From a bacterium (lineage in GTDB: Bacteria; Joyebacterota; Joyebacteria; Joyebacterales; Joyebacteraceae): a stretch of 31,387 nt of DNA. Made by a program: the position numbers and the translations under genes. A model generated the notes under the pieces. That model was not told where the DNA came from. It worked only from the letters and a program-made list of their open reading frames with translations, and made no database searches. The first letter of the stretch is position 1, and each line of letters starts with the position of its first letter. Location of the stretch: the NCBI GenBank assembly GCA_025774935.1, contig JALGZK010000029.1:1-31387 (forward strand). Direction: 5' to 3'. Positions 1-31,387 of this stretch are shown here, one piece after another.

Positions 1-89
1 GGGAGCAGGCGGCGGAGCTCGTGCGCAACGGTCAGCCCCCCGAACGAGCCCCCCAGAACAGCGATCCGCGTCCGCTTCGTGAGGGCCAT
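1..89 (-). CDS. NAD(P)/FAD-dependent oxidoreductase, N-terminal fragment (runs off the window)
   Basis: Reading the minus strand from an ATG at 87-89 gives 29 residues before the window edge. They contain a Rossmann dinucleotide-binding start, RIAVLGGSFGGLTVAHELRR, with the glycine pattern GGxFGG. This is typical of the sulfide:quinone reductase / type II NADH dehydrogenase group of flavoproteins. A good ribosome site (AAAGGAG, 7 nt before the ATG) supports the start. The rest of the protein, including catalytic cysteines that would separate SQR from NDH-2, is outside the window, so the substrate is open. Upstream lie a putative promoter (395-423) and the 80-nt hairpin element (289-368). Confidence 0.72.
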   Translation of the reverse strand, partial: MALTKRTRIAVLGGSFGGLTVAHELRRLL

Positions 90-288
90 CGTCGAGCTCC
101 TTTCACGCAGACGGGGGCACCAGGCAGTCCACGGAGCGCGCTGCTCGATCCGCTCCATCCACGGACACCGATCGCACGGGGCACACGGATGCAGCGCGAG
201 CGCCGTCGAGCTGAACGCGCTCCGAAGAGACGTACGCCCCGGCGGACCGGCGGGTGACCGCCACCCTGGGTGCAACCCTACGATGGGA
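90..288 (-). other. Non-coding leader of the oxidoreductase gene
   Basis: I see no convincing gene here. Open frames on the plus strand (21-257 and 79-492) have no ribosome site or recognisable protein character. If transcription begins near 388 on the minus strand, as the promoter at 395-423 suggests, this stretch is the distal part of a leader of about 300 nt. It has no visible similarity to the equivalent stretch 26548-26750 after the other copy of the 80-nt element. Confidence 0.4.
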
Positions 289-368
289 CTATGTGCGTCG
301 TTTGGTCGGGGCGAGAGGTGGTCAACCTCTGACTTCCTGCCCTCGGGCAGGGATGCTCAGCTGACTGC
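289..368 (-). ncRNA. 80-nt two-hairpin element, copy A (candidate leader RNA)
   Basis: Read on the minus strand it runs from GCAGTC (368) to CACATAG (289). It contains hairpin 1, CCTGCCCGAGGGCAGG, then AAGTC, then hairpin 2, AGAGGT-TGACC-ACCTCT, followed by CGCCCCGACCAAA. Copy B at 26468-26547 on the plus strand has the same 80-nt length with 8 differences by my alignment. Both stems are fully identical; two of the differences fall in the hairpin 2 loop. No Rfam family is recognised by eye. It could be a riboswitch-like leader, a small RNA or a dispersed repeat. Confidence 0.55.
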
Positions 369-394
369 GGGAGCCTCCAGCTACGAGGAACTCC

Positions 395-423
395 AGTCCA
401 GCTCCCACGGAAACTCACGTCAA
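395..423 (-). promoter_or_regulatory. Putative promoter upstream of element copy A
   Basis: On the minus strand TTGACG (423-418) and TGGACT (400-395) are separated by 17 bp. The -35 is good and the -10 is poor (3 of 6 matches). The geometry matches the promoter before copy B: 27 nt from the end of the -10 to the start of the element here, 28 nt there. Confidence 0.4.
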
Positions 424-516
424 GCGACGCGAGGTGGTCACCGTCGGCGCAGCTCTCCGTCCTCTGGCACTTGGTTCGGTTCAGGCGCATAGGTGCGCGG
501 CGGCAGACAGGAGGAG

Positions 517-1710
517 TCAGCGGACTTCGTTGCGGATCACAGTCCCGCCGTGAACCACAACCCTGACGTCGGTGAGGACACTGAGGTCCTCGAGCGGGTT
601 CCCGTCGACCACGAACACGTCGGCGGTCTTGCCCACCTCGAGAGTGCCGAGCTCATCCTCCAGCCCGCACACGCGCGCCGCGTTCCTGGTGGACGCGACG
701 ACGATCTGCCCGGGGGACATTCCGGCCTCCGACATGCGCGTGATCTCGTGCATCGGCATCCCGAGCTCGAAGTGGGGGAATCCGTTCTGTGGGATGTCGG
801 TGTAGTCGTTGCCCATCGCCACCTTGCCGCCCGCCGCGGCGAAACGGCCGAGGTTGCTCTGGGCGCCAGCCAAGACACCGTACGCCTCCATCACGGTGAG
901 AGTCGTGACCAGATAGATGTCGGCGGCTATCATCTGCTGAATCAACGCGTCGGGCATCGAGTCCCACGGCACGTGGGCGACGTCGTCCACGCCGGCGTCG
1001 ACCACTACCTGCATGAACCCGGCCTCCGTGATGTGCGCGGTGACGAGCGCGCCCCGTGCGTGCGCCGTCTCGGCGATGGCCGAGAGCTCCTCAAAGGTCA
1101 TGACCGGCAGGTTCGTGGCCGGACCGTAGCCGTCCTCCATCGTGGCCTTGATGAGGTCGGCACCCTGGTCGAGCTCGTCCTCGGCCTTCTGCCGCGCATC
1201 GTCCGGCGACGTGACGTGGAGCCACCCGTAGCCACCCGGCGGCGAGATCATCCAGCCCGCGGAGACGAGACGCGCGTACCCGGGCTCGCTCCAATCGCTG
1301 TCGCGCATGGCGATGAGCTCGGCCAGCGTGTGCTGCTGGGAGAAGATGCCCTCGTCGCGAACGGTTGTCACTCCGGCCTGAGCCCAGGTGGTCAGGTTCC
1401 CGGCCGAGTACGCGTTGTGCACGTGGGCGTTGATGAAGCCCGGGAGGATCGTCCCTCCCCCGACGTCGACCGTCGGCGCCCCCGACGGAACGTCGACCTC
1501 GCCTCGGGCGCCAACGGCGGTGATCTTCGCGCCGCTCATTACGACGACGGCGTCTGGCAGCGGGTCCGCTCCGGTGCCGTCTATGAGCGTCCCGTTCGTG
1601 AGGACGAGTGTGGGAGGATCGTTCGGGACCGAGGAGGGACCGCTACAGGTTGTGGTGCAGGCAGTCATGACCAGTGCTCCGAGGGCGATCGCCAGCAGCT
1701 TCGAACGCAT
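517..1710 (-). CDS. Secreted or lipoprotein metal-dependent amidohydrolase
   Basis: A 397-residue protein of the imidazolonepropionase/prolidase-like amidohydrolase superfamily, which hydrolyses C-N bonds of cyclic or peptide-like substrates. The ATG at 1708-1710 is chosen because GGAGGAACAG sits directly before it and a signal sequence follows. Cys18 in VMTAC is a plausible lipobox. Visible metal ligands are H96 and H98 (HVH), K188 (DLIKAT, the usual carboxylated lysine), H226 (TAHI), H246 (VAHV) and D302 (GNDYTD), so the site looks complete. The C-terminal part returns to the beta-sandwich (GKTADVFVVDGNPLEDL). It is 230 bp downstream of the glycan cluster with a hairpin between, so it may be a separate unit. 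The exact substrate cannot be read from sequence. Confidence 0.9.
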   Translation of the reverse strand: MRSKLLAIALGALVMTACTTTCSGPSSVPNDPPTLVLTNGTLIDGTGADPLPDAVVVMSGAKITAVGARGEVDVPSGAPTVDVGGGTILPGFINAHVHNAYSAGNLTTWAQAGVTTVRDEGIFSQQHTLAELIAMRDSDWSEPGYARLVSAGWMISPPGGYGWLHVTSPDDARQKAEDELDQGADLIKATMEDGYGPATNLPVMTFEELSAIAETAHARGALVTAHITEAGFMQVVVDAGVDDVAHVPWDSMPDALIQQMIAADIYLVTTLTVMEAYGVLAGAQSNLGRFAAAGGKVAMGNDYTDIPQNGFPHFELGMPMHEITRMSEAGMSPGQIVVASTRNAARVCGLEDELGTLEVGKTADVFVVDGNPLEDLSVLTDVRVVVHGGTVIRNEVR

Positions 1711-1864
1711 CTGTTCCTCCGCGTTGGCTGGTGCTGCGCCAGCCGGCCGTGGGGGGTACACCGGTCGACCCTTCACCGTATCTGACAACGCCTCGCGCCC
1801 CCGGGTTGGCCGCCTGAAACCGGCCGCCCGAGGCGGGAAACGGCCCAGCGAGCCTGACAGAGCG

Positions 1865-1889
1865 GACCCGGGGCCTGCGGTCCCGGGTC
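1865..1889 (-). terminator. Hairpin between the aminotransferase and amidohydrolase genes
   Basis: GACCCGGG (1865-1872) pairs perfectly with CCCGGGTC (1882-1889) around a 9-nt loop. It follows the last gene of the glycan cluster on the minus strand. No T-run follows, so it may be a weak or Rho-assisted terminator. Confidence 0.35.
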
Positions 1890-1940
1890 TCATGCCTCCG
1901 TCCTCTGTCGTCGCACTGCGCCCGACAGGACGCCGACGCC

Positions 1941-3074
1941 TCACCCCCGCTCGGCCTCGATCGCACTCACAACGCGGCCGAGCTGATCGTCGGTGAGCTC
2001 GGGGTAGAGAGGCAGACTCAGACAGGTCCGCGCCACCTCCTCGGTCACCGGCAGGTCGCCCGCGGCGAACCCCATCGCGCCGAACGGCTTCTGGAGGTGG
2101 ATGGGAACCGGGTAGTGCTGCGATGTCAGAATGCCGCGCTCATTCAGCGCCTCGGCCAAGGCGTCGCGGCGCTCGTCCCGGATCACGTAGAGATGATACA
2201 CGTGCTTCCCGTCCGTCACTTCCCGTGGAAGCGTGACCCGGGTGTCGGCGAGCCTCCGGTCGTACTCGGCCGCGAGCGCGCGGCGCGTGTCGTTCCATGA
2301 GTCCAGGTGCCTGAGCTTCGCGCTCAGGATGGCTCCCTGGAGTCCGTCCATCCTGTAGTTGTAGCCGATGAAGTCGTGACGGTACCGCCGGTCCTGACCG
2401 TGGTCACGGAGCATCCGGACCCGCGCGGACAGCTCGGGGTCGTTGGTCGTGACGGCCCCGGCCTCGCCGAAGGCTCCGAGGTTCTTCGTCGGATAGAAGC
2501 TGAAGCAGGCGATCGAGCCCATTGACCCCGCACGGCGCCCCTTGTACTCGGCGCCCGGCGCGTGCGCGCAGTCCTCGACGACAGGGATGCCGCGCCGCGC
2601 CGCGATCTCGAGGATCGGGTCCATGTCGGCGCACTGGCCGTACAGGTGAACGAGCACGATCGCTTTCGTGCGATCGGTCAGGGCGGCCTCGAGCCTGTCG
2701 GGATCGAGCGTGTACGAGTCCGGGTCGACATCGACGAACACCGCCCGCGCGCCGAGATACAGGACGGGCCACGCGGTCGCCACGAAACTCATCGACACCG
2801 ATACGACCTCGTCGCCTGGACCGACGCCGAGGACGCTCATCGCCAGATGGAGCGCGCTCGTGCCGCTGCTGACCCCGACACACTCACCGACCCCGCAGTA
2901 GGTCGCGAACTCGCTCTCGAACCGGCGCACGGCGGGGCCGTTCGAGAAGCCGACGTCGTCGAGCACCGAGTCGATCGCCTCGTGGATCTCGCCTTCCATC
3001 GACGCGACCTGCGCTCTCAGATCGATGATCGGGACGCCCGCGCCCGGAGAACCGGGTCCGTCGCTCTTCGCCAT
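1941..3074 (-). CDS. DegT/DnrJ/EryC1/StrS-family sugar aminotransferase
   Basis: A 377-residue PLP enzyme that transfers an amino group to a keto-sugar nucleotide for surface polysaccharide or glycoprotein glycans. Family marks are GVSSGTSALHLAM (phosphate-binding, near residue 67), VVEDCAHAPGA (PLP-ring Asp, near 166) and the Schiff-base lysine K197 in FSFYPTKNLGAFGEAG. Full family length. The start at 3074 has a GAGAGGTG ribosome site. It ends the run of glycan genes and is separated from the upstream glycosyltransferase stop by only 12 nt, so it is probably co-transcribed. Together with the acyltransferase at 3871 it suggests an N-acylated amino sugar. The keto-sugar precursor enzyme is not in the window. 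Confidence 0.93.
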   Translation of the reverse strand: MAKSDGPGSPGAGVPIIDLRAQVASMEGEIHEAIDSVLDDVGFSNGPAVRRFESEFATYCGVGECVGVSSGTSALHLAMSVLGVGPGDEVVSVSMSFVATAWPVLYLGARAVFVDVDPDSYTLDPDRLEAALTDRTKAIVLVHLYGQCADMDPILEIAARRGIPVVEDCAHAPGAEYKGRRAGSMGSIACFSFYPTKNLGAFGEAGAVTTNDPELSARVRMLRDHGQDRRYRHDFIGYNYRMDGLQGAILSAKLRHLDSWNDTRRALAAEYDRRLADTRVTLPREVTDGKHVYHLYVIRDERRDALAEALNERGILTSQHYPVPIHLQKPFGAMGFAAGDLPVTEEVARTCLSLPLYPELTDDQLGRVVSAIEAERG

Positions 3075-3086
3075 CGATGCACCTCT

Positions 3087-3788
3087 CTACTTCCGAATCC
3101 GGAGCCCGAGGAGGACGAAGGGACGCAGCATCCGCCACCAGCCGACGACGGGGCGGATCTTCGTGTACTCGACGCCCCTCTCCCCGGGGTATCGCTTTGT
3201 CACCGGCACCTCGGCCACGGCGTACCTCAACGTGTAGGCCTTCCAGTGCACGTAGTACTCGAGCTCATACGTGTCCAGCCAGTCCTGCTCGATGTCGATC
3301 CTGGGATCGTCGAGGAGGCTGATCCTGTAGGCTCGAAAGCCGTTCGTGAGGTCGGTGCAGCGACGCCTCGTGTACGCGCTGAACAGGAAGCTCAGTAGCC
3401 GTATCGATGCCCGCCGGAAGAGCGGGAGGTTCGGACTCGCGCCCCCGGGAAGGAAGCGGCTGCCCTGCACGTAGTCCGCACCGCCGGTGACGATGGCATC
3501 GACCAGGCGGGGCACCTCGGCCGGGTCGTCCTTGCCGTTCCCGGCCATGACGACGAGGATGTCGTGCCCGTGCTCGCGGGCGTACCCGACGCAGCGCCTG
3601 ATACAGGCGCCGATGCCCCTCCGCTGCTGGTCCAGCACCTCGATCCCGCGAGCCCGAAGGATGTTGGGCCCGTCGTCGGTGGACCCGTCGTTGACGGCCA
3701 GGATCTTGTCCGCGACCGGCAGGCTGAGCTGATCGACCCAAGCCTCGAACTTCGGTCCCTCATTGTAGAACGGGAACATCAGGAGCAC
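3087..3788 (-). CDS. Family 2 glycosyltransferase, DPM1-like
   Basis: Soluble GT-A glycosyltransferase of about 233 residues. It starts FPFYNEG, then AVNDGSTDDG (nucleotide-binding), MAGNGKDDPAEVPRL in the place of the usual DADxQDDP metal motif, and QGSRFLPGG. Relatives transfer sugars from nucleotide donors to polyprenyl phosphate or glycans. The start is uncertain: the open frame continues upstream over the 3' end of the acyltransferase gene (its stop is at 3871-3873), but the conserved fold begins only at about 3785. I chose a GTG at 3786-3788; no strong ribosome site precedes it, and GGGGGTGG lies about 50 nt further upstream. It sits inside the glycan operon. Confidence 0.85.
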   Translation of the reverse strand: MLLMFPFYNEGPKFEAWVDQLSLPVADKILAVNDGSTDDGPNILRARGIEVLDQQRRGIGACIRRCVGYAREHGHDILVVMAGNGKDDPAEVPRLVDAIVTGGADYVQGSRFLPGGASPNLPLFRRASIRLLSFLFSAYTRRRCTDLTNGFRAYRISLLDDPRIDIEQDWLDTYELEYYVHWKAYTLRYAVAEVPVTKRYPGERGVEYTKIRPVVGWWRMLRPFVLLGLRIRK

Positions 3789-3870
3789 GCGGACACCCGG
3801 GTAGATCGTGTCGCCGCTGTTATTCGGACTCGTCGAGGAGATCGAACCACCCCCGTTTCGACGGCGCGCT

Positions 3871-4347
3871 CTACTCCGTCGCCTTGCGGAGGAAGCGCGC
3901 CGGATTACCGATCCAGAGCTCGCCCTCGGGCACGTCCTTCGTGACGACCGCGCCCGCTCCGATGGCCGCATTCCGCCCGATGGTGATGCCACAGAGGATC
4001 ACCGCCCCGGAGCCGATGTACGCTCCGTCCTCGACGTAGGTCGGCACGACCTCCCAGTCCTCCTCGGTCTGCAGCTCTCCCGCCTCGTTGACGGCACGCG
4101 GGTTCAGTGTGTTCGTGAACATGACACCGTGGCCCACGAACACGGCGTCCCCGATGTGGACGCCCTCGCAGATGAACGTGTGGCTCGAGATCTTGCAGCG
4201 CTTCCCGATGACGGCGTTCTTCTGCACCTCGACGAAGGCGCCGAGCTTCGTTCCGTCGCCGATCTTGCAGCCGTACAGGTTGACGAACCCGAAGATCTTG
4301 ACGTCACGACCGAGCTCGACATCATCCGTGATCCGGCAGTAGTCCAT
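3871..4347 (-). CDS. Left-handed beta-helix N-acyltransferase (WbbJ/WbpD/FdtC-like)
   Basis: A 158-residue hexapeptide-repeat acyltransferase. The repeated I/V-G-x-x-x pattern is clear (IGDGTKLG, VIGKRCKI, HIGDAVFVGHGVMFTN, YIGSGAVI, TIGRNAAIGAGAVVTKDV), and it ends with the family signature GNPARFLRK. It would acetylate or formylate the amino group of a nucleotide amino sugar, the step after a DegT aminotransferase, which is encoded two genes downstream. The ATG at 4345-4347 has GGGAG about 7 nt before it. Length is normal for the family. The donor (acetyl-CoA or another acyl donor) and exact sugar are not determinable. Confidence 0.92.
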   Translation of the reverse strand: MDYCRITDDVELGRDVKIFGFVNLYGCKIGDGTKLGAFVEVQKNAVIGKRCKISSHTFICEGVHIGDAVFVGHGVMFTNTLNPRAVNEAGELQTEEDWEVVPTYVEDGAYIGSGAVILCGITIGRNAAIGAGAVVTKDVPEGELWIGNPARFLRKATE

Positions 4348-4376
4348 TCGCTAGCTCCCTGCCTCGCGAGACGCGA

Positions 4377-5369
4377 TCACCCTTCCTGTGAATCCTCGAC
4401 GACGTTCTTCCGTTCCTCGTCCGCGATCATCACCGAGCTGTTCCTCTCCTCGAGCACGTAGTAGAGCGGACGATCCGTCACCTCCGCGAGCAGACGTCCG
4501 ACGTACTCGCAGAGCATCGACAGGATGAGGAAGAGGATGAGGAACATCACGGACGTCTGTAGGGACAGCGTTGCCCATCCCGGGACGACGTTCGCGTCGA
4601 AGAGACGAACGAGCAGAACGTACGCCGCGTAGAGACCCGACACGATGCTCAGGCCGAGAGCCAGCAGGCTGACCCAGCGGAGCGGAAGCGTCGAGTTGGC
4701 GACCGTCATGCTGATCGCAGTCCGGATCGCCTCCCACAGGCTCTTCCTCCTCGGCGGCGTCCGGCGGTGGGCGAACGAGTACGTGAAGCTCTGGCTACCG
4801 TAGCCGACGTAGGCCGTGAAGGTCCTCAGGTAGCGGAACTGGTCCTTGATGCGGATCATGGCGTTCAAGGCCTGACGGCTGAACACCCGGAAGTCGGTCG
4901 AGTTCCGCGGGAGCTCGATCTTGAGCATCCGGTTGAAGTACCAGTAGAAGATCCGCGTGCCGATCCTCCTCAGGAGCGGATCTCCCGCTCTGCTGGTGCG
5001 GACTCCGAAGACCACCCCCACCCCGGTGCGGCACTGCTCGACGATCTGCGGGATCAGTTCCGGCGGGTCCCTGTCCGGGAGCATCACGACGATGAAGTCG
5101 CCTATCACGGAGTCCAGGCCCGCCGAGAGCGCCGTCTCCCGTCCGAATGATCTCGACAGCAGGATCAACCGCGCGCACTCGTGTGTCTTGAGCGCCTGGG
5201 TGACCTTCGCCGCCGTGTCGTCGGTGGAACCGTCGTCGACGAGAACGAGCTCGTAGTTCACGTACTCGCGCTTCAGTACGCCGATGACGTCGTCGATGTA
5301 GCCCTCGACGATGTCCGCGTCGTTCCAGAGCGGCGCGACAACCGAGACGAAGCAGTCCGAACGTGGCAT
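4377..5369 (-). CDS. Membrane-anchored family 2 glycosyltransferase (GtrB/ArnC-like)
   Basis: A 330-residue protein with an N-terminal GT-A domain (SVVAPLWNDAD, LVDDGSTDDT, LLSRSFGRETALSAG) and two C-terminal membrane helices, near residues 230-260 and 270-300. This is the layout of enzymes that load a sugar onto undecaprenyl phosphate. The usual DADLQDPPE motif reads MLPDRDPPE, lacking the first aspartate. The ATG at 5367-5369 overlaps the upstream stop by one base (TGATG), and GGGAG lies 7 nt before it. A GTG one codon earlier is the alternative start. The overlap implies translational coupling to the FAD oxidoreductase. The small transporter at 6832 could flip its lipid-linked product. Confidence 0.9.
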   Translation of the reverse strand: MPRSDCFVSVVAPLWNDADIVEGYIDDVIGVLKREYVNYELVLVDDGSTDDTAAKVTQALKTHECARLILLSRSFGRETALSAGLDSVIGDFIVVMLPDRDPPELIPQIVEQCRTGVGVVFGVRTSRAGDPLLRRIGTRIFYWYFNRMLKIELPRNSTDFRVFSRQALNAMIRIKDQFRYLRTFTAYVGYGSQSFTYSFAHRRTPPRRKSLWEAIRTAISMTVANSTLPLRWVSLLALGLSIVSGLYAAYVLLVRLFDANVVPGWATLSLQTSVMFLILFLILSMLCEYVGRLLAEVTDRPLYYVLEERNSSVMIADEERKNVVEDSQEG

Positions 5370-6508
5370 CACATGACTCCCATCCTACCGTACCGCTTGT
5401 CCTCGTACTCGATGACGTCGTAGATGTTGTCGATCTTCCCGCCCATCATGCAGGTGAGGCCGGGCAGTCCCCAGTCGGCCAGGTAGAGAACGGGCCGGCT
5501 GTCGTCGACCTCGCTCTTCGGAAGCACCGTCTTGACCTCCCAGAGCGAGTCCACGTGCCGGCATTCCTCCAGACTGGGGATGTAGCGCGACGCGTCCTTG
5601 ATCATGTGTACCGCGCGAGAGACCTTCGGGACCCTGGCGAAGTACTCGTACGGGTCGCGATACGGGTCCTTGCTCGAGTCCATCCACTCGCAGTGTGGCG
5701 TGTACCGAACGTGCGACAGCGTGTACAGCCCGAGCGGTGGAAAGGGCATGAACGAGAAGAACGGGCCGCACATCATCGTCACGCTGAGGTTCGCAAGCTC
5801 CGCCGGCATCTCGATGAGCGCCATCTCCGTGAGCTCGTGCTTCAGGTAGATGCTCGGAAGGCCGGACGCGACGAGCATCTTGTTGAGCCTCGAGTATGTG
5901 CAGTTGAGGACGGAGCGTGCGGCGATGCGCTCGGCTCCATTCGGAGACTCGGTCGACACCTCCAGGAGCGAGTTCTCCGACGGTGAGACCGTGAGCGCCT
6001 CGGTGCGGAGGCGGACCTCCACGTCGGCCTCGCGCAGCCGCTCGTGCATCATGTCTCTGAGCTTCACGGGGTCGAAGGCGTACTCGCGGACGGCGAACAC
6101 CGCCTCTACGAGATCGGGATTGAAGAGCTCCGCGACCTCCTGAGGCGCGGGCTCGATCGGGGCGCCGATCCGCTCGCAGAACCGCCGGAACTGCGAGGCG
6201 GTCACCTTCGAGAAGAGCCTGCCGATGCCGTAGTACTTCTGGAAGTCGTCCACGATGCAGTCGCGGTAGCCCTCAACGAACCGAGGGAAGTTCACGCGGC
6301 AGCGGAGCGCCGTCAGCAGACTTCGAGGGTAGTGATAGCCGTTGTGCACGCGGGCCTGATTGACGTACGAGGCCCTCTGGAGGAGCTCCGATTCGCGCTC
6401 GAGAACCACAGGGTGCAGCCCGAGCTCGCGCTTCAGGTGGAGGGCGACGGCGCAACCGAAGAACCCGCCCCCCACAATGATGGCATCGCAGTCGGCACTC
6501 CGCGCCAT
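5369..6508 (-). CDS. FAD-dependent oxidoreductase of the DAO family
   Basis: A 379-residue flavoprotein. The N-terminus has the dinucleotide-binding pattern DAIIVGGGFFGCAVALHLK (GGGFFG near residues 13-18), and the C-terminus ends in a short FAD-contact segment (LYLADWGLPGLTCMMGGKIDN). Its relatives oxidise amino or hydroxy groups, but proteins of this type in polysaccharide loci have no firmly assigned reaction. The ATG at 6506-6508 is preferred over an upstream TTG because AAGGGG lies 9 nt before it. It is first in the run of glycan genes, with a putative promoter at 6619-6647, and overlaps the next gene by one base. Substrate is unknown. Confidence 0.85.
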   Translation of the reverse strand: MARSADCDAIIVGGGFFGCAVALHLKRELGLHPVVLERESELLQRASYVNQARVHNGYHYPRSLLTALRCRVNFPRFVEGYRDCIVDDFQKYYGIGRLFSKVTASQFRRFCERIGAPIEPAPQEVAELFNPDLVEAVFAVREYAFDPVKLRDMMHERLREADVEVRLRTEALTVSPSENSLLEVSTESPNGAERIAARSVLNCTYSRLNKMLVASGLPSIYLKHELTEMALIEMPAELANLSVTMMCGPFFSFMPFPPLGLYTLSHVRYTPHCEWMDSSKDPYRDPYEYFARVPKVSRAVHMIKDASRYIPSLEECRHVDSLWEVKTVLPKSEVDDSRPVLYLADWGLPGLTCMMGGKIDNIYDVIEYEDKRYGRMGVM

Positions 6509-6618
6509 ACGCTGGATCCCCTTCAACGGAGCCTCGATCGACCCCGGGTGGATCTGCGGGACGTCCCGCCATCGGCACCAGGACGGCCCGACGCCGCCTC
6601 CGCGTGCCTGTCCTCTGG

Positions 6619-6647
6619 AGTGTAGACGAATGCCGCACGGGCCACAA
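6619..6647 (-). promoter_or_regulatory. Putative promoter of the glycan operon
   Basis: On the minus strand TTGTGG (6647-6642), a 17-bp spacer and TACACT (6624-6619). The leader to the start codon at 6508 would be about 105 nt. The -35 is weak. Confidence 0.4.
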
Positions 6648-6831
6648 GGCGGATCCCCCCGCCCGCGGGCCGACGATGCGACGGAGGCCGGGGGTCGCCG
6701 ACCGCCCAGACGACTCCAGCGCGACGGGCCGGACGATCTCGTTTCGCTGCCCTGACCGTCTTTCGCTGTGATACGATCGACGGCAATCCTGGAACGTGAC
6801 TCGAGTCTGAACCGACAGGAGGGACGTGACC

Positions 6832-7191
6832 ATGAAGGGAGTGCCGCTCATCCTCTCGGCAGTCCTGCTGGGCGCGATCGCCCAGGTCGTCCTCAAGCGA
6901 GGGATGCAGATCTACGGTGAGGTCTCGGCGGGTGGAGTGTGGGGGCAGCTCATCCCGATACTGAAGGTGCCGCAGGTGCTCATAGGCTTCCTCCTGTACG
7001 GCCTGAGCTCCGTACTCTGGATCGCGGTCGTGTCGAACGTCGATCTCAGTCTCGCGTATCCAATGGTGAGCGTTGCCTACGTCGTCGTCTTCCTGGCCTC
7101 GTGGCTCCTCCTGGGCGAACAGATCTCACCGCTCAGGACGACGGGACTCGCCGTGATCGTTACGGGGGTCATCATCATCTCCAGGAGCTAG
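6832..7191 (+). CDS. Small EamA/SMR-type membrane transporter (ArnE/ArnF-like)
   Basis: A 119-residue protein with four hydrophobic segments (residues about 2-22, 38-60, 66-90 and 97-118). It carries the EamA/DMT pattern, including SLAYPMVSVAYVVVFLASW and LLLGEQISPLRTTGLAVIVTG. Half-size members with this sequence act as paired flippases for lipid-linked sugars or as small multidrug transporters. Divergence from a glycan operon with a GtrB/ArnC-like transferase favours the flippase role (inference). The ATG at 6832 is preferred over a GTG at 6826 because AGGAGG lies 9 nt before the ATG. A strong hairpin terminator follows. Confidence 0.85.
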   Translation: MKGVPLILSAVLLGAIAQVVLKRGMQIYGEVSAGGVWGQLIPILKVPQVLIGFLLYGLSSVLWIAVVSNVDLSLAYPMVSVAYVVVFLASWLLLGEQISPLRTTGLAVIVTGVIIISRS

Positions 7192-7216
7192 GCACACGCT
7201 CGACGTGGACGTGCGA

Positions 7217-7242
7217 AGGCCCGGGACCAGGGTCCCGGGCCT
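7217..7242 (+). terminator. Intrinsic terminator after the small transporter gene
   Basis: A 12-bp perfect stem, AGGCCCGGGACC with GGTCCCGGGCCT, around a 2-nt loop, followed by CCTCTTC. It lies between convergent genes and could act on both strands. A second hairpin at 7256-7283 (CTCTCCG with CGGAGAG, inner CCGGC-GTCA-GCCGG on the minus strand) is closer to the minus-strand gene ending at 7316. Confidence 0.7.
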
Positions 7243-7315
7243 CCTCTTCGCCTCACTCTCCGCTCCCGGCTGACGCCGGAGAGCGGCCTCGCAAGTCACG
7301 TGCTCCAGTCCCGGG

Positions 7316-7945
7316 CTACCGGTACATGGCCTTGATGCTGCCCCAGCTCGTGTCCTCGACCGGGGTCGTGCCGCTGATGGTCATGTGGATGAACTCCAGA
7401 CCCATCGCGTCCATCCACATGTCGGTGATCCCGAAGTAGAAGTTCGTGAGACCCGTGTAATCGTACGTCCCGAACGCGTCGAGGATATCGAGAGACGACA
7501 GCGCGTCCTCGCCGTAGCCAACCTCGTACATGCACGCGAAAAACGGATCGAGCATCACCGGCTCGTCGGTGAAGAAGCCCATCGGCCAGTCGACGCTGTT
7601 GGTCGACAGGAAGAAGCCGTCGACCGCGGGGTCGTTGTCGCGGAGCACGAAGTACGGGTCTCCCGGGTACGGATCCTGAGCGCCGACGACCACCGACCCG
7701 ATGGTGAGCATGAACGTGGAGGTATCGACGACGTAGCCGCGCGTCGGGTACGTCGTGCTGTCGGCGTAGTTCTCGGAGTCCAGCGTGAACTCGATCGTCA
7801 CGGGGTCTCCGGAACCCACCGAACCGAACTGACCGAAGTTGATCGAGTTCCACTCGACCGAGCCTGTCACCACGACCTCGACCGTTGCCGCACTGGCAGC
7901 GCCGGCGACCATCAGTCCCAGAACCACGATTGCCATCAGCTTCAT
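7316..7945 (-). CDS. Secreted protein of unknown function with C-terminal WGSIKAMYR tail
   Basis: A 209-residue exported protein. A signal peptide (MKLMAIVVLGLMVAGAASA) follows a strong GAGGAGGA ribosome site. The mature part is beta-rich and acidic, like the stand-alone secreted beta-sandwich proteins common in PEP-CTERM-type inventories, but there is no PEP motif, terminal membrane helix or basic tail of that class. The last residues, VEDTSWGSIKAMYR, match the end of the protein encoded at 26751-27563 (EKEWGWGTIKALYR), while the rest of the two proteins does not align. The tail may be a sorting or anchoring signal (inference). It lies downstream of the gene at 8292-8807 on the same strand, 346 nt away. 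Confidence 0.8.
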   Translation of the reverse strand: MKLMAIVVLGLMVAGAASAATVEVVVTGSVEWNSINFGQFGSVGSGDPVTIEFTLDSENYADSTTYPTRGYVVDTSTFMLTIGSVVVGAQDPYPGDPYFVLRDNDPAVDGFFLSTNSVDWPMGFFTDEPVMLDPFFACMYEVGYGEDALSSLDILDAFGTYDYTGLTNFYFGITDMWMDAMGLEFIHMTISGTTPVEDTSWGSIKAMYR

Positions 7946-8291
7946 TGGTGCATCCTCCTCACTTGCGATTGCTTCGTTTCAACTCCTGTTTCCCCTCACC
8001 TCCCCACCACGTCGCGAGCCCGAGACGGTCGCCTTCAGACCGACCCCGGACCTCCCTTCCCCTCTCGACTCCGTTCTCCTTTGCGCTGGTTGTCGCTGCA
8101 CGACAGCCCCCACCACCGCGGCACATTCTACCAAACCGCCCCGATTTCTGCACGCATTCTCTCGGAGAACTCTGACACACAACCGTTGCCACAGACACAT
8201 TCGACTAACGTCATACCTGCCATTGCGTTACGACTGGTTCTGGGAGGTATGTGGTGGGTAGGCGCGCGGTGGCGCCCTGACATGACCTTCC
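7946..8291. other. Intergenic, no gene seen
   Basis: About 345 bp between two minus-strand genes. The plus strand is pyrimidine-rich from about 7980 to 8100 (runs such as CCTCCCTTCCCCTCTC). Open frames here (for example 7959-8198 on the minus strand) have low-complexity composition and no ribosome site. The only regulatory hint is the extended -10 at 8125-8133. Confidence 0.5.
8125..8133 (-). promoter_or_regulatory. Possible extended -10 promoter
   Basis: On the minus strand TGGTAGAAT matches TGnTATAAT at the extended -10, without a clear -35. It would leave a leader of about 170 nt before the gene at 7945. Confidence 0.3.
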
Positions 8292-8807
8292 CTAACCGGG
8301 GGAACGCACGAAGGTCACATCGAAACTCTGTCTGTGGACGGCCTGGAAGTAGACCCCCCGCAGGACGTCATCCGCAGGGTCGTACGTGAGAGTGTAGGTC
8401 GACCCTGGGTAGTTCTCGTCCCGAAGCTCCACGAACACCCCGACGGCCCCTTCGGCTTCCCTCAGCTCCACGTGGGAGACGTTGATCGGCTGAGGATTGA
8501 AGTACGCAGCTTCAGGGACCTCCGTCTCGGTCGGGACGACGATCTCGAGCACATAGGGGTGGTCGGCCCGGACCCACCGCCCGGCGAGGGCTCGCGCGTC
8601 GGCTGGCGCCGAGGCGAGGGCCGGAGCTGGCGGTGCCGCACGAACGGCCTCTCCAGCCGGCTGCTCGATGGACTCCTGCCGGGACCCACTCACCCGCCAC
8701 AGGACCCCGGCGGCGATCAGAACGACGGCGAGGCTGATCCAGATCCGGGCCGAGCCCGGCCGCGCGCCTTGAGTGCCGCGGTCCGCTGCTACCTCCCTTG
8801 AGCTCAT
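8292..8807 (-). CDS. Membrane-anchored protein with a small beta-sheet domain, unknown function
   Basis: 171 residues. One N-terminal membrane helix (ISLAVVLIAAGVLWRV, near residues 28-43) is followed by an Ala/Pro-rich linker and a C-terminal domain of about 95 residues. The domain opens with LAGRWVRADHPYVLEIV and contains AAYFNPQPINVSHVELR, NYPGSTYTLTYDP and YFQAVHRQSFDVTFVR. I recognise this domain from many uncharacterised bacterial exported proteins, where the GRW start suggests a lipocalin- or avidin-like fold; no function is known to me. The ATG at 8805-8807 has GAGAGG 5 nt upstream, and an internal start is required because the open frame extends upstream without signal. A putative promoter lies at 8889-8917. 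Confidence 0.78.
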   Translation of the reverse strand: MSSREVAADRGTQGARPGSARIWISLAVVLIAAGVLWRVSGSRQESIEQPAGEAVRAAPPAPALASAPADARALAGRWVRADHPYVLEIVVPTETEVPEAAYFNPQPINVSHVELREAEGAVGVFVELRDENYPGSTYTLTYDPADDVLRGVYFQAVHRQSFDVTFVRSPG

Positions 8808-8888
8808 CGCTTCCTCTCTCGCCTGTGGTCGGTCACCTGAGCGGCCAGGACACTTGGCCTGCACTGTCGCCGCTTCGGATCTGTCTCG

Positions 8889-8917
8889 ACGGTACACCCC
8901 AAGTCTCCGGACGTCAA
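8889..8917 (-). promoter_or_regulatory. Putative promoter for the gene at 8292-8807
   Basis: Minus strand TTGACG (8917-8912), 17-bp spacer, TACCGT (8894-8889). It is about 82 nt before the start codon. Confidence 0.42.
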
Positions 8918-9023
8918 GGAACCGGGTCGGCGGCGTGCTGAGAAGCGCCCCTCCCCACCTTCGCATGGTGGCGCGCGAGGCCGGGTGTTCTCGAGACCTC
9001 CCGCCACGCCGGTCGCGACCTGA

Positions 9024-9052
9024 TTGACGGAGCCGACCACCTCCTGTAGCAT
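9024..9052 (+). promoter_or_regulatory. Putative promoter of the DUF3604 gene
   Basis: TTGACG (9024-9029), 17-bp spacer, TAGCAT (9047-9052). The leader to the ATG at 9200 would be about 140 nt and contains the palindrome GGGAGGCCTCCC and an arm pair CGGATCG/CGATCCG that encloses about 24 nt. Confidence 0.5.
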
Positions 9053-9199
9053 TGCCCCGAGCAACGACCGCAGCCGCGGGAGGCCTCCCCTGAGGTGCCT
9101 CGGCTGCACCGACGCCGATGAGTCAGTCCTTGTTGAGAGCGGATCGAACGAACGCCTCAAGCTCTCCGAACGATCCGTTCGCGGAAGGGAGTGGAGAAC

Positions 9200-11119
9200 A
9201 TGAAGCGCTTCATCTTCCAATTGCTGGCGGTCGTGGCTGCTGTCGCGATCGCGGCGGCTGCCGTCGCCGACGAGCAGGCCGGCGAGGTGACGCTCGATCC
9301 CGAGGAGGCGGCGAAGCACTTCCCGACACGGGGCTACTCCCCGTACGCGGACAGAGGGTTCCCGACACAGGCGCTCTGGGGCGACACGCACCTCCACACC
9401 GCGAACTCCCCTGACGCGTTCGCGTTCGGCAACCGTCTGGGCCCCGAGGAAGCGTACCGGTTCGCGCGAGGCGAGGCGGTGACGGCGTCCGCGGGGCTGC
9501 GTGCCCAGCTTTCGCGCCCGCTCGACTGGCTCGTGGTGGCGGATCATGGTGTCGCCATGGGGGTCATGCTCGAGCTCTACAACGGGAACCCATCGCTACT
9601 TCAGGATGAACAGATGAAGCGTTGGCATCTGATGATGCACGAGAGTCCTGAGACGGGAGTCGCGGCTGCCATGGAGATCATCTCGGCGGGGAGTCAGGGT
9701 GACCTCCCCGAGGCAGCTCTCGACCCTGTGATCACCCGCACGGTGTGGAACGACTACATCGAGGTCGCCGATCGGTTCAACGATCCGGGCCGCTTCACCG
9801 CCCTCATCGGCTACGAGTGGACCTCTCTCATCGAGGGCAACAACCTGCACCGCGTGCTGATCTTCCGTGGCGACAGGTCGACGGCGGGCCAGATCCAGCC
9901 GTTCACCTTCGCCCACAGCCCCGACCCCGAGGACCTCTGGGAGTTCATGCAGTCCTACGAGGACAGAACCGGCGACTTCGTGCTGGCGATCCCGCACAAC
10001 GGCAACCTCTCGAACGGCATGATGTTCATGCCTGAGACAATCTCGGGGAAGAGGTTCGACCGCGACTACGCCGAGACCCGCGCTCGCTGGGAGCCGGTCT
10101 ACGAGATCACCCAGATCAAGGGCGACGGCGAGGCCCACCCGTATCTCTCCCCGAACGATGAGTTCGCGGGATACGAGCTCTGGGACAAGGGCAACCTGGA
10201 TCTGAGCCAGGCCAAGACCGACGACATGCTCCAGTACGAGTACGCAAGAGAAGCTCTCAAGAACGGCCTCGCTCTCGAGGCCAAGCTCGGCGTGAACCCG
10301 TTCAAGCTCGGCGTGATCGGGAGCACCGACTCGCACACGTCGCTCGCCACGGCCGCCGAGGAGAACTTCTTCGGCAAGCACACGGGCAAGGAGCCGAACG
10401 CACACCGCGGGGAGGTCCCAGTACTCTCTTCTCCCTCAGGAGAGGTGATGGGATGGGAGCAGGTCTCGTCCGGCCTCGCGGCCGCCTGGGCGACCGAGAA
10501 CACACGCGAGGCGATCTGGGATGCGTTCGACCGCCGAGAGGTCTACGGTACCACGGGTCCCCGGATCCTCGTACGGTTCTGGGGAGGATGGGAGTTCGAG
10601 GCTGGTGACGCCATGAGCCGCCTCCCCGCGGAGACAGGCTATGCCAAGGGCGTGCCGATGGGCGGCGATCTCCGCTCGGCTCCGGCCGGGAAGGCCCCGA
10701 CGTTCCTGGTCGGCGCGGTCAAGGACCCGTACAGCGGGAACCTCGACCGCATCCAGATCATCAAGGGCTGGCTCGACGGGAACGGCGACACCCAGGAGAA
10801 GGTCTACGACGTCGTCTGGTCCGACGCCAACAGCAGACAGATGGGCGCGGACGGCAAGCTCCCGCCTGTCGGGAACACCGTGGACGTGGAGAACGCGATC
10901 TGGACGAACACGATCGGAGATCCGGAGCTCATCACGATGTGGGAGGATCCGGACTTCGACCCGTCGCAGCCGGCGTTCTACTACGCCCGCGTGATCGAGA
11001 TCCCGACGCCGAGATGGACGGCCTACGACGCCCTGCGCTTCGGCATAGAGATGGACCCCGAGGTGCCGATGGTGACACAGGAGCGGGCCTACACGTCGCC
11101 GATCTGGTACACGCCGTAG
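9200..11119 (+). CDS. Secreted DUF3604 protein (PHP-like predicted metalloprotein)
   Basis: 639 residues with a signal peptide (MKRFIFQLLAVVAAVAIAAAAVA). The DUF3604 signature GDTHLHTANSPDAFAFGN begins at residue 61, with metal-binding D62, H64 and H66. It is followed by DWLVVADHG, ALIGYEWTS, AIPHNGNLSNGMMF and, near the C-terminal third, IGSTDSHTSLATAAEENFFG. These His/Asp sites resemble PHP-family phosphoesterases, so a periplasmic metal-dependent hydrolase is plausible, but no biochemical role is established for the family. Length is usual for the family. The ATG at 9200 is preferred over a GTG at 9191 because the signal peptide starts there. A promoter at 9024-9052 and a perfect terminator at 11161-11188 mark a single-gene unit. 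Confidence 0.93.
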   Translation: MKRFIFQLLAVVAAVAIAAAAVADEQAGEVTLDPEEAAKHFPTRGYSPYADRGFPTQALWGDTHLHTANSPDAFAFGNRLGPEEAYRFARGEAVTASAGLRAQLSRPLDWLVVADHGVAMGVMLELYNGNPSLLQDEQMKRWHLMMHESPETGVAAAMEIISAGSQGDLPEAALDPVITRTVWNDYIEVADRFNDPGRFTALIGYEWTSLIEGNNLHRVLIFRGDRSTAGQIQPFTFAHSPDPEDLWEFMQSYEDRTGDFVLAIPHNGNLSNGMMFMPETISGKRFDRDYAETRARWEPVYEITQIKGDGEAHPYLSPNDEFAGYELWDKGNLDLSQAKTDDMLQYEYAREALKNGLALEAKLGVNPFKLGVIGSTDSHTSLATAAEENFFGKHTGKEPNAHRGEVPVLSSPSGEVMGWEQVSSGLAAAWATENTREAIWDAFDRREVYGTTGPRILVRFWGGWEFEAGDAMSRLPAETGYAKGVPMGGDLRSAPAGKAPTFLVGAVKDPYSGNLDRIQIIKGWLDGNGDTQEKVYDVVWSDANSRQMGADGKLPPVGNTVDVENAIWTNTIGDPELITMWEDPDFDPSQPAFYYARVIEIPTPRWTAYDALRFGIEMDPEVPMVTQERAYTSPIWYTP

Positions 11120-11160
11120 GACGGAGCGGAGTTCCACGCCGCGAACGGACAGGAGCACCG

Positions 11161-11188
11161 AAGAGCCCCCGAGCGATCGGGGGCTCTT
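11161..11188 (+). terminator. Intrinsic terminator after the DUF3604 gene
   Basis: A 12-bp perfect stem AAGAGCCCCCGA / TCGGGGGCTCTT with a GCGA tetraloop. The right arm runs into TTTT. Confidence 0.9.
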
Positions 11189-11292
11189 TTCTGAGGCGGC
11201 AGTCAACTGCCGGATCCCGCCGCTGTTCCGGCGCGACGGTCTCCCCCATCCGACTCCACCTCCTCGATCACACCACGGGCCTCGCAGGCATT

Positions 11293-11310
11293 CTACGAAG
11301 ACCTTCGTAG
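11293..11310 (+). promoter_or_regulatory. BlaI-type operator 1
   Basis: Perfect dyad CTACGAAG-AC-CTTCGTAG just upstream of the promoter. It shares the half-site TACGAAG with operator 2; the centres are 33 bp apart, about three helical turns. It fits BlaI/MecI repressors, which bind dyads as dimers. Confidence 0.85.
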
Positions 11311-11317
11311 TTTTGTC

Positions 11318-11346
11318 TTGACTTCTTACGAAGCTCTTCGTAGAAT
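11318..11346 (+). promoter_or_regulatory. Promoter of the blaI/blaR1-like operon
   Basis: TTGACT (11318-11323), 17-bp spacer, TAGAAT (11341-11346), about 50 bp before the repressor start codon. Operator 2 occupies the spacer and runs into the -10. Confidence 0.8.
11326..11343 (+). promoter_or_regulatory. BlaI-type operator 2, inside the promoter
   Basis: TACGAAG-CT-CTTCGTA lies between the -35 and -10, so repressor binding would block RNA polymerase. This indicates autoregulation of the operon. Confidence 0.85.
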
Positions 11347-11400
11347 TCGTACAACCTCGACTACGCCCCCGGTGTCAGAGAGGCGGAAGGAGAACGAGAG

Positions 11401-11784
11401 ATGCCATCGAAGGAACGCCCGAGGCCTACTGCGGCCGAACTCACCATCCTGCGCGTGCTCTGGACCCGGGGACCCTCCACTGTCAATGAGGTGCTGGACG
11501 GTCTCCCCCGCGGCGAGCGCCGCGGCTACACGACCGTCCTCAAGCTGCTTCAGATCATGTTCGACAAAGGTCTCGTCGGGCGCCGCCGCGACGGGAAGGC
11601 GCACGTCTACCGCGCGCGGCTCAGAGAGAGTCAGGCACGGAAACGTCTGACCGCTGAGCTGATCGACGGCGTCTTCCAGGGGTCCGCGGCCAAGCTCGCG
11701 ATGCAGGCGCTGTCGTCGAAGACCCCCTCACCCGAGGACCTGGAGGAGGTCCGGCGGCTGCTCGACGAGCTGGAGGAATCTTGA
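11401..11784 (+). CDS. BlaI/MecI/CopY-family transcriptional repressor
   Basis: A 127-residue winged-helix repressor. The DNA-binding domain is visible at residues 10-75: AELTILRVLWTRGPSTVNEVLD, then RGYTTVLKLLQIMFDKGLVGRRRDGKAHVY. The C-terminal helical dimerisation part follows, and length is typical for the family. The ribosome site AAGGAG lies 8 nt upstream. It is followed with a one-base overlap (TGATG) by an M56 membrane peptidase gene, the classic pair in which the sensor protease inactivates the repressor. Two matching dyads upstream show likely autoregulation. No beta-lactamase gene is linked, so the signal need not be a beta-lactam. Confidence 0.94.
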   Translation: MPSKERPRPTAAELTILRVLWTRGPSTVNEVLDGLPRGERRGYTTVLKLLQIMFDKGLVGRRRDGKAHVYRARLRESQARKRLTAELIDGVFQGSAAKLAMQALSSKTPSPEDLEEVRRLLDELEES

Positions 11785-13262
11785 TGGACGCCGTTCTCGT
11801 TCGACTGCTCGAGACCGTGGGCCGTCCGATCGTACTGGGACTCGTCCACTCACTCTGGCAGGGGGTCGCGATCGCGGGCGTCGTAGCGCTCGCACTCGTG
11901 ATGCTCCGGAGGAGGAACGCGACGGTCCGGTACGCGATCGCGTGCATCGGGATGCTCGCGATCCTCACCGCGGCGGTCGGGACAACGATCTGGTTCGCGA
12001 GTCACCCCGAACCGCCGACGGACCCGCGCGTCGTCTGGAAGAAGGTCGCGTCCGCGGAGGAGACCGCGCCCGAGGGAAACGCGGCCGGCGTGCCGGCCGC
12101 TCCCGCAGAGAGCGCGACAGAGGCGCCCCCCGAGCCCGGGGTCGCGTCCCTGTCTCTCCCCTCAATCGAGATGGAGTTCGCCGGCCCGTGGATCTTCTTC
12201 GGCTGGATCGCGGGAGTGGTGCTTCTCGGCGTCGCACACGTGGTCGGCTGGAGGCGGGCCGGGGCGCTCGCGAGACGCGGAACGTCGGCGATCCCGCCAG
12301 CCTGGCGGAGTCGCGTCGAGAGGCTCGCCGATGTGCTTGGGCTGGCGCGTCCGGTCAACGCCGTGGCGTCGAGTCGCGTGACGGTGCCGACCGTCGTCGG
12401 CTGGCTGCGCCCGGTGCTCCTCGTCCCGGCTTCCTCGTTCACGGAGCTCACAGCGACCGACCTCGAGCTGATCATCATCCACGAGCTCGCGCACGTCCGG
12501 CGTCACGACATCGTCATCAACTACCTGCAGGTCGCGGCGGAGACGCTGCTTTTCTATCACCCGGCAATCTGGTGGCTCTCCCACCGGATCCGGGTGGAGC
12601 GGGAACACTGCTGCGACGATGTCGCCGTCGCGATGACCGGCGACGGCGTTGCGTACGCACGCGCTCTATCGGAGGTGGAACGCATGAGAGAGAGAACGCT
12701 CGTACACACGATGGGCGCGGACGGCGGCGTCTTCCGGAACAGGATCAGGCGTCTTGTCGGCGCGCCGGTTGCCGGAGCGAGTCCCCGGCGGGCGGGCCTT
12801 GCCGGCCTCCTGGTCGTCACGCTCGTCGCCGGGCTCGCCATCCCGTCGCTCACCGCCGCGCCGCTCGGGACGGCGACCGCGAAGGAGACAACTCCGGCCG
12901 CGTCCGTCTGGAAGGACATCGAGGGCGAGTGGCGGGCCGAAGGCTTCGGAGGCTCGATCAAGCTCCACTTCGACCGCCCGTCCCGAGGAAAGATGACGCT
13001 CCAGTTCGACGACGACCACTTCACCGAGACGGGAGACGGCGGGTATCGTCTCGAGCGCGAGGCAGGGACGTTCGTCCTCGCCCTCGCGGCTGGCGGAAGG
13101 CGGTCTTCAGGCCCGATCCGGAGTACGCCGCTGAGATGCAGAGCTTGGGGTATGACGTCGAGGACGAGGAGGACATGCTCGAGCTCGCCATCCACGACGT
13201 CACCCTCGATTTCGCGCGCGGCATCGCCCACGCGGGATTCGACGTCTCTCGATCGCGCCTGA
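11784..13262 (+). CDS. BlaR1/MecR1-like M56 membrane metallopeptidase (N-terminal reading frame)
   Basis: This frame encodes membrane helices near residues 13-42, 50-72 and 133-155, then the M56 zinc-protease site HELAHVRRH (H233, E234, H237) with the downstream acidic ligand region REHCCDD (E274), and a further helix near residues 335-360. After that comes an extracytoplasmic beta domain (WKDIEGEWRAEGFGGSIKLHF). Sense coding is lost after about 13085: the last 55-60 residues look out of frame, while a different frame continues as the repeat domain at 13103-14020. A one-base deletion or two-base insertion would explain this. It is translationally coupled to the repressor and would be its antirepressor. 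The actual protein probably runs to 14020. Confidence 0.85.
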   Translation: MDAVLVRLLETVGRPIVLGLVHSLWQGVAIAGVVALALVMLRRRNATVRYAIACIGMLAILTAAVGTTIWFASHPEPPTDPRVVWKKVASAEETAPEGNAAGVPAAPAESATEAPPEPGVASLSLPSIEMEFAGPWIFFGWIAGVVLLGVAHVVGWRRAGALARRGTSAIPPAWRSRVERLADVLGLARPVNAVASSRVTVPTVVGWLRPVLLVPASSFTELTATDLELIIIHELAHVRRHDIVINYLQVAAETLLFYHPAIWWLSHRIRVEREHCCDDVAVAMTGDGVAYARALSEVERMRERTLVHTMGADGGVFRNRIRRLVGAPVAGASPRRAGLAGLLVVTLVAGLAIPSLTAAPLGTATAKETTPAASVWKDIEGEWRAEGFGGSIKLHFDRPSRGKMTLQFDDDHFTETGDGGYRLEREAGTFVLALAAGGRRSSGPIRSTPLRCRAWGMTSRTRRTCSSSPSTTSPSISRAASPTRDSTSLDRA

Positions 13263-14020
13263 TCGAGTTCAGAATCCACGGGATCGACGCCGAGTACGTC
13301 AAGCAGCTGGCGGCCATCGGATACGAGGGGCTGACACCCGACCGCATCATCGAGTTCGCCATCCACGGGATCGACGCCGAGTACGTCGCGGAGATGGCGG
13401 CGATCGGCTACGACGAGCTGACGCCGGATCGCGTGGTCGAGTTCAGGATCCACGGGATCTCCCCCGAGTACGTGGCAAGGATGGCAGCGACCGGCTACGA
13501 GGACCTGACCCCCGGTCGCATAGTCGAGTTCGCGATCCACGGGATCGACGCCGAGTACGTCGAGCGAATGGAGGCGATCGGCTACGAGGGGCTGACCCTC
13601 GATCGGCTGATCGAGTTTAGGATCCACGGAATCTCGCCCGAGTACGTCGAGGAGATGGCGGCGATCGGCTTCGAGGGACTGACGCCGAGCAGGCTCGTCG
13701 AGTTCAGGATCCACGGGATCTCGCCCGAGTACGTCGAGGAGATGGCGGGCAGCGGGTTCGAGGGTCTGACCCCGAGCCGCCTCGTCGAGTTCAGGATCCA
13801 CGGGATCACGCCCGAGTTCGTGAGCGGGTTGAAGGAGCTCGGGTACGGGGACATCGGAGCGGATCACGTGGTGGAGTTCCAGATCCACAACGTGAGCCCG
13901 CAGTTCATCCGCGAGCTCAAGGAGCAGGGAATCGAGGACGCTACGCCAGAGGAACTCATCGACTACAGGATCAGGGGCTGGTACGACCGGAAGCACCGGA
14001 ACCACACCAGGTCCTTCTAG
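13103..14020 (+). pseudogene. C-terminal 29-residue repeat domain of the M56 protein, in the shifted frame
   Basis: In the -1 frame relative to the M56 gene, the sequence VFRPDPEYAAEMQSLGY starts a repeat array that ends at 14020. It has no own ribosome site or start, and M56 proteins with C-terminal repeats of the type GI(T/S)PEYVxxMxxxGY are known. It is therefore best read as the remainder of the same gene, cut off by a frameshift between about 13060 and 13105. The shift could be a sequencing or assembly indel, a real mutation or, less likely, programmed frameshifting. If expressed, the domain would lie outside the membrane and might sense ligand. Confidence 0.75.
13178..13954 (+). repeat. 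87-bp tandem repeats in the M56 C-terminal domain
   Basis: One 27-residue unit (13178-13258) is followed by eight 29-residue units (13259-13954). The consensus is L-I-E-F-R-I-H-G-I-S/D-x-E-Y-V-x-x-M-A-A-I-G-Y-E-G-L-T-P-D-R. The first and last units are most divergent, and central units are close at the DNA level. Confidence 0.9.
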
Positions 14021-14041
14021 ACAGCTCGCCGAGTCCCCCAG

Positions 14042-14077
14042 AGACGAGGCCGGACCCTCACGGGTCCGGCTTCGTCT
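14042..14077 (+). terminator. Terminator of the blaI-M56 operon
   Basis: A 16-bp stem (AGACGAGGCCGGACCC with GGGTCCGGCTTCGTCT, one G-T pair) around TCAC. It lies 21 bp after the stop codon, and no long T-run follows. Confidence 0.75.
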
Positions 14078-14188
14078 GTTGGGCAGCTTCCTCTGCCGGG
14101 CGTCGGTGGGGCCGCGTTCCGGCTGTGCCGGCTCCAGAATCCCGCCGGTTCGCCTGGGTCCCGCGACACGTCGACCGTAACCAAGTGC

Positions 14189-14217
14189 TTGGCAAACGTT
14201 GGAAGAGGTGGTATCCT
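14189..14217 (+). promoter_or_regulatory. Putative promoter of the FG-GAP protein gene
   Basis: TTGGCA (14189-14194), 17-bp spacer, TATCCT (14212-14217). Transcription would start about 60 nt before the ATG at 14284. Confidence 0.55.
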
Positions 14218-14283
14218 TTCGTGAGCACCCCTCACCCACCCACACTACCCCGCCGCCGTCACGCGTACGAGAAGGAGAGTCTC

Positions 14284-16692
14284 ATGTCACGCAGCCGCAA
14301 TCCATGGACAGGGGTCGCGTGGTCGCTGCTTGCCTGCGCGCTCCTGATGGCTGCTCCCTGTCTGGCCAAGGTCTGGTACTTCGACGACGGGCACCCCGCG
14401 AACATATGGGGAACGACGGATCAGTACCAGTCGTTCTCGCACGTAGAGGGCATGTCGGAGGGTTGTCTGTCCTCGGGCACCTTCGCCTTCATGGACCCCG
14501 ACTCCAACTACGTCGCCATCACGGACGAGCTCGTGAACGACTACTTCGGCTACGCCTTCCAGGGGCTCATTTTCATGCACAACACGTCGTCGAACCAGAG
14601 TTATCCGGTCGTCTCCACCCTCTGGGTGTCGCAGGGCGGCCAGACCAGCTGGCACCCCGTCGGCACCGACACCGTGAACGTGACGCACGACGGCAATCCC
14701 CCGCCTCTCTCCGGCCCGATGTATCACCACTTCGACTACGGCATCTGCAACTACCACACGCAGTACGAGAAGCTCGAGGTGGTCATCGACTACGTGACTT
14801 CGTCGTCGAACACAGCGACGACCTACATCTACTGGGACGGTCTGTACACGTACAGCAGCTCTCTTCACGCGCTCTCCCCGGGCTCCGCGGCAGACGGGGT
14901 GGTCTGCGAGCACTCATCCGGGACGCATCCGGCCCACCCCGACACGTACTGGTACGACGTGACGCCCGCTGCCACGCGGAAGGACTTCCACGTCCGCGTG
15001 TACGACGACGCGGATCCATCCGACTACTCGGGGTGGATCGAGCCGCAGGGCTGGGCGCACTCAGTTCACTCGGCCGGGAACTGCGCGAACTGGGTCTCGT
15101 GGTACGCCCCCACTTCCGCCGAGTCCCTGATGGCGCTCACCACCTATCGCTTCGGCTTCGTCAATGACAACCCCAGGACCTGGGGCGACTGGACGACGAC
15201 GACGGGCGGCGGCACGAAGCCGTACGCCTCTGTGGCGGACTCCTCCGGCGCTCACGCCGTCGGCCAGGACGGGTACGGGACGAGGGTTCACGTCCCCAAG
15301 AAGGAGCAGAGCGGCGGCATGCCGGCAATCACCCCGCTGCAGGACGGCTACTTCGAGGGCGACGCCGTCTTCGACGACATCGACGGCACCATCGTCCTCG
15401 CCATCTGCGGCGAGACGGACGGCGGAGCCCAGACCGCGATTTACGAGTGGGACGGGGAGGACTTCACGGTTCTGCAGTACCTCGACGGAATCACGAGCCA
15501 GGGAAGTGGCTGCCTCGGGTGGGCCGACTACGACCTGGACGGAGACTCCGATCTGGCGATTGCCGGGACGATGGGCAGCGGCCGGATCGCCCACGTCTAC
15601 AGGAACGACGATGGAGCGTTCGTGCTGGCGGACGTGCTCACGGGCTTGAGCAACGCAAGCGTCGCGTGGGCGGACTACGACGGGGACGGATACCCCGAGC
15701 TCCTCACGATGGGGCACGATGGGACGAGCAGGCGCGCGATCATCTACAACAACAACGGGTACGTGCCCTTCGAGGTGGGTGAAGAACTCGTCGGCCTGAA
15801 CAGCGGTTCGGCGGACTGGGGCGACTTCAACGGCGACGAGCTTCCCGATCTCGTGACGACGGGGAACGACGGGACGGCGCGCGTGACCATCTTCTATCTC
15901 AACGATCCACCGGGTGTGCTGACTCCCGTCGGAGACCTGGGGCTTCCCGGGATCGCGCTGTCGGACACCGAGTGGGCGGACTACGATCGCGACGGGGACC
16001 TCGACCTTGCGTTCACCGGCGAGACGAGCAGCTCCGAGCGAATGGCGCGCGTCTACAGAAACGATGGCAGCATGGTCTTCACCCAGGTTGCTGACGTCCT
16101 GAGCATCTACAGGAGCTCGTGCGCCTGGGGCGACTACAACATGGACGGCGACCTCGACGTCGCGTTCTGCGGATACACCGGCACCAGCCTCGTCACGCAT
16201 CTCTATCGGAATACGGGGAGCGGGTTCGAGGACTCGGGGCTGTACTTCCCAGGGGTCCGCGAGGGAGCGCTCTGCTTCTGCGACCTCGACGGGGACTGCG
16301 ACCCCGACTTCTTCATGTGCGGCGCCGATTGGCTCACGAAGTACGGGCAGCCGTACGAGAACACGGGTATCGACTGGGTCGGCGTGCCGGAGACCCCAGA
16401 GTGGTGGTCGAGTCGGAGAGCCCTCATCGCGAGCAGCTACCCCAACCCGTTCAACCCGACGACGACCGTACGATTCACCGTGCCGGTCGACGGACGGGTC
16501 GAGCTCGCAATCCACGATCTCAGTGGCCGGTGCGTACGCACGCTCGTGAACGCCCCGATGGAACCGGGTGACTACGAGCTCGTGTGGGACGGAACAGACC
16601 TCGACGGGCGGCAGGTGGCCAGCGGTGTGTACTTCTGTCGACTCGCGACGGCAGCGGGGACGGACGAGAAGAAGATGGTCCTGGTGAAGTAG
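14284..16692 (+). CDS. Secreted FG-GAP/VCBS repeat protein with FlgD-like C-terminal sorting domain
   Basis: 802 residues. The ATG at 14284 has AAGGAG upstream and a signal peptide after it (WSLLACALLMAAPCLA). Residues about 30-350 are a beta-rich domain I cannot name. From about 350 to 700 there are at least six FG-GAP units with Ca-binding loops about 50 residues apart: DYDLDGDSDLAIAG, DYDGDGYPELLTMG, DFNGDELPDLVTTG, DYDRDGDLDLAFTG, DYNMDGDLDVAFCG and DLDGDCDPDFFMCG. The last 90 residues are a FlgD-like domain (SYPNPFNPTTTVRFTVP to GVYFCRLATA) used by FCB-group bacteria for export and surface attachment. It probably acts at the cell surface; ligand unknown. Flanked by its own promoter and terminator. 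Confidence 0.9.
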   Translation: MSRSRNPWTGVAWSLLACALLMAAPCLAKVWYFDDGHPANIWGTTDQYQSFSHVEGMSEGCLSSGTFAFMDPDSNYVAITDELVNDYFGYAFQGLIFMHNTSSNQSYPVVSTLWVSQGGQTSWHPVGTDTVNVTHDGNPPPLSGPMYHHFDYGICNYHTQYEKLEVVIDYVTSSSNTATTYIYWDGLYTYSSSLHALSPGSAADGVVCEHSSGTHPAHPDTYWYDVTPAATRKDFHVRVYDDADPSDYSGWIEPQGWAHSVHSAGNCANWVSWYAPTSAESLMALTTYRFGFVNDNPRTWGDWTTTTGGGTKPYASVADSSGAHAVGQDGYGTRVHVPKKEQSGGMPAITPLQDGYFEGDAVFDDIDGTIVLAICGETDGGAQTAIYEWDGEDFTVLQYLDGITSQGSGCLGWADYDLDGDSDLAIAGTMGSGRIAHVYRNDDGAFVLADVLTGLSNASVAWADYDGDGYPELLTMGHDGTSRRAIIYNNNGYVPFEVGEELVGLNSGSADWGDFNGDELPDLVTTGNDGTARVTIFYLNDPPGVLTPVGDLGLPGIALSDTEWADYDRDGDLDLAFTGETSSSERMARVYRNDGSMVFTQVADVLSIYRSSCAWGDYNMDGDLDVAFCGYTGTSLVTHLYRNTGSGFEDSGLYFPGVREGALCFCDLDGDCDPDFFMCGADWLTKYGQPYENTGIDWVGVPETPEWWSSRRALIASSYPNPFNPTTTVRFTVPVDGRVELAIHDLSGRCVRTLVNAPMEPGDYELVWDGTDLDGRQVASGVYFCRLATAAGTDEKKMVLVK

Positions 16693-16718
16693 TATCGCCA
16701 CAGCAACACTGCGACAGC

Positions 16719-16749
16719 AAGAGGTCACCGGGTCTGCCGGTGGCCTCTT
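16719..16749. terminator. Bidirectional terminator between convergent genes
   Basis: A 13-bp stem, AAGAGGTCACCGG with CCGGTGGCCTCTT (one T-G pair), around a 5-nt loop. It lies between the FG-GAP gene (+) and the RND pump gene (-). Confidence 0.75.
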
Positions 16750-16755
16750 CCCGTC

Positions 16756-19700
16756 CTACCCCTCGTGCCTCTCCGCGTCGGTGACCGGCGCCGCCTCCCA
16801 CCGGGCCTTCCTCTCCTGCGCGGCCCCCCGCCGGAGTGACGGGTCGAGCCTCTCTTCCACCCACCCGTAGACAGCGGGGATGACGAAGAGCGTGAGAAGC
16901 GTCGACGTGGTCAGTCCGAACACGACGACCGTCGCGAGCGGTCGCTGGACCTCGGAGCCGATGCCGCGGGACAGGAGGAGCGGTAGAAGCCCCAACACCG
17001 TCGTCATCGCTGTCATCAGAACGGGCCGCAGTCGGAGGAGCGATCCTTCGATGAGCGCGGCGTCGAGGTCGATGCCCTTGCTTCGGTGGTGGTTGAAGTA
17101 GCTCACGAGCACGATGCCGTTCTGGACGGCTATGCCGAAGAGCGCGATGAAACCCACGGACGCCGGGACCGAGAGGTACTCCCCGGTGACGAGCAGGCCG
17201 AGGATCCCCCCGATCAGCGCGAGCGGGATGTTCAGTATGATGATGAGCGCGTGCCGCATCACGCCGAACGACATCCACAGGAGCCCGAGCACCGCGGCGA
17301 TGACGATCGGCACTATGATCGAGAGGCGCCTCATCGCGCGCTGCTGGTTCTCGAACTGCCCGCCGTACTCCACGAAGTACCCGGCCGGCAGCTCAACGTC
17401 GTCGTAGATGCGCCTCTGGATGTCCTTGACGACTCCGCCGAGGTCCCTTCCCCGCACGTTGCCCTGGACGATCCAGCGCCGCTGGTTCTTCTCCCTGTTG
17501 ATCTGGATGGGGCCGATGACGTTCCTCACCTCGGCGACCTGCGAGAGCGGGATGAGCGACCCGTCCTCGGTGGGCACGAGAAGCGACCGGAGCGCCTCGG
17601 GGTCCGCACGGTACTCCTCCTGGAGGCGCAGGTGGATCGCGTACCTGCGCACGTTCAGGTAGACGTTGTCGATGACCTCTCCCCCGATCGCGAGTTCCAC
17701 GAGCTCGAGGATCTGGGCCACCGCCACACCGTACCTCGCGCAGGCCGCTCGGTCGGCGATGATCTGGACCTGAGGCTGGCCGAAGCTCTGCTCCGGCGCG
17801 AGGTCCACGAGTCCCGGGACGTCCTCAATGGCGGCGACGATCTCGCCGGCTCCGGCCCTGAGCACGTCGAGGTCCTCCCCGTAGAGCTTGATCGCGAGCT
17901 CGGCACGCGTGCCCGAGAGAAGCTCGTCGAACGAGTTCTGGATGGGCTGCGTGAAGTTGAGCTGAACTCCCGGGTACCCGGAGAGGTCCGCTGAGAGCGC
18001 CTCGACCAGCTCGTCTTTGCTTCCGTACTCGCCCCACTCGCCGCGGGGCTTGAGCTCGATGTGGATCTCCGCGTAGTTGACCGGGTGCGGGTGGCTCCCG
18101 GCTTCGGGACGCCCGATGCGCGACACCGTCTCGTCGACGGCGTCGTACTCCAGGATCCGACGCTCGAGCGCCATGATCGTCGCCGTCGCCTCGTCGAGAG
18201 CGATCGACGGTGCCATCGCGACGCCGATGAAGATCGACCCCTCCTCGAGAGTCGGGACGAACTCCGTCCCGATGAACAGGAACAGGATCATGCTCGCGAC
18301 GAACGCGGCGAGCGCGATCAGGACGACCCTCTTCTTGTGGTTCACCGCCCACGTGACCGCGACCCGGTACGTCGCCTTGAGCTTCGTGAGTACGACGAAC
18401 TCCTCGTGCTTCCCCTTCTTGAGAAGGAGCGAGGACAGCGCAGGCGCGATCACGATGGCCATCACCAACGACCCGAGGAGCGCGAACGAGATCGTGCTCG
18501 CCATCGGCGAGAACATCTTCCCCTCGACTCCTTGGAGCGTGAGGATCGGCAGGAAGACGAGAACGATGATGGCCACGGAGAACGCGATCGGCTTCCCGAC
18601 CTCGTGCGCCGAGTCGAGGATCACGCGGTTCTTCTCAAGCTGGCTCTTCTCGGGGATGTTCAGGTGGCGGTAGATGTTCTCGACCATGACGATCGACCCG
18701 TCGCCGAGCATCCCGATCGCGATCGCGATGCCTCCGAGCGACATCAGGTTCGCCGATATGCCCGTGACCCTCATCAGGATCACCGCCGTGAGCGCGGAGA
18801 AAGGAAGAGCGAGCGCGACGATCCCCGACGTCCGCCAGTTCCCGAGGAAGAGCGCGAGCGTGACGAGGACGAGGAGGGCGCCGATCATGAGCGCGGTCTT
18901 GACCGTGCCCGTCGCGTTCCTGACGAGCTCCGCCTGCTCGTAGTAGGGCACGAGCTCGACGCCTTCGGGGAGCGCGTCCTGAACCTCGTGCACCTTCGCG
19001 TAGAGCCGCTCGATGACCGCGGACGTGTTCTCACCGAAGAGCTTGAGGACGATCCCCGACACGACCTCCTTCTCGCCGTTGTGCGAGACGACGCCGCGGC
19101 GGATCTCCGGCCCGAACTCGACGTCCGCGACGTGCCGCACGGTGACCGGCACGCCGTCGATCGACTTGAGCGGAAGGCTGCGGATGTCGTCGAGGTTCTG
19201 CACGAGTCCGATGCCGCGGACTAGGTGCTCCTCCGAACCGAGCACGAGGAACTGGCCGCCGGCGTTTCTGTTGTTGTCGTTCACCGCGTCGACGATGTCC
19301 TCGAGCGAGACGTCGTACTCGCGGAGCGCGAGCGGGTTCGTTCTGATCTGGTACTGCAGGACGTTGCCGCCCATGGAGAGCACGTCGGTCACGCCGGGGA
19401 CCGTCTGGAGCTGGTACTTGACGACCCAGTCGTTCAGGTCCCTGAGGTAGAGGTCGAGGTCCATTCCGCCCGTGTCGACGTCGGGATCGGCGGCCAGGTA
19501 ATAGATGAAGATCTGACCCAGTCCCGTGGAGATCGGACCGAGGCTTGGGGGCTCGTGCATGTCGGGGAGGTCGGGCATCGCGGCGGCGAGCCTCTCAGAC
19601 ACGAGCTGCCGAGCGAAGTAGATGTCGACGTCGTCGCCGAAGTAGACGTAGATGACGGCCATACCGAACGCCGACGTCGATTTGATCTGCGTGACCCCGG

Positions 19701-19929
19701 GGAGCCCGTTCATCGCTGACTCGATGGGATACGAGATCAGCCGCTCGACCTCCTCGGGCGACATCCCGTGGGCCTCCGCGAAGACGGGCACCATGATGGG
19801 AGATATGTCGGGGAACGCGTCGACCGGCATCCCCGTATATCCGAAGATCCCCACCACGATTACCGCGAGCATGACGAGCACCATCACCGCCCGCGTCCGC
19901 AGGGAGAACCTCACGATTCTGTCTATCAT
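16756..19929 (-). CDS. Heavy-metal efflux RND transporter (CzcA/CusA family)
   Basis: A 1057-residue inner-membrane proton-driven pump of the HME-RND family that exports divalent or monovalent metal ions through a tripartite complex. It has the family N-terminus (RTRAVMVLVMLAVIVVGIFGY, then PVDAFPDISP) and two large periplasmic loops. In TM4, GIAIAIGMLGDGSIVMVEN carries D410 and E417, the proton-relay residues. GFIALFGIAVQNGIVLVSYFNHH lies in the second half, and length is normal. The start at 19929 has AAGGA 9 nt upstream. It lies 86 bp after the adaptor gene with a hairpin between. No outer-membrane CzcC/TolC gene is seen. Metal specificity is not clear; the His-rich adaptor favours Zn, Co, Ni or Cd over Cu/Ag (inference). 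Confidence 0.95.
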   Translation of the reverse strand: MIDRIVRFSLRTRAVMVLVMLAVIVVGIFGYTGMPVDAFPDISPIMVPVFAEAHGMSPEEVERLISYPIESAMNGLPGVTQIKSTSAFGMAVIYVYFGDDVDIYFARQLVSERLAAAMPDLPDMHEPPSLGPISTGLGQIFIYYLAADPDVDTGGMDLDLYLRDLNDWVVKYQLQTVPGVTDVLSMGGNVLQYQIRTNPLALREYDVSLEDIVDAVNDNNRNAGGQFLVLGSEEHLVRGIGLVQNLDDIRSLPLKSIDGVPVTVRHVADVEFGPEIRRGVVSHNGEKEVVSGIVLKLFGENTSAVIERLYAKVHEVQDALPEGVELVPYYEQAELVRNATGTVKTALMIGALLVLVTLALFLGNWRTSGIVALALPFSALTAVILMRVTGISANLMSLGGIAIAIGMLGDGSIVMVENIYRHLNIPEKSQLEKNRVILDSAHEVGKPIAFSVAIIVLVFLPILTLQGVEGKMFSPMASTISFALLGSLVMAIVIAPALSSLLLKKGKHEEFVVLTKLKATYRVAVTWAVNHKKRVVLIALAAFVASMILFLFIGTEFVPTLEEGSIFIGVAMAPSIALDEATATIMALERRILEYDAVDETVSRIGRPEAGSHPHPVNYAEIHIELKPRGEWGEYGSKDELVEALSADLSGYPGVQLNFTQPIQNSFDELLSGTRAELAIKLYGEDLDVLRAGAGEIVAAIEDVPGLVDLAPEQSFGQPQVQIIADRAACARYGVAVAQILELVELAIGGEVIDNVYLNVRRYAIHLRLQEEYRADPEALRSLLVPTEDGSLIPLSQVAEVRNVIGPIQINREKNQRRWIVQGNVRGRDLGGVVKDIQRRIYDDVELPAGYFVEYGGQFENQQRAMRRLSIIVPIVIAAVLGLLWMSFGVMRHALIIILNIPLALIGGILGLLVTGEYLSVPASVGFIALFGIAVQNGIVLVSYFNHHRSKGIDLDAALIEGSLLRLRPVLMTAMTTVLGLLPLLLSRGIGSEVQRPLATVVVFGLTTSTLLTLFVIPAVYGWVEERLDPSLRRGAAQERKARWEAAPVTDAERHEG

Positions 19930-19979
19930 AGAGCGCGTCCTTCTATTCGCAGTCGGGGCTCGCGCGATGTCGGAAGCGG

Positions 19980-20016
19980 GCGCGCCCGGGCGTCAGGCCG
20001 GTTGATGCCGGCGCGC
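19980..20016 (-). other. Hairpin between adaptor and pump genes
   Basis: GCGCGCC (19980-19986) pairs with GGCGCGC (20010-20016), with further inner pairing of GGCATCA against TGACGCC (one mismatch) on the minus strand. There is no T-run. It may attenuate or stabilise the operon mRNA; alternatively it is chance in high-GC DNA. Confidence 0.35.
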
Positions 20017-21431
20017 TAGTGCCCGTGCCCGGCGTGACTGTCGAGCCCGCTCGTGACGATCTCCGCCTTGAGCGCGTAGGCGCCAGCGAAGACGTACTCC
20101 TGTCCCGCGGAGAGACCCGACGCGATCTCGACGTGCGTCTTCGTGGAGCGCCCAAGCGTGACGGGCAGGGACTCGAACGCGTTGCCCTCAGGGACGAACA
20201 CCACCGGCTCGCCCTCGAGCGACTGCACCGCGTCCTTCGGGACGAGAACCGGCACCTCGCATCGGTCGAACGAGACGTCCGCCGTGACGAAGAGGCCGGG
20301 CCGCCACTCGCCGGTCTTGTTCGGGACCTCGATCCTGGCAAGGGCCGTGCGTGTCTCCTCGTCGATGATCGGCGAGATGAACTCCACGACGCCCGCTACG
20401 TCGGGAGTCGCGATGCCCGACGCGGAGATGAGGACGCTCTGCCCCTCGCGCACCGCCGACAGGTCTGCCTGCGGGACGTCGAGATCGATCCAGGCGGTGC
20501 TGAGGTCGGCGATCACCATCACGTCGGAGTCCTCCCCCACAACCTCGCCCATCACCATGTGCATCTCGATGATCGTGCCGTCGATCGGGGCACGCAGTTC
20601 GAGGTTCGTCAGCGCTCCCTTCTCGTGTGTCATGGTCAGGTCGTCGAGCTCCTCGTTCAGCACGCCGAGCGCATGGAGCGTCTGCTCGGCGGTCTGGAGC
20701 TCGATGTCCGCCTCCGACAGCGCCTGTCTGGCGTCGAGGAGGTCCTGTTCGGCCATGATGTCCCTCTCCCAGAGCTCCTCCTGACGCTCGTATTCGATGA
20801 GCGCCAGGTCGCGACGCCCCCGCGCGTTCAGGTACTGAGCCCGGGCCTCCGCCAGCTCGCGGCTGGCGACCACGGCGAGGAGATCTCCGACCGAGACCCC
20901 GTCGCCGACCTGGACGTGGACCGCCCGCACCACGCCGGACGCGGGAGGCACAACGTGGGCCAGCCGCTCCTCGTTGATTCGAACCTCTCCGAGGAGACGT
21001 GTCGTTAGCTCGAGCTCTCCCGACCCGGCGACCGCGACCCGAATGCCGGCGTCCCGTATGTCCCGCTCGGACAGAACGATGAGTCCGGTCTCACCGACGT
21101 GGTCCTCGTTATCATCTTCATCGACGACCTCGTCCGCGTGGTCGTGCCCCGTGTGATCGTCCTCGTCTTCGTGCAGAGCGTCGTCGTCCTCCCCATCATG
21201 GTGGGCCTCGCCGTCCTCATCCTCAGCGTGAACGGCTCCGTGGTCGGCCTGGACGTCATCCTCGTGGGCGACAATCTCGGACGCGTGGTCGTGATCGCAT
21301 GGCTGTCCGGCCTCCTCTGCGTGGGAGCCCGGCGCGTGATCGACCGGCTCGTTCTGCCCTCTCGCGCCGACGATCGCGAGAATCACGATGACGGCAACGA
21401 CGGGGAGTCCTATCATGACCGCTTTCTTCAT
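20016..21431 (-). CDS. RND efflux periplasmic adaptor (CzcB-like) with long His/Asp/Glu-rich region
   Basis: 471 residues. An N-terminal membrane anchor (VMIGLPVVAVIVILAIVGA) is followed by an extremely acidic and histidine-rich stretch, residues 31-111, with 14 His. Then comes a typical adaptor: a barrel-sandwich half (VVPPASGVVRAVHVQVGDGVSVGDLL), a coiled-coil hairpin (about residues 180-260), the second lipoyl half (LRAPIDGTIIEMHMVMGEVV) and beta-barrel parts. The C-terminus ends HAGHGH. It bridges pump and outer-membrane channel, and the His-rich segment probably binds or delivers metal. The ATG at 21429-21431 is chosen because the signal anchor starts there; the open frame upstream (to 21524) looks non-coding. 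It lies between the Cys-rich gene and the CzcA-like gene. Confidence 0.93.
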   Translation of the reverse strand: MKKAVMIGLPVVAVIVILAIVGARGQNEPVDHAPGSHAEEAGQPCDHDHASEIVAHEDDVQADHGAVHAEDEDGEAHHDGEDDDALHEDEDDHTGHDHADEVVDEDDNEDHVGETGLIVLSERDIRDAGIRVAVAGSGELELTTRLLGEVRINEERLAHVVPPASGVVRAVHVQVGDGVSVGDLLAVVASRELAEARAQYLNARGRRDLALIEYERQEELWERDIMAEQDLLDARQALSEADIELQTAEQTLHALGVLNEELDDLTMTHEKGALTNLELRAPIDGTIIEMHMVMGEVVGEDSDVMVIADLSTAWIDLDVPQADLSAVREGQSVLISASGIATPDVAGVVEFISPIIDEETRTALARIEVPNKTGEWRPGLFVTADVSFDRCEVPVLVPKDAVQSLEGEPVVFVPEGNAFESLPVTLGRSTKTHVEIASGLSAGQEYVFAGAYALKAEIVTSGLDSHAGHGH

Positions 21432-21598
21432 CGAATCACCAGCCTCTGATGTGGTGTCTGTAATGTCTCGAGTCCGTCCGTCTAGATCGCGGGCTTCCCG
21501 ACGGTCCGGGGCGTGACGCGCCACTCGGAAGCCGGGTGAGCGTACTCGCCCCTCGAAGGCGCGCTACCCGCGGAATCTGGATGCAGCTGTGGGATGGA

Positions 21599-22036
21599 TC
21601 AGAGTCTGAGGACGACCGTCCTCAGGAAGGAAGGCGGCGGCATGCCGCGGTCGCAGGAGGTGGCTCCCGCGTCGGTTGCCGGCCTCGCGCCCAAATCGGT
21701 CGCGGGATCGGCGGTGACGGCGTCCTGTCCCGATCGGGAGACCGGGCGCTTCGCCGAGAACGTCTCGGAGGGAGGCGCTGCGTCGCGCCCGAGGAGGGCG
21801 TCCTGGCACTCCCCGTGCTGGTCGCTGGAACCGATGGCGTGCTGATGGGAATCGGATTCGGACTCCCCCTCGCACGACGTCCGGCGGCAGCAGCCCTCCG
21901 GCTGCGCGCCGGCGCACGCTCCGTCGACCGCAGCCTCCAGAGTCACTCTGCCGTCGCACCCGATGCACAGGGCGATCCCGTGAGTGCTCGGCGCGAGCAG
22001 TCCGACGCAGGCAAGAAGGATGACAGCGACTCTCAT
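21599..22036 (-). CDS. Small secreted Cys/His-containing protein at the head of the metal-efflux operon
   Basis: 145 residues. A signal sequence (VAVILLACVGLLAPSTHG) leads into ALCIGCDGRVTLEAAV, then GCCRRTSCEG and HQHAIGSSDQHGECQDALLG, a pattern I associate with small uncharacterised proteins encoded next to czcCBA-type operons. The second half is low in complexity. Ribosome site GGAG lies 4 nt before the ATG. A good promoter lies just upstream (22090-22118), so this is the first gene of the efflux operon. A periplasmic metal-binding or sensing role is plausible but unproven. Confidence 0.7.
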   Translation of the reverse strand: MRVAVILLACVGLLAPSTHGIALCIGCDGRVTLEAAVDGACAGAQPEGCCRRTSCEGESESDSHQHAIGSSDQHGECQDALLGRDAAPPSETFSAKRPVSRSGQDAVTADPATDLGARPATDAGATSCDRGMPPPSFLRTVVLRL

Positions 22037-22089
22037 GGCTCTCCAGAGGCTCTCGGCAAGGCCAGAGTGGCCGATTGCGAACCATCAAT

Positions 22090-22118
22090 AGCATAAACCA
22101 ACAAGGCTGGCTTGTCCA
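22090..22118 (-). promoter_or_regulatory. Promoter of the metal-efflux operon
   Basis: Minus strand TGGACA (22118-22113), 17-bp spacer, TATGCT (22095-22090). It gives a leader of about 47 nt before the ATG at 22036. No MerR-type long spacer or obvious dyad is seen. Confidence 0.6.
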
Positions 22119-22140
22119 CTCAGCGGCCGAGAAGACCCTT

Positions 22141-22968
22141 CTAAAGGCGCTCTGCGGCCGGTAGTGCGCCCCTCTTCCGCCAGAAGAGGAACGCGACGAT
22201 GACGGCGGCGACAGCGGTGAGCGCCCCCATCTCGTCGACGTACCAGGCGGTCGTTCCGGCTGCAATGGTCATGCCGGGGAAGACCCCCTGGATGAACTTA
22301 TTGTGGCTCGCGTGCATCCAAGTCCCCGTCCAGAGGCTCCCCGACTTCAGTCGAAGCCACGCGAAAGCGAAACTGATACTGGTCATCGTGATCGTGAAGC
22401 AGACGAGCCGGAACCACGCCGGGGTGTCCTGCGCGCCGTAGACGCCGCCGAGCAGGAGCGGGTAGTGCCAGACCGACCAGATGATGCCGCGGAGGAGCGC
22501 CGTCTTCGTGAAGCTGGTGACCCGGTAGAGCTGCGGAACGAGATACCCCTGCCACCCCACTTCCTCCCCGAAGGCGAAGAGGTTGGCGGTGACGAGCCCC
22601 ATGCCGATGTTCTTGAGCGCCCACACTGCGACGGTGCCGGGAGCGGTGTCGGTGAAGCGCCCGATCCCCGTTAGCCACACGACCACGTACGTCGCGCCCA
22701 CGTAGAGGATCGGAAGGGCATAGCTCGCGAGCTGGTAGCGCGTCTTCCCCCACCCCCAGCCCAGTCCCGCCAGGCTGCCGCGACGCCTGCCATCGGGGAA
22801 GATGAGCCGCGTGACGAGCACGCCGACGAACGGGCTCCACATGCCGCCGAACGCGGCGAGAATCGTGATCTCCCCGCTCATGACGACCATGGAGATGAAG
22901 ATGGAACTGAACGCGTAGGTGACCGCGACGAAGGTCGCGATGCGGATCCAGACGTCTCTCGGGGTCAT
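22141..22968 (-). CDS. CPBP-family intramembrane glutamic endopeptidase
   Basis: A 275-residue polytopic membrane protein of the CAAX-protease/Abi (CPBP) family. The motif 1 glutamates are in AFGEEVGWQGYLVPQL, motif 2 is WSVWHYP and motif 3 is WMHASHN, giving the complete E/E, H and H/N set. About seven or eight hydrophobic segments are visible. Bacterial members cleave membrane substrates or have immunity or regulatory roles; the substrate here is unknown. The start at 22968 has GGGAGGA 9 nt upstream. It is 89 bp downstream of the PNGase F-like gene on the same strand and may be co-transcribed with it. Confidence 0.92.
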   Translation of the reverse strand: MTPRDVWIRIATFVAVTYAFSSIFISMVVMSGEITILAAFGGMWSPFVGVLVTRLIFPDGRRRGSLAGLGWGWGKTRYQLASYALPILYVGATYVVVWLTGIGRFTDTAPGTVAVWALKNIGMGLVTANLFAFGEEVGWQGYLVPQLYRVTSFTKTALLRGIIWSVWHYPLLLGGVYGAQDTPAWFRLVCFTITMTSISFAFAWLRLKSGSLWTGTWMHASHNKFIQGVFPGMTIAAGTTAWYVDEMGALTAVAAVIVAFLFWRKRGALPAAERL

Positions 22969-23056
22969 GCGGGCGTGTCCTCCCGTTCCGTGCCGGTCTC
23001 TCGTTGAGGTTCAAGAGATTGGACACGGGGACGGGGCGGGGTGTTTCAGCCCGTCG

Positions 23057-25783
23057 TCACCGCGGCTCGCCGACGAAGAACCTGAGCGTCCGCTTCTCGG
23101 CGAAATCGTATCCCAGGTCCAGAAGCTCGTTCCCTTCCACGTCGAGAATCTTGAGGGCACCGTTCGTCCCGATGCTGTCCGGGGCCGATCCGCGCAGCCA
23201 CCAGTGGCGGATCATGCCGTCCTCCTCGCTGTCGAGAAACTCGAGCGTATAGGCCCCCGGCTCGAGCTCGACACGGTCCCGGTACGTGATGTCGTCGCCG
23301 AAGTGCCTTCTCCTGGTCACCACCTCTCCGTCCCTGTCGGTGATGGTATAGCTGTTGTCGGCGGCCCGGCCGAAGCCGGGGGTCTCGACGTAGACGATGA
23401 GCTCGGCCGGCAGGACGTGAGGGGCCGGGACCGAAACCGCCAGCCGGTCGTTCGTCGTGTGCTGGTCCGCCCGACCGTTCGGACGTTCGAGCTCGACGAC
23501 GAACCGGGAGTCCTCCGTGAGCCCCGTCCAGTCGGGCGCTGGAAGGGTCACCGTCTCGTCCGCGAGGAACTCGAGCTCGCCCTCCCAGTCGTACTCGCTG
23601 AGGGTTCCGCCCTCGAGCCCGTAGCGGATGAGAACCGAGTCCAGCGTCTCCGAACCCAGGTTCCGGATGCGGACGACGGCCTCGCCGGAGACGGGGTTCA
23701 TCCGCCGATGCTCGCCCTTCGTGGAGGGAGCGAGTACGTCTGCGACAGCGGCGTCGAGCTCGAAGCTGGGAGAGCCGAACGCGAAGAACTGATGAGCGAC
23801 GAGGAATCGTCCGTCGGCCTCTCCGTTGTCGGGATCGTAGGGCTCGATGGTGTAGTCGAGCGTCACCTCTTCGCCCGGTCTCACCCACGGCGTCAGCTCG
23901 TGGTCGTACGTGTCGACGAACGTTCCGGGACACCACCCGGCCCGGTCGAACTGCCACGTGCCGCCCTGGGGGTGCACGGGGTTCATGCCGCAGTCCCGCC
24001 ACACGGTCCATCGGAACCGCTCGGCGCCGTTCACGAGGAGCGCGTGCTCCTTCGCATCCCACTCGCAGCAGTTGTGGGGCCCCGAGTGCCCGTGGCCGGA
24101 GACGCGCGAGCGCACCATGAACCCCGAACCCTCCCAGTCGAGCTTGAGCGTCACGGGCTCGAGCACTTCCTCGTCCACGATGTCCCGGTATCGGTGATCG
24201 GCGAGCGGCCACAGGTTGCGGATGTCGAACACGGGGCGCGGCGGGATGCCCTCGACGAAGACGAACTCGAGGTCGAGGAGCTCGAGTGTGTTCCCGGCCT
24301 CGAGGTCGACCTCGCCGCGAAGCAGCGGCGCGTAGTCGGTCACGTCGTAGATCCACGTGAACCCGTCGTCCCCCAGGTCCAGTCCCTTGCCGTATGGCGT
24401 GATGAACCTCGCCAGCTCGAAGACCTCGACGACCTCGAACGGCTCGCCGTACCAGCTTCTCTCTTCCTGCTCGAGCACGATCGCGTCGTCGCACGGCGTG
24501 TCCTCGAGCCATCCCCCGTCGCCGTCGAACCACGAGTCGTGCGCCTGCCAGACGTCGAGGACCCGCGTGACCGTCGTGGGATCGCGTTCGTCCTCATAGA
24601 GCTCCACAGAGAGCCGGGGCGCGTGAACGCTCTCGGTGCGAAGCGTGGCCTCAGGCCCCGGCTTCACGTCCGCCCGCCCCACGAGCCCGAACGGCAGGCG
24701 CTGGGGCTGACCGAAGGTCGCGCCGTGGTTGCCCCGCGGGGAGCTGTCCACGACGCGCGGACTCTCCGGGTCCGACGTGTCGTCGAAGCGGTACTCGAGC
24801 ACGAGGTGGTCGTAGAAAGGGTGGTCCGGTGCGACCGGGCCGTGCCGCCAGGCGCCCACGGTCTCCCGGTCGAGCGCGACGTCCCAGACGCGCACGTCGT
24901 CGAGATCTCCAGCGTACCAGCCGCCGCTCCTGTAGAGGTTCGCCCCGATCACGAAGCTGTCTATCGTCGGGATCCCCTTCTTCATGTTGCCGGCCGCGTG
25001 CCACTCCTCCCCGTTCAGGTAGACGGCCATCTCGCCGGTCCGCGCGTCCTTCGTGAACGCCCAGTGGTTCCAGCGTCCCTTGTACTCGCCCGGTGCTGCC
25101 TGCTTCGAGAGCCGGTTATTGTTGCCTGAGAGCCTTCCCCCCGCATCCCAGTACACCGTCCCCGTCCCCCACGGCAGGTGCACGTTGACCACTCGCCCGC
25201 CGGTCGACCCCGCCTCCACGACGTTGTCGTTCTGCGGCTGGCTCGCGTCGCCTCTCGCCCAGAACGAGATCGTCAGGCTCGAGTCGATCCCCGCGACGGC
25301 GGCGGGAGGTACCTTCACGTAGTCGGTGCCGGAGAACCGGAGGTAGTGGTCCCCCGCGACCGGACCGTCGGGGTCGTCCCAGTACGTGAAGTGGTGGAAC
25401 CGCGGCTCGTCGCAGTACCGGAGTTCCTTTGGAGACTCACCCTCGACGCGGAAGGAGGGATGCGTGTGGAGCGTCGACTCCATGCGCCCGGTGTGAACGT
25501 GCACGCGCGTGTGCGTAGAGACGTCCCACTCGCCGCAGGGATACTCGTCCCCAACGGTGGCCTCGTCGCACTTGAGCGTGTACCGCATGAGGATCTGCTC
25601 CCACGTGCGGTCGTCGTCAGGGAAGTCGAAGTAGTCGCGTCGCGTCTCGATGTCGTCGAAGGTGAACGTGCGGACGACGAGGGTGTCGCCCGGCGCGGCT
25701 GCCGAGATTCGTGGCAGCACTGCGAGAACGACGAGAAGACTGACGGCGGCGGTGATGGTACGGCCCGGTCCCCGTGCGGTCAT
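23057..25783 (-). CDS. Secreted PNGase F-like glycoamidase with inserted LamG domain and CARDB-like region
   Basis: 908 residues with a signal peptide to about residue 30. By eye it contains both halves of peptide-N-glycosidase F. YPCGEWDVSTHTRV (residues 81-94) matches the segment holding PNGase F Asp60 (here D87). RFITPYGKGL with DVTDYAPLLRG (459-490) belongs to the same N-domain. GHGHSGPHNCCEWDAKEH with DRAGWCPG (563-620) is the C-domain, with E574 at the place of Glu206. Between the N-domain pieces a LamG/concanavalin-like domain (about 145-315) is inserted. The segment around Glu118 of PNGase F looks shortened, so activity is uncertain. Residues about 680-790 look like a CARDB Ig-like module. 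It may remove N-linked glycans outside the cell. The promoter is at 25823-25851. Confidence 0.85.
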   Translation of the reverse strand: MTARGPGRTITAAVSLLVVLAVLPRISAAAPGDTLVVRTFTFDDIETRRDYFDFPDDDRTWEQILMRYTLKCDEATVGDEYPCGEWDVSTHTRVHVHTGRMESTLHTHPSFRVEGESPKELRYCDEPRFHHFTYWDDPDGPVAGDHYLRFSGTDYVKVPPAAVAGIDSSLTISFWARGDASQPQNDNVVEAGSTGGRVVNVHLPWGTGTVYWDAGGRLSGNNNRLSKQAAPGEYKGRWNHWAFTKDARTGEMAVYLNGEEWHAAGNMKKGIPTIDSFVIGANLYRSGGWYAGDLDDVRVWDVALDRETVGAWRHGPVAPDHPFYDHLVLEYRFDDTSDPESPRVVDSSPRGNHGATFGQPQRLPFGLVGRADVKPGPEATLRTESVHAPRLSVELYEDERDPTTVTRVLDVWQAHDSWFDGDGGWLEDTPCDDAIVLEQEERSWYGEPFEVVEVFELARFITPYGKGLDLGDDGFTWIYDVTDYAPLLRGEVDLEAGNTLELLDLEFVFVEGIPPRPVFDIRNLWPLADHRYRDIVDEEVLEPVTLKLDWEGSGFMVRSRVSGHGHSGPHNCCEWDAKEHALLVNGAERFRWTVWRDCGMNPVHPQGGTWQFDRAGWCPGTFVDTYDHELTPWVRPGEEVTLDYTIEPYDPDNGEADGRFLVAHQFFAFGSPSFELDAAVADVLAPSTKGEHRRMNPVSGEAVVRIRNLGSETLDSVLIRYGLEGGTLSEYDWEGELEFLADETVTLPAPDWTGLTEDSRFVVELERPNGRADQHTTNDRLAVSVPAPHVLPAELIVYVETPGFGRAADNSYTITDRDGEVVTRRRHFGDDITYRDRVELEPGAYTLEFLDSEEDGMIRHWWLRGSAPDSIGTNGALKILDVEGNELLDLGYDFAEKRTLRFFVGEPR

Positions 25784-25822
25784 GATAGCTTCCTCTCCCG
25801 GACGGTCTCAGAGTGTCTCGCC

Positions 25823-25851
25823 ATTGTACTCCGACTCCGCTCCTTCGTCAG
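25823..25851 (-). promoter_or_regulatory. Putative promoter of the PNGase F-like gene
   Basis: Minus strand CTGACG (25851-25846), 17-bp spacer, TACAAT (25828-25823, 5 of 6 matches). It lies about 40 nt before the ATG. Confidence 0.6.
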
Positions 25852-25892
25852 CACTCCGGAGCGCCGAGGGCCTCCAGAAGGCAAGACGCAGA

Positions 25893-25924
25893 ACGGGGCC
25901 CCCACCCGTGGGTGGAGGCCCCGT
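25893..25924 (-). terminator. Hairpin terminator after the gene remnant
   Basis: ACGGGGCC plus CCACCC pair with GGGTGG plus GGCCCCGT around a 2-nt loop, with one internal mismatch. It is followed on the minus strand by TTCTGCGTCTT. Confidence 0.6.
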
Positions 25925-26214
25925 CCCTTGTGGAGCTGTCCCGACCGCTAGCGAGTCAGAAGCAGCTTCGCCGCTACGTCATGCTCTCCCATCCGGAGTC
26001 TCGCGAAGTAGACGCCGGAGGGAACGGGGTGTCCGGAGATGTCCGTGCCTTCCCAGACCGCGTGGTACCGTCCGCGTTCGAGAGTTCCGCTCACGGGGCG
26101 CTTCACGGCCCGACCGCGGAGGTCGTAGATCACGAGCTTGACCGCTCCGGACGAGCCCGGGAGATCGAACTCGAGCGTGACCGTGTCGGAGAACGGGCTC
26201 GGCCAGCCGCCCGA
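25925..26214 (-). repeat. Direct repeat copy 1: duplicated 3' end of the giant protein gene
   Basis: About 290 bp closely matches 27615-27904 at a constant offset of 1690 bp. It includes the sequence after the stop codon (CCCTTGTGGAG) and the last 89 codons. Similarity ends abruptly near 26214. Confidence 0.85.
25948..26214 (-). pseudogene. Remnant FlgD-like C-terminal sorting domain
   Basis: The frame encodes GGWPSPFSDTVTLEFDLP to GVYFARLRMGEHDVAAKLLLTR with a stop at 25948. It is nearly the same as the end of the protein at 27638-31387 (GWPNPFTDTVRLEFDLP to KLLLTR). Upstream of about 26214 the frame stays open to 26430 but becomes Arg/Gly/Pro-rich with no signal peptide, ribosome site or domain. 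It looks like the tail of a lost surface protein gene, or a duplicated 3' fragment, not an expressed gene. Substitutions are mostly conservative, which suggests decay is recent or that the source gene was functional until lately. Confidence 0.75.
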
Positions 26215-26411
26215 CCACTCAGCACGAGCTTCCCGCCGTTCTTGACGGCGGAAGGGGACGTACGTACCGCACCCCCCTGGTTCGGGTGCGCCTCCACCGC
26301 GCGGGCTCGCCCGACTGGAGTCGCCCGACGAACCGGCGTATCGAGCGAGCCGTGGCTCTGCCTCCGGTGGGACGACACAGATCGGTCGCGCCGGGTGAGC
26401 TCTCCTCATTC
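26215..26411. other. Intergenic, hairpins only
   Basis: No gene is supported. Two short hairpins are visible: CTTCCCGCCGT/ACGGCGGAAG (one bulge, about 26228-26254) and CGCACCC/GGGTGCG (about 26268-26291). Neither is followed by a T-run. Confidence 0.4.
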
Positions 26412-26440
26412 TTGACAACGAACTTCTCATATGCTAAGCT
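26412..26440 (+). promoter_or_regulatory. Putative promoter upstream of element copy B
   Basis: Consensus TTGACA (26412-26417), 17-bp spacer, TAAGCT (26435-26440), in locally AT-richer DNA. The 80-nt element begins 28 nt after the -10. Confidence 0.6.
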
Positions 26441-26467
26441 CCTTATCACCGCACCAAGGGGCGTCTG

Positions 26468-26547
26468 GCAGTCCGCTGAGCACGCCTGCCCGAGGGCAGG
26501 AAGTCAGAGGTTGGCGACCTCTCGCCCCGACCAAACACCACACATAG
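26468..26547 (+). ncRNA. 80-nt two-hairpin element, copy B (candidate leader RNA)
   Basis: It runs GCAGTC to CACATAG with hairpin 1 CCTGCCCGAGGGCAGG, linker AAGTC, hairpin 2 AGAGGT-TGGCG-ACCTCT, then CGCCCCGACCAAAC. It is 90 percent identical to copy A (72 of 80 positions), and both stems are invariant. It lies between a good promoter and the Cys-rich secreted protein gene (start codon 204 nt downstream), so it is probably transcribed as part of that leader. No known riboswitch class is recognised. Confidence 0.6.
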
Positions 26548-26750
26548 CCGTGGCCACGAAGCACGGCCCATCCGGTCGCGCGGGAAGTGAGATAGGCGTG
26601 AGCGGAGCTGGTGAGCCTGCGGGTCTCGGCGCGTCGGTCGAGTTCGACCGGTTCGTGCTGCGCGCTGGTTCAGTCCTGGGCGATCCGGTCGTCAATGGCG
26701 TTCCGTAATCCGGAGGCGCCAGGAGCACGTCGCCAGACGGAGGTGGGATG

Positions 26751-27563
26751 ATGAAAGGGACACCAGCCGCGCTGACGGTCGCGTGCTTGGTCATCGCAGC
26801 TGCGAGCGGACCAGCTCACGAGGGCGGTGGCCGCCACACCGCCGGAGGCTGCAACCACACGCACCATGCAGGCACGAACGTGCAGTGTAACAACCCCGGT
26901 CAAACCTGCACCCCTCCGGGGGGCGGGGTCGGAACGTGCAAGGACGTCAAGGGGTCCTCCGGCATCGTGGACTGGCGGGACTGCAAGTGCGTCAAGAACA
27001 ACTCGGGCACAGAGAGTTTCATAACGACTGCCGGATGGTTCATGGTCGATGTCGATCCCCCTGAGATCCTGCCAGGCAGCACGAACGTCTTCACGATCCA
27101 AGACACGAGCTCCATGGACGCCATGAAGTTCTTGTTCGGCGACGGCGGCACCGTCATCGACAGCCTGGAAGGCGGCGCGTTCGGTCAGATGATGATCGCC
27201 TTCGACACCGTAGCGCCGCCCATCACCGGCACGGTACTGGACTTTCAGCTCAACTTCCCCTCCTACGACATCCTCGGCCACCCGACGGGCACGAACCACT
27301 GGGGGCTCGCGTCGGGAAGTCCACTGGAGGTGGTGTACGACTTCCATCACGATGCCTTCGTTGTCGAGAGCGGCGACGCACTGCTTCTCGAGGTCCACAA
27401 CGATCTGCTGCCCCCCCGATTCGCGTGGATGGCGCTGGCCATCCGTGACTTCGCTCCGGGAAGATCGGCGTTCATGGTCACGGAGGCAGAGGAGCTCCCC
27501 GGCCTCACGGAGGTCGAGGAGAAGGAATGGGGATGGGGAACCATCAAGGCGCTCTATCGCTGA
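26751..27563 (+). CDS. Secreted Cys/His-rich protein with C-terminal WGTIKALYR tail, unknown function
   Basis: 270 residues. The ATG at 26751 (6 nt after GGAGGT) is preferred over the one at 26748. A signal peptide (TPAALTVACLVIAAASGPA) precedes a His/Gly-rich segment (HEGGGRHTAGGCNHTHH) and a six-cysteine module with QCNNPGQTCTPPGG, GTCKDV and DCKCV. Then comes a beta-rich domain of about 150 residues without a recognised family. The end EKEWGWGTIKALYR matches the tail of the protein at 7316-7945. It has its own promoter, the 80-nt leader element and a strong terminator. The gene sits between two copies of a 290-bp duplicated 3' end, in opposite orientation, so it may have been inserted there. 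Confidence 0.82.
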   Translation: MKGTPAALTVACLVIAAASGPAHEGGGRHTAGGCNHTHHAGTNVQCNNPGQTCTPPGGGVGTCKDVKGSSGIVDWRDCKCVKNNSGTESFITTAGWFMVDVDPPEILPGSTNVFTIQDTSSMDAMKFLFGDGGTVIDSLEGGAFGQMMIAFDTVAPPITGTVLDFQLNFPSYDILGHPTGTNHWGLASGSPLEVVYDFHHDAFVVESGDALLLEVHNDLLPPRFAWMALAIRDFAPGRSAFMVTEAEELPGLTEVEEKEWGWGTIKALYR

Positions 27564-27586
27564 TTTCCCGACCACGTCCCTGAGAA

Positions 27587-27615
27587 AGAGGCCGCTGCGA
27601 TGCAGCGGCCTCTTC
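27587..27615. terminator. Bidirectional intrinsic terminator
   Basis: A 13-bp perfect stem AAGAGGCCGCTGC/GCAGCGGCCTCTT around a 3-nt loop. On the minus strand it is followed by TTCTC. It serves the convergent genes ending at 27563 (+) and 27638 (-). Confidence 0.85.
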
Positions 27616-27904
27616 CCTTGTGGAGTTGCCCCGACCGTTAGCGTGTCAGAAGCAGCTTTGTCGCTACGTCATGCTCTCCCATCCGGAGTCTCGCGAAGTA
27701 GACGCCGGAGGGTACCGGCTGTCCGGAGACGTCCGTGCCGTCCCAGACCGCCTGGTGCCGCCCGCGTCCAAGCGTGCCGCTCACGAGGCGCTTCACGGCC
27801 CGGCCGCGAAGGTCGTAGATCACGAGCTCGACCGCTCCGGAGGAGCCGGGCAGATCGAACTCGAGCCTGACCGTGTCGGTGAACGGGTTCGGCCAGCCGC
27901 GCGA
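27615..27904 (-). repeat. Direct repeat copy 2: 3' end of the giant protein gene
   Basis: Intact counterpart of 25925-26214, covering the FlgD-like domain and the bases after the stop codon. Confidence 0.85.
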
Positions 27905-30900
27905 GAGCGCGAGACCGAGCTGACCGGCGGTCGTGACGGCCGCGGCCCCTGTGCCGACAGTATCCTCGGAGCCGTCGCCGTAGACCGCGCGCAGCTCGTA
28001 CCAGAACGTCGTAGCCGGCCACGTCGTCTCGTCCTCGTAGACCCCAGGCGACACCGGCGCGAGCAGTCCTTCGTTCAGCTTCTCGAACGGGCCCTCGGGC
28101 GTCGTCGAGCGGTAGATGTTGAACCCGAAGATGCCGGCGAGCGCGTCTATCGACCAGCGGAGCACGACGACGTCCTCCTCCTCGGCCAGCACCGCGTAGA
28201 ACGAACCCTCGACCGGCGTCCACTGGAGCGGGTTGCTCAAATCGCACGCCTTGACCTGCATCGAGCCGGTGGGAACGCCAACCGGCACGAGGAGAGAGAT
28301 GATCTCGTCGGACCAGCTGATGCAGTTGCCGGCGAGCACCTGGAAGCCTCCGTCGAACACGACCGCGAACGAGTCGCGAGGAGCTTCCCAGAAGCCGAGA
28401 CCGAAGATCTCGATCTCGTCCTCGCCGGGGGTGCCTGCGTACTGATCCGCGGACAGGAGCTCCGGCGGCTCCGCGACGACCAGGACCCGGGCCGGACCCT
28501 CCGAGCTGCCGCCGCAGCCGTTCGTCGCCGACACGCAGTACTCACCCTCGATGGCGGGGACCACCGTGGACGTCTCGCTGCCCGCCCAGAGCTCCTCGCC
28601 GTCAAGAAGCAGCCCGTACGTCACCGCGCGAGAGACAGGCTCCCAGCTCACGACCACGTCGTCTCCGAAGCACGCCAACTCCGGGTCGAGCGCCGGGCGC
28701 TCGGGGGCCGGAGGCGGTCCGTTCACCGTGATCTCCATCGAGGACGGCGCGCTCTGGCAGCCACTCTCGAGGTCGACGATTACGAGCGTGACGGTGAACT
28801 CGCCTGGCAGGCCGGGATCGAAGTCGTAGCAGTTCGCTGGACGCCCGCCCTTGAGCGCTGAGGAGTCGAGGTTGCCCTCGTTCGGCGCCTTCCGGGTGAC
28901 TTCCTGCGGATCGTAAGTCCACACGTACTCCCAGTTCGCCCCTGGCGGAGTCGGCGGGCCGCAGATCGCGAGCGGGAGGTCGTCAATGCAGATCTCCTCA
29001 CAGCCCTCGATCCCGCCCTGAGGTCTCTCGTAGACCTCGACGATCCAGTAGCACCTGCTGACGCAACCGGAGTAGTCCGTCACCCTGAGCTCGAACTCGT
29101 GCACGCCGGGCTCGAGTCCGTCGAGCGACATGCAACGAGTCGTCTCCCCGCCTGGCAGCCAGAGGTAGGCCGCGACGTCGTACGGACCACAGAGACGCTC
29201 GCCGGTCGTGCCCTCGCAGAGCCTGGTCGGCCCGCAGATCTCACACGGGTCGTTCTCGTGGACGTCCACCGTGTGGAAGCACGTCGTGATGCAACCGTTC
29301 AGGTCCGTAACCGTGAGCTCGAAGTCGTAGCTCCCAGGAGTTAGACCCTCGAGCGAGATGCAGCGTGTGGTGTCGCCACCGGGCGACCAGTAGTACGCCG
29401 CCATGCCCTCGGGACCACAGAGCTGGCTCCCCACCGAGCCCTCGCAGATCTCCGCGGGACCCGTGATGATGCACGGGTCGACCTGGAACACCTCGAACGT
29501 AAACGAGCAGGTGCTCTGGCATCCGTTCCCATCGGTGACGGTGAGGTCGAAGTCGTGCGTGCCGACCCCGAGCCCGTCCATCGAGATGCACCGCGTCGTC
29601 TCGCCGCCGGGCGACCAGTCGTAGGCCGCCATCCCGTCGGGACCGCATAGCGTGTAGCCCGTGGCGCCGAGGCACATCGCGTCATCCGGTTCGGCTGTGA
29701 TGTCGCAGTCCGGAAGAGCGTAGACCTCGAAAGTGAACGAGCATGTGGTCTGGCAACCCTCGGCGTTCGTAACGGTGAGGTCGAAGTCGTGCGTGCCGAC
29801 ACCGAGACCGTCCATCGAGATGCACCGTGTCGTCTCGCCGCCAGGCGACCAGCCGTAGGCCGCCATCCCATCGGGTCCGCAGAGTGTATAGCCGGTGGCG
29901 CCGTAGCACATAGCGTCTCCGGGGTCCGCCGTGATCTCGCACGGCGGAAGCGCGTAGACCTCGAACGTGAACGAACAGGTGCTCTGGCAGCCGTTCGCGT
30001 CGGTCACGGTGAGATCGAAGTCGTGCGTTCCGACCCCGAGCCCGTCCATGGAGATGCACGGCGTCGTCTCCCCGCCCGGCGACCAGTCGTACCCCGCCAT
30101 ACCGCCGGGGCCGCAGAGCACGTAGCCGGTGGCCCCCAGGCACATCGCGTCTCCCGGGTCCGGGGTGATGCTGCAGTCGGGGAGCGGATAGACCTCGAAC
30201 GTGAACGAACATGTGCTCTGACACCCGTTGCCATCTGTCACGGTCAGGTCGAAGTCGTGCGTGCCCACCCCGAGCCCGTCCATCGAGATGCACTGGGTGG
30301 TCTCCCCGCCCGGCGACCAGTCGTACCCCGCCATCCCGTCGGGACCGCAGAGCGTGTAGCCCGTGGCCCCGAGGCACATCGCCGCGGCCGGATCGGGAGT
30401 GATGTCGCACGGAGGAAGCTCGTACACCTCGAACGTGAACGAACACGTGCTCACACAGCCGTCCGCGCTCGTGACGGTGAGGTCGAAGTCATGCGTGCCG
30501 ACCCCGAGTCCGTCCATGGAGATGCACTGCGTCGTCTCCCCGCCCGGCGACCAGCTGTAAGACGCGACGCCGTCGGGACCGCAGAGCGTGTAGCCGGTGG
30601 CCCCCAGGCACATCGCCGGCGCCGGGTCGGGCGTGATGTCGCACGGCGGGAGCGGGTACACCTCCGGCGGGAGCGGGTACACCTCGAACGTGAACGAGCA
30701 GGTGCTCTGGCAGCCGTTCGCGTCCGTGACGGTCAGGTCGAAGTCGTGCGTTCCGACCCCGAGCCCGTCCATCGAGATGCAGGTGGTCGTCTCACCTCCC
30801 GGCGACCAGTCGTAGGCCGCCATCCCCTCGGGGCCGCAGAGCGTGTAGCCCGTCTCGCCCAGGCACATCGCCGCAGCCGGATCCGGCGTGATGTCGCAAG

Positions 30901-31387
30901 GAGGAAGCGGATAGACCTCGAACGTGAATGAGCAGGTGCTCTGGCAACCGTTGCCATCGGTCACGGTCAGGTCGAAGTCGTGCGTGCCCACCCCGAGCCC
31001 GTCCATGGAGATGCACTGCGTCGTCTCCCCGCCCGGCGACCAGTCGTATCCGGCCATCCCGTCCGGGCCGCAGAGCGTGTACCCCGTCTCGCCCAGGCAC
31101 ATCGCCGCGGCCGGATCGGGCGTGATGTCGCACGGAGGAAGCTCGTACACCTCGAACGTGAACGAACACGTGCTCACACAGCCGTCCGCGCTCGTGACGG
31201 TGAGGTCGAAGTCATGCGTGCCGACGCCCAAGCCGTCCATCGAGATGCACTGCGTCGTCTCCCCGCCCGGGAGCCAGCTGTAAGACGCGACGCCGTCGGG
31301 ACCGCAGAGCGTGTAGCCGGTGGCCCCCAGGCACATCGCCGGCGCCGGGTCGGGCGTGATGTCGCACGGCGGGAGCGGGTACACCTC
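27638..31387 (-). CDS. Giant secreted repeat protein, C-terminal part (5' end outside window)
   Basis: The frame is open to the window edge, at least 1249 residues. From the N-terminal side there are eight near-identical 78-residue Cys-rich PKD/Ig-like units (CxITPDP, MCLGATGYTLCGP, YDWSPGGETT, CISMDGLGVGTHDFDL, GCQSTCSFTFEVY; six Cys each), then two divergent units (about 29020-29490) and a longer PKD-like domain. These are followed by an Ig/Fn3-like module (about 28461-28715), an IPT/TIG-like module (about 28216-28460), a further Fn3 (VLRWSIDALAGIFGFNIYRS) and the FlgD-like sorting domain (GWPNPFTDTVRLEF to KLLLTR). It is likely a disulfide-rich surface stalk or adhesin. One junction carries a 21-bp duplication (EVYPLPP twice). 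Confidence 0.88.
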   Translation of the reverse strand, partial: EVYPLPPCDITPDPAPAMCLGATGYTLCGPDGVASYSWLPGGETTQCISMDGLGVGTHDFDLTVTSADGCVSTCSFTFEVYELPPCDITPDPAAAMCLGETGYTLCGPDGMAGYDWSPGGETTQCISMDGLGVGTHDFDLTVTDGNGCQSTCSFTFEVYPLPPCDITPDPAAAMCLGETGYTLCGPEGMAAYDWSPGGETTTCISMDGLGVGTHDFDLTVTDANGCQSTCSFTFEVYPLPPEVYPLPPCDITPDPAPAMCLGATGYTLCGPDGVASYSWSPGGETTQCISMDGLGVGTHDFDLTVTSADGCVSTCSFTFEVYELPPCDITPDPAAAMCLGATGYTLCGPDGMAGYDWSPGGETTQCISMDGLGVGTHDFDLTVTDGNGCQSTCSFTFEVYPLPDCSITPDPGDAMCLGATGYVLCGPGGMAGYDWSPGGETTPCISMDGLGVGTHDFDLTVTDANGCQSTCSFTFEVYALPPCEITADPGDAMCYGATGYTLCGPDGMAAYGWSPGGETTRCISMDGLGVGTHDFDLTVTNAEGCQTTCSFTFEVYALPDCDITAEPDDAMCLGATGYTLCGPDGMAAYDWSPGGETTRCISMDGLGVGTHDFDLTVTDGNGCQSTCSFTFEVFQVDPCIITGPAEICEGSVGSQLCGPEGMAAYYWSPGGDTTRCISLEGLTPGSYDFELTVTDLNGCITTCFHTVDVHENDPCEICGPTRLCEGTTGERLCGPYDVAAYLWLPGGETTRCMSLDGLEPGVHEFELRVTDYSGCVSRCYWIVEVYERPQGGIEGCEEICIDDLPLAICGPPTPPGANWEYVWTYDPQEVTRKAPNEGNLDSSALKGGRPANCYDFDPGLPGEFTVTLVIVDLESGCQSAPSSMEITVNGPPPAPERPALDPELACFGDDVVVSWEPVSRAVTYGLLLDGEELWAGSETSTVVPAIEGEYCVSATNGCGGSSEGPARVLVVAEPPELLSADQYAGTPGEDEIEIFGLGFWEAPRDSFAVVFDGGFQVLAGNCISWSDEIISLLVPVGVPTGSMQVKACDLSNPLQWTPVEGSFYAVLAEEEDVVVLRWSIDALAGIFGFNIYRSTTPEGPFEKLNEGLLAPVSPGVYEDETTWPATTFWYELRAVYGDGSEDTVGTGAAAVTTAGQLGLALSRGWPNPFTDTVRLEFDLPGSSGAVELVIYDLRGRAVKRLVSGTLGRGRHQAVWDGTDVSGQPVPSGVYFARLRMGEHDVATKLLLTR
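29494..31387 (-). repeat. 234-bp tandem repeats with a 723-bp higher-order period
   Basis: Unit boundaries fall at 29494, 29728, 29962, 30196, 30430, 30685, 30919, 31153 and 31387, a period of 234 bp with one of 255 bp. The unit at 31153-31387 and the unit 723 bp away (30430-30664) differ at only a handful of bases. Units toward the 3' end of the gene are more divergent. Confidence 0.92.
30644..30685 (-). repeat. 21-bp tandem duplication at a repeat junction
   Basis: Two exact 21-bp copies, 30644-30664 and 30665-30685, add seven residues (EVYPLPP) between two 78-residue units and keep the frame. Confidence 0.9.

Follow-up and report, generated by a model that had tools for sequence, protein, structure and literature searches.

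The leader of the E. coli thrS mRNA contains an operator that mimics a tRNA and whose anticodon-like features are read by the synthetase. The element analysed in this work would likewise be a tRNA mimic within an mRNA leader, but it lacks an anticodon, its base 73 varies and its targets are not synthetases; the missing anticodon and the variable base 73 led us to reject a ProRS-binding operator. A tRNA unit is also found at an mRNA 5' end in the E. coli metY-nusA-infB operon, although metY, which heads this operon, is a working tRNA that decodes and is excised (PMC6511841), whereas our element appears unable to decode. The human mascRNA and menRNA differ from it in lying at the 3' end of long noncoding RNAs and in keeping the elbow that is read by RNase P (PMC11693755). 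The closest precedent is the yjdF riboswitch, a homologue of tRNA-Lys (PMC9142559). Our element differs from it in its origin from tRNA-Pro, in having no Rfam match, in lying much farther from the start codon and in preceding other genes, and pairing of its T-arm to the Shine-Dalgarno site is unsupported.

The element was found in a 31,387-nt stretch of DNA (the window) from a genome of the uncultured Ca. Eisenbacteria. Comparison with related sequences indicates that the 80-nt repeat noted there is part of an RNA structure evolved from a tRNA-Pro gene, and that it belongs to a family of mRNA leader elements of tRNA-Pro descent that is absent from Rfam. A preliminary description had reported two 80-nt copies of the same length with 8 differences, and this agrees with our alignment of 26468-26547 (+) and 289-368 (-), which gave 90% identity over 80 nt (E 6.5e-25 in a search of the 3.24-Mb genome). 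As it also stated, hairpin 1, the arms of hairpin 2 and the trailing stretch (CCTGCCCGAGGGCAGG, AGAGGT/ACCTCT and CGCCCCGACCAAA, respectively) are identical in both copies. The two hairpins it called invariant are so between the window copies, but their stems covary across the family, and its 80 nt cover the 3' portion of a 77-nt cloverleaf together with a trailer, the true unit starting 11 nt earlier in copy 1 (26457-26533); the promoter, from 26412, already lay inside the range it had noted (26412-26547). A domain scan of the main ORFs of the window detected no transposase domain, in line with the described lack of an adjacent transposase. The comparison with Rfam that had been suggested gave no credible match, either for the window at gathering scores or for 26380-26800 even at a loose threshold. 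Viral contigs contained no exact match to the element, and a search of the literature on Eisenbacteria noncoding RNA returned nothing relevant. The features of both copies are listed in Table 1.

Table 1. Coordinates of the two cloverleaf copies and associated features in the window
Feature	Position	Strand	Remarks
Sigma-70-type promoter	26412..26440	+	TTGACA 26412-26417, 17-nt spacer, TAAGCT 26435-26440; same layout in 13/14 members
tRNA-Pro-derived cloverleaf, copy 1	26457..26533	+	77 nt, ends GACCA; 101.4 bits with model R1; 76% identity to own tRNA-Pro(UGG)
Acceptor-stem 5' strand GGGGCG	26458..26463	+	Pairs with CGCCCC 26523-26528
Shifted D-arm-like hairpin	26464..26479	+	Loop NGTCN
Hairpin at anticodon-arm position, CCTGCC-CGAG-GGCAGG	26485..26500	+	6-bp stem and tetraloop, no anticodon; hairpin 1 of the preliminary description
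T-arm-like hairpin AGAGGT-TGGCG-ACCTCT	26506..26522	+	6 bp, 5-nt loop; hairpin 2 of the preliminary description
Acceptor-stem 3' strand CGCCCC and GACCA	26523..26533	+	
A-rich trailer AACACCACACATAG	26534..26547	+	Resembled in part of the family
Gene downstream of copy 1	26748..27563	+	271-aa protein, signal-peptide-like start, unmatched in Pfam and NCBIfam; start codon 291 nt from the first base of the element
Cloverleaf copy 2, decayed	303..379	-	Acceptor 5' strand not fully paired, -10 box lost; intact orthologue in G001 (L040:868)
Start of sulfide:quinone reductase-like gene behind copy 2	1..89	-	Runs on into contig C40, pseudogene there

The descent from tRNA-Pro and the modified cloverleaf fold were not recognised in the preliminary description. 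Searches of relatives returned mostly a tRNA-Pro, at query positions 19-94, and comparison with tRNA-Pro shows the element to span a complete tRNA length, GGGGCG...CGCCCCGACCA; in its own genome, a tRNA gene on contig C2 matches it at 77% identity. The main family is 68-76% identical to the tRNA-Pro(UGG) of the window's genome (76% for copy 1), and is closer to it than to the other two tRNA-Pro or to tRNA-Gln. With tRNA-Pro(UGG) the element shares the sequence of the acceptor, anticodon and T stems, the length, the CCA end and the promoter spacing; GGGGCG/CGCCCC and N-CCA are retained in 13 of the 14 members, position 1 facing 72 is A.G in most copies and base 73 varies. It differs from its parent in the anticodon loop, the T-loop and G19, in its re-registered D-arm, and in the absence of a call by ARAGORN, which calls the tRNAs but none of the elements. 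The 7-nt anticodon loop is absent, and in most copies a tetraloop sits on a 6-bp stem in its place; the TTCRANY consensus of the T-loop is lost, the position reading TTNNNNA; and the GG of the D-loop is missing, G19 being C in the main family. Similarly, the Rfam tRNA model (RF00005) detected only one element of the window's genome, scoring it 16.9 bits where the cut-off is 29. Judging from the lost features, the element cannot act as a decoding tRNA. The changes at G19 and in the T-loop consensus remove the usual elbow pair, and if RNase P depends on reading the elbow, it would be expected to cleave the element less well than a tRNA (PMC11693755). Two element types stand apart from the main family. 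The one found before response regulators (L007 7310-7388 (-) and L125 4058-4136 (-)) is distinct, with 63-68% identity to tRNA-Pro and tRNA-Gln equally, and may have a separate origin. The G016 element preceding an HdrA/NuoE-like gene (L039 2585-2665 (+)), which keeps a tRNA-like D-stem with a longer loop and has tRNA-Pro as its neighbour in the tree, may likewise have arisen separately.

The preliminary description inferred selection on RNA structure, and the copies in relatives, the covariation present in three of four helices and a compensatory change between orthologues all support it. The covariance model it proposed was built (R1). The cloverleaf scored on 12 aligned copies has 6 bp in its acceptor stem and in each of the hairpins at the anticodon and T positions, and 5 bp in a shifted D-arm; it pairs in 96.4% of cells, and double changes affect 8 pairs and 23 cells, compared with 7.1 cells in shuffles, none of 500 shuffles reaching 23; these copies are kin, so that the pair counts are not independent. 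Controls with the register slid score far below the cloverleaf. The T-arm-like hairpin is paired in 100% of cells, with double changes in 4 of its 6 pairs, and G019_C84 and G016_C2, two near-identical orthologues, differ in a T-stem pair that is U-A in one and G-C in the other, both sides being altered. In the anticodon-position hairpin the tetraloop is closed by C-G, U-A, A-U or G-C, depending on the family member, and the shifted D-arm is paired in 90% of cells, its pair 9-22 alternating between C-G and A-U; the canonical tRNA D-stem register, with only 25% paired, was rejected. The acceptor stem is paired in 95.8% of cells of the 12 copies, every failure coming from the decayed copy 2, and shows no double changes. 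Pairs that never vary make up 5 of 6 in the anticodon stem and 3 of 6 in the acceptor. Predicted minimum-energy folds often depart from the cloverleaf, those computed for whole leaders lack the acceptor stem of copy 1, and folding-energy z-scores were weak and uninformative at this G+C.

A search of the parent genome and its relatives, as had been suggested, yielded further copies, two of them on contig C22 of the same genome. Model R1, a promoter-plus-acceptor pattern and an acceptor-plus-CCA pattern gave a combined yield of 14 elements, representing 11 independent loci in 5 of the 20 genomes of our phylum sample, all of which belong to one Ca. Eisenbacteria family. The window's genome carries five (26457 and 379 in the window, two on C22 and one on C2 before a response regulator), G019 four, G001 and G016 two each and G002 one; in the remaining 15 genomes this acceptor occurs only in ordinary tRNA-Pro or tRNA-Gln genes or in chance matches. 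When the pattern was scanned against the genomes of 84,980 species, 34 stretches were retrieved, and convincing matches to the model were confined to the Ca. Eisenbacteria family, namely to CSMAG_1944 (G019), CSMAG_1887 (G016) and Meg22_46_Bin_130 (G001). A Myxococcales sequence (L100, 24.5 bits) was inspected and set aside as too weak. The other model matches retrieved were ordinary tRNAs, and the loose tRNA-model matches in the window's genome were the tmRNA and tRNA-Sec; consequently no further element type was seen at that sensitivity.

Thirteen of the 14 copies are directly preceded by a promoter of the form TTGA[C/T]-17 nt-TANNNT, an arrangement that occurs at 0.12% of random positions, and all 14 copies, hence all 11 independent loci, are followed by a gene on the same strand. 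The distance between the first base of the element and the start codon of this gene is usually 190-330 nt, and about 506 nt for MoaA; start codons are uncertain at G001b, G019_C30, C22a and G016_C65. Among the downstream genes are some with redox or cofactor functions (type III sulfide:quinone reductase-like, MoaA with a molybdate transporter, HdrA/NuoE-like), and others coding for a small Cys-rich protein before HdrA/NuoE, a response regulator, a choice-of-anchor V protein and other secreted proteins. The secreted proteins behind two of the leaders (26748-27563 (+) and L036 606-1199 (-)) end in WGTIKALYR and WSRIKEMFQ, possibly a C-terminal sorting tail. At the level of sequence, then, tRNA descent, conserved structure, promoter, orientation and the link to a downstream gene are supported. 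Of the riboswitch-like leader or small RNA originally suggested, the leader in cis stands, given the promoters and the same-strand genes, and the lack of a convincing intrinsic terminator behind the element at the three loci scanned makes a free small RNA less probable; the riboswitch part is unsupported as regards Shine-Dalgarno pairing.

Copy 2 is the sole copy with a broken acceptor stem and without a recognisable -10 box, both of which are intact in G001. The left end of the window overlaps contig C40 by 114 bp, and the reductase-like gene spanning this junction carries, in its C40 portion, a TAG and frameshifts as well as an internal deletion, its G001 orthologue being intact. From these defects, element and gene seem to have decayed jointly in the window's genome, although an assembly error in C40 is possible. 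The G019 orthologue of the reductase, 86% identical, has no such leader and sits behind another ORF (L165, G019:C300), which, judged by eye, resembles an ArsR-type regulator with a rhodanese domain fused or joined to it.

How would the cloverleaf act? A cis-acting leader is well supported by the sequence comparisons, and the element probably controls expression of its downstream messages. We propose that a tRNA-Pro(UGG) gene was duplicated and converted into a 5' mRNA leader. Transcription from the sigma-70-type promoter would start about 10 nt upstream of the element, the first ~80 nt of the message would fold into a tRNA-like cloverleaf incapable of decoding, and transcription would continue, usually for another ~110-250 nt, into the coding sequence; transcription, read-through and an effect on expression are what we infer from this arrangement. 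The cloverleaf would work in cis on its own message, most likely constitutively, its tRNA-shaped 5' end boosting translation and/or shielding the message from 5'-end decay. This mode is ranked first since putting tRNA-like elements in front of a reporter increased its translation 2- to 6.3-fold in vitro (PMC9142559), and we give the proposal as a whole about an even chance. Against it, the distance to the start codon, ~200 nt, is apparently larger than in those constructs, the elbow contacts thought important there are largely lost, the orthologous gene of G019 manages without the element, and minimum-energy folds often depart from the cloverleaf, as noted above. It is also possible, if doubtful, that the tRNA-like fold is a regulated switch, either a riboswitch sensor or an operator bound by an RNA-binding protein, with redox, sulfur, molybdenum and surface genes under joint control. 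The redox or metal-cofactor functions of several downstream genes, the yjdF precedent and an alternative fold of copy 1 that competes with the cloverleaf would fit such a switch, but the downstream genes are mixed, a terminator or attenuator pattern was not found in three loci, and T-arm pairing to the Shine-Dalgarno site is no better for the element's own leader than for the others, its own ranking anywhere from 1 to 14 of 14 with no trend, so that a yjdF-like switch through this pairing is unsupported. We regard as rather unlikely a broader version, in which a duplicated tRNA gene became a regulon-forming RNA element: a signal sensed by the altered cloverleaf would co-ordinate redox and surface genes, and other tRNA copies (G016_C65 and the response-regulator types) might have been recruited separately.

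If tRNA-maturing enzymes cut at the cloverleaf, the product could be a small tRNA-like RNA and/or a message 5' end. The retained acceptor plus T-arm helix and 3' CCA end are consistent with such processing, as are the precedents of metY in the E. coli nusA operon and of mascRNA in MALAT1, mascRNA and menRNA sharing with our element a smaller D-arm, a longer anticodon-like stem and a compact loop. We nevertheless consider it unlikely, since the G19-C56 elbow read by RNase P (PMC11693755) is lost and position 1-72 is A.G in most copies. The clear tRNA-Pro descent and the lost decoding features would equally be expected of functionless, decaying duplicates of the tRNA gene, but the compensatory changes, the re-formed D-arm and lengthened stems common to two genera, the intact promoters and the consistent placement before genes make this very improbable. 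A REP/BIME- or MITE-like dispersed repeat, for which the mostly non-orthologous loci in two genera might speak, can hardly be credited: the preliminary description had asked whether copies lie at random as in REP-like repeats, and we found them in a single orientation relative to genes, behind promoters at a near-fixed distance, with 1-5 copies per genome and no integrase or transposase domain in the scanned neighbours.

Since a tRNA caller and Rfam both miss the element, similar leaders elsewhere could escape notice, and the present ones are a natural set on which to test whether a tRNA-shaped leader raises translation, as has been claimed. Within one bacterial family, a tRNA gene appears to have been caught becoming a family of mRNA leaders, and the parent tRNA can be seen side by side with copies that seem to work and one that has decayed.
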